DNA from: Aeromicrobium sp. IC_218
GTDB lineage: Bacteria; Actinomycetota; Actinomycetes; Propionibacteriales; Nocardioidaceae
DNA length: 64,000 bases
NCBI RefSeq assembly: GCF_004336805.1
Contig: NZ_SJXM01000008.1
Location: 1 to 64,000 of the forward strand
Direction of reading: 5' to 3'
A model generated the notes under the pieces. That model worked only from the letters and a program-made list of their open reading frames with translations. It was not told the DNA's origin and did no database searches. The position numbers and the translations under genes were made by a program. Positions 1-64,000 of this stretch are shown here, piece after piece (position 1 is the first letter of the stretch; each line of letters starts with the position of its first letter).

Positions 1-179
1 GCCCGCAGGGGGCGGGGTCCGGGATCGGGGGATGGCATGGGGGCTCCGGTCGTTCGAGTGGTCTCGTGCGGAGTTCGGTGCCGAGCCCGCCGTGGATGGG
101 TGGCACCAGTGTGTTGCTCCTCGCGCGGCCGGACAAGGCGAGCCGGGACGACGCGCGGGGCGCCGTCCCGGCCGCCGCC

Positions 180-593
180 TCAGGCGGCGAGCACGTCCAG
201 CACCCAGGTGACGCCGAACCGGTCGGTGAGCATGCCGTAGGCGGCGGCCCACGGCGCCGGGCCGAGCGGCTGGCGGACCGTGGCGCCCTCGGCGAGCCGC
301 TCCCAGCACGCGGTCAGCTCGGCGACGTCCGTGCCGCGCACCGACACGAAGAAGGGGTCCTGGCCCGGCGACCACGGCCGCGACGCCGGCACGTCGAACG
401 CCATGACGGTGAAGCCGTTCGGGGCGACGACCTGGCCCCACATGACGTGGTCGGCCTCGGCGGGGTCCTCGACGGCCCCCGCGTCGGAGTAGGTGGTGAC
501 GGCCAGGTCGCCGCCGAACGCGACGCGGTAGTGCTCGAGCGCGGCACGGGCCTGCCCGCGCAGGTTGAGGTGGGGGACGACGGTGACGGACAT
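180..593 (-). CDS. VOC-family (glyoxalase/PhnB-like) protein
   Basis: A 137-residue single-domain protein starting MSVTVVPHLNLRG. The pattern PHLNLRGQARAALEHYRVAFGG near the N-terminus (shortened here: PHLNL...ALEHYRVAFGG), the central FxSVRGTD-like strand and the C-terminal W-V-L-D end fit the PhnB/3-demethylubiquinone-methyltransferase-like branch of the vicinal-oxygen-chelate fold. This branch often lacks a full metal site and its substrate is unknown. It is divergent from the WYL regulator with a 99-bp gap, the usual sign that the regulator controls it. ATG at 591-593 is the only start giving a normal family length. Function beyond the fold cannot be read from the sequence. Confidence 0.85.
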   Translation of the reverse strand: MSVTVVPHLNLRGQARAALEHYRVAFGGDLAVTTYSDAGAVEDPAEADHVMWGQVVAPNGFTVMAFDVPASRPWSPGQDPFFVSVRGTDVAELTACWERLAEGATVRQPLGPAPWAAAYGMLTDRFGVTWVLDVLAA

Positions 594-692
594 GGTTCTC
601 CTTCGGGGCGGCGAGCGACCGGCCGGCCGCTCGAGGTCACCGTCCCGTCCCTTGCGGTCAGGAACTGTCCGCTCATGGCCCAGGATGGACCC

Positions 693-1655
693 ATGTCGAC
701 CTCGGCCCGCCTGCTCGCGCTCCTGTCGCTGCTGCAGGCCCGGCGCGACTGGCCGGGGCCGCTGCTCGCCCAGCGGCTCGACGTGAGCCCCCGGACGGTC
801 CGCCGCGACGTCGAGCGGCTGCGCGAGATGGGCTACCGGGTCCGGTCGACCCGGGGCCTCGACGGCGGCTACCGGCTCGAGGCCGGGTCGCAGCTCCCCC
901 CGCTGCTGCTGGACGACGAGCAGGCGGTCGCGCTCGCCGTGGCCCTCGGCGCCGCCGCGACGACCGGGGCCGAGGTCCGTGACGCCGCCGAGCGCGCGCT
1001 CGCGACGCTGCGCCACGTCCTGCCCGAGCCCCTGCGCCGGCGTGCGGACGCGCTGGAGGCGGCGACCACCGCGGTCGGACCGGCCGACCCGGTGCCCGCC
1101 GAGCTCCTGGACCGGGTGGCCGCCGCGGTCCGCGACCGCGTCTCGCTGCGGATGGACCACCGGGCGCCCGGGGCCGAGCCCGTGGCCGGCCCCGCCCGCC
1201 GGGTCGAGCCCCACCACCTGGTGGCCCGCGGCGGCCGCTGGTACCTGGTCGGCTGGGACCTCGACCGGGACGACTGGCGCACGTTCCGGCTCGACCGCGT
1301 GCGCCTGCGGACCCCCGACGGCCCCCGCTTCGTGCCGCGGGAGGTGCCGGGCGGTGACGTGGCCGCGTTCGTGTCGGCCCGGTTCAAGGGCAGCGACGGA
1401 CCGGACGCCTGGCCGTGCCGCGGCGAGGTCGTGGTGCACCTGCCCGTGGCGCGGGTCGCGCCGTTCGTGGGCGACGGGCTGGTCGAGCCCCTGGGTTCGG
1501 ACCGCTGTCGCGTCCTGGCCGGCTCCTGGTCGTGGACGGCGCTGGCCGCCTCCCTCGGTCGCTTCGACGCCGAGGTCGAGGTCGTGGGACCGGACGAGCT
1601 GCGGTCCGCCTGTGCCGCGCTGGCCGACCGGTTGTCCCGCGCCGCGCGCGTCTGA
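693..1655 (+). CDS. WYL-domain transcriptional regulator (DeoR/HTH_11 type)
   Basis: A 320-residue protein. Residues about 5-60 form a helix-turn-helix of the HTH_11 type ([20 protein letters not shown], then [17 protein letters not shown] with the recognition helix). The middle and C-terminal part contains a WYL domain: [25 protein letters not shown] around residues 175-205, followed by a WCX-like extension. WYL regulators sense small ligands or nucleic acid and often control the adjacent divergent gene, here the VOC protein. ATG at 693 lies 6 nt after CAGGAT, consistent with a leaderless mRNA. The ligand is unknown. Confidence 0.9.
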
Positions 1656-1698
1656 GCGAGGCTGCGCAGGTTCTGCAGAAGTTTTTTTCCGATCCGAC

Positions 1699-1726
1699 CC
1701 ATCCACCGCCGGGACGGCCCCGAATC
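1699..1726 (+). promoter_or_regulatory. SigK-like ECF promoter for the oxidoreductase-fasciclin pair
   Basis: CCATCC at 1699-1704 and CGAATC at 1721-1726 are separated by 16 nt and end 6 nt before the ATG at 1733. This resembles the CCATCC / CCGAAT type promoter I recall for mycobacterial SigK, whose regulon includes fasciclin-domain proteins (MPT70, MPT83). No sigK/rskA genes are in the window, so assignment to SigK is an inference from motif and target type. Confidence 0.5.
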
Positions 1727-1732
1727 AGGGGC

Positions 1733-3298
1733 ATGAACATCACGACCGTCCGGCTCTCCGCCGTCGCCGCCGCCCTCGGGGTGCTCGCGGCCGGCGCCGG
1801 TGTGCTGGCCGGCACCGGTGTCGCCGCGCTGACCAACGGCCCCTCGCCGCTGGTGGCGGTCGGCAACGCCGTCATCGAGCGCACGCCCGGACCGCTCAAG
1901 GACTACGCGATCCGCACGTTCGGCGAGAACGACAAGACCGTGCTGCTGGCCGGCGCCGCCGTCGTCCTGGCGCTCATCGCGGCCGTCGCCGGCGTGATCG
2001 GCCTGCGTCACCGCCGGGTCGCCCTCGGCATCGTCGTGGTGGTCGGGCTGCTGGCGCTCGCGGCCACCCTCACCGACGGCACGACCGCGGCGTCGCGGGC
2101 CCTCACGCTCCTGGCGCCGATCGCCACGCTGGTGGTGGCCGTCGTCTCGCTCGACCTGCTGCTGCGCCGCACCGCCCCGCTGGCCGAGGCCGTCCGCGTG
2201 CCGGCGTCCCGCGACGGCGACGACGTGCGCGCCGGCTTCGACCGCCGCGCCTTCGTGCTGACCGTGCTGGGAACCGCCGCGGTCGGCGTCGTCGGCGGCG
2301 TCATCACCCGGGTGGCCGGGGGAGCCCGGGCCGCCGCGTCGCGGGCCGGCATCAAGATCCCGAAGCCGGCCGACGCCGCCGGGCCGCTCCCGTCCGGGCT
2401 CGACCCGGTCGACGGCATCAGCCCCTACCTGACCCCCAACCGCGACTTCTACCGCGTCGACACCGCGCTGACCGTGCCCGACGTCCCCGCCGACACCTGG
2501 CGGCTGCGCATCCACGGCGCCGTGGACAACGAGCTCGACCTGGACTTCGCCGACCTGCTGTCGCAGCGCCTGGTCGAGCGCCGGATCACCCTGACCTGCG
2601 TCTCCAACGAGGTCGGCGGCCCGTACGTCGGCAACGCCACCTGGATCGGCGTGCCGCTGGCGGACCTGCTCGAGCAGGCCGGCGTGAAGGCCGGCGCCGA
2701 CGCGCTGAAGTCCACCAGCGCCGACGGCATGGTCATCGGCACCCCGCTCGAGGCCGTCACCGACGGCCGGGACGCCCTCGTGGCCGTCGCGATGAACGGC
2801 GAGCCGCTCCCGCTGGAGCACGGCTTCCCGGCCCGCATGGTCGTCCCGGGCCTGTACGGCTACGTGTCGGCGACCAAGTGGCTGGTCGACATCGAGGTCA
2901 CCCGCTTCGCCGACTTCACCGCCTACTGGACCGAGCGCGAGTGGGACGAGCAGGCGCCGATCAAGCTCTCCTCCCGCATCGACGTGCCGCGGGCCTTCGA
3001 GCAGGTGCCCCGCGACCGCGTCGTCGCCGGCGGCGTCGCCTGGGCCCAGGGCGTCGGCATCGCCACCGTCGAGGTGAGCGTCGACGACGGCCCGTGGGAA
3101 CGCGCCCGGCTCGCGCCGCAGGACACCGTCGACACCTGGCGCCAGTGGAGCTGGCGGTGGTCCGACGCCACGCCCGGCGCGCACACGATCTCCGTCCGCA
3201 CCACCGACGCGGACGGCAACACCCAGACCTCCGATCGGGTCCCTCCCCGCCCGAACGGCTCCACCGGCCGGCACAGCGTCCGGTTCACCGTGGAGTGA
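1733..3298 (+). CDS. membrane-anchored molybdopterin oxidoreductase (sulfite oxidase/YedY family)
   Basis: A 521-residue protein. The N-terminal third has four hydrophobic segments (about 5-28, 62-82, 90-107, 115-135) followed by a [16 protein letters not shown] stretch resembling a twin-arginine region or further helix. From about residue 220 it is an oxidoreductase molybdopterin-binding domain: [11 protein letters not shown], the cofactor cysteine in [10 protein letters not shown] (Cys289), and a C-terminal dimerisation (Mo-co_dimer) domain with [24 protein letters not shown]. It therefore should sit in the membrane with its Mo domain outside. It is 50 nt upstream of a fasciclin lipoprotein and probably co-transcribed with it from the SigK-like promoter. 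Substrate unknown. Confidence 0.9.
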
Positions 3299-3348
3299 AC
3301 GACCCGGGGAAGCACGAACCAGCCAAGTCACCACGAGAGGAACGCATC

Positions 3349-4026
3349 ATGCGCACCACCACCCGCCTCAAGAACGTCGTCGCCGGGGTCGCCCTGGTCA
3401 GCTCGCTGGGTCTGCTCACCGCGGCCTGCGGATCGGACGACACCGACTCCTCGTCGAGCAGCTCGTCCTCGTCGGCCACGCCGTCGGAGGAGATGACCGA
3501 GTCCGAGGGCATGGTCCCGGCCTCCGACCTGGTCGGCGCGGGTTGTGCCGACTACGCCGAGCAGGTGCCGGACGGCGCCGGCTCCGTCGAGGGCATGGCC
3601 ATGGACCCGGTCACGACCGCGGCCAGCAACAACCCGCTGCTCAAGACCCTCACCGCGGCGGTCAGCGGCCAGCTGAATCCCGACGTGAACCTGGTCGACA
3701 CCCTCAACGGCGGCGAGTTCACCGTGTTCGCGCCGGTCGACGACGCGTTCGCCAAGATCGACGCCAAGACGCTCGAGACGCTGAAGACGCCCGAGGGCGC
3801 CAAGACGCTCGAGTCGATCCTGACCTACCACGTCGTCCCGGGCCGCATGGCTCCCGCGGACGTCGCCGGCACCCACAAGACGGCCAACGGCGCCGAGGTC
3901 ACGGTCGAGGGCTCGGGCGACGACCTGACCGTCGGCTCGGACGGCGCCAAGGTGATCTGCGGTGGCGTGCAGACGCAGAACGCCACCGTCTACCTGATCG
4001 ACTCGGTGCTCATGCCCCCCATGTGA
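3349..4026 (+). CDS. fasciclin-domain lipoprotein
   Basis: A 225-residue exported lipoprotein. Residues 1-26 are a lipoprotein signal with lipobox LTAAC; a Ser-rich linker and acidic stretch follow (about 30-60). The remainder is one FAS1 domain with the family's two conserved blocks: [13 protein letters not shown] and [11 protein letters not shown], ending in [12 protein letters not shown]. Close relatives are the mycobacterial secreted antigens MPT70/MPT83, which are SigK-controlled. The gene follows the molybdopterin oxidoreductase by 50 nt with the SD-like GAGAGGAA upstream and is followed by a strong terminator, so the two genes look like a complete operon. Role probably in the envelope or adhesion; not shown here. 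Confidence 0.92.
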
Positions 4027-4032
4027 GCCCGA

Positions 4033-4076
4033 GCGCGAGCCGGCCCCGTCCCCTCCCGGACGGGGCCGGCTCGCGC
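4033..4076 (+). terminator. strong hairpin after the fasciclin gene
   Basis: A perfect 19-bp inverted repeat (4033-4051 and 4058-4076) with a 6-nt loop starts just after the fasciclin stop codon. There is no T-run, as is common in GC-rich actinobacteria. It separates the fasciclin operon from the infA promoter. Confidence 0.8.
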
Positions 4077-4109
4077 GTGCGCCCGGGTCCGCCGGCCCGC
4101 CGACCTGAT

Positions 4110-4139
4110 TTGGATCGGGGCGGCGTTCCTGACTACACT
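4110..4139 (+). promoter_or_regulatory. housekeeping promoter of the infA-rplQ operon
   Basis: TTGGAT (4110-4115) and TACACT (4134-4139) are 18 nt apart and precede infA by about 110 nt, leaving an untranslated leader. Confidence 0.55.
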
Positions 4140-4251
4140 GACCTGTCGGCCTTTGCAGGCACGCCACCCCATGCCCTCGGGCTCCGCGTCAGCGGAGGGG
4201 TGACGCGCGGGCGGGGCCGGCAGGTAGCAACCGGCAACCGAAGAAGAGGTC

Positions 4252-4473
4252 ATGGCGAAAAAAGAAGGCGTCATCGAGATGGAAGGCGCTGTGGTCGAGG
4301 CGCTGCCCAACGCGATGTTCCGCGTCGAGCTCGCCAACGGGCACAAGGTCCTTGCGCACATCAGCGGCAAGATGCGGCAGCACTACATCCGCATCCTCCC
4401 CGAGGACCGTGTGGTCGTGGAGCTGTCCCCGTACGACCTCAGCCGCGGACGCATCGTCTACCGCTACAAGTAA
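4252..4473 (+). CDS. infA: translation initiation factor IF-1
   Basis: A 73-residue S1/OB-fold protein matching bacterial IF-1 throughout: [20 protein letters not shown], the [19 protein letters not shown] core and the ending [17 protein letters not shown]-1 binds the ribosomal A site and assists IF-2/IF-3 during initiation. It is the first gene of the translation/transcription operon infA-rpmJ-rpsM-rpsK-rpsD-rpoA-rplQ, the standard order in actinobacteria. SD-like AAGAAGAGG precedes the ATG. Length equals the family norm. Confidence 0.98.
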
Positions 4474-4506
4474 ACACTCACGTTCAGTCTTCGAAGAGAG
4501 AGCTCG

Positions 4507-4620
4507 ATGAAGGTCAAGCCGAGCGTGAAGAAGATCTGTGACAAGTGCAAGGTGATTCGTCGCCACGGCCGCGTCATGGTGATCTGCGAGAACCCGCGCC
4601 ACAAGCAGCGTCAGGGCTAA
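4507..4620 (+). CDS. rpmJ: ribosomal protein L36 (bL36), zinc-binding type
   Basis: A 37-residue protein ([16 protein letters not shown]...NPRHKQRQG) encoded 33 nt after infA. The zinc ribbon ligands C11, C14, C27 and H32 are all present, so this is the zinc (C+) form of L36 rather than the zinc-independent paralogue made under zinc starvation. GAGAGAG precedes the ATG as a ribosome-binding site. It is a component of the large subunit. Confidence 0.97.
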
Positions 4621-4785
4621 GCAGCTTCTTCACCAGCAGTACTGAACATCTGGATGCTCGTCGCGCAGCGCGCGGCGTCACCCCCGGCGCAGAGGCCGGG
4701 GCCCGGCTCAGGAGCCACGTCTCCTGGAGGCAGTCGGGGCGCACCAGGTGCCGACACCTCTGCCGCAACGAAGGGAAACGCCTCC
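4621..4785 (+). other. rpmJ-rpsM intercistronic leader with hairpins
   Basis: The 165-nt gap, long for this operon, contains two clear hairpins: CCCCGGC/GCCGGGG (4682-4688 with 4695-4701) and CAGGAG/CTCCTG (4709-4714 with 4721-4726). A third possible pairing is GTCGG/CCGAC (4733-4737 with 4751-4755). It could host ribosomal-protein autoregulation or an internal promoter; nothing here proves either. Confidence 0.4.
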
Positions 4786-5154
4786 ATGGCACGCCTCCAA
4801 GGTGTGGATCTCCCGCGCGAGAAGCGCATCGAGATCGCACTCACGTACATCTTCGGGATCGGCCGCACGCGTGCGACCGAGACCCTCGCGGCGACGGGCA
4901 TCGACCCGTCCAAGCGCGTCCACGAGCTCACCGACGACGACCTCGTCGCGCTGCGTGACCACATCGACGCGAACTACCAGGTCGAGGGTGACCTGCGTCG
5001 CGAGGTCACCGCGGACATCCGTCGCAAGATGGAGATCGGCTCCTACCAGGGCCGCCGCCACCGCGTCGGCCTGCCGGTCCGCGGACAGCGCACCAAGACC
5101 AACGCGCGCACGCGCAAGGGTCCGAAGAAGACCGTCGCCGGAAAGAAGAAGTGA
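4786..5154 (+). CDS. rpsM: ribosomal protein S13 (uS13)
   Basis: A 122-residue small-subunit head protein. The N-terminus [19 protein letters not shown], the helix-hairpin-helix [10 protein letters not shown], and the C-terminal signature [24 protein letters not shown] (given here in part) with a Lys-rich tail are all standard. It contacts the P-site tRNA and bridges to the large subunit. ATG at 4786 is preceded by GAAGGG; upstream in-frame codons would add a non-conserved extension. The downstream gene starts 5 nt after its stop. Confidence 0.98.
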
Positions 5155-5159
5155 TCTAG

Positions 5160-5558
5160 ATGCCTCCTAAGACGTCTGGCGCCAAGAAGGTGCGCCGCAA
5201 GGAGAAGAAGAACGTCGCTCAGGGCGAGGCCCACATCAAGAGCACGTTCAACAACACGCACGTGACGATCACCGACCCCTCGGGTGCGGTCATCGCCTGG
5301 GCCTCCGGCGGAACCGTCGGCTTCAAGGGCTCGCGCAAGTCCACTCCGTTCGCCGCGGGCATGGCCGCCGAGGCCGCTGCCCGCCAGGCGATGGAGCACG
5401 GGATGAAGAAGGTCGACGTCTTCGTGAAGGGCCCCGGCTCGGGTCGCGAGACCGCGATCCGCTCGCTCGGTGGCGCTGGCCTCGAGGTCGGCACCATCTC
5501 CGACGTGACCCCCAGCCCGCACAACGGATGCCGGCCGCCCAAGCGCCGCCGCGTCTGA
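5160..5558 (+). CDS. rpsK: ribosomal protein S11 (uS11)
   Basis: A 132-residue small-subunit platform protein. Conserved blocks are [14 protein letters not shown] [35 protein letters not shown] and the ending [19 protein letters not shown] Lys-rich N-terminal extension (residues 1-20) is usual for actinobacterial S11. It follows rpsM by 5 nt; its SD lies in the rpsM 3' end (GGAAAGAAG). Confidence 0.98.
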
Positions 5559-5578
5559 TCCCAAGGAGTTCCTGAACC

Positions 5579-6187
5579 ATGGCCCGTTACACCGGTCCTC
5601 TGACCAAGAAGTCGCGTCGACTCGGCGTCGACCTCGTCGGTGGTGACGCCGCGTTCGAGCGTCGCCCCTACCCGCCCGGCCAGCACGGCCGCGCGCGCAT
5701 CAAGGAGAGCGAGTACCGCACCCAGCTGCAGGAGAAGCAGAAGGCGCGCTACACGTACGGCGTTCTCGAGAAGCAGTTCCGCAAGTACTACGAGACGGCG
5801 CACCGCAAGCCCGGCAAGACCGGCGACAACCTCCTGGCCCTCCTCGAGACCCGCCTGGACAACGTCGTCTACCGTGCCGGCCTGGCCCGCACCCGTCGTC
5901 ACGCCCGCCAGCTGGTGACCCACGGTCACTTCCTGGTCAACGGCGTGAAGACGAACATCCCGTCGTTCCAGGTGTCGAAGCACGACATCATCGACGTGAA
6001 GCCGAAGTCGCTCGAGACCACGCCGTTCATCGTGGCCCGCGAGACGCACGACAACGAGTCGGTCCCCGCGTGGCTGACGGTGTCGCCGACGCGCGGCCGC
6101 ATCCTGGTGCACGAGAAGCCCGTCCGCGAGCAGATCGTCGTCCCGATCCAGGAGCAGCTGATCGTCGAGTTCTACTCGAAGATCTGA
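5579..6187 (+). CDS. rpsD: ribosomal protein S4 (uS4)
   Basis: A 202-residue primary 16S rRNA binder with the S4 RNA-binding domain in the centre ([20 protein letters not shown], then [18 protein letters not shown]). The N-terminal zinc-knuckle cysteines found in some S4 proteins are absent, so this is the zinc-free form. AAGGAG at 5563-5568 is its ribosome-binding site. S4 is the autoregulator of the equivalent alpha operon in enterobacteria; whether that holds here is unknown. Confidence 0.98.
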
Positions 6188-6242
6188 TCTTTTCCCACGA
6201 GCCGGGTCCTCATATGTCGGTGGACCCGGAAAGGAAGTTCCC

Positions 6243-7250
6243 ATGCTGATCGCCCAGCGCCCCGTCCTGACCGAAGAGGTCGTCGACGACTACCGTTCGC
6301 GGTTCGTCATCGAGCCTCTCGAGCCCGGTTTCGGCTACACCCTCGGCAACTCGCTGCGTCGCACGCTGCTGTCGTCGATCCCGGGTGCGGCCGTCACGTC
6401 GATCAAGATCGACGGCGTCCTGCACGAGTTCTCGACCGTCCCCGGTGTCACCGAGGACGTCACCGAGCTGATCCTCAACATCAAGCGCCTGGTCGTCTCC
6501 TCGGAGAACGACGAGCCCGTCGTGATGTACCTGCGCAAGGAGGGCTCCGGTGAGGTCACCGGTGCCGACATCCAGCCGCCGGCCGGCGTCGAGATCCACA
6601 ACCCCGACCTGCACATCGCCACGCTGAACGACTCGTCGAAGCTGGAGATCGAGCTGGTCGTCGAGCGTGGCCGTGGCTACGTCTCGGCCGTGCAGAACAA
6701 GACCGGCGACGAGGAGATCGGCCGCATGCCGATCGACTCCATCTACAGCCCCGTGCTGAAGGTGACCTACAAGGTCGAGGCGACCCGTGTCGAGCAGCGC
6801 ACGGACTTCGACAAGCTCGTCATCGACGTCGAGACCAAGCGCTCGATCCTGCCGCGCGACGCGATCGCGTCGGCTGGGTCGACCCTGGTCGAGCTCTTCG
6901 GCCTGGCCCGGGAGCTCAACGTCGAGGCCGAGGGCATCGACATCGGCCCGTCGCCGGTGGACGAGCAGCTCGCGGCCGACCTGGCGCTGCCGGTCGAGGA
7001 CCTGAACTTCACGGTCCGCTCGTACAACTGCCTCAAGCGCGAGGGCATCCACACCGTGGGTGAGCTCATCACGCGCAGCGAGCAGGACCTGCTCGACATC
7101 CGCAACTTCGGTCAGAAGTCGATCGACGAGGTCAAGGCCAAGCTGGCCGCGATGGGCCTCGGTCTCAAGGACAGCCCGGTCGGCTTCGACCCGGCGAACC
7201 TCGAGTCGTTCGACGACGACGCGAGCTACGCCGAGGACGAGCAGTACTGA
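6243..7250 (+). CDS. rpoA: RNA polymerase alpha subunit
   Basis: A 335-residue protein. The N-terminal assembly domain (about 1-225) carries [22 protein letters not shown], and the C-terminal domain (about 250-315) carries the UP-element/activator surface [22 protein letters not shown] followed by [16 protein letters not shown]. An acidic tail ends the protein. It scaffolds beta/beta-prime assembly. ATG at 6243 follows AAAGGAAG by a proper distance. It lies between rpsD and rplQ as in nearly all bacteria. Confidence 0.98.
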
Positions 7251-7289
7251 GCTGCTCGCCCCTGACCTGACGATTCCTGGAGATATTCG

Positions 7290-7844
7290 ATGCCCACCCC
7301 CACCAAGGGTCCCCGCCTCGGCGGCAGCCCGGCGCACCAGCGGCTGATCCTGGCCAACCTCGCGCAGAGCCTGTTCGAGCACGGCAAGATCACGACGACC
7401 GAGGCCAAGGCCCGCCGTCTGCGTCCCTACGCCGAGCAGCTCATCACGAAGGCCAAGAACGACACGGTGGCCAACCGCCGCCAGGTCGTGAAGGTCATCC
7501 GTGACAAGAGCGTGCTGCACACGCTGTTCGCCGAGATCGGACCGGCCATGGCCGAGCGTCCGGGCGGCTACACCCGCATCACGAAGATCGGTCCGCGCAA
7601 GGGCGACAACGCGCCCATGGCCGTGATCGAGATCGTCGAGGCGGACTTCACGCCGAAGGCGACCACCACGAAGGCCACCGAGGCGCCCGTCGCCGCGGCC
7701 CCGGCCGAGCCGGCGGTCGACGAGGAGCGTGCCGAGGCCAACGACCTCGACACCTCCGAGGTCGACACCGACGCCGCGATCGCGGACGCCCCCGAGGCGG
7801 CCGAGAACGCGGACGCCACGACCGAGGCCGACGAGGCCAAGTAG
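7290..7844 (+). CDS. rplQ: ribosomal protein L17 (bL17) with acidic C-terminal extension
   Basis: A 184-residue protein. Residues 1-118 are canonical L17 ([25 protein letters not shown], then [20 protein letters not shown] and [22 protein letters not shown]). The last 65 residues are a low-complexity Ala/Glu/Asp/Thr tail absent from the 120-residue enterobacterial protein but common in actinobacteria; its role is unknown. It is the last gene of the operon, with a hairpin terminator 10 nt after the stop codon. Confidence 0.97.
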
Positions 7845-7854
7845 GGCGTCACCC

Positions 7855-7893
7855 CGAGGGGCCCGTCACCGCATCGCGGTGGCGGGCCCCTCG
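7855..7893 (+). terminator. terminator of the infA-rplQ operon
   Basis: An 18-bp stem (7855-7872 with 7876-7893) with a single G-T wobble and a 3-nt loop, right after rplQ. It faces the 3' end of the convergent methyltransferase gene and may serve both strands. Confidence 0.8.
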
Positions 7894-7958
7894 TGCGTGC
7901 GCAGGGTGTCGGGTGGCCAGGAAGACGTCCGGGGCCCGCGGGAGCCGCAGACGGCGGC

Positions 7959-8561
7959 TCAGCGCGTGGCGGGGGACTCCGGGGCGGTGACGACCAGCAC
8001 CCGGAAGCCCTTCTCGCTGACCAGCCGCTCGGTCGGCCAGCCCTGCTCGACGAGCCAGCGCTGCAGCGAGTCCGAGCCCAGGTTCTTGCCGACGACGAGG
8101 TGGGCGGTGCCGCCGGGACGCAGCCGGGGCAGCCAGCGCAGCAGCAGCTCGTGCAGGGCCTGCTTGCCGACGCGGATGGGCGGGTTGGACCAGATCTGGT
8201 CGAACCGGACGTCGTCGGGCACGTCGTCGGGCAGGCAGGCCCGCACCGTCGTGCCGAGCGAGGCGGCGTTGTCGCGGGTCAGCGCGAGGGCCCGCTCGTT
8301 GACGTCCACCGCCCACGTCTCGGCCCCGGCGAGGGCGAGCGCACAGGCGATCGGCCCCCAGCCGCAGCCGAGGTCGAGCACCGTGCCGGTCGTCGGCGGC
8401 GCGACGTGCTTGAGCAGGACGTCGGTGGCCTTGTCCAGGCCCTCGCGCGAGAAGACGCCCGCCGCGGTGCTGAGCGTGACCTCGCGCCCGTGCAGGCGCA
8501 CCGTGACCGGCGTGCGCCGCTCCGGGCCGGAGGGCTGGGCGTCGAAGTAGTGCTCGGTCAC
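7959..8561 (-). CDS. RsmC/RlmG-like class I methyltransferase
   Basis: A 200-residue protein. The SAM-binding motif I is VLDLGCGWGPIACALA (about residues 60-75), followed by the acidic motif II in AVDVNERALAL and the catalytic NPP-type tetrad SNPPIRVG, characteristic of N2-guanine methyltransferases acting on rRNA (RsmC/RlmG). It lacks the extra N-terminal half found in enterobacterial RsmC, matching the short actinobacterial form. GTG at 8561 is 6 nt after CAGGAT on the same strand, suggesting a leaderless transcript. The exact target nucleotide is not shown. Confidence 0.85.
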   Translation of the reverse strand: MTEHYFDAQPSGPERRTPVTVRLHGREVTLSTAAGVFSREGLDKATDVLLKHVAPPTTGTVLDLGCGWGPIACALALAGAETWAVDVNERALALTRDNAASLGTTVRACLPDDVPDDVRFDQIWSNPPIRVGKQALHELLLRWLPRLRPGGTAHLVVGKNLGSDSLQRWLVEQGWPTERLVSEKGFRVLVVTAPESPATR

Positions 8562-8592
8562 CGGGTCATCCTGCCAGGCGGCTGCCGGAGGC

Positions 8593-9348
8593 TCAGCAGT
8601 GCTCGAAGACGTACCCGCGCGACCCGCGCGGCACGACGTCGAGGTCGCGCAGCTGGATCGGGTGCTGCCCGGCGCGGGCGCGGCAGGCGGCGCGGAACGC
8701 CGAGCGGCGGTACTCCACCTCGATGACCCGCGAGCCGTACCGCTTCACGAACGCGTCGCACTCGCGGTACTGCTGGCACTGCTCGACGACGGCGAAGTCG
8801 AACCCGACACGGCGGCCGAGCAGCTCGGCGGTGTTCTTCTGCGCGATGGCCAGCCCGCGACGGTGCGCGTGGCGGGTCAGCCGCTTGGCGTAGCCGACCG
8901 TCTGACGCTTGGTCAGCAGGCCGCCGGAGCGGGTCCACGCGTCGAGGTTGTCCGGCTCGACGGCCTGGAAGCCCCGGCGGTCGCAGCTGGTGATCCACCG
9001 GTTGACCACCCGCGCGAGCGCGACGCGCTTGCGCTTGGTGCTGAAGTCGAGGAAGACCTCGTCGGGCCAGTCGGCGTCGCGCACGAGCCTGCCGCGGCCG
9101 TCGCGCAGGAGCAGCTCGGGGTGCTTCTTGCGCCACCAGCGCAGGCTCCCGGGCTGGGTCTGGAAGGCGTTGACGTAGCAGACCGAGTAGGTGCCCGGCT
9201 CGGGCCGATCGGTACGGTCGCGCACCACGACGTCGACCTCGTCGGACGGCCGGTAGGCCCCGCCGAGCTGGTAGTCGGCCACCGAGCCGGCGCCGGGGAA
9301 GGCGGTGACGCCGAGGGTGAGGACGAGGGCGGCGACGATCGAGTGCAC
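8593..9348 (-). CDS. secreted endo-alpha-1,4-polygalactosaminidase-like protein (GH114)
   Basis: A 251-residue protein with an N-terminal signal peptide (MHSIVAALVLTLGVTAFPGAGS). The body matches the DUF297/GH114 TIM-barrel family: YSVCYVNAFQTQPG, EVFLDFSTKRKRVA, the catalytic-region EPDNLDAW, IAQKNTAELLG and a late VVEQCQQYRECDAF. GH114 enzymes hydrolyse galactosaminoglycan exopolysaccharide. A role in remodelling an extracellular polymer is the family-based guess. It is encoded 31 nt upstream of the methyltransferase start and on the same strand. Confidence 0.8.
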   Translation of the reverse strand: MHSIVAALVLTLGVTAFPGAGSVADYQLGGAYRPSDEVDVVVRDRTDRPEPGTYSVCYVNAFQTQPGSLRWWRKKHPELLLRDGRGRLVRDADWPDEVFLDFSTKRKRVALARVVNRWITSCDRRGFQAVEPDNLDAWTRSGGLLTKRQTVGYAKRLTRHAHRRGLAIAQKNTAELLGRRVGFDFAVVEQCQQYRECDAFVKRYGSRVIEVEYRRSAFRAACRARAGQHPIQLRDLDVVPRGSRGYVFEHC

Positions 9349-9366
9349 GGCTCATCGTCCCACGGG

Positions 9367-9617
9367 TCAGTCGTGCTCGTGCTCGCGGCGCAAGCGGGCC
9401 GGCGCCTTCAGCGTCCAGGCCTGCTCGACGAGCTCGGCCAGCTCGGCGTCGTCGACGAGCGTCAGGTCGACCAGCACGTACGCGGACCGGTCGTAGTGGG
9501 GGAGGGTGAAGAACGCCGGGTCGTGCCGACCTTGAGCGACGGCGTGCCGTACGACGTGGACTCGATGACGCCGGGGAGGGCGAGGGCCGTCCGCACGACG
9601 TCGTCCCAGGTGGCCAT
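9367..9617 (-). pseudogene. broken MmcQ/YjbR-family gene (internal deletion with frameshift)
   Basis: From the ATG at 9615-9617 the frame reads a normal YjbR start, MATWDDVVRTALALPGVIES then TSYGTPSLKVG (31 residues). After about position 9525 the family's second half continues in another frame: DPAFFTLPHYDRSAYVLVDL to the stop at 9367 (52 residues). The middle of the domain, about 30-40 residues, is missing at the junction (9523-9527). Intact members are about 115-125 residues. The remnant cannot make a full domain. A deletion of the middle plus frame loss, or an assembly error, explains it. These proteins have a double-wing DNA-binding-like fold of unknown role. Confidence 0.75.
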
Positions 9618-9628
9618 GGCCCAGCGTC

Positions 9629-10093
9629 TCAGCCGGCTCCCACGGCGTCCAGGACCCGGGGGACGAACCCGCGCTGGGCCTTGACGAGCAGCCGGAGGGC
9701 GTCCTCCGGGCCGACCCAGGCGACGCGGTCGACCTCGGGAAACGCCTGGGTGCGTCCCGAGCGCGGCGGCCACTCCATCTCGAAGGTGCCCGGCACGACG
9801 TCGTCCGGGTCGAGGTCGGCCTCGACCGCCCAGGCGACGACCGTCTTGCCGGACTGGCGCACCTCGCCGAGCGGCACGAACGGTCCCTCGGGCGCCGGGA
9901 CGCCCAGCTCCTCGGTGAGCTCGCGCCGCGCGGCGTCCAGCGGCTCCTCGCCAGGCTCGACGACGCCCTTGGGGAAGGACCAGGCACCCTCGTCCTTGCG
10001 CGCCCAGAACGGGCCGCCCATGTGCGCGACGAGCAGCTCCACGCCGCCGGACGTCCGCCGGTGCAGCACCAGGCCGGCGCTCAGGACGGGCAC
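9629..10093 (-). CDS. NUDIX hydrolase
   Basis: A 154-residue protein starting VPVLSAGLVLHRR (GTG at 10093). The complete NUDIX box is visible: G-x5-E-x7-REL-x-EE-x-G as GVVEPGEEPLDAARRELTEE followed by LGV. The PFWARKDEGAWSFPKG segment before the box is typical of the actinobacterial diadenosine-polyphosphate/8-oxo-dNTP-type NUDIX group, but the substrate cannot be chosen from sequence. The stop of the upstream GNAT gene and this GTG are one base apart, implying translational coupling. Confidence 0.88.
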   Translation of the reverse strand: MPVLSAGLVLHRRTSGGVELLVAHMGGPFWARKDEGAWSFPKGVVEPGEEPLDAARRELTEELGVPAPEGPFVPLGEVRQSGKTVVAWAVEADLDPDDVVPGTFEMEWPPRSGRTQAFPEVDRVAWVGPEDALRLLVKAQRGFVPRVLDAVGAG

Positions 10094-10094
10094 C

Positions 10095-10592
10095 TCAGTC
10101 GACCCGCAGCTCGTGGACGAGCTCGAGCCCGTCGACCTCGTCCATCGCCTCGTCGACCAGGACGAACCCGTGGTGACGCAGCACCGCCTGGGAGGCGTGG
10201 TTGACCGGGTTGGTGCATCCCCGCACGACGCGGACGCCGTCCGCGGCCCGGGCGCGCTCGAGCAGCAGCCCGACCACCGCGGTCGCGACGCCCCGCCCGC
10301 GGGCGGACGGCACGACGGTGTAGCCGAGCTCGACGACGCCGTCGGGACCGGGCGGCTCGTGGAACCCGCCGTGACCCACGACGACGCCGTCCTCGACGAC
10401 GAGCTGGATGGTCCAGCCCTCCGAGCCGGGCTGGGCGCGGCGGTCGACGAAGATCGACCACGGCACGAACTCGCGCAGCAGCTCGGCGGGCACGTCCAGG
10501 CCGACCACGCGCTCGGCACCGGGCAGGTCCCCGTCGGCCAGGCAGCGCAGGGCGGGCACGGGCAGGTCGACCAGGCTCAGCACGTCAGTCAC
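10095..10592 (-). CDS. GNAT-family N-acetyltransferase
   Basis: A 165-residue acetyltransferase. The acetyl-CoA pyrophosphate loop is visible in YTVVPSARGRGVATAVVGLL (about residues 90-110), followed by the helix/strand pair VVRGCTNPVNHASQAVLRHH with the conserved N-x2-S-x2-V-x3-G pattern. It overlaps the 3' end of truA by 8 nt, so it is translated with it. The acceptor substrate is unknown; relatives are annotated as RimJ/RimL-like. Confidence 0.85.
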   Translation of the reverse strand: MTDVLSLVDLPVPALRCLADGDLPGAERVVGLDVPAELLREFVPWSIFVDRRAQPGSEGWTIQLVVEDGVVVGHGGFHEPPGPDGVVELGYTVVPSARGRGVATAVVGLLLERARAADGVRVVRGCTNPVNHASQAVLRHHGFVLVDEAMDEVDGLELVHELRVD

Positions 10593-11382
10593 CGTCCTCG
10601 TCGCGGCGACGTCTCGACTGACGCGCCCGCTCGGCCAGTCCGGCGTCGTCGGGGTAGACGACCTCCTCGAGCGTCAGCCCGAGCGCCGGCATGACCCGCA
10701 CGTGCGGGTCGCGCTGGCGGCCGGCCAGCACGGTGCCGGCCCACCCGGCCTCCTGGCGGCCCTCGCCGGCGACGACCAGGGCGCCCATGAGCGCACGCAC
10801 CATCGAGTGGCAGAAGGCGTCGGCCCGGACGGTGGTCTCCACGACGTCCCCGACCCGCACGGGGCGCAGCTCGAGCAGCGTGCGGATCGTCGTGGCGCCC
10901 TCGCGCCGCTTGCAGAACGCCGCGAAGTCGTGCTCGCCGAGCAGCTCGGCGGCCGCGCCGGCCATCGCCTCGACGTCGAGCGGACGCCGCCAGCCCACGA
11001 CGTGCGACCGCACGAGCGGGTCGGGCCCGGCGGGGGCGTCGCAGATCCGGTACACGTAGCGCCGCTCCAGCGCCGAGAAGCGGGCGTCGAACCCCTCGGG
11101 GGCCGGACGGCACCCGCGCACCTGCACGTCGCCGGGCAGGACGCGGCGCAGCCGGCGGCCCAGCACCTCGGGGTCGGCGTCGAGGTCGACGTGGACCACC
11201 TGCCCGCGGGCGTGGACGCCGGTGTCGGTGCGCCCGGCGCAGACCAGCTGCGGCTCCTCCGGCAGCCGCAGCACCAGCGCCATCGCCTCCTGGACGACGC
11301 CCTGCACCGTCCGCAGGCCGGGCTGCTGGGCCCAGCCGTGGAAGTCGGTGCCGTCGTAGGACAGGTCGAGGCGGAGTCGCAC
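10585..11382 (-). CDS. truA: tRNA pseudouridine(38-40) synthase
   Basis: A 265-residue protein with the TruA hallmarks: N-terminal [20 protein letters not shown], the catalytic aspartate block [17 protein letters not shown], and the C-terminal [20 protein letters not shown]. TruA modifies the anticodon stem-loop of tRNAs. In many bacteria it follows rplQ; here it is on the opposite strand with intervening genes. The GTG start is 6 nt downstream of TAGCGT on the same strand, so the mRNA is probably leaderless. Confidence 0.96.
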
Positions 11383-11388
11383 AGCCGA

Positions 11389-11394
11389 ACGCTA
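11389..11394 (-). promoter_or_regulatory. -10 hexamer of truA (leaderless)
   Basis: TAGCGT on the minus strand, 6 nt before the GTG start codon of truA, so the predicted transcription start coincides with the start codon. Confidence 0.5.
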
Positions 11395-11421
11395 GCCCAG
11401 GGCGTCGACGGCCGGGACGCA

Positions 11422-11458
11422 CGAGGGCCCCGCGACCGGGTTGGTCGCGGGGCCCTCG
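11422..11458 (-). terminator. terminator of gltA
   Basis: Perfect 16-bp stem (11422-11437 with 11443-11458) and 5-nt loop, 11 nt beyond the gltA stop codon, separating gltA from the truA promoter. Confidence 0.8.
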
Positions 11459-11468
11459 GGGCGCGGGG

Positions 11469-12764
<1,296 letters not shown>

Positions 12765-12896
12765 GATGGGTCTCCTGTGACGGGGAATCAGGGCCTCGCG
12801 GGTGGCGCGGGCACGGTCCCTAACCTAGTGCGGCTCCGTGTCGGCCGCGTTCTCGGGGCTGCGAGGGGCGTCCGGAGGACGTCGACGGGGGCCGTT

Positions 12897-12926
12897 TTGA
12901 CCTTCCGTGCAGCGGCCCGTTATTCT
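12897..12926 (+). promoter_or_regulatory. housekeeping promoter of rplM-rpsI-glmM
   Basis: TTGACC (12897-12902), 18-nt spacer, TATTCT (12921-12926), about 90 nt before rplM. It is one of the best sigma-70-like promoters in the window. The rest of the 252-bp gltA-rplM gap shows no gene. Confidence 0.65.
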
Positions 12927-13016
12927 AGGACGTCGTTGTGCCTTTGCGTTGCTTCAACGCGCTCGGCACCGGAACGACTTACCGAATGCAACCCTGAACA
13001 GCGAGAAGGTCCCGCC

Positions 13017-13460
13017 GTGCGTACGTACAGCCCGAAGCCCGCTGACATCTCCCGTCAGTGGCACGTGATCGATGCCGAGGACGTCGTCCTCGGCCGTCTG
13101 GCCGTCCAGGCCGCGACGCTCCTGCGTGGCAAGCACAAGGCGACCTTCGCGCCCCACGTGGACGGTGGCGACTTCGTCATCATCGTCAACGCCGAGAAGG
13201 TGGCCCTGTCGGGCAACAAGCGCACCGACAAGCTCGCCTACCGCCACAGCGGCTACCCGGGTGGACTCAAGTCGATCGCCATCGGCGACCTGCTCGAGAA
13301 GGACGCCCGCAAGGCGATCGAGAAGGCGGTCTGGGGCATGCTCCCCAAGAACCGGCTCAGCCGCGCCCAGATGAGCAAGCTGAAGGTGTACGCCGGACCG
13401 GAGCACCCGCACGCCGCTCAGCAGCCCCAGCCGTTCGAGATCTCGTCGATCTCCCAGTAA
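13017..13460 (+). CDS. rplM: ribosomal protein L13 (uL13)
   Basis: A 147-residue protein beginning at GTG 13017 ([20 protein letters not shown]). Conserved features are [32 protein letters not shown], the [11 protein letters not shown] segment and [20 protein letters not shown]. It is an early-assembly large-subunit protein. It is paired with rpsI as in almost all bacteria, 20 nt apart, and followed by glmM as is usual in actinobacteria. Confidence 0.97.
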
Positions 13461-13480
13461 GAGAGAAAAGGCACATCATC

Positions 13481-13969
13481 GTGGCTGAGACCACCGAAGA
13501 CTTCACGCCGACCGCCGACGGCGTCGCGTACACCTCCGAGAGCGCCGGCGCGGCGACCGAGTCGGGCCGTACCTCGACCATCGCCCCCGCGGGTGCCACC
13601 GGCCGCCGCAAGCAGGCCATCGCGCGCGTCCGCATCGTCCCGGGCTCCGGCACCTGGACGGTCAACGGCAAGCCGCTGGAGGAGTACCTCCCCAACAAGC
13701 TGCACCAGCAGATCGCCAAGGAGGCGTTCGTCGAGACCGGCCTGGACGGCCAGTTCGACGTCATCGCCCGTGTCACCGGTGGTGGCATGACCGGTCAGGC
13801 CGGCGCCCTGCGTCTCGGCGTGGCCCGTGCGCTCAACGCCGTCGACCTCGAGGCGAACCGCGCCACCCTGAAGAAGGCCGGCCTGCTGACGCGCGACGCG
13901 CGCGTCAAGGAGCGCAAGAAGGCTGGTCTCAAGAAGGCCCGCAAGGCGCCTCAGTACAGCAAGCGCTGA
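13481..13969 (+). CDS. rpsI: ribosomal protein S9 (uS9) with N-terminal extension
   Basis: A 162-residue protein. The first 38 residues are an acidic/Ala/Thr-rich extension typical of actinobacterial S9; the conserved domain starts at [17 protein letters not shown] and ends with the hallmark [12 protein letters not shown], whose C-terminal Arg reaches the P-site tRNA. GTG at 13481 follows AGAGAGAAAAGG and gives the family-typical extension. glmM begins 7 nt after its stop codon. Confidence 0.97.
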
Positions 13970-13976
13970 TCGGTCG

Positions 13977-15323
13977 ATGGGCCGTATCTTCGGCACGGAC
14001 GGGGTTCGCGGGCTCGCGAACCGCGACCTGACCGCGGAGCTCGCCCTCGACCTGTCCGTCGCCGCCGCCCACGTGCTGGGCGAGGTCGGTGCCTTCGCCG
14101 ACCAGCGTCCGACGGCCGTCGTCGCCCGCGACACCCGAGCCTCGGGGGAGTTCCTCGAGGCCGCGGTGGTCGCGGGCTTGGCGTCTGCGGGGGTCGACGT
14201 GCACCGGCTCGGGGTCGTCCCGACGCCCGGTGCGGCGTTCCTGACCAACGAGCTGGACGCCGACATGGGCGTCATGATCTCCGCCAGCCACAACCCGATG
14301 CCCGACAACGGCATCAAGTTCCTGGCCCGCGGCGGGCTCAAGCTCGACGACGACATCGAGCTGGCCATCGAGGCGCGCCTGCAGGAGCCGTGGGACCGTC
14401 CGGTCGGTGAGGGCGTCGGCCGCGTCGGCGACAGCACCGTCGGCGTGCGCACCTACGCCAAGCACCTGGCCGACTCCAGCCCCGCGCGGCTCGACGGCCT
14501 CAAGGTCGTCCTGGACTGCGCCCACGGCGCCGCCCACGAGGTCGGCCCGGACGTGTTCGCCGAGCTGGGCGCCGAGGTCGTGGCCATCCACGCCGAGCCC
14601 GACGGCCTCAACATCAACCGCGACGCCGGCTCCACCCACCTGGAGCACCTGCAGCGGGCGGTCGTCGAGCACGGGGCCGACGCCGGCTTCGCGTTCGACG
14701 GCGACGCCGACCGCTGCCTGGCCGTCGACGCCGAGGGTCGCGTGGTCGACGGCGACCAGATCCTGGCGATCCTGGCGCTCGCCGCGCACGACGCCGGCAC
14801 GCTGCACGAGAACACCGTCGTCGCGACCGTCATGAGCAACCTCGGCTTCGTCCAGGCGCTCCAGGCCGCGGGCCTGACCGTCGTCCAGACGGCCGTGGGC
14901 GACCGCTACGTGCTGGAAGCGATGCGCGCCGGCGGGTTCACGATCGGCGGCGAGCAGTCCGGCCACGTCATCATGAGCCGCTACGCCACGACCGGCGACG
15001 GCGTGCTGACCGCCGTGCAGGTGGCCGCGCGCATGGTCGAGTCCGGCCAGACCCTGGCCGAGCTGGCCGGCGTCATGACCCGCCTGCCCCAGGTGCTGGT
15101 CAACGTCGGCGGTGTCGACAAGGCGCGGGCCGACTCCGACCCCGTCCTGCAGGGCGAGGTCGCCGCCGCGACGGCCCGGCTCGACGGCACCGGCCGCGTG
15201 CTGCTGCGCCAGTCGGGCACCGAGCCGCTGGTGCGCGTCATGGTCGAGGCGCCCACGCAGGACGAGGCGACCGAGGTCGCCGAGCACCTCGCGTCGGTGG
15301 TGAAGGCGCAGCTGGCGCTGTGA
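13977..15323 (+). CDS. glmM: phosphoglucosamine mutase
   Basis: A 448-residue alpha-D-phosphohexomutase. All four domain signatures are present: the N-terminal [14 protein letters not shown], the phosphoserine loop ISASHNP (Ser104), the Mg-binding FDGDADR, the sugar-binding GGEQSGH and the phosphate loop [14 protein letters not shown]. It turns glucosamine-6-phosphate into glucosamine-1-phosphate for UDP-GlcNAc and peptidoglycan. It is co-transcribed with rplM-rpsI; glmS, which supplies the substrate, lies 2.5 kb downstream. Confidence 0.97.
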
Positions 15324-15357
15324 CCTTCGCCGCCCGGGCGGCGACCCCGGGCGCGCT

Positions 15358-15363
15358 TACCCT
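15358..15363 (+). promoter_or_regulatory. -10 hexamer of the tandem GNAT gene (leaderless)
   Basis: TACCCT, 6 nt before the GTG start at 15370. The 46-nt glmM-GNAT gap also contains GCCCGGGCGGC, a possible weak hairpin. Confidence 0.4.
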
Positions 15364-15369
15364 GCGACG

Positions 15370-16335
15370 GTGACGACGATCGAGCGGGTGGATCCCGCGG
15401 GCCCGGTCTACGACGAGTGGTACGCCGTGTACCGCAGCGGTCACGAGCGTCCGTTCGACCAGCCCTACTCCTACGCCGAGCAGCGGGTGAACCTCACCCC
15501 GGACCCGTACCGCGACGCCGTCGCGCTGCTGGCGCGTGACGCGGACGGCATCGCCGTGGCCGCCGCGTGCGCGGAGCTGCCGCTGCGTGACAACCGCGAG
15601 TTCGCCTACGTCGAGGTCGTCACCAGCCCGCCGCGCCGGCGCGAGGGCCACGGCAGCCGCCTGCTCGACGACCTCGTCGAGCAGGTCCGCGCCCAGGGCC
15701 GCAGTCGCCTGCTGGGCGAGATCACCTGGGGCGTCGGCGAGGACGGCGAGCCCGCCCGCCGGTTCGCCCGCCGGCACGGGTTCGAGGCCGACCTGCTGGA
15801 CGCCATCCGCGAGCTGCCGCTCCCGGCGACCGTGCCCGAGCTCGTCCTGGACCCCGACTACGAGCTGCGCACGTGGCGCGGCCCCTGCCCGGCCGACCTG
15901 GTCGACGAGTACGCGACGCTGCGTCACCTCATGATGCAGGAGGTGCCGTCGGGCGAGGCCGGGCTCGAGGGCGAGTTCTGGGACGCGACCCGGGTGCGGC
16001 ACGACGAGGAGCAGTGGGCGCGCCAGGACCGCGAGGCCCAGGTGACGGTCGCGCGGCACCGGGCCTCCGGCCGGCTCGCCGGACACACGCAGCTGGTGTT
16101 CCCCTCCGACGACGAGGTCTTCCAGTGGGACACCCTGGTGCTGCCCGAGCACCGCGGCCACGGGCTCGGCCTGGCGCTCAAGGTCCGCACCATGCAGGCG
16201 GCGGCCGACCTGCTCGAGGGCCGCCGGCGCGTCACGACCTACAACGCGGCCAGCAACGCGCACATGATCCGGGTCAACGAGCGGCTCGGCTTCGTGCAGA
16301 CGGCGTGGTGCGAGGAGGTCCTGCGCCGGCTCTAG
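15370..16335 (+). CDS. tandem GNAT-domain acetyltransferase
   Basis: A 321-residue protein containing two GNAT repeats. The first half has VEVVTSPPRRREGHGSRLLDD as its acetyl-CoA loop (about residues 80-100); the second has VLPEHRGHGLGLALKVRTMQ (about 258-277) followed by TYNAASNAHMIRVNERLGF, the complete Q/R-x2-G-x-G/A and N-x2-M pattern. Such double-GNAT proteins in actinobacteria resemble the mycothiol synthase architecture but this one is not clearly MshD. The GTG start is preferred because of the leaderless -10. It overlaps the 3' end of the convergent membrane protein gene by 4 nt. Confidence 0.85.
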   Translation: MTTIERVDPAGPVYDEWYAVYRSGHERPFDQPYSYAEQRVNLTPDPYRDAVALLARDADGIAVAAACAELPLRDNREFAYVEVVTSPPRRREGHGSRLLDDLVEQVRAQGRSRLLGEITWGVGEDGEPARRFARRHGFEADLLDAIRELPLPATVPELVLDPDYELRTWRGPCPADLVDEYATLRHLMMQEVPSGEAGLEGEFWDATRVRHDEEQWARQDREAQVTVARHRASGRLAGHTQLVFPSDDEVFQWDTLVLPEHRGHGLGLALKVRTMQAAADLLEGRRRVTTYNAASNAHMIRVNERLGFVQTAWCEEVLRRL

Positions 16336-16775
16336 CGGGCGCGCTCCGCCTCGCGGGCGACGAACCGGTCGACGCCCAGCACGGCCAGCAGGTGGACGGC
16401 CAGCAGGAGCCCGGTGCTGACGAGCGCGGCGCGCAGCTCGGCATGACCCACGGGGGAGGAGACGGCGAGCCGGAACGTCACCGGCAGGCTGCCGACCCCC
16501 GCGAGCAGCCAGGTCGTCAGCACCACGACCGCGCGCGCCGTCCAGCGCGAGACCAGGACGCGCAGCGCCCAGACCTCCAGCATCGCCAGGCCGACCGCGA
16601 GGGCGACGCCGAGCAGCAGCAGGGCCGGACCGACGAGAGGTGGAGCCGGGTCCCGCACACCCTCGGTGAGGCCGTGGGCGTGCACCGGGCGCACGAGCGT
16701 CACGACGGGTGCGGCGACGGCCATCAGCGCGTGCGTCGCCCACGGGACGGGCAGCGGGCGGTCGTCACGGGGCAT
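16332..16775 (-). CDS. small membrane protein of unknown function
   Basis: A 147-residue protein with about four hydrophobic segments (15-28, 48-68, 80-95 and 118-135). I do not recognise a family. The His-x-His in RPVHAHGLTEG could be chance. The ATG at 16775 is 6 nt after TAGGGT on the minus strand, the same leaderless arrangement as its neighbours, which supports it being a real gene. It follows coaA on the same strand 33 nt downstream but has its own -10. Confidence 0.7.
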   Translation of the reverse strand: MPRDDRPLPVPWATHALMAVAAPVVTLVRPVHAHGLTEGVRDPAPPLVGPALLLLGVALAVGLAMLEVWALRVLVSRWTARAVVVLTTWLLAGVGSLPVTFRLAVSSPVGHAELRAALVSTGLLLAVHLLAVLGVDRFVAREAERAR

Positions 16776-16808
16776 GCCGCGACCCTAGGGGGCGCAGGCC
16801 GGCCGCGG

Positions 16809-17750
16809 TCACATCTTGCGGAAGCGGACCCACTTCACGGCGTGGTTCTGGTCCTTGCGCAGCACCAGCGTCGCGCGTCCCCGCGTGGTGGCGATGTTCT
16901 CGCGCAGGTTCGGGCCGTTGATCGTGTCCCACAGCTCGTTGGCGCGGCTCAGCGCCTGCTCCTCGGTGAAGTCCGCGTAGCGGTGGAAGTACGAGGCCGG
17001 GTCGGCGAAGGCGGTCTTGCGCAGCGTGAGGAACCGCTCGACGTACCAGCGCTGGATGTCGGCCACCGACGCGTCCACGTAGACGGAGAAGTCGAAGAAG
17101 TCGCTGATCGCCAGGCCCGGGCTGCCGTCGCCCCGGGTGCGGGCCGGCGCCAGGACGTTGAGGCCCTCGACGATGACGATGTCGGGCGACTCGATCTCCA
17201 CGACCTCGTCGGTGCGGTCGTAGGTGAGGTGGTCGTACACCGGCGCCGTCACGTGGGAGGCGCCGGACTTCACCGCCATGACGAAGCGCAGCAGCGCCCG
17301 CTGGTCGTAGGACTCCGGGAACCCCTTGCGCTGGAGCAGCCCGCGGCGCTCGAGCTCGGCGTTGGGGTGCAGGAAGCCGTCCGTGGTGACGAGCTCGACC
17401 TTCGGCTCCTCGGGCCCGTGGCGCAGCAGCTCGCGCAGGAGCCGGGCGGTGGTGCTCTTGCCGACGGCCACCGAGCCGGCGATGCCGATGACGTACGGCG
17501 TGCGGCGCGGCTGGGGCTGGCCCAGGAAGCGCTGGGTCGCGCGGTGCAGGGCCGCGGCGGCGCGCACGCGGATGCCGATGAGCTCGGTGACGGGCAGGTA
17601 GACCTGCCGCACCTCCTCCAGGTCCAGCTCGTCGCCCAGGCCCCGGACACGCTCGATCTCGTCCGCGCTCAGCGGCTGCGGACGGTCGCCGGCCAGCTCG
17701 GCCCAGGCCGCTCGCTCGAGCTCGACGTAGGGGGACTCCTCGCGACTCAT
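16809..17750 (-). CDS. coaA: pantothenate kinase (type I, bacterial)
   Basis: A 313-residue P-loop kinase. Visible are the Walker A GIAGSVAVGKSTTARLL, the substrate region VTTDGFLHPNAELERRGLLQRKGFPESYD (in part), the PDIVIVEGLNVL strand, and the C-terminal NLRENIATTRGRATLVLRKDQNHAV. It phosphorylates pantothenate, the first step of CoA synthesis, and this class is feedback-inhibited by CoA. Upstream ATGs at 17759 and beyond exist; 17750 is chosen because CAGAAT lies 7 nt before it and because the family starts near SPYVEL. Divergent from glmS with a 56-bp gap. Confidence 0.95.
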   Translation of the reverse strand: MSREESPYVELERAAWAELAGDRPQPLSADEIERVRGLGDELDLEEVRQVYLPVTELIGIRVRAAAALHRATQRFLGQPQPRRTPYVIGIAGSVAVGKSTTARLLRELLRHGPEEPKVELVTTDGFLHPNAELERRGLLQRKGFPESYDQRALLRFVMAVKSGASHVTAPVYDHLTYDRTDEVVEIESPDIVIVEGLNVLAPARTRGDGSPGLAISDFFDFSVYVDASVADIQRWYVERFLTLRKTAFADPASYFHRYADFTEEQALSRANELWDTINGPNLRENIATTRGRATLVLRKDQNHAVKWVRFRKM

Positions 17751-17793
17751 GGCGCCCATTCTGTCCATGTCGGTCGGCACGCGGCGCACTCGG

Positions 17794-17799
17794 TACCCT
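17794..17799 (+). promoter_or_regulatory. -10 hexamer of glmS (leaderless)
   Basis: TACCCT ends 7 nt before the ATG at 17807. This argues for 17807 rather than the in-frame GTG at 17801 and for a leaderless glmS transcript. Confidence 0.5.
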
Positions 17800-17806
17800 G
17801 GTGCCC

Positions 17807-19651
17807 ATGTGCGGAATCGTGGGATACGTGGGTCATCGCCAGGCCATCGACGTGCTGATGGGCGGCCTGAAGCGGCTGGAGTACCGCGGCTACGACTCCG
17901 GAGGAGTCGCCGTGACCCACGAGGGTCGCATCGCGTCGGCCAAGAAGGCCGGCAAGCTCGCCAACCTGGGCGCCGTCCTGGAGCAGTCCCCGCTGCCCGC
18001 GTCGTCGACCGGCATCGGCCACACCCGCTGGGCCACGCACGGCGCGCCGAACGACCTCAACGCGCACCCCCACCTGGACAGCGAGGGCCGGGTCGCGGTC
18101 GTGCACAACGGCATCATCGAGAACTTCGCCGAGCTGCGCGCCGAGCTGGAGGCGGCCGGCCACGAGCTGGTCTCCGAGACCGACACCGAGACCGTCGCGC
18201 ACCTGCTGCACGACGAGCTGAAGGTGACCCCGGAGCTGCCCGAGGCCGTCCGCGCGGTCTGCCGCCGGCTCGAGGGCGCGTTCACGCTCGTCATCACCGA
18301 CGCCCAGCAGCCGGACGTCGTCGTCGGCGCCCGGCGCAACTCCCCGCTGGTCGTCGGCGTGGGCGAGGGCGAGATGTTCCTCGGCTCCGACGTCGCGGCG
18401 TTCATCGACCACACGCGCGAGGCGGTCGAGCTCGGCCAGGACCAGGTCGTCACGATCACCAAGGACGGCTTCGAGGTCACCGGCTTCGACGGCTCCCCGG
18501 CGCAGACGAAGGCGTACCACGTCGACTGGGACGTCTCGGCGGCCGAGAAGGGCGGCTTCGACTGGTACATGCTCAAGGAGATCGCCGAGCAGCCGCAGGC
18601 CGTGGCCGACACCCTGCTCGGACGCCACTCCAGCGACGGCACGCTGCAGCTCGACGAGGTGCGCCTGTCTGACGACGAGCTGCGCGAGATCGACAAGATC
18701 ATCATCATCGCGTGCGGCACGGCGTCCTACGCGGGCCTCGTCGCCAAATACGCGATCGAGCACTGGACCCGCATCCCCTGCGAGGTCGAGCTGGCCAGCG
18801 AGTTCCGCTACCGCGACCCGATCATCGACCGCTCGACGCTGGTCGTGGCGATCAGCCAGTCCGGCGAGACGATGGACACGCTCATGGCCATCCGCTACGC
18901 CCGCCAGCAGCGCGCGCGGGTGCTGAGCGTCTGCAACACCAACGGCTCGACCATCCCGCGCGAGTCCGACGCGGTCATCTACACGCACGCCGGCCCCGAG
19001 GTCGCGGTCGCGTCGACCAAGGGCTTCCTGTCCCAGGTCGTGGCCTGCTACCTGCTCGGCCTGTACCTGGCCCAGGTGCGCGGCGTGAAGTTCGGCGACG
19101 AGATCGCCCAGATCATCGCCGAGCTGGAGAAGCTCCCCGCAGGCATCCAGCGGATGCTCGACGAGGGTCAGCAGGTGCGCGACCTGGCCGCCGACCTCGT
19201 CGGCAAGCGCTCGTTCCTGTTCCTGGGCCGCCACGTCGGCTACCCGGTGGCGCTGGAGGGTGCGCTCAAGCTCAAGGAGCTGGCGTACGTCCACGCCGAG
19301 GGCTTCGCCGCCGGCGAGCTCAAGCACGGCCCGATCGCGCTCGTCGAGGAGGGCCTGCCGGTCTTCGTCGTCGTGCCGCCGCACGGACGTGACCAGCTGC
19401 GCGACAAGGTGATCAGCAACATCCAGGAGATCCGCGCCCGCGGCGCCCGCACGATCGTGCTGGCCGAGGACGGCGACACCGACGTCGAGCGCTACGCCGA
19501 CACGCTCATCCGCCTGCCGAAGGTGCCGACGCTGCTGCAGCCGCTGGTGGCCACCGTGCCGCTGCAGATCTTCGCCTGCGAGCTGGCCGTCCAGCTCGGC
19601 TACGACGTCGACCAGCCGCGCAACCTGGCCAAGTCGGTCACGGTCGAATGA
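17807..19651 (+). CDS. glmS: glutamine-fructose-6-phosphate aminotransferase (isomerising)
   Basis: A 614-residue protein. After Met removal Cys2 (MCGIVGYVGHRQA) is the N-terminal nucleophile of the glutaminase domain; GIGHTRWATHGAPND and the later HNGIIENFAELR complete it. Two SIS sugar-isomerase domains follow (CGTASYAGLVAKY, AISQSGETMDTL, and KELAYVHAEGFAAGELKHGP), with the C-terminal LAKSVTVE tail that reaches the active site. It makes glucosamine-6-phosphate, the substrate of GlmM. It overlaps acpS by 4 nt. No glmS ribozyme is seen; the start context leaves no leader. Confidence 0.97.
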   Translation: MCGIVGYVGHRQAIDVLMGGLKRLEYRGYDSGGVAVTHEGRIASAKKAGKLANLGAVLEQSPLPASSTGIGHTRWATHGAPNDLNAHPHLDSEGRVAVVHNGIIENFAELRAELEAAGHELVSETDTETVAHLLHDELKVTPELPEAVRAVCRRLEGAFTLVITDAQQPDVVVGARRNSPLVVGVGEGEMFLGSDVAAFIDHTREAVELGQDQVVTITKDGFEVTGFDGSPAQTKAYHVDWDVSAAEKGGFDWYMLKEIAEQPQAVADTLLGRHSSDGTLQLDEVRLSDDELREIDKIIIIACGTASYAGLVAKYAIEHWTRIPCEVELASEFRYRDPIIDRSTLVVAISQSGETMDTLMAIRYARQQRARVLSVCNTNGSTIPRESDAVIYTHAGPEVAVASTKGFLSQVVACYLLGLYLAQVRGVKFGDEIAQIIAELEKLPAGIQRMLDEGQQVRDLAADLVGKRSFLFLGRHVGYPVALEGALKLKELAYVHAEGFAAGELKHGPIALVEEGLPVFVVVPPHGRDQLRDKVISNIQEIRARGARTIVLAEDGDTDVERYADTLIRLPKVPTLLQPLVATVPLQIFACELAVQLGYDVDQPRNLAKSVTVE

Positions 19652-20007
19652 CCGTCTGGGGCATCGGCGTGGACGTCGTGGACGTGCCCCGGTTCGCCGC
19701 CTCGCTGGAGCGCACGCCGACGCTCGAGGCGCGCCTGTTCACCCCCGACGAGCTCTCCGCCGGGCTGCGGGTGGAGTCGCTCGCGGCCCGCTTCGCGGCC
19801 AAGGAGGCGCTGGTCAAGGCGCTCCGCGCGCCGGCCGGCCTGTCGTGGCACGACGTCCAGGTCCGCACCGACGACGCCGGGGCCCCGCACCTGTCCACGT
19901 CCGGCCCCGCCGCCGAGCGCGTCGAGGAGCTCGGTCTGAGCGCCCTGCACCTGTCGCTGGCCCACGACGGCGACGTGGCGACCGCGTTCGTGGTGGCCGA
20001 GTGCTGA
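19648..20007 (+). CDS. acpS: holo-[acyl-carrier-protein] synthase
   Basis: A 119-residue phosphopantetheinyl transferase. The two family signatures are present: GIGVDVVDVPRFA at the N-terminus, with the metal-binding Asp, and ESLAARFAAKEALVKAL in the middle with the second acidic ligand and catalytic Lys; HLSLAHDGDVATAFVVAE is the C-terminal strand pair. It attaches 4'-phosphopantetheine from CoA to acyl carrier protein. Start ATGA overlaps the glmS stop; the stop overlaps nnr by 7 nt. Confidence 0.95.
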   Translation: MTVWGIGVDVVDVPRFAASLERTPTLEARLFTPDELSAGLRVESLAARFAAKEALVKALRAPAGLSWHDVQVRTDDAGAPHLSTSGPAAERVEELGLSALHLSLAHDGDVATAFVVAEC

Positions 20008-21419
20008 CCGCGCACGCCGTCGCCGCGGTGCGTGCCGCCGAGGAGCGGGCGGTCGCCGCCGACGGTGACGTGCTCATGGCCCGGGCCGCCCGCGGCCTGG
20101 CCGACGCCCTGCACGACGTCCCGGCCGGTGCCCTCGTGCTGGTGCTCGTGGGGCCGGGCAACAACGGCGGTGACGCCCTCTACGCGGCGGCGCACCTGCG
20201 CGAGCGCGGCCTGCGGGTCGACCTGGCCCTGCTCGACCCCGACCGCGTGCACGAGGGCGGCCTGGCCGCGGCCCGCGCCGCCGGCGCCGAGGTCGTCGAC
20301 GGCCCGCGCGGCCACCGGTACGTGCTGGACGGGATGCTCGGCATCGGTGCCCGCGGCGGGCTGCGCGGACGCGCCGCCGAGTGGGCGGCCTGGATCGACG
20401 CCGAGCGTCCGCGCACGTACGCCGTCGACGTGCCGTCCGGCGTCGAGGTCGACACCGGCGAGACGCCCGGCCCGCACGTGCGCGCCGACGTCACCGTCAC
20501 GTTCGGCACGCTCAAGGTCGCGCTGCTGGCCGGACCGGCCGCGGACGCCGCGGGCGAGCTGCGCCTCGTCGACATCGGGCTCGACCCGCACCTGGGCGAA
20601 CCGGCCGTGGAGGCGCTCGACGTCACCGACGGCGCGCTGCTCGGGGACGCCCTGTTCCGCGCGCCCGTCACCCACAAGTACACGCGCGGCGTCGTCGGCG
20701 TGGCCGCCGGCTCGGCCCGCTACGCCGGGGCCGCGCACCTGGCCGTCGCCGGCGCGCAGGCCGGCACCGCCGGCATGGTGCGCTTCGTCGGCGAGCCCGA
20801 GCTGGCCGCCCGCGTGGTCGAGCGCGCCCCCGAGGTCGTCTCGGGCGCCGGCCACGTCCAGGCCTGGGTGGTCGGGCCGGGCGGTGGCGACGAGGCGGCG
20901 CAGCGCGTCGCCGAGGCGCTCGCCGACGAGCACGAGCCGGCCCTGGTCGCCGACGCCGACGCCCTCGCCCACGTGCCCGCGCCGGTCGGGCGCCCCGCGC
21001 TCCTGACGCCGCACGCCGGCGAGCTCGCCGCCCTGCTCGGCACCGACCGCGACGCCGTCGAGGCCGCGCCGCTGCGTCACGCCACGCAGGCGGCCGAGCG
21101 CTGGCGGGCCACCGTGCTGCTCAAGGGGCGGCGGACGCTCGTCGCGACCCCGGGACGTCCGACCTGGGTCAACCTCAGCGGCACCCCGTGGCTGGGCACG
21201 GCCGGCGCGGGCGACGTGCTGGCCGGGTTCGCCGGGTCGCTGGTCGCGTCCGGGCTCGACCCGCACGACGCGGGCTCGCTCGCGGCCTTCCTGCACGGCG
21301 CCGCGGCCGTGCACGCCAACCCCGGCGGCCCGGTCACCGCGTCCGCGGTCGCCGCCGCCCTGCCGTCCGTCGTCGCCGGGTTCCTCGGCGGCACCCTGGA
21401 GGAGGTCCAGCGATGGTGA
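20001..21419 (+). CDS. nnr: bifunctional NAD(P)HX epimerase/dehydratase
   Basis: A 472-residue fused repair enzyme. The N-terminal YjeF_N epimerase domain (about 1-190) shows GPGNNGGDALYAAAHLRERG and VDVPSGVEVDTGE. The C-terminal ribokinase-like ADP-dependent dehydratase (about 205-470) shows LLTPHAGELAALLG, TVLLKGRRTLV and the anion-hole GTAGAGDVLAG. It repairs hydrated NADH/NADPH. The GTG at 20001 overlaps the acpS stop by 7 nt, and its own stop overlaps alr by 7 nt, so acpS-nnr-alr are translationally coupled, as is common in this phylum. Confidence 0.93.
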   Translation: MLTAHAVAAVRAAEERAVAADGDVLMARAARGLADALHDVPAGALVLVLVGPGNNGGDALYAAAHLRERGLRVDLALLDPDRVHEGGLAAARAAGAEVVDGPRGHRYVLDGMLGIGARGGLRGRAAEWAAWIDAERPRTYAVDVPSGVEVDTGETPGPHVRADVTVTFGTLKVALLAGPAADAAGELRLVDIGLDPHLGEPAVEALDVTDGALLGDALFRAPVTHKYTRGVVGVAAGSARYAGAAHLAVAGAQAGTAGMVRFVGEPELAARVVERAPEVVSGAGHVQAWVVGPGGGDEAAQRVAEALADEHEPALVADADALAHVPAPVGRPALLTPHAGELAALLGTDRDAVEAAPLRHATQAAERWRATVLLKGRRTLVATPGRPTWVNLSGTPWLGTAGAGDVLAGFAGSLVASGLDPHDAGSLAAFLHGAAAVHANPGGPVTASAVAAALPSVVAGFLGGTLEEVQRW

Positions 21420-22555
21420 ACCATGCTCAGCTCCCGCAGGCCGAGGCGGTCGTCGACCTCGGCGCCTACCGGGCGAACCTGGAGGCGCTCGCCGCCGCGG
21501 CGCCCGGTGCCGAGCTCATGGCCGTCGTCAAGGCCGACGCCTACGGTCACGGCGTGGCCGCCCTCGCACCCGCCGCCCGCCAGGCCGGGGCCACGTGGCT
21601 CGGCGTCGCGACGATCGACGAGGCGCTCGCGCTGCGGCACCGTGGCGACACCGGGCGCGTGCTGTGCTGGCTCAGCGCCCCGGGCGGTGACTTCGCGGCC
21701 GCCGTGTCGGCCGGCGTCGAGGTCACGGCCAGCTCGGTCGCCCAGCTCGAGGAGATCCTGACCGCCGGCACCGCCGTCGGGCTGCGTCCCCGCGTGCAGC
21801 TCAAGGTCGACACCGGCCTCTCGCGCAACGGTGCCCACGGCGAGGAGTGGTTCCGCCTGCTGGAGGCGGCCCGCGCCGCGCAGGACGCCGGACGCGTGCA
21901 CGTCACCGGCGTCTGGTCGCACCTGGCGGCGTCCGAGGAGCCCGACCACCCCGCCAACGACCTGCAGGAGCAGGCGTTCGCCGAGGCCGTGGCCCAGATG
22001 GAGTCCGCCGGGCTCGAGCCCGGGCTGCGCCACCTGGCCAACTCCGGGGCCATCCTGACCCGCCCCAGCGTCCACCTCGACCTGGTGCGGGCGGGCATCG
22101 CGTCCTACGGGTACTCGCCCGACCCGGCGCTGCAGCACGACGTCCTGCTGCGCCCGGTCATGACGTTGCGCGCCCGGCTCGCCCAGGTGAAGCGGGTCCC
22201 CGCGGGCACGTCCGTCTCGTACGGCTGGACGTGGACGGCCGAGCACGACACGACCCTGGGCCTGGTGCCGATCGGGTACGCCGAGGGCATCATGCGGTCG
22301 GTGAGCAACCGCGCGACCCTGCTGCACCGTGGCGTCCGTGTGCCGCTCGTGGGCAAGGTCTGCATGGACCAGCTGGTCGTCGACCTCGGCGACGGCACGG
22401 CCCGGCGCGGCGACGCCATCGTGCTCTGGGGCCCCGGCGACGACGGCGAGCCGACGGCCGACGACTGGGCCCGCGACGCCGGCACGATCTCGTACGAGGT
22501 CGTGACCCGTTTGGGCGGTCGCATCGTGCGCACCTACCGGGGAGCCGAGGCGTGA
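21413..22555 (+). CDS. alr: alanine racemase
   Basis: A 380-residue PLP enzyme. MAVVKADAYGHG holds the PLP lysine (Lys40); RPRVQLKVDTGLSRNG, the RAGIASYGYSP strand and the C-terminal-domain catalytic-tyrosine region (TSVSYGWTWTAEHD) and GKVCMDQLVVD are all present. It makes D-alanine for peptidoglycan. The gene sits in the glmS-acpS-nnr-alr run, grouping cell-wall precursor functions. Its last bases overlap the next gene (GTGA). Confidence 0.95.
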   Translation: MVNHAQLPQAEAVVDLGAYRANLEALAAAAPGAELMAVVKADAYGHGVAALAPAARQAGATWLGVATIDEALALRHRGDTGRVLCWLSAPGGDFAAAVSAGVEVTASSVAQLEEILTAGTAVGLRPRVQLKVDTGLSRNGAHGEEWFRLLEAARAAQDAGRVHVTGVWSHLAASEEPDHPANDLQEQAFAEAVAQMESAGLEPGLRHLANSGAILTRPSVHLDLVRAGIASYGYSPDPALQHDVLLRPVMTLRARLAQVKRVPAGTSVSYGWTWTAEHDTTLGLVPIGYAEGIMRSVSNRATLLHRGVRVPLVGKVCMDQLVVDLGDGTARRGDAIVLWGPGDDGEPTADDWARDAGTISYEVVTRLGGRIVRTYRGAEA

Positions 22556-23556
22556 GGGGCCGTACCAAGGCGCTCGTCGGCAGCGGCGTCGCGTTCGTCG
22601 CGGCCGGCGCGGCGGCGACCCTGTTCAGCGAGCGGGTCAGCGCGCGGCGCCACCTGCGCCTGGTCGAGGACGTCCCGTTCGGCTCCGTGCACGGCGAGTC
22701 GCGCTGGGTCACGGCCCGCGACGGCGTCCGGCTGCACGTGGAGGTCGACGAGGCCGACGACGCCGGCGCCAACGTCCCGACCGTGGTCATGGTGCACGGC
22801 TGGACCTGCGACCTGGACACCTGGCACTACCAGCGCCTCGCGCTGCGCGGACGCGCCCGGCTGGTGCTGGTCGACCTGCGGTCGCACGGCGCCTCCGGAC
22901 GCGCCAAGGCGTCCCGCTCGACGCTGGACGACCTGGCCGACGACCTGGCGCGGGTCATCGACGAGGTCGCGCCCACCGGGCCGCTCGTGCTCGTGGGCCA
23001 CTCCATGGGCGGCATGACGATCATGCAGCTGGCCGCCGACGACCCGGTGCTGGTCAAGGAGCGGGTCAAGGGCGTCGTGCTCGTCGGCACGAGCGCCGGC
23101 GACCTGCTGCGCACCAGCCCCGTCCTGCGCCAGCTGCGTCCGCTGCTGCGGGCCACGACGCCGGCGGTGGACTGGGCCCGCCGGTTCAACAGCTACTCGG
23201 TGACGCGGCGCTGGGCGGTCGGCCCGGAGGCCGACGAGAAGTACGCCGACATGGCCGACCAGATGATCGGCCGGGCCCGCACCCACGTGATGCTCGACTT
23301 CTACCCGGCGTTCGGCGAGCTCGACCTGTACGACGCGCTGCCGGCGCTGGGCACCGCGGAGACCGTCGTCGTGTGCGGCACCGACGACCTGCTGACCCCG
23401 CCGCGGCACGCGCGGCGGCTCGCCGAGGAGATCCCCGGCGCACGACTCGAGCTCGTCGACGGGGCGGGCCACATGATCATGTTCGAGGAGCACGAGCGGG
23501 TGACCGAGGCCATCGAGACCGTCGTCGACCACGTGATCGAGGAGGGACGCGCATGA
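22552..23556 (+). CDS. membrane-anchored alpha/beta hydrolase
   Basis: A 334-residue protein. Residues 7-24 are hydrophobic and Ala/Gly-rich, likely a signal anchor. The hydrolase core has the oxyanion-hole MVHGWTCD, the nucleophile elbow LVGHSMGGMT with the catalytic Ser, the acid in CGTDDLLTP and the His in DGAGHMIMFEEHE. Its position between alr and tsaE is the conserved actinobacterial arrangement, and all these starts overlap preceding stops. The substrate is unknown. Confidence 0.9.
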   Translation: MRGRTKALVGSGVAFVAAGAAATLFSERVSARRHLRLVEDVPFGSVHGESRWVTARDGVRLHVEVDEADDAGANVPTVVMVHGWTCDLDTWHYQRLALRGRARLVLVDLRSHGASGRAKASRSTLDDLADDLARVIDEVAPTGPLVLVGHSMGGMTIMQLAADDPVLVKERVKGVVLVGTSAGDLLRTSPVLRQLRPLLRATTPAVDWARRFNSYSVTRRWAVGPEADEKYADMADQMIGRARTHVMLDFYPAFGELDLYDALPALGTAETVVVCGTDDLLTPPRHARRLAEEIPGARLELVDGAGHMIMFEEHERVTEAIETVVDHVIEEGRA

Positions 23557-24518
23557 CCGGCGCGCTGGACGTCGTCGAGGCGCGCCCCGAGCACGCCGAG
23601 GCCATGGCCGACGTCATCCGCCGCTCGTTCGGGGCGCGACCGGTGCTTGACCCGCCCTCGAGCGCTCCGCAGGAGACCGCCGAGGCGGTGCGGGCGACCA
23701 TCGAGACGTCCGGCGGGCTGCTCGCGCTGCGCCGCGGGCGTCCGGTCGGAGCGCTGCTCTACGACGAGACGCGTCCGGGCCTGCTCGGCCTGCGCCGGGT
23801 CAGCGTCGACCCCGAGGTGCAGGCGCGCGGCATCGCGTCCGCCCTGGTCGGCGTCGCGGAGGACACCGCCGAGGAGCGCGGCAAGGACGGCGTCTGGATC
23901 CACGTGCGCGAGGAGCTGCCGGCGACGGTGCGCTTCTGGCGCCAGCGCCGCTACGAGACGGTGGGCCAGGAGGGTCCGCTGCTCGTGCTGGGGAAGACGC
24001 TCTGGCTGTCGCGCGAGCTGCCCGACGCGGAGTCCACCCAGCGGTTCGCGGGCACGCTCGCCGGGCTGCTGCAGGCCGGGGACGTGCTGGTCATGACCGG
24101 CGGCCTGGGCGCGGGCAAGACGACGTTCACCCAGGGGCTGGGCGAGGCGCTCGGCGTCCGCGGCCCGATCACGTCGCCCACCTTCGTCATCGCCCGCAAC
24201 CACCCGTCGCTGGTCGGCGGCCCGGCGCTCGTCCACGTCGACGCCTACCGGCTCGGCGGCGCGCTCGAGCTGGACGACCTCGACCTCGACACCAGCGTCG
24301 AGGACGCCGTCACGGTCGTGGAGTGGGGCGAGGGCCTGGCCGAGCACCTGGCCGAGAGCTGGCTCGAGGTCCGGCTCGAGCGCCGGCTCCCGCGCGAGGA
24401 CGACCCGCTGGGCACGGCGGTCGAGCACGAGGGCGGCGACGACACCCGCGTCATCACGGTGCGGCCGCACGGCCCGCGCTGGGTCGGCGTCCCGCTGCGC
24501 TCCACCCTCCTGGCCTGA
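23553..24518 (+). CDS. tsaE: fusion of GNAT acetyltransferase and TsaE (t6A synthesis ATPase)
   Basis: A 321-residue two-domain protein. Residues 1-155 are a GNAT domain (RRVSVDPEVQARGIASALVGV as the acetyl-CoA loop, WRQRRYETVGQEGPLLVLGK at its end). Residues about 160-321 are TsaE: ESTQRFAGTLAGLL, the Walker A GGLGAGKTTFTQGL, the switch-like ITSPTFVIARNHPS, and VEWGEGLAEHL. TsaE drives the TsaB-TsaD complex that puts threonylcarbamoyl on A37 of ANN-decoding tRNAs; tsaB and tsaD are downstream. A single uninterrupted frame joins both domains. What the GNAT part acetylates is unknown. Confidence 0.9.
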   Translation: MTGALDVVEARPEHAEAMADVIRRSFGARPVLDPPSSAPQETAEAVRATIETSGGLLALRRGRPVGALLYDETRPGLLGLRRVSVDPEVQARGIASALVGVAEDTAEERGKDGVWIHVREELPATVRFWRQRRYETVGQEGPLLVLGKTLWLSRELPDAESTQRFAGTLAGLLQAGDVLVMTGGLGAGKTTFTQGLGEALGVRGPITSPTFVIARNHPSLVGGPALVHVDAYRLGGALELDDLDLDTSVEDAVTVVEWGEGLAEHLAESWLEVRLERRLPREDDPLGTAVEHEGGDDTRVITVRPHGPRWVGVPLRSTLLA

Positions 24519-24527
24519 CCTCCCCTC

Positions 24528-24594
24528 CGCGCTGGGCGTGACGTCGTGCACGCGACACGCGGGTGCGGGGGTGCACAACGTCACGCTCAGCGCG
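24528..24594. repeat. imperfect 24-bp inverted repeat between tsaE and tsaB
   Basis: Arms 24528-24551 and 24571-24594 match at 22 of 24 positions (for example GCGTGACGTCGTGCAC against its complement), with a 19-nt GC-rich spacer. It may be an intrinsic terminator, or a dispersed intergenic repeat. It ends 26 nt before the tsaB -10. Confidence 0.7.
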
Positions 24595-24620
24595 AGGGCG
24601 GGGACCCGGGCGGCGGTCGG

Positions 24621-24626
24621 TAGGCT
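24621..24626 (+). promoter_or_regulatory. -10 hexamer of tsaB (leaderless)
   Basis: TAGGCT, 6 nt before the GTG start at 24633. Confidence 0.5.
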
Positions 24627-24632
24627 CGGGGC

Positions 24633-25262
24633 GTGCTGATCCTGGCCCTCGACACCGCGACCCCCGCCATCACCGTGGCCGTCCACGACGGCGAGCGGGT
24701 GGTCGGCGAGGCCCGCGGCGAGGGCGCGATGGCCCACGGCGAGCTGCTCGCTCCCGCCATCCGCGACGCGCTCGCGCAGGCCGGCGCCACCATGGACGAC
24801 CTCACCGACGTCGCCGTCGGCGTCGGTCCCGGCCCGTTCACCGGGCTGCGCGTCGGCGTCGTCACCGCCCTGACCCTGTCCGGGTCGCTCGGCCTGGCTC
24901 CGCACGGCGTCTGCACCCTCGACGTCCTGGCCGCCGAGGCCGGCGACGGCGAGCTGCTGGTCGCCACGGACGCGCGGCGCAAGGAGGTCTACTGGGCCCG
25001 CTACGTCGACGGCCGCCGCGTCGAGGGCCCCGAGGTCAGCAAGCCCGCCGACCTGGCGGCCCGGTTCCCGGGCCTGCCGGTCCACGGCCGGGGCGGACGG
25101 CTCTACGCCGACGTCCTGGCCCACGTCCCGGGGGTGGACGACCCGTCGGCGGCCGCGCTCGCCGGACTGGTGGCCCGCGGCGAGGCCCAGGAGCTGCCGC
25201 TGGAGCCGCTCTACCTGCGCCGCCCGGACGCGACTCCGCAGGTCTCCACCAAGCGCGCATGA
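24633..25262 (+). CDS. tsaB: tRNA threonylcarbamoyladenosine synthesis protein TsaB
   Basis: A 209-residue ASKHA-fold protein. LALDTATPAITVAV at the N-terminus and the family signature VGVGPGPFTGLRVGV (about residues 66-80) are diagnostic. TsaB is the catalytically inactive scaffold that binds TsaD and TsaE in t6A synthesis. It lies between the tsaE fusion and rimI, the usual bacterial cluster. The C-terminus is short compared with the 230-residue enterobacterial form, as in other actinobacteria. Confidence 0.94.
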   Translation: MLILALDTATPAITVAVHDGERVVGEARGEGAMAHGELLAPAIRDALAQAGATMDDLTDVAVGVGPGPFTGLRVGVVTALTLSGSLGLAPHGVCTLDVLAAEAGDGELLVATDARRKEVYWARYVDGRRVEGPEVSKPADLAARFPGLPVHGRGGRLYADVLAHVPGVDDPSAAALAGLVARGEAQELPLEPLYLRRPDATPQVSTKRA

Positions 25263-25272
25263 TCGAGCGCCC

Positions 25273-25719
25273 GTGATCCGTCCGGCCACCGCCGACGACC
25301 TGGACGCCGTCGTCGCGCTCGAGCAGGCCTGCTTCGGCGCCGAGGCCTGGAGCGCCGGGCTGGTCGCCGACGAGCTGGCGTCGCCGTCGCGCGCGGTGCT
25401 GGTCCACGACGAGGACGGCGTGCGGGCCTACGGCACGATCGGCGTCGTCGCCGACGTGGCCGACCTGCACCGCATCGCGACGCACCCGCGGAGCCAGGGG
25501 CACGGCCTCGGCCGCGCCCTGCTCGACGCGCTGCTGACGGCGGCCCGGGCGCAGGAGGCCGAGCGCATGCTGCTCGAGGTCGCCGCCACCAACGAGCCGG
25601 CCCGCCGCCTGTACGAGCGGGCCGGGTTCGCCACCATCGCCACGCGCCGGCGCTACTACGCGTCCGGGGCCGACGCCCTGGTGATGGAGCGTGCGCTGGC
25701 CCCGGGGGCCGCGTGGTGA
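25273..25719 (+). CDS. rimI: [ribosomal protein S18]-alanine N-acetyltransferase
   Basis: A 148-residue GNAT enzyme with the RimI features DLDAVVALEQACFGAEAWSA, the acetyl-CoA loop ATHPRSQGHGLGRALLDALL and LEVAATNEPARRLYERAGFA followed by RRRYYASGADALVMER. RimI acetylates the N-terminal alanine of S18 and is normally encoded next to tsaB/tsaD. The identity rests on family features plus this context. GTG start; the stop overlaps the next gene by 7 nt. Confidence 0.9.
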   Translation: MIRPATADDLDAVVALEQACFGAEAWSAGLVADELASPSRAVLVHDEDGVRAYGTIGVVADVADLHRIATHPRSQGHGLGRALLDALLTAARAQEAERMLLEVAATNEPARRLYERAGFATIATRRRYYASGADALVMERALAPGAAW

Positions 25720-26183
25720 ACGGGGTGATGGACGAGATCCGCAGCTGGCCGTTCCTGTGGGCGTGGCTGGTGCTGTTCGCGATCGTGCTGCTGCGGGCGG
25801 GCGCGACCTACGCCCTCGGACGCCTCGTGGCCGCCGGCGTCGTCCGCCGCTGGCAGCCGGGGGAGCGGGCACGGCGCGCCGTCGACCGGGTGCACCGCTG
25901 GGGTCCGCCGGTGGTCGCGCTGAGCTTCCTGACCGTCGGCGCGCAGTCGGCGGTCAACGCCGCGGCCGGCCTGGCTCGCATGCCCGTGCCGCGCTACCTG
26001 CTCGGCCTCGTGCCCGGCGCCGCCATCTGGGCGACCGTCTGGAGCACCGTCGGCTTCGCCGCGTTCTACGCCGTCGTGGAGCTCAGCGAAGGACGTCCGG
26101 GATCCCTCGCGGTGGTGGTCGTCACAGCCCTGGTGATCGTCGCCCTGGTCGTCGTGTCCGGACGCTCGGGACGCCGCCGGTAG
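25713..26183 (+). CDS. small membrane protein, possibly DedA/VTT-like
   Basis: A 156-residue protein with three or four hydrophobic segments (about 13-35, 68-85, 105-125 and 132-150). The RWGPPVVALSFLTVGAQSAVNAAAGLARMP stretch (shown in part: VALSFLTVGAQSAVNAAAG) followed by PRYLLGLVPGAAIWATVW resembles the re-entrant loop region of VTT/DedA proteins, which have lipid scramblase-type activity. It is shorter than full DedA proteins. The GTG at 25713 overlaps rimI; an ATG at 25728 is a possible alternative. Confidence 0.7.
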   Translation: MVNGVMDEIRSWPFLWAWLVLFAIVLLRAGATYALGRLVAAGVVRRWQPGERARRAVDRVHRWGPPVVALSFLTVGAQSAVNAAAGLARMPVPRYLLGLVPGAAIWATVWSTVGFAAFYAVVELSEGRPGSLAVVVVTALVIVALVVVSGRSGRRR

Positions 26184-26220
26184 CGATTGCGTCTCGCGCC
26201 GGGCGTGCCAAGGTGGGGGC

Positions 26221-26673
26221 ATGAGCGAGATCCCTCCCCCCGACAACACCGACGACCAGATCACGTACGAGAAGTCCGAGGCGCAGGACCAGATGCAGCC
26301 GTACGACACGCTCAACGACCGCGGGGTCGACGACGTGCTGGACGAGGGCTACACGGCGCCGGAGAAGTGGTCGGCCGGCGAGGGCTTCGGCACCACCGCC
26401 GACGAGCAGCTGCAGGGCGAGTCGCTCGACCAGCGCATCGCCCAGGAGGAGCCCGAGCCGGACCCGTACGCCGAGACCGAGACCGAGGACCTCGACGACG
26501 GCGAGGTCGGCGGCGCGCGCGCCGGACGTCTGGTGGACCCCGACGGCGGCATCGGCCTGGACGAGGAGAAGGACCTGGTCGGCGACGACGTGGGCATCGA
26601 CGCCGGTGCCGCGGGCGCCGAGGAGGCCGCCATGCACGTCATCGACGAGAACGAGGACCCCGAGTCCATCTGA
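26221..26673 (+). CDS. acidic DUF5709-family protein
   Basis: A 150-residue, strongly acidic, soluble protein without hydrophobic segments. The order QPYDTLNDRGVDDVLDEGYTAPE (in part), the ESLDQRIAQEEPEPDP segment, the AGRLVDPDGG motif and VGIDAGAAGAEEAAMH matches the actinobacterial DUF5709 family. No function is known. ATG at 26221 is preceded by CAAGGT and a G-run. Confidence 0.85.
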   Translation: MSEIPPPDNTDDQITYEKSEAQDQMQPYDTLNDRGVDDVLDEGYTAPEKWSAGEGFGTTADEQLQGESLDQRIAQEEPEPDPYAETETEDLDDGEVGGARAGRLVDPDGGIGLDEEKDLVGDDVGIDAGAAGAEEAAMHVIDENEDPESI

Positions 26674-26680
26674 CCCGCTG

Positions 26681-26702
26681 GTAGTGCACACGTGTGCACT
26701 AC
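26681..26702. promoter_or_regulatory. 22-bp perfect palindrome, probable operator
   Basis: The half-site GTAGTGCACAC at 26681-26691 is followed directly by its exact complement to 26702. The right edge overlaps the -10 hexamer TACGCT (26700-26705) of the acyltransferase, so a dimeric protein bound here would block its leaderless promoter. No linked regulator gene is visible. Confidence 0.65.
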
Positions 26703-26705
26703 GCT
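26700..26705 (+). promoter_or_regulatory. -10 hexamer of the acyltransferase gene (leaderless)
   Basis: TACGCT, 6 nt before the ATG at 26712, overlapping the palindrome by 3 nt. Confidence 0.45.
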
Positions 26706-26711
26706 CGGCAC

Positions 26712-27464
26712 ATGCGCGACGTCACCTACCCGCCGATCATCGTGACGGCCAAGACCCTGTTCAAGGTGCTGGGGATGCGGTTCCAGACGTCCGGCACCGA
26801 GCACGTCCCGCGCGAGGGCGGCGCGATCCTGGCCGCCAACCACATCGGGTACGTCGACTTCGTCTTCGACGGCCTGGCCGCCCACCCCAGCAAGCGGCTG
26901 GTGCGGTTCATGGCCAAGAAGGAGGCGTTCGACCACAAGGTGTCGGGGCCGATCATGCGCTCGCTGCACCACGTGAGCGTCGACCGCGAGAACGGCGAGG
27001 CGTCGTACCGCGAGGCGGTCGAGCTCGCGCGCTCGGGCGAGATCGTCGGCATCTTCCCGGAGGCCACGATCAGCCGCTCCTTCGAGATCAAGGAGCTCAA
27101 GACGGGTGCGGTGCGCATGGCCGCCGAGGCGGGCGTCCCGCTGATCCCGATGGTCACCTGGGGCACGCAGCTGCTCAAGACCAAGGGGCACCCGAGCGAC
27201 ATCTGGGGCCGCGGCAAGACGATCGCGCTGCACGTCGGCGCGCCGCTGGACGTCACGGGCGAGGACCCGGTGGCCGACACCCAGCGGCTGCGCGAGGCGA
27301 TGAGCGCGCTGCTGGACAAGGCGATCACCGAGTACCCGGTCGCGCCCGAGGGCCAGTGGTGGGCGCCGGCCCGTTACGGCGGGCTGGCGCCGACGCCCGA
27401 GGAGGCGGCCCGGCTGGACGAGGAGGAGCGCGCGGCCCGTGCCGCCCGCAAGTCCGCGTCCTGA
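26712..27464 (+). CDS. 1-acyl-glycerophosphate acyltransferase family protein (PlsC-like)
   Basis: A 250-residue protein with the PlsC motifs: the H-x4-D box as NHIGYVDFVF (about residues 41-50), KKEAFDHKVSGPIMRSLHHVSVDR, and FPEATISRSFEIKELKTGAVRMA, where FPEAT replaces the commoner FPEGT. It should transfer acyl groups to lysophosphatidate or a related glycolipid at the membrane. The C-terminus is basic and Ala/Glu-rich. ATG at 26712 is favoured over the in-frame upstream codon by its -10. Controlled, by inference, through the 22-bp palindrome. Confidence 0.9.
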   Translation: MRDVTYPPIIVTAKTLFKVLGMRFQTSGTEHVPREGGAILAANHIGYVDFVFDGLAAHPSKRLVRFMAKKEAFDHKVSGPIMRSLHHVSVDRENGEASYREAVELARSGEIVGIFPEATISRSFEIKELKTGAVRMAAEAGVPLIPMVTWGTQLLKTKGHPSDIWGRGKTIALHVGAPLDVTGEDPVADTQRLREAMSALLDKAITEYPVAPEGQWWAPARYGGLAPTPEEAARLDEEERAARAARKSAS

Positions 27465-27508
27465 CCGGCTGGCGGCGTTTGGGATGATGGAGCAGTGAGA
27501 GAGCGAAG

Positions 27509-27590
27509 CGAGCGAACCGTCCGGATCGCCACGGGCGGACGTCCGTACCGTGTGCCCTTCTCGACGGGGGTTCGCTCGTGACGAGCGAAC
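27509..27590 (+). promoter_or_regulatory. tsaD leader with mutually exclusive hairpins at the start codon
   Basis: GTTCGCTCG (27570-27578), which ends on the first base of the GTG start, is complementary both to CGAGCGAAC inside the coding region (27582-27590) and to an identical CGAGCGAAC upstream in the leader (27509-27517). Either pairing would bury the start codon of tsaD. This may be a translational control element or chance. Confidence 0.4.
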
Positions 27591-28627
27591 CGCTCGTCCT
27601 CGGCATCGAGTCCTCCTGCGACGAGACCGGCGTCGGCATCGTGCGTGGCACGGAGCTGCTGTCCAACGCGGTCTCCTCGAGCATGGAGGAGCACGTCCGC
27701 TTCGGCGGCGTCGTCCCCGAGGTCGCCAGCCGGGCGCACCTGGAGGCGATGGTCCCGACGCTGGAGCAGGCCTACCGCGACTCCGGCGTCCACGTGAAGG
27801 ACGTCGACGCCATCGCCGTCACCTGCGGCCCCGGGCTCACCGGCGCGCTGCTGGTCGGTGTCGCCGCCGCGAAGGCGCTCGCCCTGGCCTACGACAAGCC
27901 GCTGTACGGCGTGAACCACCTGGTCGGGCACGTCGCCGTCGACCAGCTCGAGCACGGCCGCTACGACGAGCGCACCGCCGCCCTGCTCGTGAGCGGCGGC
28001 CACACGTCCCTGCTGCTCGTCGACGACATCGTCACCGACGTGCAGCTGCTCGGCGAGACGATCGACGACGCCGCCGGAGAGGCCTTCGACAAGGTGGCCC
28101 GCGTGCTGGGCCTGCCCTACCCGGGTGGCCCACACATCGACCGCGCCGCGCGCGAGGGCGACCCGAAGGCGATCTCGTTCCCGCGCGGACTGACGACCGG
28201 TCGCGACATGGAGAAGCATCGCTTCGACTTCTCGTTCTCCGGGCTCAAGAGCGCCGTCGTGCGTCACGTCCAGCACGAGGAGCGCATGGGTCGCTCGTTC
28301 GCGGTGGCCGACGTCGCGGCGTCCTTCCAGGACGCGGTGTGCGACGTGCTGACCGCCAAGACGATCGACGCCTGCGTCGAGCACGGCGTGAAGCGGCTGG
28401 TCCTCGGCGGTGGCGTGGCGGCGAACCGCCGGCTGCGCGAGTACGCCGAGGAGCGGGCCAAGAAGGCCGGCGTCGAGCTGCGCGTGCCGCCGCCGGTGCT
28501 GTGCACCGACAACGGCGCGATGATCGCCGCGCTCGGCAGCGAGGTCGTCCGGCGCGGGCTGGAGCCGTCGCGCCTCGACCTGGCGGTCGACTCGAGCATG
28601 CCGGTCAACCAGGTCCTCGCCGCCTAG
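27578..28627 (+). CDS. tsaD: tRNA threonylcarbamoyltransferase TsaD
   Basis: A 349-residue ASKHA-fold catalytic subunit. [15 protein letters not shown] at the N-terminus, the metal-binding histidines in [14 protein letters not shown], the nucleotide loop [23 protein letters not shown] and [13 protein letters not shown] with the late [10 protein letters not shown] are all present. It transfers threonylcarbamoyl to A37 of tRNA together with TsaB and TsaE encoded upstream. GTG start. Followed by 121 bp of non-coding DNA with an inverted repeat. Confidence 0.96.
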
Positions 28628-28652
28628 CCCCGAGGCTCACCGCGCGTCCCCT

Positions 28653-28730
28653 CCGGCGCGAAGTGTGTCGCTTCGGACGGGGTCGGGCGGCGGCGGGCGT
28701 CCGGCGCGTCACACATCGCGGCAGCGCCGG
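28653..28730. repeat. imperfect inverted repeat between convergent genes
   Basis: GCGAAGTGTGTCGC (28658-28671) pairs with 28706-28719 at 12 of 14 positions; flanking CCGGCGC (28653-28659) also matches GCGCCGG at 28724-28730. It fills the gap between tsaD and the convergent methyltransferase and could act as a two-way terminator. Confidence 0.5.
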
Positions 28731-28748
28731 GCTCGGGTGAGGGACGGG

Positions 28749-29903
28749 TCAGAGGCGCTCGACGAGCAGGGCGGTGCCCTCGCCGTCGACGCGGGTCATG
28801 ACGACGGTCGCCGTCACGCGTCCGCGCAGCTTCAGCCGCTTCACCAGCTGCTCGGGCACGACGTCCACGCCGCGCTTCTTGATCGTGAGCGTGCCGACGT
28901 CCAGGTCCTGCAGCGCGGCCTTGAGCGGCTTCTCGCGGAACGGCAGCTCCCGGACGACGCGGAACGAGGCGGCCAGGGGAGTGGTGACCTCGTCGTCGGT
29001 GGTGACGTAGGCGATGTGCGGGTCGACGAGGCGTCCACCCAGGTCGGCGGCCAGCTCGGCGACGAGCCCGGCGCGGATGACGGCGTCGTCGGGCTCGTGC
29101 AGGAAGCCGCCGACCGCGCCCACGACGGGGGTCTCGCCGCGGGCGACCAGCTCGCCGCCGGCCGGCAGCACGGTGGCGCGCCGCTCGACCGACGCGAGCG
29201 GGACGCCCCACAGGCAGGCCTCGACGAGCGAGCCGCCGTCGCTGACCCACTCGGCCTCGACCCCGTCAGGGACGACGTCGTGCCCGATGCCGGGCATCGT
29301 CTTGACCACGGCCAGGCCGCGCAGCCGGTCGGTGACCACGTCCCACGGCGGCGTCATCCGCTCGGGGTCGAAGACGCGACCCCGCCCGTCGCGCCGGGCC
29401 GGGTCGAGGAAGACGGCCTCGTCCGCGGGGACGTCCACCTGCGTCGCGTCGGCGACGTCGACGGTGCCGTCGAGCCCGAGCGCGTCCAGGTTCGCCCGGG
29501 CGATCGCCGCCCGGACGGGGTCGAGCTCGATCCCGCGGACGCGGAGCCCGGCGCGGGCGAACGCCACGAGGTCGCCGCCGACGCCGCAGCCCAGGTCGGT
29601 CACGGCGGTGACGCCAGACGCGGCCAGCCGCCGGGCCCGGTGGTCGGCGACGGACGCGCGCGTGGCCTGCTCCAGGGCGTCGTGGGTGAAGTACAGGGAG
29701 GCCGCGGCGTCGCCGAGCTTGCGCCGGGCCAGCCCGCGCAGGTGGTTCTGGGTGACGGCGGCGGCGACGAGCTCGACCGGGTGCGAACGACGCAGCCGGG
29801 TGCCGAGCGCCAGGTCGCTCTCGACGCCGGCGCGGGCATGGACCTCGGCCAGCAGCTCCTGGCCCTCGGGGGTCAGCAGGCGCTCGAACGTGGGCAGGTC
29901 CAT
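28749..29903 (-). CDS. class I methyltransferase with THUMP-like domain
   Basis: A 384-residue protein. Residues 1-90 are a helical N-terminal part; a Rossmann methyltransferase follows with motif [20 protein letters not shown] (about 98-116), [16 protein letters not shown], and [17 protein letters not shown]; the last about 70 residues ([27 protein letters not shown] in part) match the THUMP-like RNA-binding domain. This suggests an RNA methyltransferase. ATG at 29903 is 6 nt after GAGAAT on the minus strand. Divergent from groES; the CIRCE sites lie between. Confidence 0.87.
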
Positions 29904-29931
29904 GGGGCGATTCTCGCGGGTCGGACGACGG

Positions 29932-29958
29932 TTAGCACTCCCTTGGGGCGAGTGCCAG
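29932..29958. promoter_or_regulatory. CIRCE operator 1 (HrcA site)
   Basis: TTAGCACTC, 9 nt, GAGTGCCAG: the HrcA operator with two mismatches in the right half. It overlaps a possible groES -35 (TTGGGG, 29944-29949). Confidence 0.9.
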
Positions 29959-29965
29959 GCCATGC

Positions 29966-29971
29966 TATGTT
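29966..29971 (+). promoter_or_regulatory. -10 of the groES-groEL promoter
   Basis: TATGTT, 16 nt downstream of TTGGGG and enclosed by the two CIRCE elements, so HrcA bound at either side would occlude it. Confidence 0.5.
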
Positions 29972-29976
29972 CAGGC

Positions 29977-30003
29977 TTGGCACTCGCCCCGCGAGACTGC
30001 TAA
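29977..30003. promoter_or_regulatory. CIRCE operator 2 (HrcA site)
   Basis: TTGGCACTC, 9 nt, GACTGCTAA. Together with operator 1 it forms a double CIRCE, as described for actinobacterial groES promoters. It is in mirror arrangement to operator 1: the perfect half-site is on the outer side in each. Confidence 0.88.
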
Positions 30004-30080
30004 CCGCGTGCGCGACCCCCGCGACGGCGCTCACGCACCCCTGTCCGTCAAGTTCATTCCTGAAAGGGAAGGTCGACCCC

Positions 30081-30374
30081 ATGGTCAGCATCAAGCCGCT
30101 CGAGGACCGAGTCGTCGTCAAGGCGCTCGAGGCCGAGCAGACCACCGCGTCCGGTCTCGTCATCCCCGACACCGCCAAGGAGAAGCCGCAGGAGGGCGAG
30201 ATCGTCGCCGTCGGCCCCGGTCGGTTCAACGAGGACGGCGACGAGCGCATCCCCGTCGACGTCCAGGTCGGTGACAAGGTCATCTTCAGCAAGTACGGCG
30301 GAACCGAGGTCAAGTACGGCGGCGAGGAGTTCCTCATCCTCTCCGCGCGCGACATCCTCGCCGTCGTCTCCTGA
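30081..30374 (+). CDS. groES: co-chaperonin GroES
   Basis: A 97-residue heptameric co-chaperonin: [20 protein letters not shown], the mobile loop [19 protein letters not shown], and [20 protein letters not shown]. It caps GroEL during folding. GAAAGGGAAGG precedes the ATG. It is heat-inducible by inference from the CIRCE pair. Confidence 0.97.
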
Positions 30375-30382
30375 TCCCGTAG

Positions 30383-32062
<1,680 letters not shown>

Positions 32063-32075
32063 CCGACCGCACGTC

Positions 32076-32111
32076 ACGACGGCCCGTCCCCGCGAGGGGG
32101 CGGGCCGTCGT
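32076..32111 (+). terminator. terminator of groES-groEL
   Basis: A 16-bp stem (32076-32091 with 32096-32111) with one G-T pair and a 4-nt loop, starting 13 nt after the groEL stop codon. Confidence 0.85.
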
Positions 32112-32160
32112 CGTTCCGGGGTTGCGTCCTGACCCGTCGCGGGCTTACGGTGACATTGCA

Positions 32161-32185
32161 CATGTTACATCGGTAATGTCACATG
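32161..32185. promoter_or_regulatory. TetR-like operator before the diiron oxygenase
   Basis: Inverted repeat with 10-bp arms CATGTTACAT and ATGTCACATG (9 of 10 complementary) and a 5-nt centre; a second GTGACATT/AATGTCAC pair (32150-32157, 32175-32182) overlaps it. It is strikingly A/T-rich for this genome and lies 14 nt before the start codon. Form and size suit a TetR-family dimer; no tetR gene is adjacent in the window. Confidence 0.6.
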
Positions 32186-32199
32186 AACGGAGGCGCGGC

Positions 32200-33114
32200 A
32201 TGACGCTCACCGCCGAGCAGTTCCGCACCACGCTGGACCGCGACACCGAGGCCGAGATGAGTCGCCTGCTCGCCTCCTCGCGCACCATCTCCTACGACCC
32301 GCAGACCGAGGTCGACTGGGACGCCCCGCTCGACCCGGCGCTGCACGGGCTCAACCCGCAGTGGAGCACGCTCTACGGCACGCCGCTGTGGGAGCGCATG
32401 AGCCACGAGCAGCGCGTCACCCTGACCCGGCACGAGGTCGGCTCGATCATGAGCACCGGCATCTGGTTCGAGATGATGCTCCAGCAGCTCATCCTGCGCG
32501 ACCAGTACCGCGCCCGGTACGCCGACAGCGAGTTCCAGTTCGCGCTCACCGAGATCGCCGACGAGTGCCGTCACTCGCTGATGTTCGCCCGGGCGTGCAC
32601 GCTCATGGACGTCCCGCACTACAGCCCGCCGCGCTACGTCGTCGAGCTCGCGCGCGGGCTCAAGACCGTCGCCACGGGCGAGATCGCCTACGGCTGCATC
32701 CTGGTCGCCGAGGAGATCCTCGACGTCATGCAGCGCGACTGGATGCGCGGCGAGGACGTCCTGCCGGTCGTCCGCACGACGTCCAAGATCCACGTGGTCG
32801 AGGAGGCGCGGCACATGAAGTTCGCCCGCCACGAGATCCGCGAGCACCTGCGCGAGTCCGGACGGTTCCGCCGCCAGGTGGCCGCCGAGGTCATCGCCGG
32901 GTCGGCGCGCTTCATCGTCTCGAGCATGGTGAACCCGGGTGTCTACGAGGCCGCCGGGCTCGACCGCGAGGAGGCGCTCGCCCAGGCACGCGCCAACACG
33001 CACCACCACAACCTCATGCGGATGAGCTGCGTGCACCTCATGGACTTCCTGTCCGACGCCGGCCTGCTCACCCGACCCGCGATGCGCCACTACCGCGCCG
33101 TCCACATGCTCTGA
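32200..33114 (+). CDS. AurF-like diiron oxygenase
   Basis: A 304-residue all-helical protein. Carboxylate-bridged diiron ligands can be traced in ADECRHSLMFARAC (E-x2-H), GCILVAEEILDVMQRDWM, and VVEEARHMKFARHEIREH (E-E-x2-H plus later H), matching p-aminobenzoate N-oxygenase AurF and its actinobacterial relatives. Such enzymes use O2 and two electrons; the neighbouring FprB-type reductase, beginning 1 nt after this stop, is the probable electron donor. From memory, M. tuberculosis has a similar pair (Rv0885 next to fprB). The physiological substrate is unknown. GGAGG ribosome-binding site 8 nt before the ATG. Confidence 0.85.
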   Translation: MTLTAEQFRTTLDRDTEAEMSRLLASSRTISYDPQTEVDWDAPLDPALHGLNPQWSTLYGTPLWERMSHEQRVTLTRHEVGSIMSTGIWFEMMLQQLILRDQYRARYADSEFQFALTEIADECRHSLMFARACTLMDVPHYSPPRYVVELARGLKTVATGEIAYGCILVAEEILDVMQRDWMRGEDVLPVVRTTSKIHVVEEARHMKFARHEIREHLRESGRFRRQVAAEVIAGSARFIVSSMVNPGVYEAAGLDREEALAQARANTHHHNLMRMSCVHLMDFLSDAGLLTRPAMRHYRAVHML

Positions 33115-33115
33115 C

Positions 33116-34648
33116 ATGGCCTACGCGATCACCGCCGGCTGCTGCGCCGACGCCTCCTGCGTCTCGGTCTGCCCGGTCGACTGCATCCACCCGACGCCCG
33201 GCGAGCCGGGATTCGGCACCACCGAGATGCTCTACGTGGACCCGGAGGCCTGCATCGACTGCGGGGCCTGCGCCGATGCCTGCCCGGTGTCGGCGGTCAA
33301 GCCCGTCGACGTCCTGCGCGCCGACGAGCAGGTCTTCGCCCGGCTCAACGCCGAGCACTACGAGGGACGCGTCCCGCAGCCGGCCGCGACGCTGCTGCAC
33401 CTGGACGAGGTGGCCCCGGCCACCGACCGTCCGCTGAGCATCGCGGTCGTGGGCACTGGCCCGGCGGCGGGGTACACGGCCCGCACGCTGCTCACCACCA
33501 CCGACGCCCGCGTGACCGTGCTCGACCGCGCCGCGCAGCCCGGCGGCCTGGTGCGCACCGGCGTCGCGCCGGACCACCTCGACACCAAGCGGCTCGCCGA
33601 CCTGTTCGCCTGGACGTGGCGCCACCCGCGGCTGCGGCTGCACCAGGGCGTCGAGGTCGGCCGCGACGTCGACCACCAGGAGCTGCTGCGCCACCACGAC
33701 GCCGTCGTCTACGGCACCGGCGCCCCGGCCGAGCGCCTGCTCGGCGTGCCGGGGGAGCACCTCGACGGCGTGCACGGCGCGCCGCAGGTCGTCGGCTGGT
33801 ACAACGGCGACCCCGAGGTCGACGTGGCCGCCGTCCTGCCCCGCGACGGCCGCGCCGTCGTGGTCGGCACGGGCAACGTGGCCCTGGACGTGGCGCGCGT
33901 GCTGCTCGGCGGCCCGGCGCTGCTCGAGGGCACCCAGGCGCCCGAGGGCGTCCGGCGGGCGCTCGCCGCCGCCGACGTCCGCGAGGTCGTGGTGCTGGGC
34001 CGGCGGGGCCCGGCCACCGCCGCGTTCACCCGGCCGGAGCTGCTGCGGATGCCCGCGGGCATCGAGGTGGCCGTGGCCCGCGACGCCGCCGTCCAGGCCG
34101 AGATCGACGCCGCCCCACGCGGCACCGTGGCCGCCCAGCTGCGCGAGCTGCCGGTCGCCGACCTCGACTGGTCGGCCCAGCCTCCACCCGGACGCCGGCT
34201 CGTGCTGGCCTTCGACCGGGCCGTCGAGGCGGTCGAGGGCGACACCGCCGTCGAGGCCGTGCGGGTGGTCTCGACCAGCGGTGCCGCGGCGCCGGTCTCG
34301 CTGCCCGCCTCCCTGCTCGTCCGCTCGACCGGACGCCGGGGCGTGCCGGTGCCGGGCCTGCCGTTCGACGAGGCGTCCGGCGTGGTGCCGCACGAGGGCG
34401 GCCGGGTGGTCGACCCGGTCACCGGAGAGCCCGTGCCGGGGGCCTACGTCGTCGGCTGGGCCAAGCGCGGTGCCCGCGGCGGCATCGGCGCCAACCGCGC
34501 GTGTGCCCAGGAGACCGTGGCCACCCTGCTGGGCGACGCCCGCGCCGGGCTCCTGCCCGAGCCGGTGGCGGACGTCCGGGCCTTCGACCGTGCGTTGCGC
34601 TCGCGCGTCGAGCCCGGCGGGCGACGGCGCCTGGCGCTGCTGGCCTGA
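33116..34648 (+). CDS. fprB: FprB-type ferredoxin/ferredoxin-NADP reductase fusion
   Basis: A 510-residue protein. Residues 1-60 are a bacterial ferredoxin domain with two cysteine clusters (AGCCADASCVSVCPVDCIHP and CIDCGACADACPVSAV). Residues about 100-510 are a glutathione-reductase-type ferredoxin-NADP reductase: FAD loop VVGTGPAAGYTARTLL, NADP loop VVGTGNVALDVARVLL, VLGRRGPATAAFT, and the C-terminal GWAKRGARGGIGANRACAQE. This is the FprB layout. It should pass electrons from NADPH to the adjacent diiron enzyme. Only 1 nt separates the two genes. Confidence 0.92.
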   Translation: MAYAITAGCCADASCVSVCPVDCIHPTPGEPGFGTTEMLYVDPEACIDCGACADACPVSAVKPVDVLRADEQVFARLNAEHYEGRVPQPAATLLHLDEVAPATDRPLSIAVVGTGPAAGYTARTLLTTTDARVTVLDRAAQPGGLVRTGVAPDHLDTKRLADLFAWTWRHPRLRLHQGVEVGRDVDHQELLRHHDAVVYGTGAPAERLLGVPGEHLDGVHGAPQVVGWYNGDPEVDVAAVLPRDGRAVVVGTGNVALDVARVLLGGPALLEGTQAPEGVRRALAAADVREVVVLGRRGPATAAFTRPELLRMPAGIEVAVARDAAVQAEIDAAPRGTVAAQLRELPVADLDWSAQPPPGRRLVLAFDRAVEAVEGDTAVEAVRVVSTSGAAAPVSLPASLLVRSTGRRGVPVPGLPFDEASGVVPHEGGRVVDPVTGEPVPGAYVVGWAKRGARGGIGANRACAQETVATLLGDARAGLLPEPVADVRAFDRALRSRVEPGGRRRLALLA

Positions 34649-34656
34649 CGCCCGGC

Positions 34657-34691
34657 CCGAGGGGTCCTCCGCGTGGCGGAGGGCCCCTCGG
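34657..34691 (+). terminator. terminator of the oxygenase-fprB operon
   Basis: A 16-bp stem (34657-34672 with 34676-34691) with one T-G pair and a 3-nt loop, 8 nt after the fprB stop. Confidence 0.8.
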
Positions 34692-34722
34692 CGCGTCCGC
34701 GGCCAGGATGTTGCCGGCCCGG

Positions 34723-34750
34723 GGCAACCGTTCGGGTGCCCGTCCCCGTC
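34723..34750 (+). promoter_or_regulatory. possible ECF-type promoter of the sigma factor gene
   Basis: GGCAACC (34723-34729) and CGTC (34747-34750) are 17 nt apart and precede the sigma gene by 23 nt. The AAC/CGTC layout is that of ECF sigma factors, so the gene may activate itself. Weak by itself. Confidence 0.4.
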
Positions 34751-34773
34751 AGAGGGGTGAAAGGAGGCCGCCC

Positions 34774-35280
34774 GTGCGCATGACCGACCGCGACGCCGAG
34801 TTCGTCGGCTTCACCCACGACCACCGCCCCGACCTCGTCCGGATGGCCACGCTGCTGACCGCCGGGGATGCGTCCTCGGCCGAGGACCTCGTGCAGACCA
34901 CGCTCACGCGGCTGTACCTGGCCTGGCCACGGGTGCGCCGCGCCGACAACCGGCTCGGCTACGCCCGCACCACGCTGACCCACGTCTTCGTCGACGAGAC
35001 CCGCCGGGCCCACCGGCGGTGGGAGCGGTCGGCGGACGGGCTGCCCGACCGAGCGGCCGCGACCGGGCTCGCGCCGGAGGAGCGCGACGCGGTCCATGCC
35101 GCGCTGCGCGACCTGGCACCGCGCCAACGGGCCGTCGTCGTCCTGCGGCACTGGCTCGACCTGGACGTCGCCGAGACGGCTCGCGTCCTGGACTGCTCCA
35201 CCGGGACGGTGAAGTCGCAGACCGCCAAGGCGCTGGCGCACCTGCGCGCCGCACTCACCCCCGACCCCACCACGCTCTAG
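34774..35280 (+). CDS. SigE-family ECF RNA polymerase sigma factor
   Basis: A 168-residue ECF sigma factor. Region 2 is visible in FVGFTHDHRPDLVRMATLLT, AEDLVQTTLTRLYLAWPRV and RLGYARTTLTHVFVDETRR; region 4 in LAPRQRAVVVLRHWLDLDVAETARVLDC with the helix-turn-helix ending STGTVKSQTAKALAHLRAAL (in part). This is the SigE-family (SigE-like of Streptomyces-type naming) subgroup. AAAGGAGG (34760-34767) is 6 nt from GTG 34774, which is why that start is chosen over the ATG at 34780. The next gene, 8 nt away, is probably its regulator. Confidence 0.92.
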   Translation: MRMTDRDAEFVGFTHDHRPDLVRMATLLTAGDASSAEDLVQTTLTRLYLAWPRVRRADNRLGYARTTLTHVFVDETRRAHRRWERSADGLPDRAAATGLAPEERDAVHAALRDLAPRQRAVVVLRHWLDLDVAETARVLDCSTGTVKSQTAKALAHLRAALTPDPTTL

Positions 35281-35288
35281 GAGGACCC

Positions 35289-35930
35289 GTGCTCGACCTG
35301 CGAACCACCCTCGACCGCGCCGCCGGCGACGGACGCCCCGACGGACGTCCCGTCGACCCTGCTCCCGACCTTCGCCGCGGTCGCGCCGCGCTCGTGCGCC
35401 GCACCCGCCGCCGCCGGGCCGCCGGCCTCGGGGCCCTCGCCCTCGTCGGCGTCGCAGCCGTGGGCGTGGCGCTCGACCGCCCGGCCACGCAGCGGCTGCC
35501 CAGCGACACGGTCGCGAGCAGCCCGGTGGACGCCCAGGTCGCCCTGGTGGCGGCCACGCTCGAGGCCGAGCCCTACGCGTTCGGCCTGACCCCTCGGGGC
35601 TGGGGCGTCGGCGGACGGACGCCCACCGCGGTGACGATCGTTCCCGACGACGGCTCGACCTCCGCCGACCCGGACGACTTCCGCGGCAAGCTCGTGGTCA
35701 TGCTCGACGCCAACCCGCTGGATGGGCGCGAGGTCGAGCGCGACGGACGCACCTTCTGGATCACGTCCGGCGGCGGCTACACGACGATGGCCACGCCGAC
35801 GCTGCCCGGCGAGCGCGAGGGCGTCGTGCGGATCCAGTTCCCCGACGGCGCCGGCTGGGACGAGGACGCGATGCTGGACTTCCTCGGCAGCGTCCGCGTG
35901 GGCGACACGGCCGAGCCGGGCGTCGGCTGA
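35289..35930 (+). CDS. single-pass membrane protein, putative partner of the sigma factor
   Basis: A 213-residue protein: an Arg-rich cytoplasmic N-terminus of about 45 residues, one transmembrane helix (AAGLGALALVGVAAVGVAL), and a 145-residue external part with no family I recognise (WGVGGRTPTAVTIVPDDG, GRTFWITSGGGYTTMATPTL). The layout and position, 8 nt after a sigma gene with its own AGGAGG, suggest an anti-sigma-like or sensor protein, though no zinc anti-sigma (HxxxCxxC) motif exists. The role is inference. Confidence 0.75.
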   Translation: MLDLRTTLDRAAGDGRPDGRPVDPAPDLRRGRAALVRRTRRRRAAGLGALALVGVAAVGVALDRPATQRLPSDTVASSPVDAQVALVAATLEAEPYAFGLTPRGWGVGGRTPTAVTIVPDDGSTSADPDDFRGKLVVMLDANPLDGREVERDGRTFWITSGGGYTTMATPTLPGEREGVVRIQFPDGAGWDEDAMLDFLGSVRVGDTAEPGVG

Positions 35931-35960
35931 TCGTCCCGGCCGCCGGGACGGGCGGACGCT

Positions 35961-35979
35961 TTAGGTTAGGCATGCCTTA
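35961..35979. promoter_or_regulatory. iron box (DtxR/IdeR/DmdR operator)
   Basis: TTAGGTTAGGCATGCCTTA matches the actinobacterial iron-box consensus TTAGGTTAGGCTAACCTAA at 15 of 19 positions, with the left half-site perfect. It ends 10 nt before the lipoprotein ATG at 35990. Iron-loaded repressor bound here would shut the gene off. Confidence 0.85.
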
Positions 35980-35989
35980 CGCTGTGCGC

Positions 35990-36979
35990 ATGAAGATCAT
36001 CCGTCCCGTCGCGGCCGCCGCTGCCGCGATGCTCGTCCTCGGCGCCTGCGGCTCCGACTCCGACGACTCGTCCGGCTCCTGGAACTACACCGACGACCTC
36101 GGCACGAAGATCTCGCTCGACCAGGCGCCCGAGCGCATCGTCGTGCAGAGCTCGATGGGCGCCGCGCTCAGCGACCTGGGCGTCGACGAGGACAAGATCG
36201 TCGGCTACTTCGGTCCGGCCACCCTCCCCGACGGCAGCCCCGACCCGCAGGCCGAGGGCCTGGACACCGAGGGCCTGACCGACGTCACCGGCGGCGGCGA
36301 GTACGGCGACCTGGACCTGGAGAAGCTCGCCGAGCTCAAGCCCGACCTCGTCGTGACGAGCACCTACCTCGAGCCCGACCTCTGGTACGTCAACGACGCC
36401 GCCAAGGAGAAGGTCGAGAAGCTCGGCACCCCGATCCTCGCGGTGAGCTTCGACGGCAAGACCCTGCCCGAGCTGCTCGACTCGACCGAGAAGGCCGCCA
36501 AGAAGCTCGGTGCGGACCTCAAGGACGACGATGTCACCGAGGCGCACGACGAGTTCGATGCCGCCGCCGAACGGCTGAAGCAGCTCGGCACGACGATGAC
36601 GGCGGAGAAGAAGCAGATCGTCGCCGGCTCGCCGTCGGCCGACATCTACTACGTCTCCAGCCCCGAGGCGAACGCCGACCTCAAGTACTGGAAGGACGAG
36701 CTCGGCCTGCCGATCGTCCAGCCCGACCCGGACGAGCAGGGCTACTTCGAGCCGCTGAGCTGGGAGCAGGCCGACAAGTACCCGGCCGACGTGTTCCTCT
36801 ACGACGACCGCGTCGGCGAGTCCGGTCTGCAGCTGTTCAAGGACCAGCCGGTCTTCCAGACGCTGAACGCGGCCAAGAACCAGGCCTACGTGCCGTGGAC
36901 GTCGGTCGCGCCGCCGAGCTACGACGCCTACGCCGACATCTTCGAGCGCCTGGCGGAGGGCCTGCAGCAGTACTCCTGA
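35990..36979 (+). CDS. iron-siderophore ABC transporter substrate-binding lipoprotein
   Basis: A 329-residue periplasmic-binding (FecB/FepB-like) protein. The lipoprotein signal ends in MLVLGACGS with Cys as the lipid site. The two lobes show APERIVVQSSMGAALSDLGV and ELKPDLVVTSTYLEPDLWYV, with a long linking helix, and a C-terminal FERLAEGLQQYS. An upstream in-frame ATG at 35972 lies inside the iron box and is therefore rejected as start. No permease or ATPase gene adjoins, so it works with components encoded elsewhere. Regulation by iron is supported by the box. Confidence 0.9.
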   Translation: MKIIRPVAAAAAAMLVLGACGSDSDDSSGSWNYTDDLGTKISLDQAPERIVVQSSMGAALSDLGVDEDKIVGYFGPATLPDGSPDPQAEGLDTEGLTDVTGGGEYGDLDLEKLAELKPDLVVTSTYLEPDLWYVNDAAKEKVEKLGTPILAVSFDGKTLPELLDSTEKAAKKLGADLKDDDVTEAHDEFDAAAERLKQLGTTMTAEKKQIVAGSPSADIYYVSSPEANADLKYWKDELGLPIVQPDPDEQGYFEPLSWEQADKYPADVFLYDDRVGESGLQLFKDQPVFQTLNAAKNQAYVPWTSVAPPSYDAYADIFERLAEGLQQYS

Positions 36980-36996
36980 CCCGCACGATCCCGACG

Positions 36997-37035
36997 CACC
37001 GCACCGGTGCCGCCACCCGGCGGCCCGGTGCGGTG
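36997..37035 (+). terminator. terminator after the siderophore-binding gene
   Basis: Outer stem CACCGCACCGG (36997-37007) with 37025-37035 and inner stem GCCGCC/GGCGGC (37009-37014 with 37019-37024) form one nearly continuous 17-bp hairpin with a 4-nt loop, followed by TCGTT. Confidence 0.85.
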
Positions 37036-37058
37036 TCGTTCGTCCGGGCGGACGTTCG

Positions 37059-37064
37059 TAGGCT
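37059..37064 (+). promoter_or_regulatory. -10 hexamer of the MFS gene (leaderless)
   Basis: TAGGCT, 6 nt before the GTG start at 37071. Confidence 0.45.
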
Positions 37065-37070
37065 CGCGGC

Positions 37071-38267
37071 GTGAGTCACGCCGCGCCGCACCCCGGGCAC
37101 CGCCCCGGGACCCCGGGCTACCGGCGGCTCAACGTGGCCATGCTCATGGCCGGCGTCGCGGCGTTCGGGATGCTCTACAGCACCCAGCCGCTGCTTCCGC
37201 GGATCGGCGCCGCCTTCGACGTCTCGCCCGCCGCGGCGGCGCTCACCGTCTCCGGCGCCACCGGGGCGCTGGCCGTCGCCGTCGTCGTGGCCACCTCGGT
37301 CGCGGCCCGGCTCGGCCGGGCCCGCGTCATGCGCGCGACGATGCTCGCGGCGGTGGCCGTCCAGCTGCTCAGCACGACCATGCCGACCTTCGGCGGGCTG
37401 CTGGCCCTGCGCGTCCTGCTCGGCCTGCTGCTGGCCGGAGTCGTGGGCGTCGCGATGGGCCACGTCGGCGCCGAGGTGCACCCGGACGGCCTCGGCCGGG
37501 CCATGGGGTTGTACGTGGCCGGCAACTCGCTCGGCGGCGTCGGCGGACGGCTCGTCACCGCGGCGGTCGCCGACCTCGGCTCGTGGCGGGTGGCGGACGC
37601 GGCGCTCGGCGTCTGCGCGCTGGCCGCGACGGTCGCGTTCGTGCTGCTGCTTCCGCCGAGCGTCCACGGCGAGGACGAGACCGGCCCGCGTCCGCACCCG
37701 GGCGTGCGGGCCTGGCTGCGTCCCCAGGTGCTCGCGCTCGTCGCGGTGCCGTTCCTGCTCATGGGCGGCTTCGTGGCCGTCTACAACTACCTGACCTACC
37801 GGCTGGTGGAGCCGCCGTTCGAGCTGTCGAGCGCCGTGGTCGGCCTGGTGTTCCTGGCCTACCTGGCCGGCACGGTCTCGTCCGCCCTGGCCGGCGCCGC
37901 CGCCGACCGGTTCGGACGTCCGCGGACGATGGCGCTGTCGCTCGCGGTCATGGCCGCCGGCCTGGCCCTCACGCTGCCCGACCACCTCGCGCCCGTGGTG
38001 GGCGGCCTGGTGCTGCTGACCGCGGGCTTCTTCGCCGCGCACGCCGTGGCCAGCGGCTGGCTCCCGCTCGTCGCCGGCCCGCTGGGCGGCCGGGCGAGCG
38101 GCGCGTACGTCACGTCGTACTACGCCGGGTCGAGCGTCCTCGGTGCCGTCGTCGGCCTGGCCTGGAGCGACGGCGGCTGGCCCGCGGTCGCCGCCGCCGT
38201 CGGCGCCACGGTCCTGGCCACCGCCGGGTGCGTCGCCGTCGTGGTGCGGGCCGAGCGGGTGCGCTGA
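37071..38267 (+). CDS. MFS transporter (YnfM/arabinose-efflux-like)
   Basis: A 398-residue integral membrane protein with about 12 hydrophobic helices. The start of TM1-loop (FGMLYSTQPLLPRIGAAF) and ARLGRARVM after TM2, and the equivalent DRFGRPRTM after TM8, are the MFS signature A positions; YVAGNSLGGVGGRLV lies in the middle. The best fit is the YnfM-like drug/sugar efflux group, but the substrate cannot be told. No regulator is adjacent. It does not belong to the iron operon, since a terminator separates them. Confidence 0.88.
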   Translation: MSHAAPHPGHRPGTPGYRRLNVAMLMAGVAAFGMLYSTQPLLPRIGAAFDVSPAAAALTVSGATGALAVAVVVATSVAARLGRARVMRATMLAAVAVQLLSTTMPTFGGLLALRVLLGLLLAGVVGVAMGHVGAEVHPDGLGRAMGLYVAGNSLGGVGGRLVTAAVADLGSWRVADAALGVCALAATVAFVLLLPPSVHGEDETGPRPHPGVRAWLRPQVLALVAVPFLLMGGFVAVYNYLTYRLVEPPFELSSAVVGLVFLAYLAGTVSSALAGAAADRFGRPRTMALSLAVMAAGLALTLPDHLAPVVGGLVLLTAGFFAAHAVASGWLPLVAGPLGGRASGAYVTSYYAGSSVLGAVVGLAWSDGGWPAVAAAVGATVLATAGCVAVVVRAERVR

Positions 38268-38297
38268 GCCCGACGAGGCGTCGCTAGGCTCGCCGCC

Positions 38298-39476
38298 GTG
38301 CTGCGCCTCCTGTTCTTCGTCGGTCTCGGCATCGTCCTCGGCGGTGCGGTCGTGCTCGTGGTCGGGCCTCCCGGCGCTGCGGGATGGGCGATCCCGGTGG
38401 GACTCACGGTCGCCGTCCTCAGCGGCGTCCTGGTGGCCGTCGGGCGCGGACTGCGCGGGCTCGCGGTCGCGTCGCCGGAGGAGGTCGAGGCCGCCCGCGC
38501 GGCCGGACGCCTCGCGGTGGCGCGGGTCGACGCGCTGCGGCAGACCGGCACGCAGGTCAACGACCAGCCGTTGTGCGAGATCGACCTCACCGTCGCCCCG
38601 CGGTCCGGTCCCGCGTTCACGACGACCGCTCGGCTCGTCGTGCCGGTCGTGGAGGTGCCGCAATTCCAACCCGGGCGCACCCACGTCGTGGCCCTGCTGA
38701 CCGAGGACGGCCCCGAACTGGCGTTCACCGAGGACGATCCCGCGTCCGCGGCCTGGCGCACCGTCGTCGTCCCGTCCCGCGGCGCGGCCGTGCCGGACCG
38801 ACAGCCCGACTCGCACACCGTCGTCAAGGACGGACGCCGGCGCGGCCCGCTCCTGGGCATGGGGCGCCGCGGACGTCCGCTCCGCCTCGTGCTCTACGTC
38901 GTGGTCGCCGCGGTGGCCGCCGCCCTGGTCGTCCTGCCGTACCGCACGGGCCTGCAGCAGACGATCGACGCGCTGCCCGACGGGCGCTGGCACGCCGACC
39001 TGCGCCAGTCCGACGTCCTGGGGCCGGCACTGGACGCCGTCGCCGAGGAGGTCGGGCACCGCACGGTCAGCGGAGTGACCGTCATGGAGGACCTCCTCGT
39101 CATCGAGGCCCCGGTGGAGCCGGGACGCACGCCGACGGACCGCTGGCTCTACCGGCGCGGCACGGTGCAGCACGACGGTCCCGACACCATCCAGCCGTCG
39201 ACGCCGAAGGAGCAGTTCGGGCTCGACGACGTGGACTGGGGCGCGATCGGACCCCTCCTGGAGCAGGCCCGGGCCGCGGCCGACCTGCCGGACGACGAGG
39301 ACGGCGACGGCACCGTCCGCGTCGGGCGCGACTCCGACGACGACGTCCACAGCGCGACGTTCGCCCAGGCGACGGGACCGGTGCGGCTGACGCTCACGAT
39401 CGACGGCGACTACGGCTCGGCGTTCTTCGCCGCCGACGCACAGGGCCGCGGCCTCACCCTCACCGGACGCGGTTGA
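38298..39476 (+). CDS. membrane protein of unknown function
   Basis: A 392-residue protein. Two N-terminal helices (about 3-24 and 32-50), a soluble segment about 55-185 in which EEVEAARAAGRLAVARVDALRQTG and FTTTARLVVPVVEVPQFQPG suggest a beta-barrel-like SHOCT/DUF-type domain, a third helix (about 197-215, LRLVLYVVVAAVAAALVVLP), then an external domain of about 175 residues. I do not recognise the family. GTG at 38298 is 7 nt after TAGGCT (38285-38290). It lies between the MFS gene and guaB with no obvious link to either. Confidence 0.7.
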   Translation: MLRLLFFVGLGIVLGGAVVLVVGPPGAAGWAIPVGLTVAVLSGVLVAVGRGLRGLAVASPEEVEAARAAGRLAVARVDALRQTGTQVNDQPLCEIDLTVAPRSGPAFTTTARLVVPVVEVPQFQPGRTHVVALLTEDGPELAFTEDDPASAAWRTVVVPSRGAAVPDRQPDSHTVVKDGRRRGPLLGMGRRGRPLRLVLYVVVAAVAAALVVLPYRTGLQQTIDALPDGRWHADLRQSDVLGPALDAVAEEVGHRTVSGVTVMEDLLVIEAPVEPGRTPTDRWLYRRGTVQHDGPDTIQPSTPKEQFGLDDVDWGAIGPLLEQARAAADLPDDEDGDGTVRVGRDSDDDVHSATFAQATGPVRLTLTIDGDYGSAFFAADAQGRGLTLTGRG

Positions 39477-39551
39477 GGCCCGGCGCCGAGCCGTCGCGGG
39501 ACGTGCCCGAGCCCACGTCCCGACCCCGGTGAGGCCCCTCGACGGGGCCCG

Positions 39552-41072
<1,521 letters not shown>

Positions 41073-41081
41073 GGTCGCAGC

Positions 41082-42188
41082 ATGGCTGACATCGAGATCG
41101 GCGCCGCCAAGCGCAGCCGCCACGCGTACTCCCTGGACGACATCGCGATCGTCCCGAGCCGTCGCACCCGCGACCCGCAGGACGTGTCGACGGCCTGGCA
41201 GATCGACGCCTACCGCTTCGACCTGCCGGTGCTCGCCGCGCCGATGGACTCGGTCATGAGCCCGGCCACCGCGATCGAGCTGGGCCGCCACGGCGGTCTG
41301 GGCGTCCTCGACCTCGAGGGCCTGTGGACCCGGTACGAGAACCCCGAGAAGCTGCTCGAGGAGATCGCGTCGGCCGACCCGGTCACCGCCACGCGCCGGC
41401 TGCAGGAGATCTACACCGAGCCGATCAAGCCCGAGCTGATCACCGAGCGCCTGCGCCAGGTGCGCGAGGCCGGCGTCACGGTCGCGGGCGCCCTGTCGCC
41501 GCAGCGCACCAAGGAGTTCGCCGACGTCGTCGTCGCCGCGGGCGTCGACCTGTTCGTCATCCGTGGCACGACGGTCTCGGCCGAGCACGTCTCGGGCCGC
41601 AGCGAGCCGCTCAACCTCAAGCAGTTCATCTACGAGCTGGACGTCCCGGTGATCGTGGGCGGCTGCGCCACGCACCAGGCGGCGCTGCACCTCATGCGCA
41701 CCGGCGCCGCCGGCGTCCTGGTCGGCTTCGGCGGCGGGGCGGCACACACCACGCGCTCGGTGCTGGGCGTCGCGGTGCCGATGGCCACCGCGCTGGCCGA
41801 CGTCGCCGCGGCCCGCCGCGACTATCTCGACGAGTCCGGCGGCCGCTACGTCCACGTCATCGCCGACGGCTCGATCGGCCGCAGCGGCGACATCGCCAAG
41901 GCGATCGCCTGCGGCGCCGACGCGGTCATGATCGGCTCGCCGTTCGCGCGGGCCACCGAGGCCCCGGGCCGTGGCTTCCACTGGGGCGCCGAGGCCTGGC
42001 ACTCGGACCTGCCGCGCGGCGAGCGGGTCGAGATCGGCACCGTCGGCCCGCTGGAGTCGGTGCTCTTCGGCCCCTCGTCCGTCCCCGACGGCACCATGAA
42101 CCTCATGGGCGCGCTGCGTCGCGCCATGGCCACGACCGGCTACACGGAGCTCAAGGAGTTCCAGCGGGTCGAGGTCGTCGTCGCCTGA
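41082..42188 (+). CDS. guaB3: GuaB3-family IMP dehydrogenase-related protein
   Basis: A 368-residue CBS-less TIM-barrel paralogue of IMPDH: ADIEIGAAKRSRHAYSLDDI, APMDSVMSPATAIELGRHGG, IADGSIGRSGDIAKAIACGA, and the ending GALRRAMATTGYTELKEFQR. Where IMPDH has GSICTTR, this protein reads GAAHTTR, so the catalytic cysteine is replaced (by His at that position); mycobacterial GuaB3 likewise lacks it. It is therefore unlikely to be a normal IMPDH. Co-transcribed with guaB by position. Confidence 0.93.
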   Translation: MADIEIGAAKRSRHAYSLDDIAIVPSRRTRDPQDVSTAWQIDAYRFDLPVLAAPMDSVMSPATAIELGRHGGLGVLDLEGLWTRYENPEKLLEEIASADPVTATRRLQEIYTEPIKPELITERLRQVREAGVTVAGALSPQRTKEFADVVVAAGVDLFVIRGTTVSAEHVSGRSEPLNLKQFIYELDVPVIVGGCATHQAALHLMRTGAAGVLVGFGGGAAHTTRSVLGVAVPMATALADVAAARRDYLDESGGRYVHVIADGSIGRSGDIAKAIACGADAVMIGSPFARATEAPGRGFHWGAEAWHSDLPRGERVEIGTVGPLESVLFGPSSVPDGTMNLMGALRRAMATTGYTELKEFQRVEVVVA

Positions 42189-42198
42189 GGTGCCGGCC

Positions 42199-42678
42199 AT
42201 GAGCGAGCACGTCCGGGTCGAGCACGTCGACTACGAGCACCCGGACGCGGTGCTGCTCCGCGCGGAGCAGTACGCGTTCGGCAACGCGCTGTACGCCGAC
42301 CACCCGGCGTCGGCGAACCGGTCCGGGTCCGAGGGCATGGACCCGGCGAGCATCCTGCACACCGTCGTGGCGTACCTGGGCGACGAGCCGGTCGGCCACG
42401 TCTGCCTGCGCCGCATGGACGGGCCGATGGACGGCGAGCTGGAGCTCAAGCGGATGTTCGTCCGTGAGGGCCACCGAGGGGCCGGCATCGCCGACGCGCT
42501 GCTGGCCGACGTCGAGCAGGCCGCCCGGGAGACGGGTGCGCCGCGCGTCGTCATCCACACCGGCGACCGGCAGGTGGCCGCGCTGCACTTCTACGAGCGC
42601 CACGGCTACACCCCGATCGACGTCTACTGGCCCTACCAGGACGTGTCCTACTCGCTCTGCTTCGAGAAGCCGCTGTGA
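42199..42678 (+). CDS. GNAT-family N-acetyltransferase
   Basis: A 159-residue protein. The acetyl-CoA loop is KRMFVREGHRGAGIADALLA (about 88-107), then ETGAPRVVIHTGDRQVAALHFYERHGYTPI, a clean GNAT C-terminal half. ATG at 42199 with TGAGG 8 nt upstream is preferred; a GTG 9 nt earlier is possible. Its stop overlaps the downstream amidohydrolase start by 4 nt, and it lies 10 nt after guaB3, so it is probably part of the guaB operon. Substrate unknown. Confidence 0.85.
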   Translation: MSEHVRVEHVDYEHPDAVLLRAEQYAFGNALYADHPASANRSGSEGMDPASILHTVVAYLGDEPVGHVCLRRMDGPMDGELELKRMFVREGHRGAGIADALLADVEQAARETGAPRVVIHTGDRQVAALHFYERHGYTPIDVYWPYQDVSYSLCFEKPL

Positions 42679-43448
42679 GGGTCGCCGCGGCCCAGCTCGT
42701 CTCGGTCGCGGGTGACGTGGCCGCCAACGTGGCGTCCGCCGTGCGGGCCGTCGAGCAGGCCGCGGCGCAGGACGCCCGTCTGCTCGTCCTGCCGGAGCTC
42801 TTCCTGACCGGCTACGTCATGCCGCCGCCCGTCGTCGAGGTGGACGACCCGGTGCTCGCGCCCCTCGACCACGCGGCCACCGCGGCCGGCGTGCTCGTGC
42901 TCGCCGGCGCGGCGGTGCCGACCGCCGAGGGCGTGCGGCTGAGCCTGCTGTCCTTCGGCAGGGGCGTGCGCCGCGTCTACGACAAGCAGCACCTGGTCGA
43001 GGGCGAGGTGCCCCACTTCGTGCCCGGCGACCACGGCGTGGTGCTGGACGTCGACGGCTGGCCGGTGGGGCTCAGCGTCTGCTACGACGGGTCGTTCCCC
43101 GAGCACGCCCGCGCCGCCGCGCAGGCCGGCGCGGCGCTCTACGTCAACGCCATGGCGTTCTTCGCCGGCAGCGAGCACCGCCGCGACCTGTACTACCGCT
43201 CGCGGGCGCTCGACAACGGCATGTACGTGCTCACCGCAGGGCTCGTCGGACGCTGCGGCGACGCGGAGTTCAACGGCGGCGCCGCGGTGCACGACCCCGA
43301 GGGCCGCACGATCGTCTCCGGCCCGGCGGGCGAGGAGGCCGTGGTCGTGGCCGAGCTCGACCGCCGAGTCGTCGAGTCGACACGGGCGGCGCACCCGATG
43401 CTGGCCGACGTCCGCGACCTCGGCGGCGTCGTGCACCGGTCCGCCTGA
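42675..43448 (+). CDS. carbon-nitrogen (nitrilase superfamily) hydrolase
   Basis: A 257-residue amidohydrolase. The catalytic triad is visible: Glu in LLVLPELFLTGYVMP, Lys in RVYDKQHLVEGEVPHF, Cys in GLSVCYDGSFPEHARAAAQA, with a further RSRALDNGMYVLTAG block. Members cleave amides such as omega-amides or carbamoyl compounds; the physiological substrate is not predictable. GTG start inside the stop of the GNAT gene (overlap 4 nt). Followed by an intergenic repeat cluster. Confidence 0.9.
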   Translation: MRVAAAQLVSVAGDVAANVASAVRAVEQAAAQDARLLVLPELFLTGYVMPPPVVEVDDPVLAPLDHAATAAGVLVLAGAAVPTAEGVRLSLLSFGRGVRRVYDKQHLVEGEVPHFVPGDHGVVLDVDGWPVGLSVCYDGSFPEHARAAAQAGAALYVNAMAFFAGSEHRRDLYYRSRALDNGMYVLTAGLVGRCGDAEFNGGAAVHDPEGRTIVSGPAGEEAVVVAELDRRVVESTRAAHPMLADVRDLGGVVHRSA

Positions 43449-43455
43449 CCGGAAC

Positions 43456-43561
43456 CGTTCCTCGAGCCGTAGCCGTTCCTCGAGCCGGCCGAGAGGAGTC
43501 CCCTCGACAGGCTCGGGGAACGGGGACGGCTCGGGGAGCGGAAGCTCGGCTCGGGGAGCGG
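43456..43561. repeat. cluster of 14-bp inverted/direct repeats
   Basis: Two copies of CCGTTCCTCGAGCC (43456-43469, 43474-43487) are followed by three copies of its near-complement: GGCTCGGGGAACGG (43510-43523) and GGCTCGGGGAGCGG (43528-43541, 43548-43561). The centre CTCGACAGGCTCGG resembles the repeat at 63599-63655. It fills the whole gap between two convergent genes and can fold into a long hairpin. Confidence 0.8.
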
Positions 43562-43570
43562 AGGCAGCCG

Positions 43571-44011
43571 TCAGGGGGTCAGGTCGTAGGTGACCCACGC
43601 CGTCCGAGCCGCCACGCGGTCGTAGACGGCCTGTGCGCGGTGGTTGTCGTCGGCGGTGATCCAGCGGACGACCGACCAGCCGCGCTCGCCGGCGCGGGTC
43701 CGGACGCCGTCGAGCAGGGCGTCGGCCACGCCGGTGCCCCGGGCGGCCGGGTCGACGAACAGGTCGTCCAGCCAGCCGCCGACCGAGCCGGCGAGCGGAC
43801 GCGCGAAGGGACGCACGTGGGCCAGGCCGACCAGCTCGCCGTCGCGCTCGGCGACGAGCGCCTCGACCTCGTGGCCGGGGTCCAGGATCCAGCCCCAGAC
43901 GAGGGCCAGGTCGACGGTGTCCTGCTCGTAGAACGCGCCGTACGCGGTGTAGAGCGCGCCCCACTGATCCTGGTCGTCCGGCCGTGCGGCCCGGACCTGC
44001 ACGCTGCTCAC
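43571..44011 (-). CDS. GNAT-family N-acetyltransferase
   Basis: A 146-residue protein starting VSSVQVRAARPDDQDQW. The acetyl-CoA loop is DLFVDPAARGTGVADALLDG (about 85-104), followed by WITADDNHRAQAVYDRVAARTAW with the usual N-x-R-A-x-x-x-Y pattern. GTG at 44011 overlaps the stop of the gene before it (GTGA), indicating coupling. The substrate is unknown. Confidence 0.85.
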   Translation of the reverse strand: MSSVQVRAARPDDQDQWGALYTAYGAFYEQDTVDLALVWGWILDPGHEVEALVAERDGELVGLAHVRPFARPLAGSVGGWLDDLFVDPAARGTGVADALLDGVRTRAGERGWSVVRWITADDNHRAQAVYDRVAARTAWVTYDLTP

Positions 44012-44334
44012 GCGGTCGCGGCCGCCTCGACCTGGGCGGCGAGCTTCTCGACCGACTTCCGGTTCTTCTTCCCGTCCAGCAGCGCCTTGGGCCGCCCCGG
44101 CGCGGTGTCGACGGTGAGCTCGACCCGCGAGCCGGCGCCGGCCTCGGTCACCGTCGCGACGGCGTCGAGCTCCCAGCTCAGCATGGTCTTGCGGGTGCGG
44201 AAGGCGACCACGTGTCCGTCCGGGCTCGGCTCGCCCGGCGTGAACCGGTTGTCGGCGACGACGCGCTGCACGGCGGCGACGGCCCGGTCCGGCGTGACGG
44301 CCAGGTCGATCGTGGTGGTGGCGGACGATCCCAT
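44008..44334 (-). CDS. small SRPBCC-like protein of unknown function
   Basis: A 108-residue soluble protein: MGSSATTTIDLAVTPDRAVA, FRTRKTMLSWELDAVATVTE, then AGAGSRVELTVDTAPGRPKA and a Lys-rich helix KKNRKSVEKLAAQVEAAATA. The strand order with a long C-terminal helix recalls a START/SRPBCC-like fold, but I cannot name a family. GGGGGAAAG precedes the ATG. It is coupled to the downstream GNAT gene. Confidence 0.65.
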   Translation of the reverse strand: MGSSATTTIDLAVTPDRAVAAVQRVVADNRFTPGEPSPDGHVVAFRTRKTMLSWELDAVATVTEAGAGSRVELTVDTAPGRPKALLDGKKNRKSVEKLAAQVEAAATA

Positions 44335-44412
44335 GCTTTCCCCCTGCTCTCGGTTGCCCGGACCCTAGCGCGGCGCCGCTCCGCTCGTCGTGCGGGGCGC
44401 CGGACCCGCCCG

Positions 44413-44418
44413 TAGCGT
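44413..44418 (+). promoter_or_regulatory. -10 hexamer of the molybdenum hydroxylase operon (leaderless)
   Basis: TAGCGT, 7 nt before the GTG start at 44426. Confidence 0.4.
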
Positions 44419-44425
44419 CGCGAGG

Positions 44426-44941
44426 GTGACCCAGCCTCCCGCCTCCGCGTTCGACCTCACCGTGAACGGCACCCGTCACGCGCTGACGGTCGACAACCGC
44501 ACGTCCCTGCTCGACCTGCTGCGCGAGCGGCTGCGGCTGACCGGGACGAAGAAGGGCTGCGACCACGGCCAGTGCGGTGCCTGCACCGTGCTCGTCGACG
44601 GCCGTCGCACCAACGCCTGCCTGACCCTGGCCGTCACCCTCGACGGACGCGAGGTCACCACGGTGGAGGGGCTCGCCGACGGCGACGACCTGCACCCGGT
44701 GCAGCAGGCCTTCCTCGACCACGACGCGTTCCAGTGCGGCTACTGCACGCCCGGCCAGATCTGCTCGGCCGTCGGGGCGCTGGACGAGCTCGCGCAGGGC
44801 TGGCCGAGCCACGTCACCGACGACCTGACCGGCGAGGTGGAGCCGTCGGCCGAGGAGGTGCGCGAGCGCATGAGCGGCAACCTGTGCCGGTGCGGGGCAT
44901 ACGCGCACATCGTCACCGCGGTGCAGGAGGCGGCGCGATGA
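44426..44941 (+). CDS. molybdenum hydroxylase, small (2Fe-2S) subunit
   Basis: A 171-residue iron-sulfur subunit. The plant-type 2Fe-2S site is CDHGQCGACTVLVDGRRTNAC (C-x4-C-x2-C...C) and the second, helical 2Fe-2S site is CGYCTPGQICSA plus NLCRCGAYAHI. This is the CoxS/PaoA-like small subunit of xanthine-dehydrogenase-family enzymes. No Tat signal is present, so the complex is cytoplasmic. First gene of a three-gene operon, each start overlapping the previous stop. Confidence 0.94.
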   Translation: MTQPPASAFDLTVNGTRHALTVDNRTSLLDLLRERLRLTGTKKGCDHGQCGACTVLVDGRRTNACLTLAVTLDGREVTTVEGLADGDDLHPVQQAFLDHDAFQCGYCTPGQICSAVGALDELAQGWPSHVTDDLTGEVEPSAEEVRERMSGNLCRCGAYAHIVTAVQEAAR

Positions 44942-45921
44942 GGGCCTTCGACTACGTCCGCCCGGACACCGAGGACGAGGCGCTCGCCCTGCTGGCCGAG
45001 CCCGGCACGTCCGCGCTCGCCGGCGGCACCAACCTGGTCGACCTCATGCGGCTCGGCGTCGCCCGGCCCGAGCGGGTCGTGGACGTCGACCGGCTCGGCT
45101 CCACCGAGGTCGTCGAGCGCGACGGGTCGCTGTGGATCGGCGCCGGGGTCCGCAACAGCGACCTGGCCGCGCACCCGGTCGTGCGCGAGCGGCTGCCTGC
45201 CCTGTCGCGGGCCCTGCTCGCCGCGGCGTCCGGACAGCTGCGCAACCGGGCCAGCACCGGCGGCAACCTGCTCCAGCGCACCCGCTGCGTGTACTTCATG
45301 GACCCCACCAAGCCGTGCAACAAGCGCGAGCCCGGCACCGGCTGCCCCGCCGTCGACGGGCTCTCGCGCGACCTCGCGGTGCTGGGCCACTCCGAGCACT
45401 GCATCGCCACCCACCCGGGCGACATGTCGGTCGCGCTCGTCGCGCTGGAGGCGGTCGTGCACGTCCGCACCGCGGAGGGCGACCTGAGCATCCCGGCCGT
45501 CGACTTCCACCGGCTGCCCGGCGACGAGCCGCACCGCGACACGAACCTCCCCGCCGGCGCGCTGGTCACCGCGGTCGAGGTGCCGCTGACCCCGCTCGCC
45601 GGACGCTCGACCTACCGCAAGGCCCGCGACCGCCGCTCGTTCGCGTTCGGCCTGGTGACCGTGGCCGCCGCCCTGACCGTGGAGGACGGGGTGGTCGCCG
45701 ACGTCCGCCTGGTGCTGGGCTCGGTGGCGCACAAGCCCTGGCGGGCGACGGTGGCCGAGGACGCGATCCGCGGCCGAGCGGCGTCCGGCTCGGTGTTCGA
45801 CGACGCGGTGCGGGCCGAGCTCGCCGCCGCGCGGCCGACGGACCAGAACGCGTTCAAGGTGGAGCTCGCCCGGCGGCTGTCGGTCGCCACGCTCCACGAG
45901 CTGGCGGGAGGACGGGCATGA
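44938..45921 (+). CDS. molybdenum hydroxylase, FAD-binding subunit with extra 4Fe-4S motif
   Basis: A 327-residue subunit. FAD loops are LAGGTNLVDLMRLG and ASTGGNLLQRTRC. Between about residues 120 and 160 are four cysteines (RCVYFMDPTKPCNKREPGTG followed by C, and SEHC), the insertion that binds a 4Fe-4S cluster in PaoB and in the beta subunit of 4-hydroxybenzoyl-CoA reductase. This places the enzyme in the PaoABC (aldehyde oxidoreductase)-like branch rather than classical xanthine dehydrogenase. ATGA overlaps on both sides. Confidence 0.92.
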   Translation: MRAFDYVRPDTEDEALALLAEPGTSALAGGTNLVDLMRLGVARPERVVDVDRLGSTEVVERDGSLWIGAGVRNSDLAAHPVVRERLPALSRALLAAASGQLRNRASTGGNLLQRTRCVYFMDPTKPCNKREPGTGCPAVDGLSRDLAVLGHSEHCIATHPGDMSVALVALEAVVHVRTAEGDLSIPAVDFHRLPGDEPHRDTNLPAGALVTAVEVPLTPLAGRSTYRKARDRRSFAFGLVTVAAALTVEDGVVADVRLVLGSVAHKPWRATVAEDAIRGRAASGSVFDDAVRAELAAARPTDQNAFKVELARRLSVATLHELAGGRA

Positions 45922-47999
45922 TGGTGCTGGGCCACGACCACGTGCGGGTCGACGGACGGGACAAGGTCACCGGCGTCGCCCGCTACGGCGTCGAGAAGCG
46001 TCCCGACGACGCGCTGCACGCCTGGGCCGTCCGGGCCACGGTGGCCCGCGGACGCGTCACCGGGATCGACACCGAGGCCGCGCTCGCGACCCCGGGCGTC
46101 GTGGAGGTGCTGACCTGGCGCAACGCGCCCCGCCTCGAGGACGCCGACGACGACGAGCTGCAGGTGCTGCAGGACGACCACGTCGCCTACCGCGGCCAGG
46201 TCGTCGCGCTGGTCGTGGCCGAGACGCTGGAGGTGGCGCGCGAGGTCGCCTCGACCCTCGACGTCCGGTACGAGACCGAGCCGCACGACGTCGCCCTCGC
46301 GATCGACCACCCCGGGCTGTACGCGCCGGAGCAGGCCAACGCCGGCGCCGACACCGACAGCGCCCGGGGCGACGTCGAGGAGGGGCTCGCCTCGTCCTCG
46401 CACGTCGTGGAGGCGGTGTACGAGACCCCGGCGCTGTTCAACAACCCGATGGAGCCGCACGCCACCGTCGCGTGGTGGGAGGACGGCGCGCTGCGCATGG
46501 TCGACTCCACGCAGGGCACGACGCCCACCGCCCAGACCATGGCGACGCTGTTCGGCCTGGACGAGCCGCAGGTCCGTGTCACCGCGGAGCACGTGGGCGG
46601 CGGGTTCGGCTCCAAGGGCACGCCGAAGGCCAACCCGGTGCTGGCCGCGATGGCGGCGAAGGTCACCGGCCGGCCGGTGGCACTGGCCTGGACCCGGCAG
46701 ATGATGTTCGGCCTGGCCGGCTACCGCACCCCGACGATCTCGCGGGTCCGCCTCGGAGCCGACGCCGACGGCCGGCTGCAGGCGATCTCGCACGAGGCGT
46801 TCTCCCAGACGTCCCGGCTGGAGGAGTTCACCGAGCAGACCGCCGAGTACGTCCGGCACATGTACGACTCGCGCACGGCGCTGACGACCCACCGGGTCAC
46901 GCAGCTGGACGTGCACACGCCGAGCTGGATGCGCGCCCCGGGGGAGTGCCCGGGTGCGTACGCGATCGAGTCGGCCCTGGACGAGCTCGCGCACACCGCC
47001 GGGATCGACCCGGTCGAGCTGCGCCGGCGCAACGAGCCCGAGGTCGACCCCGAGACCGGCGCGCCGTACTCGAGCCGCCAGCTGATGGCGTGCCACGACC
47101 GGGCCGCCGAGCTGTTCGGCTGGGCCGGCCGCGACCCGCGACCCGGCGTGCGCCGCGACGGCCACTGGCTGGTCGGCACCGGCGTGGCGTCCAGCTCGTA
47201 CCCGGCGATGGCCGCCCCCTCCGGGGCCCGCGCGACGGCGCTGCCCGACGGCACCTTCCGGGTCGGCGTCAACGCCACCGACATCGGCACCGGCGCCCGC
47301 ACCGTCATGCTGCAGGCCGCTGCCGAGGAGCTGAAGGTGGAGCCCGAGCAGGTCGACCTGCACATCGCCGACAGCGACCTGCCGCACGGCGCGGTGGCCG
47401 GCGGCTCGTCCGGCTCGGCGTCCTGGGGCTGGGCCGTGGCCAAGGCGTGCCGCGCGCTGCGCTCGCGGATGGCGACCGAGCGCGTCCCCGACGAGGGGCT
47501 CGAGGTCGTCGTCGACACCGCCGAGGACCTGAAGGGCCGCGCGTCGCTGGCCCGGTTCGCGTACGGCGCGCAGATGGTCGAGGCGCGGGTCGACGTCCGC
47601 ACCGGCGAGGTCGTCGTGCCCCGCTGGGTCGGGGTGTTCGCCGCCGGCCGCATCCTCAACCCGCGCACCGCCCGCTCGCAGCTCCTGGGCGGCATGACGA
47701 TGGGCCTGTCGATGGCGCTGCACGAGGAGGGGCTGCTCGACGAGCGCTTCGGCGGCTGGGCCAACCACGACCTCGCGACCTACCACGTGGCGGCCAACGC
47801 CGACGTCGGCGACCTCACGATCGAGTGGCTGCCCGAGGACGACGGCGAGCTCGGCCCGCTGCGCTCCAAGGGCATCGGCGAGATCGGCATCGTCGGTGCC
47901 GCCGCCGCGGTGGCCAACGCGGTGTGGCACGCCACCGGCGTGCGGGTGCGCAGCCTGCCGATCCAGCCCGACAAGCTGCTGGACCGGCTGCCGGGCTGA
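45918..47999 (+). CDS. molybdenum hydroxylase, molybdopterin-binding large subunit
   Basis: A 693-residue catalytic subunit. Cofactor segments are VTAEHVGGGFGSKGTPKANP, the RAPGECPGAYAIESALDELA block, GVNATDIGTGARTVMLQAAA, GGSSGSASWGWAVA and the catalytic-Glu region LRSKGIGEIGIVGAAAAVAN near the C-terminus. With the two upstream subunits it forms an aldehyde-oxidase/xanthine-dehydrogenase-type enzyme; the PaoC-like relation suggests aldehydes. No maturation gene (XdhC type) adjoins. It converges with the phosphatase gene, 3 nt apart. Confidence 0.94.
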   Translation: MMVLGHDHVRVDGRDKVTGVARYGVEKRPDDALHAWAVRATVARGRVTGIDTEAALATPGVVEVLTWRNAPRLEDADDDELQVLQDDHVAYRGQVVALVVAETLEVAREVASTLDVRYETEPHDVALAIDHPGLYAPEQANAGADTDSARGDVEEGLASSSHVVEAVYETPALFNNPMEPHATVAWWEDGALRMVDSTQGTTPTAQTMATLFGLDEPQVRVTAEHVGGGFGSKGTPKANPVLAAMAAKVTGRPVALAWTRQMMFGLAGYRTPTISRVRLGADADGRLQAISHEAFSQTSRLEEFTEQTAEYVRHMYDSRTALTTHRVTQLDVHTPSWMRAPGECPGAYAIESALDELAHTAGIDPVELRRRNEPEVDPETGAPYSSRQLMACHDRAAELFGWAGRDPRPGVRRDGHWLVGTGVASSSYPAMAAPSGARATALPDGTFRVGVNATDIGTGARTVMLQAAAEELKVEPEQVDLHIADSDLPHGAVAGGSSGSASWGWAVAKACRALRSRMATERVPDEGLEVVVDTAEDLKGRASLARFAYGAQMVEARVDVRTGEVVVPRWVGVFAAGRILNPRTARSQLLGGMTMGLSMALHEEGLLDERFGGWANHDLATYHVAANADVGDLTIEWLPEDDGELGPLRSKGIGEIGIVGAAAAVANAVWHATGVRVRSLPIQPDKLLDRLPG

Positions 48000-48002
48000 G
48001 CC

Positions 48003-50132
48003 TCAGACGCCCGTGTGGCGGACGACCATGAGCGCGACGTCGTCGTCGTTGGCGCTGGGTATCAGCTCGGTCAGCAGCAGGTTCGCCAGGGCGTCGACCG
48101 ACAGGTGCTGGTGCTCGCCCAGCACCTGGGCCAGCAGGGCGATGCCCTCGTCGATGTCCTGGCCGCGGCGCTCGACGAGCCCGTCGGTGTACATGACCAG
48201 CGTGCTGCCCGGCGCGACCGGCGTCGTGTGCTCGGTGCGGCGGGTGTCGGCGTCGATGCCCAGCAGGACGTCCGGATGGGCCTCCCCGAGCACGTCCACC
48301 TGGCCGTCGGACGTGACCACGAGCGGTGGCGGGTGCCCGGCGTTCGACCAGCGCAGCAGCAGGTCGCCGTCCTCGGCGTCCTCGAGCCGGGCCACGACCA
48401 CCGTCGCCGTCGTGGTGAGGCCGAGCTTCTGCATGACCCGGTCGGTGCGGCGCAGGACGTCGGCCGGACCGTCGACGCCGTCGGCGCCCATGGCGCGCAC
48501 GAGGGTGCGCACCTTGCCCATCGCCGCGGCGGCCTGGATGTCGTGGCCGACCACGTCGCCGATGACCAGCGTCAGCGTGTCGTCGTCCTGGCGGAAGCCG
48601 TCGTACCAGTCGCCGCCGACCTGCGCGACGCGCGCGGCCGGCACGTACCGCACCGCGACGTCGAGCGCGTCGGCCCGGGGCGGGGCCGTGAGCAGCGAGC
48701 GCTGCAGCTCCTCGGCCAGGCCGCGCTGCTCGCGGTAGAGGCGCGAGTTCTCCAGCGCGACCGCGGCGTGGGCCGCGATCTCCTCGGCGATCTGCAGCGC
48801 CGACCCCTGCAGCGGCTCGCGTCCGGGGCCGTTGGCAAGGGTGAGCATGCCGACGACGCGGTCGCGGGCCACGAGCGGCAGGAAGGCCATCGAGTCCGCG
48901 CCGAGCGTGTCGAGCAGGTCGTGCGCCTCGCCGGGAGCGAGGTGGCGCTGCACGTGCTCGGTCGCGTCGGCCGGGATGAGCTGGCTCTGCTCGAGCAGGT
49001 AGGCGCGGGCCAGCGGCGAACGCTCGTCCAGGGCCGGGATGCGCAGCGCGGCGTAGCGCTGCAGCCGCTCGCGCACCTGCGGGTCGTGGTGCCAGGTGCC
49101 GACGTCACGCAGGTGGCGCCGCCACCCGCGGTGGTCGGACGGCACGTCGTCCACGACGGTGACGATCGACCAGTCGGCGAGCACCGGGACGGTCAGCCGG
49201 GCCAGCAGCGCCACGGCCTCCTCGCCGTCCAGGGTGCCGTTGAGCGCGGCGGTGACGTCGGCCAGGAGCTCGGCGCGGCGGGCTGCCTCCAGCACGTCCG
49301 CCTCGGCCCGGCGGCGCGTGGTCACGTCCAGGAAGTAGACGGCGAGCGTGCCGGGCGAGGGGCTGGCGCGGACGTCGTACCAGGCGTCCAGCGGTGCGGG
49401 GTAGTACGCGTCGAAGCTGACCGGCTCGCCGGTCTCGACCGCTCGGCGGTAGTGCTGCTCGAACGGCGAGTCGACGGCGGCGGGGAACAGGTCCCAGACG
49501 ACCCCGCCCAGCAGCTCCTCGCGGCGGCGGCCCAGCACCCGTTCGGCCTCGAGGTTGACGTAGGTGAAGCGCCACTCGTCGTCCAGCGAGAAGAACGCGG
49601 TCGGCAGCGTCTCGAGCATCCGGCTGAGCTGGGCGCGCTCCTGCTGGCGCTCGGTGAAGTCCAGCGCCGCGCCGAGGAAGTGCGCCGGGCTGCCGTCCGG
49701 GCTGAGCGCGACCTGCCCGCGGGCGGAGATCCAGCGGACGCCCCGCCCGGGCACGTCGACGCGGTACTCGGCCTCGAACGGGGCGAGCGTCTCGACCGCC
49801 ACCTCGACCGCGCGGGCCAGGTGGTCGCGGTCCTCGGGGTGGACGAGGGCGTAGAACGCCTCGATGGTCGCCTCCGCGACGTCGCCGAAGCGGAAGATCT
49901 CGCGCAGCGTGTCGTCCCAGGTGAGGCGGCCGGTGGCCAGCTCCCAGTCGAAGGTGCCGATGCCGGCCGACTCCACCGCCATCCGGTCGACCCGGCGGCG
50001 GACGTCGGCGGGGGAGCCCACCACCGCACTGTCGTCGACCACCTGCCACCTGCTTCCCAGGGGATGAGGACGGGCAACGGCCCGTGCGCGCTCATTGTGT
50101 CCTACCGTCCGCCTGACGGTCACCCAGGCCAT
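48003..50132 (-). CDS. PAS-PAS-GAF SpoIIE/PP2C-type phosphatase
   Basis: A protein of up to 709 residues. Two PAS domains (about 55-170, TFDWELATGRLTWDDTLREI; and 175-285, FSLDDEWRFTYVNLEAERVL), a GAF domain (about 290-465) and a C-terminal SpoIIE phosphatase (about 480-709) with metal Asp residues in GGDWYDGF, VIGDVVGHD, MYTDGLVERR and NDDDVALMVVRH. It should dephosphorylate an anti-anti-sigma factor in response to redox or small-molecule input, in a partner-switching circuit. No partner genes adjoin. The first about 30 residues may not be translated: GTG at 50042 is an alternative start. Confidence 0.9.
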   Translation of the reverse strand: MAWVTVRRTVGHNERARAVARPHPLGSRWQVVDDSAVVGSPADVRRRVDRMAVESAGIGTFDWELATGRLTWDDTLREIFRFGDVAEATIEAFYALVHPEDRDHLARAVEVAVETLAPFEAEYRVDVPGRGVRWISARGQVALSPDGSPAHFLGAALDFTERQQERAQLSRMLETLPTAFFSLDDEWRFTYVNLEAERVLGRRREELLGGVVWDLFPAAVDSPFEQHYRRAVETGEPVSFDAYYPAPLDAWYDVRASPSPGTLAVYFLDVTTRRRAEADVLEAARRAELLADVTAALNGTLDGEEAVALLARLTVPVLADWSIVTVVDDVPSDHRGWRRHLRDVGTWHHDPQVRERLQRYAALRIPALDERSPLARAYLLEQSQLIPADATEHVQRHLAPGEAHDLLDTLGADSMAFLPLVARDRVVGMLTLANGPGREPLQGSALQIAEEIAAHAAVALENSRLYREQRGLAEELQRSLLTAPPRADALDVAVRYVPAARVAQVGGDWYDGFRQDDDTLTLVIGDVVGHDIQAAAAMGKVRTLVRAMGADGVDGPADVLRRTDRVMQKLGLTTTATVVVARLEDAEDGDLLLRWSNAGHPPPLVVTSDGQVDVLGEAHPDVLLGIDADTRRTEHTTPVAPGSTLVMYTDGLVERRGQDIDEGIALLAQVLGEHQHLSVDALANLLLTELIPSANDDDVALMVVRHTGV

Positions 50133-50148
50133 GTGACACCGTCGATGT

Positions 50149-50154
50149 CATGAT
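50149..50154 (+). promoter_or_regulatory. -10 hexamer of the GMC oxidoreductase gene (leaderless)
   Basis: CATGAT, 6 nt before the ATG at 50161, within the 28-bp gap to the divergent phosphatase gene. Confidence 0.35.
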
Positions 50155-50160
50155 GGACGC

Positions 50161-51861
50161 ATGAGCGGCACGCACAGCTTCGACCACGACGTGGTCGTCA
50201 TCGGTTCGGGATTCGGCGGCAGCGTCGCGGCGCTGCGCCTGGTCGAGAAGGGGTACTCGGTGGCGGTCCTGGAGGCCGGCCGCCGGTTCCGCGACGAGGA
50301 CTTCGCGAAGAGCTCGTGGAGCCTGCGCGACTTCCTGTGGGCGCCGGCCGTCGGCTGCTTCGGCATCCAGCGCATCGACCGGCTCCGCGACGTCCTCATC
50401 CTGTCCGGCGCCGGGGTGGGCGGCGGCTCGCTGGTCTACGCGAACACGCTCTACGAGCCGCTGGACGCCTTCTACCGCGACCCGGCCTGGGGCCACATCA
50501 CCGATTGGCGCGAGGAGCTGGCCCCGTACTACGACCAGGCCAAGCGGATGCTCGGCGTCTCGGTCTACCCGCGCACGTCCCCGGCCGACGTCGTGATGCA
50601 GAAGGTCGCGCAGGACATGGGCGTGGCCGACAGCTTCCACTTCGCGCCGGTCGGCGTGACGTTCGGCGACCCCGGCACGTCCGTGGACGACCCCTACTTC
50701 GGTGGCGTCGGGCCGCAGCGCAACGCCTGCCTGCACTGCGGCGAGTGCATGACCGGCTGCCGGCACAACGCCAAGAACACGCTGGTGAAGAACTACCTGT
50801 TCCTGGCCGAGCAGGCCGGCGCCCAGGTGCACGCCATGACCACGGTGACGTCGGTGACCCCGCTGGCCGGCGGCGGCTACGAGATCGTCACCAAGCGCAC
50901 CGGACGTCCGTGGGCGGGGGAGCGGCGGATCACCGCCGAGCAGGTCGTCCTGGCCGCGTCCAGCCTCGGCACCCAGCGCCTGCTGCACCGGATGAAGGAC
51001 GACGGCCGGCTGCCGCACGTGTCGCCGCGCCTGGGCATGCTGACCCGCACCAACTCCGAGGCGCTGCTCGGGGCGATCGCCCACGAGGCCGACGTCGACT
51101 ACACCGAGGGCGTCGCGATCACGTCGTCCATCCACCCCGACGCGCACACGCACGTCGAGCCGGTGCGGTACGGCCGCGGCTCGAACGCGATGTCGCTGCT
51201 GCAGACCGTCCTGACCGACGGCAGCGGCCCGGTCGCGCGGTGGCGGGTGTGGCTGCGCGAGCTGTGGAGCCAGCGGCGCAACATCCGGCGGCTGTACGAC
51301 TTCAAGCACTGGAGCGAGCGCACGATCATCGCGCTGGTCATGCAGACGCACGACAACTCGATCACCACGTACACGAAGCGGGGGCTCCTGGGCCGGCGGC
51401 GGCTGACGTCCAAGCAGGGCCACGGCGCGCCGAACCCGTCGTTCATCGCCGAGGGGCACGAGGCCGTGCAGCGGATGGCGCACCACATGGGCGGCACCGC
51501 GGGCGGCACGATCGGCGAGCCGTTCGACGTCCCGATGACCGCGCACTTCATGGGTGGCTGCACGATCGGCGACTCGCCCGAGACCGGTGTCGTCGACCCG
51601 TACCAGCGGCTCTACGGCCACCCCGGCCTGCACGTCGTGGACGGCTCGACGGTCACCGCGAACCTGGGGGTGAACCCGTCGCTGACCATCACCGCCCAGG
51701 CCGAGCGGGCCCTGGCCCTGTGGCCCAACCGCGGCGAGCCCGACACCCGCCCCCCGCTCGGGGAGCCGTACCGCCGCGTGGCGCCCGTGACCCCGAAGAA
51801 CCCCGTCGTCCCCGTGGACGCGCCCGCCGCCCTGAGGCTCCCCATCGTCGACGTGTCGTAG
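50161..51861 (+). CDS. GMC oxidoreductase, cholesterol-oxidase-like (ChoD type)
   Basis: A 566-residue flavoprotein. The FAD dinucleotide fold is VVVIGSGFGGSVAALRLVEK; LILSGAGVGGGSLVYANTL is the second FAD contact; the cysteine-rich NACLHCGECMTGCRHNAKNT is typical of the ChoD-like group, and the C-terminal active-site part is GCTIGDSPETGVVDPYQRLY then VVDGSTVTANLGVNPSLTIT. Mycobacterial choD lies beside guaB3/guaB2, the same neighbourhood as here. Despite the name, such proteins may not oxidise cholesterol. A 36-bp palindrome, the left end of the repeat-bounded unit, begins 10 nt after its stop. Confidence 0.9.
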   Translation: MSGTHSFDHDVVVIGSGFGGSVAALRLVEKGYSVAVLEAGRRFRDEDFAKSSWSLRDFLWAPAVGCFGIQRIDRLRDVLILSGAGVGGGSLVYANTLYEPLDAFYRDPAWGHITDWREELAPYYDQAKRMLGVSVYPRTSPADVVMQKVAQDMGVADSFHFAPVGVTFGDPGTSVDDPYFGGVGPQRNACLHCGECMTGCRHNAKNTLVKNYLFLAEQAGAQVHAMTTVTSVTPLAGGGYEIVTKRTGRPWAGERRITAEQVVLAASSLGTQRLLHRMKDDGRLPHVSPRLGMLTRTNSEALLGAIAHEADVDYTEGVAITSSIHPDAHTHVEPVRYGRGSNAMSLLQTVLTDGSGPVARWRVWLRELWSQRRNIRRLYDFKHWSERTIIALVMQTHDNSITTYTKRGLLGRRRLTSKQGHGAPNPSFIAEGHEAVQRMAHHMGGTAGGTIGEPFDVPMTAHFMGGCTIGDSPETGVVDPYQRLYGHPGLHVVDGSTVTANLGVNPSLTITAQAERALALWPNRGEPDTRPPLGEPYRRVAPVTPKNPVVPVDAPAALRLPIVDVS

Positions 51862-51870
51862 GGGGTTGGG

Positions 51871-51906
51871 TCGTCGGTTTACCTGGTAGACCAGGTAAAC
51901 CGACGA
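51871..51906. repeat. 36-bp palindrome at the left end of the repeat-bounded unit
   Basis: Perfect 17-bp arms (left arm TCGTCGGTTTACCTGGT) around 2 nt. Its inner 32 bp recur at 53054-53085 with one difference. It lies directly after the oxidoreductase stop, so it may also serve as that gene's terminator. Confidence 0.9.
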
Positions 51907-51947
51907 ACGCCAGGAAAACTTGCCTGGTACCTGTCGGCTTACCTGGC
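51873..51947. repeat. left terminal inverted repeat (TIR-L), 75 bp
   Basis: Reading inward, this 75-bp segment aligns without gaps to the reverse complement of 53011-53085 with about 12 mismatches by eye: 31 of 32 in the outer palindrome and 32 of 43 inside. Weak similarity (GGGTTG) continues outward by about 10 bp. Its inner edge is 2 nt from the stop codon of the enclosed gene. Confidence 0.85.
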
Positions 51948-51949
51948 TT

Positions 51950-52924
51950 CTACGCCGGAGTGGAGTACCAGCGTCGCGAGCGCTCCAGCCCGTGCCGGAT
52001 GCGTGCCGCCGTCCGAGCACGGACGTCCGGATCGAGGTCGTGCCAGGTCCATCGCGTCATGCCCAGCCCGGTCTCCCTGATCCGGTCCTCGCGGGCCTTC
52101 TCGGCCACGAGCATCGCGACCGGGTCGGAAGACCACGGGTTCTGGCGGCCGTACTTCACGAGGCCGTCGAACTCTCCGACGTGGCGCCATTCGAGCCAGC
52201 CCGCGTCCACGATGCCGGCCAGCCCGTCGGCGTCGTGGATCGGGACCTGACAGACGGGTCGAGGCAGTCCTTGCTCCCAGCAGAGGAACAGGCTGCGCGC
52301 CTCACCCGCGCTGTGACACCCGGCGTCCGACAGGCTCAGACCGAGGCGCGCGCCGCGAATGCCGCGGAGCTGGCCGTGCCGCCGAGCGCGAGCAGCGAGG
52401 TCGTCATCGGTCGTCGACCCGTGGTGCAACGCGCTCGACGCGACGACCATGGCTCCCTCGACGCCGGCGAGACAGGCCGTCTCGACCACAGCCCGGGACA
52501 CCGGCACGACAGGGACACCACCGACCAGCACGACCTCACCGTCGTCGAGCGGTCCCGCGTGCTGGACCACGCCAGCCTCGATGCGACCGGAACGTCGTCC
52601 CCGGGACGTCACGTGGACGCGTCCGAGGTCCACGCCGTGCAGGTCGAGCCCGTGGACGGCTGCGGCTGAGGAATGGGACAGCACGAACCCTTCTCCCAGC
52701 CGGTGCAACGTCGCGCGCGACACGATCAGGAGCCGCCCGGTGGCTGACGCCGATCGCCACACCTGGGCGGGTACATACGTGCCGTGACGGGGACGCACAA
52801 GCAGGCCATGACGGATGCCAGCGCGCAGCGACGAGTCGAGCCAGCCGAGAGCGAGCGCTTGTCGCCTCAGGACGTAGCCACCCTGGCGCGCAGCGAGTGC
52901 GAGAAGGTCCTCCATGCGCTGCAC
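51950..52924 (-). CDS. AbiEi-like wHTH protein with C-terminal endonuclease-like domain
   Basis: A 324-residue protein. Residues 1-55 (MEDLLALAARQGGYVLRRQA, GIRHGLLVRPRHGTYVP) match the AbiEi-antitoxin-type winged helix. The centre (LSHSSAAAVHGLDLHGVDLG, HVTSRGRRSGRIEAGVVQHA) is shared with actinobacterial AbiEi-like proteins. The C-terminus (about 225-324), with GEFDGLVKYGR, EKAREDRIRETGLGMTRWTW and HDLD, resembles Vsr/DUF559-type PD-(D/E)XK nucleases. No AbiEii toxin partner adjoins, so it is solitary. ATG at 52924; another at 52915. By eye its third codon positions look less GC-biased than its neighbours'. Possible roles are defence, toxin-antitoxin or mobility; none is demonstrated. Confidence 0.8.
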   Translation of the reverse strand: MQRMEDLLALAARQGGYVLRRQALALGWLDSSLRAGIRHGLLVRPRHGTYVPAQVWRSASATGRLLIVSRATLHRLGEGFVLSHSSAAAVHGLDLHGVDLGRVHVTSRGRRSGRIEAGVVQHAGPLDDGEVVLVGGVPVVPVSRAVVETACLAGVEGAMVVASSALHHGSTTDDDLAARARRHGQLRGIRGARLGLSLSDAGCHSAGEARSLFLCWEQGLPRPVCQVPIHDADGLAGIVDAGWLEWRHVGEFDGLVKYGRQNPWSSDPVAMLVAEKAREDRIRETGLGMTRWTWHDLDPDVRARTAARIRHGLERSRRWYSTPA

Positions 52925-53010
52925 GGTGGCATCTCGCCCGAGGGCAACGGCGGAGCGTGCGGCGTCCTGTGGGCGGGAGGTAGAAACGACTCGGCTGGGG
53001 ATGGACGTCC

Positions 53011-53085
53011 GCCAGCAAAGCCGTCAGGAACCAGGAACGTTTGCCGGGCTTCTGTCGGTTTACCTGGTCAACCAGGTAAACCGAC
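53011..53085. repeat. right terminal inverted repeat (TIR-R), 75 bp
   Basis: Mirror copy of 51873-51947. Its outer 32 bp (53054-53085) are a palindrome with 15-bp arms GTCGGTTTACCTGGT and complement around 2 nt. It begins 86 bp upstream of the enclosed gene's start codon, so that gene's promoter lies between gene and TIR-R. Confidence 0.85.
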
Positions 53086-53284
53086 CACCTCAACCCACCC
53101 CTCACCACGCAGCAGAGCCCGGCCGGGAGGGAGGTCTCGGACCGGGCTCTGCAGGGCATCCGGGCTGAGCCGGGTGCCTGATCCAACGGGAGGGAGAGGT
53201 TGTCAGATCACCCCGTCCAACGACCGGCCTCGCGGCGCGGTTACGGCCGCCGACCGAGAAGTTCGGCCCCGATAGACTGCCCCG
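53086..53284 (+). other. guaA upstream region with an isolated hairpin
   Basis: Non-coding. A perfect 11-bp stem GCAGAGCCCGG (53112-53122) pairs with 53142-53152 around a 19-nt loop. It looks like a terminator but no plus-strand gene ends nearby except the oxidoreductase 1.25 kb away, so it may be the original oxidoreductase terminator displaced by the inserted unit. The whole 360-bp gap from 52925 holds only TIR-R, this hairpin and the guaA -10. Confidence 0.5.
53273..53278 (+). promoter_or_regulatory. -10 hexamer of guaA (leaderless)
   Basis: TAGACT, identical to the guaB hexamer and also 6 nt before the start codon (GTG at 53285). Both GMP-branch genes thus share the same start architecture. 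Confidence 0.5.
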
Positions 53285-54850
<1,566 letters not shown>

Positions 54851-54857
54851 GCGCGGC

Positions 54858-55427
54858 CTAGGCGTCCTCGGGCGCCGGGTCGCCGTAGGTCGCGAGGGCC
54901 TCGACGTAGCGGCTCCCGACGTCGATCCGCGTGACCTCCCCGTAGCCGAACACGCGCACCTCGGGGTGCTCCCACGCGCCCTCGGAATCGATGAACCGGA
55001 GCTCGAGTTCGTCCTCGCCGAGTGCGAAGACGTGCCCGACCATCATCGGAGCGTCCTTCTCGTGCTCGAGGTGGAACGCGATCATCGGGCTGGTCGCGCT
55101 CGCGATCTCCAGGACGTCGCGCGTCCGCGCGTCCTGAGGCAGGGCAACGTGCCGCGGCTGGTGGCCGACGCCGGCGAGGACACGCTGGACGTATCGCCAG
55201 CGTCCGTCCTTGCGCACCCGTGTCACGTGCTTCGGCCGGACGAACACGATGCCGTCCGGGAACAGCCCGTCGTCGAGGCACTCGACGGCGACCCACCGGC
55301 GGGTGACGGCCAGGACGATGCCGTCGACGTTCCCGTCGTGGACGCGGTCGCGCTCGAGGCGGACGGGACGTCCGCGCCGCTGGGCACGTTCGAGGCGGTC
55401 CAGGACCCGGCGACGCGTCTTCTTCAT
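54858..55427 (-). CDS. protein of unknown function
   Basis: A 189-residue soluble protein, Arg-rich at the N-terminus (MKKTRRRVLDRLERAQRRGR) and mostly beta-rich afterwards, with two repeated small-barrel-like parts: VDGIVLAVTRRWVAVECLDD / IVFVRPKHVTRVRKDGRWRY and MMVGHVFALGEDELELRFID / VRVFGYGEVTRIDVGSRYVE. The repeat of a regulatory-strand pattern suggests two SH3/Sm-like barrels. I recognise no family. CAGACT lies 7 nt before the ATG, supporting expression. Confidence 0.75.
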   Translation of the reverse strand: MKKTRRRVLDRLERAQRRGRPVRLERDRVHDGNVDGIVLAVTRRWVAVECLDDGLFPDGIVFVRPKHVTRVRKDGRWRYVQRVLAGVGHQPRHVALPQDARTRDVLEIASATSPMIAFHLEHEKDAPMMVGHVFALGEDELELRFIDSEGAWEHPEVRVFGYGEVTRIDVGSRYVEALATYGDPAPEDA

Positions 55428-55447
55428 GCGCGCCAGTCTGGCAGCGG

Positions 55448-56722
55448 TCAGTCCTCGCCGCGCTGGTAGACGTCCGGGATGCCGTCGGCGTCGTCGTCGC
55501 GGGACTCCTCGGCCATGATGCGCGCGTAGTGCTTGTCACGGACCCGCAGCACGAGCGTCGCACCGATCACCGACAGCAGGGTGCCGGCCAGGACGCCGAG
55601 CTTCGCCTCCTCGCCGAGGAGCGTGCCCTGCCCGTAGGCCAGCTCGCCGATGAGCAGCGAGACCGTGAAGCCGATGCCGCCGAGCATGGCCAGCCCCACG
55701 ACGTCGATCCAGGCCAGGCCGTCGCCGAGCTTGGCCCGGGTGAACGTCGCCAGCAGCCAGGTGGTCAGGGTGATGCCGACGGTCTTTCCCACCAGCAGGC
55801 CGAGCATCACGCCGAGCGCGACCGGCGAGGTGAGCGCGTCCGCGGCGTCCGAGGGCGACCCGACGGCCACGCCGGCGGCGAAGAAGGCGAACACCGGCAC
55901 CGCGAACCCGGACGAGAATGGACGCGCGAGGTGCTCCAGGTGCTCGGCCATGCCCGGCCCGTCGCCGCCGTCGCGGCGCAGCACCGGCACGGTGAAGGCC
56001 AGCAGCACGCCGGCGACGGTCGCGTGGACGCCGGACGCGTGGACGAGCGCCCAGGTCAGCGCACCGAGCGGCAGCAGCAGCCACAGGTTCCGGACGCGCT
56101 TCTGCACGAGGACGCCGTAGGCCGCGAGCGGGACGAGCGCCAGCGCCAGCCACTGCAGGTGCAGCTCGGACGTGTAGAACACCGCGATGACGCAGATGGC
56201 GAGCAGGTCGTCCACGACGGCGAGCGTCAGCAGGAACGTGCGCAGGGCGGTGGGGAGGTGGCTGCCGACGACGGCCAGGATCGCGAGCGCGAAGGCGATG
56301 TCGGTCGCCGTCGGGATCGCCCAGCCCTCCGTGGCCCCGCCCCAGTTGAGCGCCACGAACACGAGCGCCGGCACGACCATGCCGCCCATGGCCGCGACGA
56401 CGGGGAGCACCGCGCGGCCCGGGTCGCGCAGGTCGCCGGCGACGAACTCGCGCTTGAGCTCCAGGCCGGCCACGAAGAAGAACACGGCGAGCAGCCCGTC
56501 GGCGGCCCAGGTGCCCAGGCTCAGGTCCAGGTGCAGGGCGTGCGGGCCGACGACGGTGTCGCGCAGCTCGGTGTAGGCGCCGCCGAGGACGTTCGCGCAG
56601 ACCAGGCCGAGCAGGCCGGCGCCGATGAGCAGGAACCCACCGACGGTCTCGGTGCGCAGGACGTCGGCGAGGCGGGACGCCTCGGTCCAGCTGCCGCGGG
56701 GGAACAGACGGGTGCGGGCCAC
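55448..56722 (-). CDS. nhaA: Na+/H+ antiporter NhaA
   Basis: A 424-residue protein with about 12 transmembrane helices. The diagnostic sites are visible: [41 protein letters not shown] with the unwound-helix TATDIAF, the ion-binding pair of aspartates in [19 protein letters not shown], and [15 protein letters not shown] near the C-terminus. It extrudes Na+ in exchange for protons. GTG at 56722 has AAGGAG 8 nt upstream; longer starts would run over the divergent YchJ-like gene's control region. Confidence 0.94.
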
Positions 56723-56804
56723 GAGGGCTCCTTCTTCGGGGGTCGACGACACGATGCCGACCAGACTTCCCGGCTCACCTGGGTCCAGCCTACCGAGTCG
56801 CCGA

Positions 56805-56810
56805 TAGCCT
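56805..56810 (+). promoter_or_regulatory. -10 hexamer of the YchJ-like gene (leaderless)
   Basis: TAGCCT, 6 nt before the GTG at 56817. Confidence 0.45.
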
Positions 56811-56816
56811 GCGCGG

Positions 56817-57200
56817 GTGGATCCCGACGACCTCTGCCCGTGCGGGTCCGGCCGCTCGTACGCGTCCTGCTGCGGGCCGGTGCACGCTCGCACCCGCCTG
56901 GCCGCGACGCCCGAGGAGCTGATGCGCTCGCGCTACTCGGCGTTCGCGCTGGGCCTGGAGGACCACCTGCTCGCGACCTGGCACCCGCGGACGCGTCCGG
57001 CCGACGTCGCGCCGGACCCGGCCCTGCGCTGGACCGGCCTGGTCGTCCAGGCGGCTGCGGGCGCCCCGGACGACACCACCGGCACCGTCGAGTTCACCGC
57101 GTCCTACGTCTCGCCGGACGGCCCCGGCGCGATGCACGAGGTCAGCCGGTTCGAGCGGCGTGGCGGGCGCTGGTTCTACCTGGACGGCGAGGTGTCCTGA
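56817..57200 (+). CDS. YchJ-family SEC-C zinc-binding protein (UPF0225)
   Basis: A 127-residue protein. The N-terminal SEC-C motif [15 protein letters not shown] (C-x-C...CC) should bind zinc; an NTF2-like domain follows with [29 protein letters not shown] and [14 protein letters not shown]. This is the YchJ family, of uncertain function. GTG start supported by a leaderless -10. Divergent from nhaA, separated by 94 bp. Confidence 0.9.
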
Positions 57201-57233
57201 GCCGCGAGGCGCCGCGCGTGGTCGAATGAGCCC

Positions 57234-58715
57234 ATGCCCGTCCTCGCGCTCGGCGCCCCCAACGCGGCCGCGGCCGACGCCGGCGAGCAGGTCGCCCGCG
57301 CCGGCGGCTCGTCCGTCGACGCCGCCATCGCCGCCGCCCTCGTCGCCATGGTCAACGAGGTCGGCCTGGTCTCCCCGAGCGCCGGCGCGTTCCTGACCGT
57401 CCAGCCGCCCGACGGCTCGCCCGCGGTCACCGTGGACGGCTGGATGGACATGCCCGGCCGGGGCACCGACCGGCGCGGCACCGGCACCTGGGACGTCACG
57501 ACCGACTACGGCGGTGGGGTCACCATCACCGTGGGCGCCGGCTCGGTGGCCACGCACGGCGCGCTGGCCGCGTTCGGCGAGGCGCACGCCCGCTGGGGCC
57601 GCGTGCCGTGGGCCGAGCTCGTCGCCCCCGCCGTGGACGTCGCCCGGCGCGGGTTCCGGCTCGGCGCCGCGTCCCGCTTCTACCTCGAGCACGTCCAGCA
57701 CGACGTCTACGGCTGGGACGAGACGAGTGCCGCGCTGCTGGCCGGCACGGGCGGCGGGCTCGTGGCCGACGACGTCCGGCTGCCCGACCTCGCCGCCGTG
57801 CTCGAGCGGGTCGCGGCGAACGGTCCGGACGAGCTCACCACCGGCGACACCGGCCGCGCGATCAGCGCGGACGTGCTGGAGCGCGGCGGCCTGCTCACCG
57901 TCGACGACCTCGCCGCGTACCGCCCGGTCGTCCGCGAGGCGCTGCGCACGCGGGTGGGCGACTGGGTGCTGGCGACCAACCCGCCGCCGTCGGTCGGCGG
58001 CGTCTGCGTCGCGGCGATGCTGGCGCTGCTCGACGGACGTCCGCACGCCGCCTGGACGCCGGACGACGTCGAGCACATCGTCCGCGTGCAGCGCGCGGTG
58101 CTCGGCCACCGCCTGGACGTCCTGGAGCACGCGCCCGACCTCGCCGAGGCCGCCCGCGCGTACCTGGCCCAGGTGGACGCCGAGGGCACGGCGCTGCTCG
58201 AGTCCGGCTCCACCGCCCAGTTCTCGGCGGTGGACGACGAGGGCGGCGCCTGCTCGCTGACCGTCTCGTCCGGCTACGGCTCGGGGATGATGGCCCGCGG
58301 CACCGGCATCTGGCTGAACAACTGCCTGGGCGAGCAGGAGCTCAACCCCCGTGGTCTGCACGGCCTGGAGCCCGGCACCCGGCTGCTGTCGAACATGGCG
58401 CCCACCGTGGGGCGGCACTCCGACGGCGGCGTGCTGGCCATCGGCTCGCCCGGTGCCGACCGCATCACCACCGCGATCGTCCAGGTGCTGGCCGGGTTCG
58501 CCAACGGCGGTCTCGACCTGCCCGCCGCCATCGGCCACCCGCGCGTGCACGTCCACCGGGCCGGTCGTCCGGAGGAGGACGTCAAGCACGAGGGCTTCGC
58601 GTCGATGTACTTCGGCGGGGTGATCGCCGCCCAACGAGCCGGTGACGGGTCGATGAACGCCGCCGCCGACCCGCGCCGAGAAGGTGCCGTGCGCGTGGTG
58701 GAGCGTGTCTACTAG
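57234..58715 (+). CDS. gamma-glutamyltransferase-family protein
   Basis: A 493-residue Ntn-hydrolase relative. The large-subunit part has GGSSVDAAIAAALVAMVNEV and SPSAGAFLTV; the small subunit would begin at Thr327 in GSTAQFSAVDDEGGA, followed by NNCLGEQELNPRGLHGLEPG and GSPGADRITTAIVQVLAGFA. The canonical TTH[FLY]S is altered to TAQFS: the nucleophile Thr is kept but the next Thr and His are Ala and Gln. No signal peptide is seen, so it is probably cytoplasmic, unlike secreted GGTs. Glutathione is absent from actinobacteria, so its substrate is likely another gamma-glutamyl compound. Confidence 0.85.
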   Translation: MPVLALGAPNAAAADAGEQVARAGGSSVDAAIAAALVAMVNEVGLVSPSAGAFLTVQPPDGSPAVTVDGWMDMPGRGTDRRGTGTWDVTTDYGGGVTITVGAGSVATHGALAAFGEAHARWGRVPWAELVAPAVDVARRGFRLGAASRFYLEHVQHDVYGWDETSAALLAGTGGGLVADDVRLPDLAAVLERVAANGPDELTTGDTGRAISADVLERGGLLTVDDLAAYRPVVREALRTRVGDWVLATNPPPSVGGVCVAAMLALLDGRPHAAWTPDDVEHIVRVQRAVLGHRLDVLEHAPDLAEAARAYLAQVDAEGTALLESGSTAQFSAVDDEGGACSLTVSSGYGSGMMARGTGIWLNNCLGEQELNPRGLHGLEPGTRLLSNMAPTVGRHSDGGVLAIGSPGADRITTAIVQVLAGFANGGLDLPAAIGHPRVHVHRAGRPEEDVKHEGFASMYFGGVIAAQRAGDGSMNAAADPRREGAVRVVERVY

Positions 58716-58719
58716 AGGG

Positions 58720-59796
58720 GTGAGCACCCGCGACTCCCTGGGAGCGGCCCCCGTCGTCATCGCGCACCGCGGCATCCCCGGCTTCCGGCTCGAGCACACC
58801 CGCCCGTCCTACGAGCTGGCGATCGCCGAGGGCTGCGACTTCATCGAGCCCGACGTCGTCGCCACCCGCGACGGCCACCTGGTCGTGCGGCACGAGAACG
58901 AGATCAGCATCTCCACCGACGTGGCGGCCCACCCCGAGTTCGCCGCCCGGCGCACCACGAAGTGGGTGGACGGCGTGCCGATGTCGGGCTGGTTCACCGA
59001 GGACTTCACGCTCGCCGAGCTCAGGACGCTGACCGTCCGCGAGCGGCTGCCGCACCTGCGCCCGCAGAACGTGTCGCTGGCCGGCCAGCAGCAGATCCTG
59101 ACCTTCGACGAGGTGCTGGACGTCGCCGAGCAGGCCACCGTCTCGCTCGGACGTCCGATCGGCGTCTACGTCGAGACCAAGCACCCCACCTACTTCGCGC
59201 GGCTGGGCCTGGACCTGGACGACCTGCTGATCGAGGTGCTGGAGCGGCGCGGCGTGAACGTGCCCGGCTGCCACGTCGTGGTGCAGTCGATGGAGACGGC
59301 CAACCTGCGCTCCCTGCGCGGACGCACCCCGGTGCCGCTGGTGCAGCTGATGGACCGTCAGGGCGCTCCGTACGACCTCGTGGCCGCCGGCGACCCGCGC
59401 AGCTACGCGGACCTGGAGTCCGCCGACCAGCTGGCCCGCATCGGCGAGTACGCCGACGGCATCGGCCCGAACAAGTCCCAGGTGATCGCCCGCGACGCCA
59501 AGCAGCGGCTCACGCAGGAGACCGGGCTGGTGGCCCGGGCCCACGCGGCCGGCCTGCTCGTGCACGTGTGGACGATGCGCGACGAGAACAACTTCCTGCC
59601 GCGCGACCACCGCCTGGGCCGCGACAAGGCGGCCCACGGCGACGCGGTGGCCGAGTACCTGCGGTTCTTCGACGCCGGGGTCGACGGGGTCTTCTCGGAC
59701 TTCACGCCCACGGCGGTGCGCGCCCGGCAGGTCTGGCGCGCTACCGAGCGGGAGGGTAGCCGTAGCCCGGCGTGGGCGGCGCCGGCTTGGGCATGA
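58720..59796 (+). CDS. glycerophosphodiester phosphodiesterase
   Basis: A 358-residue TIM-barrel enzyme. VVIAHRGIPGFRLEHTRPSY carries the catalytic His-Arg; FIEPDVVATRDGHLVVRHEN gives the metal-binding E-x-D and second His; IGVYVETKHPTYF and the late LLVHVWTMRDENNFLP and DGVFSDFTP complete the family's core. It splits glycerophosphodiesters into glycerol-3-phosphate and alcohol. No signal peptide at the chosen GTG (58720). Its 3' end overlaps the convergent pspC by 56 nt; the last about 20 residues are low-complexity. Confidence 0.92.
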   Translation: MSTRDSLGAAPVVIAHRGIPGFRLEHTRPSYELAIAEGCDFIEPDVVATRDGHLVVRHENEISISTDVAAHPEFAARRTTKWVDGVPMSGWFTEDFTLAELRTLTVRERLPHLRPQNVSLAGQQQILTFDEVLDVAEQATVSLGRPIGVYVETKHPTYFARLGLDLDDLLIEVLERRGVNVPGCHVVVQSMETANLRSLRGRTPVPLVQLMDRQGAPYDLVAAGDPRSYADLESADQLARIGEYADGIGPNKSQVIARDAKQRLTQETGLVARAHAAGLLVHVWTMRDENNFLPRDHRLGRDKAAHGDAVAEYLRFFDAGVDGVFSDFTPTAVRARQVWRATEREGSRSPAWAAPAWA

Positions 59797-59965
59797 TCAC
59801 CCAGGCCACCAGGTAGGCGATCGCGACGGACCCGGCGCCGAGCACCGTGGTCACGGCCACGACCAGGCGGACCAGGTTGGCGTCCAGGCCGGTGTACTCG
59901 GCCAGGCCGCCGCAGACGCCGGCCAGCCACTTGTCGTCACGGCTTCGGGTGAGCTTCTTGCTCAT
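59741..59965 (-). CDS. PspC-domain membrane protein
   Basis: A 74-residue protein: KLTRSRDDKWLAGVCGGLAE with the PspC signature, one long hydrophobic helix pair (VRLVVAVTTVLGAGSVAIAY, LVAWVIMPKP) and a Pro-rich end. PspC proteins are membrane sensors of the phage-shock/envelope-stress response. GAAGGAGG precedes the ATG. It is last in a three-gene minus-strand operon in which two proteins carry PspC domains, opposite a PspC-kinase. Confidence 0.9.
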   Translation of the reverse strand: MSKKLTRSRDDKWLAGVCGGLAEYTGLDANLVRLVVAVTTVLGAGSVAIAYLVAWVIMPKPAPPTPGYGYPPAR

Positions 59966-60305
59966 CGGTGCCTCCTTCGGGGGGCGTGGGGAACGTGCGG
60001 GTGGGCTCGTGGTCGTCCCGGCCGCCCACCCCGGTGGGCTCCACGGGGACGACCTGGGCAGCAGTGGTGACCGGGACGTCCTCGTCGGGCTGCGGGGCGA
60101 CCGGGGCCTCGCCGCGGCCCGGCCACGAGCGCCAGGCGGTCGCGACGATGCCGAGGCAGCCCAGGGCGATCAGGACGATCGCGACGGCGAGGCCGGCGTC
60201 CTGGGAGTCGAGCACGTCGTGCTCCCACCGGGCCCAGCCCAGCAGGACCAGCGCCAGGACGAGCGCGACGGTGAAGGTGCCCCAGCGGGGCGGGTGCGGG
60301 GTCAT
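59937..60305 (-). CDS. small two-helix membrane protein of the PspC operon
   Basis: A 122-residue protein: two transmembrane segments (about 10-22 and 38-58; WGTFTVALVLALVLLGW, AVAIVLIALGCLGIVATAW) and a Pro/Glu-rich cytoplasmic tail. No family recognised. Its ATG overlaps the stop of the PspC-toastrack gene (ATGA) and its 3' end overlaps pspC by 29 nt, so all three are one translational unit. Confidence 0.7.
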   Translation of the reverse strand: MTPHPPRWGTFTVALVLALVLLGWARWEHDVLDSQDAGLAVAIVLIALGCLGIVATAWRSWPGRGEAPVAPQPDEDVPVTTAAQVVPVEPTGVGGRDDHEPTRTFPTPPEGGTDEQEAHPKP

Positions 60306-61576
60306 CGGGTCTCCACGAGGATGCGGCCGAGGTCGTGCTCGACGTCGAGGGTGAGGACGGGTCCGCCGGGGGTGCCGACGGGCACCGCCTCCTGGCGGGT
60401 GTCGACCACGAGGTCGACGTCGGTGCCGTCGGCGGAGCGCTGCAGGACGTCCAGCTGTCCGGCCCGGATCGAGGCCTCGACCCGGACGGGCAGCCCGGCC
60501 GGCACGACGACGCGGGTCTCGCCGAAACCGGTGTCGACGCTGACGGTGCGGCCGAGCAGGGCCTGCGGGTCGCGGACCTGGCTGAGGTCGAGCTCGAACG
60601 CCCCCATGCCGTGCTCGTACTCGGCGTCGACGCCGGCGGCGAGGACGGGGCGGCTCTCCTGCATGCCCCAGCGTCCGTCGGGGGCGACCGTCCCGGCCAC
60701 CAGCAGCAGCGCGAGGAGCACGCCGAGCGGGACGAGCGGTCCCGCGTGGCCGGCGACCGTGCCGACGAGCAGGGCGACGGTGACGACGGCGAGCGCGACG
60801 GCGACGTAGGTCGTCCAGTCGTCCGCGCCGGCGAGGTAGGTGACGGCCAGCGCGATGGCGCTCATCGACAGTGCGAGGACGGGCAGGGCCTTGGAGCGGC
60901 GCTCGCGCGGCGGCGCCGGTGGACGCGGCGGCACGGGCGGGTAGGTCGCGGTGGGCGCACCGGGAGGCGGCACCGGGGCGCCGGGGCCGTACGCGGTGCC
61001 CTCGGCGAACGCGGCCGGGCCGGGGCCGTACGCGGTGCCGGGCGTGCCCGGCGGAGGGACGGGGGCGCCGGGAGTGCCCGGAGGAGGCGTCCAGCCGGCG
61101 GCGGCGCGACGGTCCTGGCGTCGCGACCGGACGGCCAGCAGCACGAGCACGACGACCAGGACGGGCAGGACCGGCCAGCCGCCGTTGTTGACCCAGCCGT
61201 CCCAGGCGACGTCGCCGAGCGCCGACAGCGCGGCCACGACGGCGGCCACGGTCAGCGCGATCGCGCGCACCTGGGGCTCGTTGCGGTCCAGGTTGAACCA
61301 GTCGGCCGCGACGCTGCGCTCGGCGTCGTCGGAGGGGACGAACACCCATGCCGCGACGTAGAGGATGAGTCCCGCGCCGCCGAGGATCGTCAGCACCGCC
61401 ACGGCGACGCGGACGACGACGGGGTCGATGCCCAGGTGGCGGGCCACGCCGGCGCAGGCGCCGGCGATCATGCGGTCGTCGCTGCTGCGCCGCATGTCGG
61501 CGATCGTGCGCAGGCGCCCGGGGTCGAAGCCCGCGTCGGGCGCCGGCTGCTGCGGCGGGGGAGTCGTGTCGGTCAT
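60302..61576 (-). CDS. PspC-toastrack (LiaF-like) membrane protein
   Basis: A 424-residue protein. A PspC domain (about 25-80: SSDDRMIAGACAGVARHLGI, GLILYVAAWVFVP), further helices (about 100-150), a Pro/Gly/Thr-rich linker (about 160-225) and another helix group (about 235-295), then a C-terminal beta-solenoid-like part (GMGAFELDLSQVRDPQALLG, VDTGFGETRVVVPAGLPVRV, LTLDVEHDLGRILVETR) of the LiaF/DUF2154 'toastrack' type. Such proteins sense envelope stress and act on an adjacent kinase, here the divergently encoded PspC-kinase. ATG at 61576 is 7 nt after CAGGAT on the minus strand. Confidence 0.85.
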   Translation of the reverse strand: MTDTTPPPQQPAPDAGFDPGRLRTIADMRRSSDDRMIAGACAGVARHLGIDPVVVRVAVAVLTILGGAGLILYVAAWVFVPSDDAERSVAADWFNLDRNEPQVRAIALTVAAVVAALSALGDVAWDGWVNNGGWPVLPVLVVVLVLLAVRSRRQDRRAAAGWTPPPGTPGAPVPPPGTPGTAYGPGPAAFAEGTAYGPGAPVPPPGAPTATYPPVPPRPPAPPRERRSKALPVLALSMSAIALAVTYLAGADDWTTYVAVALAVVTVALLVGTVAGHAGPLVPLGVLLALLLVAGTVAPDGRWGMQESRPVLAAGVDAEYEHGMGAFELDLSQVRDPQALLGRTVSVDTGFGETRVVVPAGLPVRVEASIRAGQLDVLQRSADGTDVDLVVDTRQEAVPVGTPGGPVLTLDVEHDLGRILVETR

Positions 61577-61706
61577 GGTCCCCATCCTGGCCGGGCGCGG
61601 GCGTCCGGACATCGGGCACGACCCTGGAACCGTCCCGGGGGTGCTCCGGGGTCGTCGGGGGCCCACCCCGTGGCGTCCGCCCGCGCCTGCGTGTGATGCT
61701 CGGGGC
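61577..61706. promoter_or_regulatory. divergent promoter region of the Psp/Lia-like locus
   Basis: 130 bp between two divergent starts. CAGGAT on the minus strand (7 nt before 61576) and GATGCT on the plus strand (6 nt before 61707) are possible -10 elements. It is likely the target of the LuxR-type regulator encoded here; no clear palindrome was picked out. Confidence 0.4.
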
Positions 61707-62954
61707 GTGACGATCCACGACGCCCCACCCGCGTACCGGAGGGCCTTCCGGCCGGCCGACGGACGCCTGCTCGGCGGCGTCGCGGCCGGGCTGGCCGAGC
61801 ATCTCGGCGTGCCGGTCGTGTGGGTGCGCGCGGGCTTCGTCGTGGCCACCTGGTTCCACGGTGCCGGCGTCCTGGCCTACCTGCTGCTGTGGTGGTTCCT
61901 GCCCGTGCGCGAGAAGGACCTGCCACCGGGTCTCGCGGCGGCGACCCGCCGTGGCGACCGCTCCGCCGGGACCCGCGGACGCCCGGTGCGCGAGGTCGTG
62001 CAGACCCTGGCCCTGTGCGCGGTGGGCCTGGGCGTCCTCATCATCCTGGCGCATGCCCGCGGCGGCGTGGAGCCCCGCTACCTGGCGCCGATCCTGCTCG
62101 CCGGCGCGGGCGTCGTCGTGGTCTGGCGCCAGCTCGACGAGTCCTCCCAGGACCGGACGCTGTGGCGCGACCGCGGCCCCGCCGCCATCCTGCGCACGGC
62201 CGTCGGCCTGCTGCTCGTGGTCGTCGCCGGCGTCTTCCTGCTCAACGAGGGCGGCCTCGGGTCGCTGCTCGACGTCGCCGCGGCCACGCTCATCGCGCTG
62301 GCCGGCCTGGGCCTGGTGCTCGGCCCGTGGATCGCCCGGCTGTCGTCGGACCTGGCCAGCGAGCGACGCGAGCGCGTCCGCACCCAGGAGCGGGCCGACG
62401 TCGCCGCCCACCTGCACGACTCGGTGCTGCAGACCCTCGCGCTGCTGCAGAAGAACGCGTCCGACCCGGCCGCCGTCGCGACCCTGGCCCGCCAGCAGGA
62501 GCGCGAGCTGCGCTCGTGGCTCTACGGCGAGCAGGCCGAGCACGGCGTCTCGCTCGCCGCCGGCGTCCGCGCGGCCGCGGCCGAGGTCGAGACCGCCCAC
62601 CACGTGCGGGTCGACGTCATCACCGTCGGCGACGCCCCGGCCGACGCCGACGTGGCCGCGCTGGTGCGGGCCGCGCGCGAGGCCATGGTCAACGCGGCCA
62701 AGCACGCGCAGGTCGACCGGGTCGACGTCTACCTCGAGGTGACGGGCAAGGCGGCCGAGGTCTTCGTGCGCGACCGCGGCGTCGGGTTCGACCCCGAGGC
62801 CGTCGCCGCCGACCGGATGGGTCTGCGCGGCTCGATCCGCGGCAGGATGGAACGTCATGGGGGCACGGCGGACGTCCGCTCCGCCCCCGGCGAGGGCACC
62901 GAGGTGCGGCTGTGCCTGCCGCTGCACCGGTCCGAGGAAGGGGACCCGTCATGA
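61707..62954 (+). CDS. PspC-domain sensor histidine kinase
   Basis: A 415-residue membrane kinase. Residues 10-70 are a PspC domain (RRAFRPADGRLLGGVAAGLA, LLLWWFLPVREKDLP), so the sensor itself is PspC. Four more helices follow (about 97-115, 126-140, 160-180, 188-210). The HisKA_3 box is QERADVAAHLHDSVLQTLAL with the phospho-His at about 237, and the HATPase has NAAKHA, RDRGVGFDPEAV and RMGLRGSIRGRM. Its stop overlaps the response regulator start (ATGA). GTG start. Confidence 0.92.
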   Translation: MTIHDAPPAYRRAFRPADGRLLGGVAAGLAEHLGVPVVWVRAGFVVATWFHGAGVLAYLLLWWFLPVREKDLPPGLAAATRRGDRSAGTRGRPVREVVQTLALCAVGLGVLIILAHARGGVEPRYLAPILLAGAGVVVVWRQLDESSQDRTLWRDRGPAAILRTAVGLLLVVVAGVFLLNEGGLGSLLDVAAATLIALAGLGLVLGPWIARLSSDLASERRERVRTQERADVAAHLHDSVLQTLALLQKNASDPAAVATLARQQERELRSWLYGEQAEHGVSLAAGVRAAAAEVETAHHVRVDVITVGDAPADADVAALVRAAREAMVNAAKHAQVDRVDVYLEVTGKAAEVFVRDRGVGFDPEAVAADRMGLRGSIRGRMERHGGTADVRSAPGEGTEVRLCLPLHRSEEGDPS

Positions 62955-63589
62955 GCCTGCGCGTCGCGATCGTCGACGACCACGCGATGTTCCGCACCGG
63001 CGTGCGGGCGGAGGTGGACCACGACGTCGAGGTGGTCGCCGAGGCCGAGGACGTCGACTCCGCCGTCGAGGCGATCATCCGCACCCTGCCCGACGTGGTG
63101 CTGCTGGACGTCCACATGCCCGGAGGTGGGGGGCTCGAGGTCATCCGCCGCGTCCACCCGCGCCACCTCGAGGTCAAGTTCCTCGCGCTGTCGGTGAGCG
63201 ACGCGGCCGAGGACGTCATCGGCATCATCCGGGCCGGCGCCCGGGGCTACGTCACCAAGAACATCTCCGGGCCCGAGCTGGTCGACGCCATCCGGCGCGT
63301 GGCGTCCGGCGACGCCGTGTTCAGCCCCCGCCTGGCCGGCTTCGTGCTGGACGCCTTCGCCGGCACCATCGAGGTCGCCCAGGTCGACGAGGACCTGGAC
63401 CGGCTCACCGAGCGCGAGCGCGAGGTGATGCGCCTGATCGCCCGCGGCTACGCCTACAAGGAGGTGGCCAAGGAGCTGTTCATCTCGGTGAAGACGGTCG
63501 AGACCCACGTCTCGAGCGTGCTGCGCAAGCTGCAGCTCTCGAGCCGCCACGAGCTCACCCGCTGGGCGAACGAGCGCCGCCTGATCTGA
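62951..63589 (+). CDS. NarL/LuxR-family response regulator
   Basis: A 212-residue regulator. Receiver domain (1-120): acidic pair in AIVDDHAMF, phospho-acceptor Asp53 in VVLLDVHMP, conserved Lys in GYVTKNISG. LuxR-type helix-turn-helix (about 148-205): LTEREREVMRLIARGYAYKE, VAKELFISVKTVETHVSSVL. It pairs with the PspC kinase and probably controls the divergent PspC/toastrack operon, as in LiaRS-type loops. Confidence 0.95.
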   Translation: MSLRVAIVDDHAMFRTGVRAEVDHDVEVVAEAEDVDSAVEAIIRTLPDVVLLDVHMPGGGGLEVIRRVHPRHLEVKFLALSVSDAAEDVIGIIRAGARGYVTKNISGPELVDAIRRVASGDAVFSPRLAGFVLDAFAGTIEVAQVDEDLDRLTEREREVMRLIARGYAYKEVAKELFISVKTVETHVSSVLRKLQLSSRHELTRWANERRLI

Positions 63590-63598
63590 GCGTGGGCC

Positions 63599-63655
63599 CC
63601 GCTGGCTGAGCCCGTCCCGCTGGCTGAGCCCGTCGAAGCCCCCTTCGACGGGCTC
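63599..63655. repeat. direct repeats and hairpin between convergent genes
   Basis: Two copies of CCGCTGGCTGAGCCCGT (63599-63615, 63617-63633) lead into a perfect 13-bp hairpin GAGCCCGTCGAAG (63626-63638) with 63643-63655, 4-nt loop. The hairpin probably terminates both the regulator and the facing gene. Its CTTCGACGGGCTCGG core resembles the repeat at 43456-43561. Confidence 0.8.
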
Positions 63656-63670
63656 GGGCTGCGGGCCGGC

Positions 63671-64000
63671 TCAGCGCGCGGGGTCGGGGAGCCGGACGCG
63701 GAGGAAGCGCGGCCGGTACAGCGTCGGGTCCTGGTCGACCAGGCCCACCTTCGTGGTGTTGCGGCTGACCGAGACCACCATCGTCCCCGGCTGCGGCAGC
63801 AGGTCGGGGTGCGCGAGCGGCATGTACTGCAGCAGCGAGCCGTCCGCCTTCGACGGGATGGAGGCCAGCGCCGGCTGCGCGGTGAACGGTCCGCGCGGCG
63901 ACGGCGCCGTCCAGACCATGAGCTTGTCGCCCAGGAACTCGTCCTGCTTGCTCAACGCGTACCACGTGTCGCCGGAGCGGAAGACCGACAGCGTCTGCGA
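63671..64000 (-). CDS. 3' part of a secreted-type protein, DUF4185-like (incomplete at window edge)
   Basis: The last 109 codons of a gene whose start lies beyond the window. Read from the edge: SQTLSVFRSGDTWYALSKQD, then KLMVWTAPSPRGPFTAQPAL, YMPLAHPDLLPQPGTMVVSV, SRNTT and LYRPRFLRVRLPDPAR. The order W-T-A-P-S-P-x-G-P-F, AHPDL, SRNTT and YRPRFLRV resembles the five-bladed propeller of DUF4185/GH43-like proteins. The family call is tentative because only the C-terminus is visible. Confidence 0.65.
   Translation of the reverse strand, partial: SQTLSVFRSGDTWYALSKQDEFLGDKLMVWTAPSPRGPFTAQPALASIPSKADGSLLQYMPLAHPDLLPQPGTMVVSVSRNTTKVGLVDQDPTLYRPRFLRVRLPDPAR

Follow-up and report, generated by a model that had tools for sequence, protein, structure and literature searches.

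A solitary AbiEi-Vsr nuclease gene enclosed by dispersed palindromic repeats in Aeromicrobium: a candidate REPtron-like element

The window analysed here, a stretch of 64,000 nucleotides from a contig of Aeromicrobium sp. IC_218, carries a solitary gene enclosed by long palindromic inverted repeats. Is this a mobile cassette, a non-autonomous element moved by a transposase encoded elsewhere, or a resident gene between two regulatory palindromes? The initial annotation had raised all three readings. We arrive at a different one and give it a probability of about 60%: the locus is a REPtron-like selfish element in which an AbiEi-Vsr nuclease takes the place of the HUH transposase.

The ends proved to be as first described. 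The two arms match in inverted orientation over 75 bp, without gaps and at 84% identity, and both outer ends form perfect palindromes around a 2-nt centre, with 17-bp arms on the left (51871-51887/51890-51906) and 15-bp arms on the right (53054-53068/53071-53085). The stop codon of the gene begins 2 nt inward of the left repeat, also as noted before (Table 1). From the outside inward, each arm consists of a palindrome (H1), a weaker palindrome (H2) and one more half-site; this build, like the recurrence of the repeat at other places in the genome, is absent from the initial annotation. Scanning the window for GTCGGTTTACCTGGT at up to 3 mismatches gave 5 occurrences, every one within the two arms; 100 shuffles gave a mean of 0.65 and a maximum of 3. 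Covariance model R1 matched the left end at 51874-51951 (E 5.9e-11) and the right end at 53007-53084 (E 5.4e-11), both of which had been in its training set. Inside the unit, the window shows neither a second gene nor a transposase gene, the nearest neighbours being a GMC oxidoreductase gene (choD) and guaA. The element has terminal inverted repeats, a trait of insertion sequences. Its own genome holds one full copy, in contrast to the several near-identical full copies of an insertion sequence, and congeners give 0-5 homologue matches each, 26-68% identical to the query.

Table 1. Features of the element, in positions of the window
Feature	Position	Strand	Basis or remark
Left end (H1, H2, half-site)	51873..51947	+	63/75 identical to right end inverted
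Left H1, perfect palindrome	51873..51904 (extends to 51871-51906)	.	
Left H2, imperfect palindrome (CCAGG...CCTGG)	51909..51928	.	sequence; H2 pairs covary across 37 ends
Left inner half-site GTCGGCTTACCTGGC	51933..51947	+	2 mismatches to half-site
AbiEi-like + Vsr/EDxHD-fold nuclease gene	51950..52915	-	321 aa from ATG 52915; 324 aa from GTG 52924
Right inner half-site	53011..53025	-	alignment of arms; >3 mismatches to perfect half-site
Right H2	53030..53049	.	alignment of arms
Right H1, perfect palindrome	53054..53085	.	
Right end, upstream of gene	53011..53085	-	alignment of arms

The general form of the ends was derived from an alignment (A1) of 37 of 56 ends, from 20 elements; 11 ends were without the anchor motif, and of the 45 extracted 8 were dropped as unlike, so that GGTTT-type ends only are represented in A1, in model R1 and in the half-site motif. 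The consensus reads nCGGTTTACCAnG....CnnGGnAAACCG, H2 around GGCAA..TTnCC, then GnTTGCCnnG. It arranges five half-sites per end in the orientation -> <- <- -> ->, with TTTRCCnnGG as the commonest half-site type in Aeromicrobium. Two-sided changes that keep the pair were found at 11/11 predicted H2 pairs and at 2/5 H1 pairs. Among the mismatches at the 16 predicted pairs, G-U was no commoner than A-C (34 versus 25, binomial p 0.30), and the inner H1 stem had 2 G-U and 17 A-C, which argues for a palindrome at the DNA level rather than RNA. A function at the RNA level was rejected on this near-equality, together with the absence of any Rfam match at gathering score in 50500-54500 and of any terminator-like site in 51700-53400. 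Repair of the Dcm-Vsr kind at CCWGG was likewise considered and rejected: CCWGG is present in the ends of the IC_218 genome, but others have TTTACCACGG, TTTACCCGG, TTTCCCCGG or unrelated ends, and the motif, read by eye, is not general in the ends of other elements.

Fold matches bear out the first assignment of the protein: its N-terminal part is AbiEi-like and is fused to a nuclease of the Vsr/I-Bth0305I fold. Eight charged core residues (E208, D240, E251, K257, E275, R278, E279 and R291) are invariant in 87/87 homologues; D253 is kept in 86/87 and H248 in only 37/87. A search by sequence found no solved relatives. The gene is under purifying selection, with dN/dS of 0.12-0.32 in 9 homologue pairs. 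At E 1e-5 a homologue occurs in 0 of 50,697 phage records and in 1 of 72,556 plasmid records, so that it is not evidently an element of plasmids or phages. Could it be what its name says, an antitoxin of type IV (AbiE) or a gene for phage defence, beside which the repeats are incidental? AbiEi_4 is its sole Pfam match, the PADLOC AbiEi models also match, and some records label homologues as AbiEi family antitoxin domain proteins. No partner gene lies in the unit, however, and at the window locus an adjacent AbiEii nucleotidyltransferase gene is absent; the protein has an additional Vsr-fold nuclease domain, and its inverted ends stand far above the controls given below. We regard this explanation as hardly credible.

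Homologues are widespread: 156 of 197 Nocardioidaceae genomes have one at E <= 1e-40 and 85 of 118 genomes of the class at E <= 1e-15. To each locus we gave a flank score, the best inverted match of its two flanks, with a threshold of 45. Inverted ends, about 75-95 bp long around homologues, were found at 27/28 Aeromicrobium loci (best match per genome, L041 and L044 having been dropped for truncated flanks; median score 100) and at 36/38 other loci of the family (median 90). In other families of the class 25/43 loci reached the threshold, or 24 without L263, which was removed for low complexity since its reversed control scored 59; these fall in 12 of 22 families and include the borderline scores of L264 (45), L267 (45), L266 (48) and L237 (50), and the other 19 loci have no convincing ends. 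All 38 of the family loci, and 20 of the 43 outside it, were hand-picked among the matches listed, the other 23 being returned by the search. As controls, windows displaced outward by 500 or 900 bp gave 0/28 in the genus and 0/38 in the family at each shift, and the flanks of guaA gave 0/27, with a maximum of 29. Pairs made across families exceeded 45 in 4/378 cases (scores 84-284; 95th percentile 30) and pairs across loci reached 50 in 3/300; at that cut-off of 50, 37/41 loci passed. Ten weaker homologues in seven congeners that lack the close form also have ends in 9 cases, the lowest passing at 45 and 49. The supposition that the palindromes belong with the gene family is thus upheld.

The end sequences themselves are far from constant: some are of CGGTTTACC types, and at the other extreme stand palindromes with nothing in common with these, such as GTCACTGGGCACGGCAGATCTGCCGTGCCCAGTGAC. 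As a further observation, the homologue at L266 (family f4) is flanked by GAGCAGACGTAAAAGCCCCCA... palindromes of wholly different sequence, at its borderline score. As a rule the two ends of one element agree, while sequences differ among elements: over 17 elements, H1 differs at 2.6/28 positions within an element and at 9.4/28 between elements, an agreement that is partly by construction, the ends having been found by their match. Ends and protein covary modestly, with Mantel r of 0.30-0.37 for all three protein parts. As a test of whether the winged helix sets the palindrome, these correlations are weak and not domain-specific.

The palindromes are also dispersed away from the gene. In the IC_218 genome a scan at up to 3 mismatches found them at 13 places, the gene's two included, and the covariance model at 15, of which 2 are the gene ends and 13 are solo. 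A symmetric form, H1-H2-H1, is seen in some of the solo copies (such as C23:5685-5774), and as read by eye the repeats are intergenic or near gene ends. A second subtype, GGTTTACCTGGGGCCCCAGGTAAACC, was seen in the same genome at C11:111486, C11:302393, C4:35897 and C5:25985 (L008, L009, L012 and L013); most of its copies have a CCCCAGGTCTGCAGACCTGGGG-like palindrome nearby, and it is intermediate between the main type of this genome and that of the sister species. The initial annotation had named palindromes occurring widely without the gene as an argument against a mobile unit, and 13 of the 15 sites are just that. The discreteness of the unit stands (see below); with so many solo sites, the pattern suggests a REP-like family in which a single nuclease gene resides, more than it suggests regulation by the host.

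Across the genus, the covariance model matched in 40/49 genomes, with up to 86 raw matches, counts that exceed the number of sites (27 raw matches are 15 places in IC_218, and 20 are 10 places in G012) and of which a few per genome arise by construction. Genomes with a close homologue have a median of 26.5 raw matches and those without a median of 0; at least 5 occur in 33/36 and 4/13, respectively. This split was made at E of about 1e-40 and is not one of gene versus no gene, since seven of the genomes 'without' hold the ten weaker homologues. Exceptions run in both directions. No homologue at E <= 0.001 was found in G005 and G014, whose raw matches number 12 and 10, and the homologues are weak only in G001 and G037, whose matches number 21 and 18. 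G027 and G043 have the gene and zero matches, and G031 has 2 matches only. In G045, ten near-identical 80-bp copies, picked from the best covariance-model matches, lie in ten unrelated contexts.

A family of MITE-like non-autonomous repeats, moved by an unrelated transposase and carrying the AbiEi-Vsr gene as passenger cargo, would account for solo copies that far outnumber the gene and for the repeats of G005 and G014. Against it, the ends track this gene family through the genus, through Nocardioidaceae and through 12 further families while changing in sequence, and the unit holds no second gene. The REP transposase family Y1_Tnp (PF01797), the one type of transposase sought elsewhere, was found in 0/49 genomes of the genus (the control matched in 5/14), which withdraws support from the earlier suggestion of a transposase acting from a distance as far as the REP type is concerned. 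We consider passenger cargo very unlikely; REP repeats driven by a RAYT were rejected on the same search.

Is the unit discrete? Among 28 other guaA loci fetched, choD adjoins guaA in 15 congeners. The interval measures 25-367 bp in 12 of these and holds 1.05-1.17 kb of other DNA in 3, as judged from 400 bases at each end, the close homologues of those genomes mapping elsewhere. The claim of a discrete unit is thereby borne out, with approximate borders, the empty relatives being too diverged there. In G023 and G010 (L166 and L170) the interval is filled with different DNA of about 1 kb that seems to be coding; other DNA, too, has therefore entered this place.

The sister species A. massiliense (G012) carries an element at the same choD-guaA place. 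In 100-bp blocks, choD and guaA are 89-100% identical between the two species and the element interior 49-80%, the drop falling at the palindromes. The dS of the AbiEi-Vsr gene is 1.02, compared with 0.12 for guaA and 0.23 for choD. The two alleles therefore seem to predate the separation of the species, which suggests that one was replaced or that the gene arrived twice, and not simply that the protein evolved fast. Another sharply bounded divergent segment was noticed beside guaA, at 54858-55427 (minus strand): a 189-aa ORF without Pfam match, whose blocks are about 55-73% identical in nucleotides to A. massiliense, with surrounding blocks mostly above 85%.

We then compared the dispersed sites of the two species. 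Of 12 sites examined among the 13 in IC_218, 6 are common to both. At 5 of these the G012 copy has the TTTCCCTGGGGCCCCAGGGAAA type, as at the ends of its own gene, and at the sixth (C17:263050) it is of mixed type (TTTACCTGGGGCCCC). At 4 of the 6, the repeat is 0.64-0.82 identical and the flanks 0.86-0.96, intergenic DNA diverging faster anyway. An 88-bp copy (approximate length) at C4:35897 is cleanly absent from G012, a single-copy difference between the sister species; the copy at C21:209910 is missing there with a replaced block, not a clean gap, and at C11:302393, C3:66837 and C11:152290 the aligned G012 stretch shows no matching repeat and no clean gap either. C5:25985, C11:390760 and G012 C1:58300 were left out of the alignment. 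A further G012 copy, at C1:599534 (L208), lies between two genes where C11 of IC_218 (L293) has an ordinary hairpin of similar length. No target-site duplication was seen by eye at the compared sites, at most of which the relatives are too diverged for exact borders, and no recent multiple gene copies were seen, so that the full unit was not seen jumping. Concerted turnover of the repeats between species rests on this one pair, IC_218 and G012, which makes it directly testable.

These comparisons bear on two further explanations. The first is a free-standing homing endonuclease, whose gene would be copied into cut alleles by recombination and whose cleavage sites, the dispersed palindromes, would be kept alike by cutting and conversion. 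Classical homing needs one conserved target, whereas the elements occupy many intergenic loci: at 7/30 loci of the genus neither flank is in common with another locus, and the remainder fall in several neighbourhoods. Moreover, solo repeats vary in presence between the sister species, and homing alone makes no new solo sites. We hold this to be unlikely. The second is a chromosome-marking or regulatory system, in which a DNA-binding protein useful to the host would act on tens of palindromic sites and regulate itself through the upstream copy. The position of the sites near gene ends and the purifying selection on the gene would suit it, as would the binding of paired inverted repeats by AbiEi-type proteins, in their own promoters, described in PMC7319586. 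It fits poorly with the conserved nuclease core, with the same two-hairpin end downstream of the gene as well, with loci that differ per lineage, with the presence, absence and turnover of sites, and with the 13/49 congeners that have no close homologue. This makes a host function quite unlikely.

The preferred reading, a REPtron-like element run by its nuclease, would work as follows. The AbiEi-type winged helix would bind the half-sites, five per end, and the C-terminal domain of Vsr/EDxHD fold would cut DNA at the ends. Cutting, followed by templated or joining repair, could then set copies of the ends, as solo repeats, into intergenic DNA; the gene would stay at one or few places per genome. 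Occasionally a diverged relative would replace the gene, and the repeats of that genome would turn over to the new sequence. That the AbiEi-Vsr protein binds, cuts, and moves or converts the repeats is what we infer. I-Bth0305I binds as a dimer to a target almost 60 bp long, according to PMC3943268; by analogy with this and with the AbiEi binding cited above, the protein should bind several half-sites per end and cut there. More tentatively, at somewhat less than even odds, there may exist across the actinobacterial class a non-HUH class of REP-mobilising systems, in which AbiEi-Vsr nucleases maintain as well as spread their own two-hairpin palindromes, and a nuclease of new specificity, on taking over, rewrites existing sites genome-wide to match itself.

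If so, the annotation of a widespread gene family would be corrected, its current name of AbiEi antitoxin suggesting another job than the arrangement found here, and the proposed class could include a large (uncounted) share of the actinobacterial genes so named. Palindromic intergenic repeats of actinobacteria would have their origin explained, and a natural series of protein-palindrome pairs would become available for rules of DNA recognition.

How does the element compare with known systems? With the AbiEi antitoxins (AbiE type IV; Rv2827c) the protein shares the DNA-binding antitoxin fold; it differs in having no toxin partner and an added nuclease domain, and its repeats flank the gene on either side and recur throughout the genome. 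With I-Bth0305I and Vsr it shares the nuclease fold, but the nuclease is coupled with an AbiEi-like part, the wider family does not conserve H248, and the gene sits in an intergenic palindromic element, not in an intron, phage gene or repair operon. The match to TnsA of Tn7 was no stronger than many unrelated rows, and the unit has no TnsB or TnsC. The closest likeness in arrangement is that of REPtrons. In the REPtrons of PMC6006769 and PMC3733652, each type of repeat usually has one RAYT gene, which lies between inverted palindromic copies; more of these repeats are scattered between genes, and the RAYT gene is not seen to move as a unit. The present gene is likewise flanked by inverted palindromes found again in intergenic DNA. 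The ends here differ in their length of about 75-95 bp and in combining two palindromes with one more half-site, and the protein is not an HUH tyrosine transposase (TnpA_REP). Such a transposase is the defining trait of a REPtron, and for want of it we do not file the element as one. The excerpts of open-access papers covered by our literature search (subscription papers, preprints and ISfinder lay outside its scope) contain no description of this gene family with palindromic ends. On those excerpts rests the novelty, which lies in an enzyme type not tied there to REP-like repeats, the architecture alone being of the REPtron kind. The two papers on REPtrons tie REP sequences to HUH tyrosine transposases; here an unrelated nuclease stands in the same arrangement, in many actinobacterial families.
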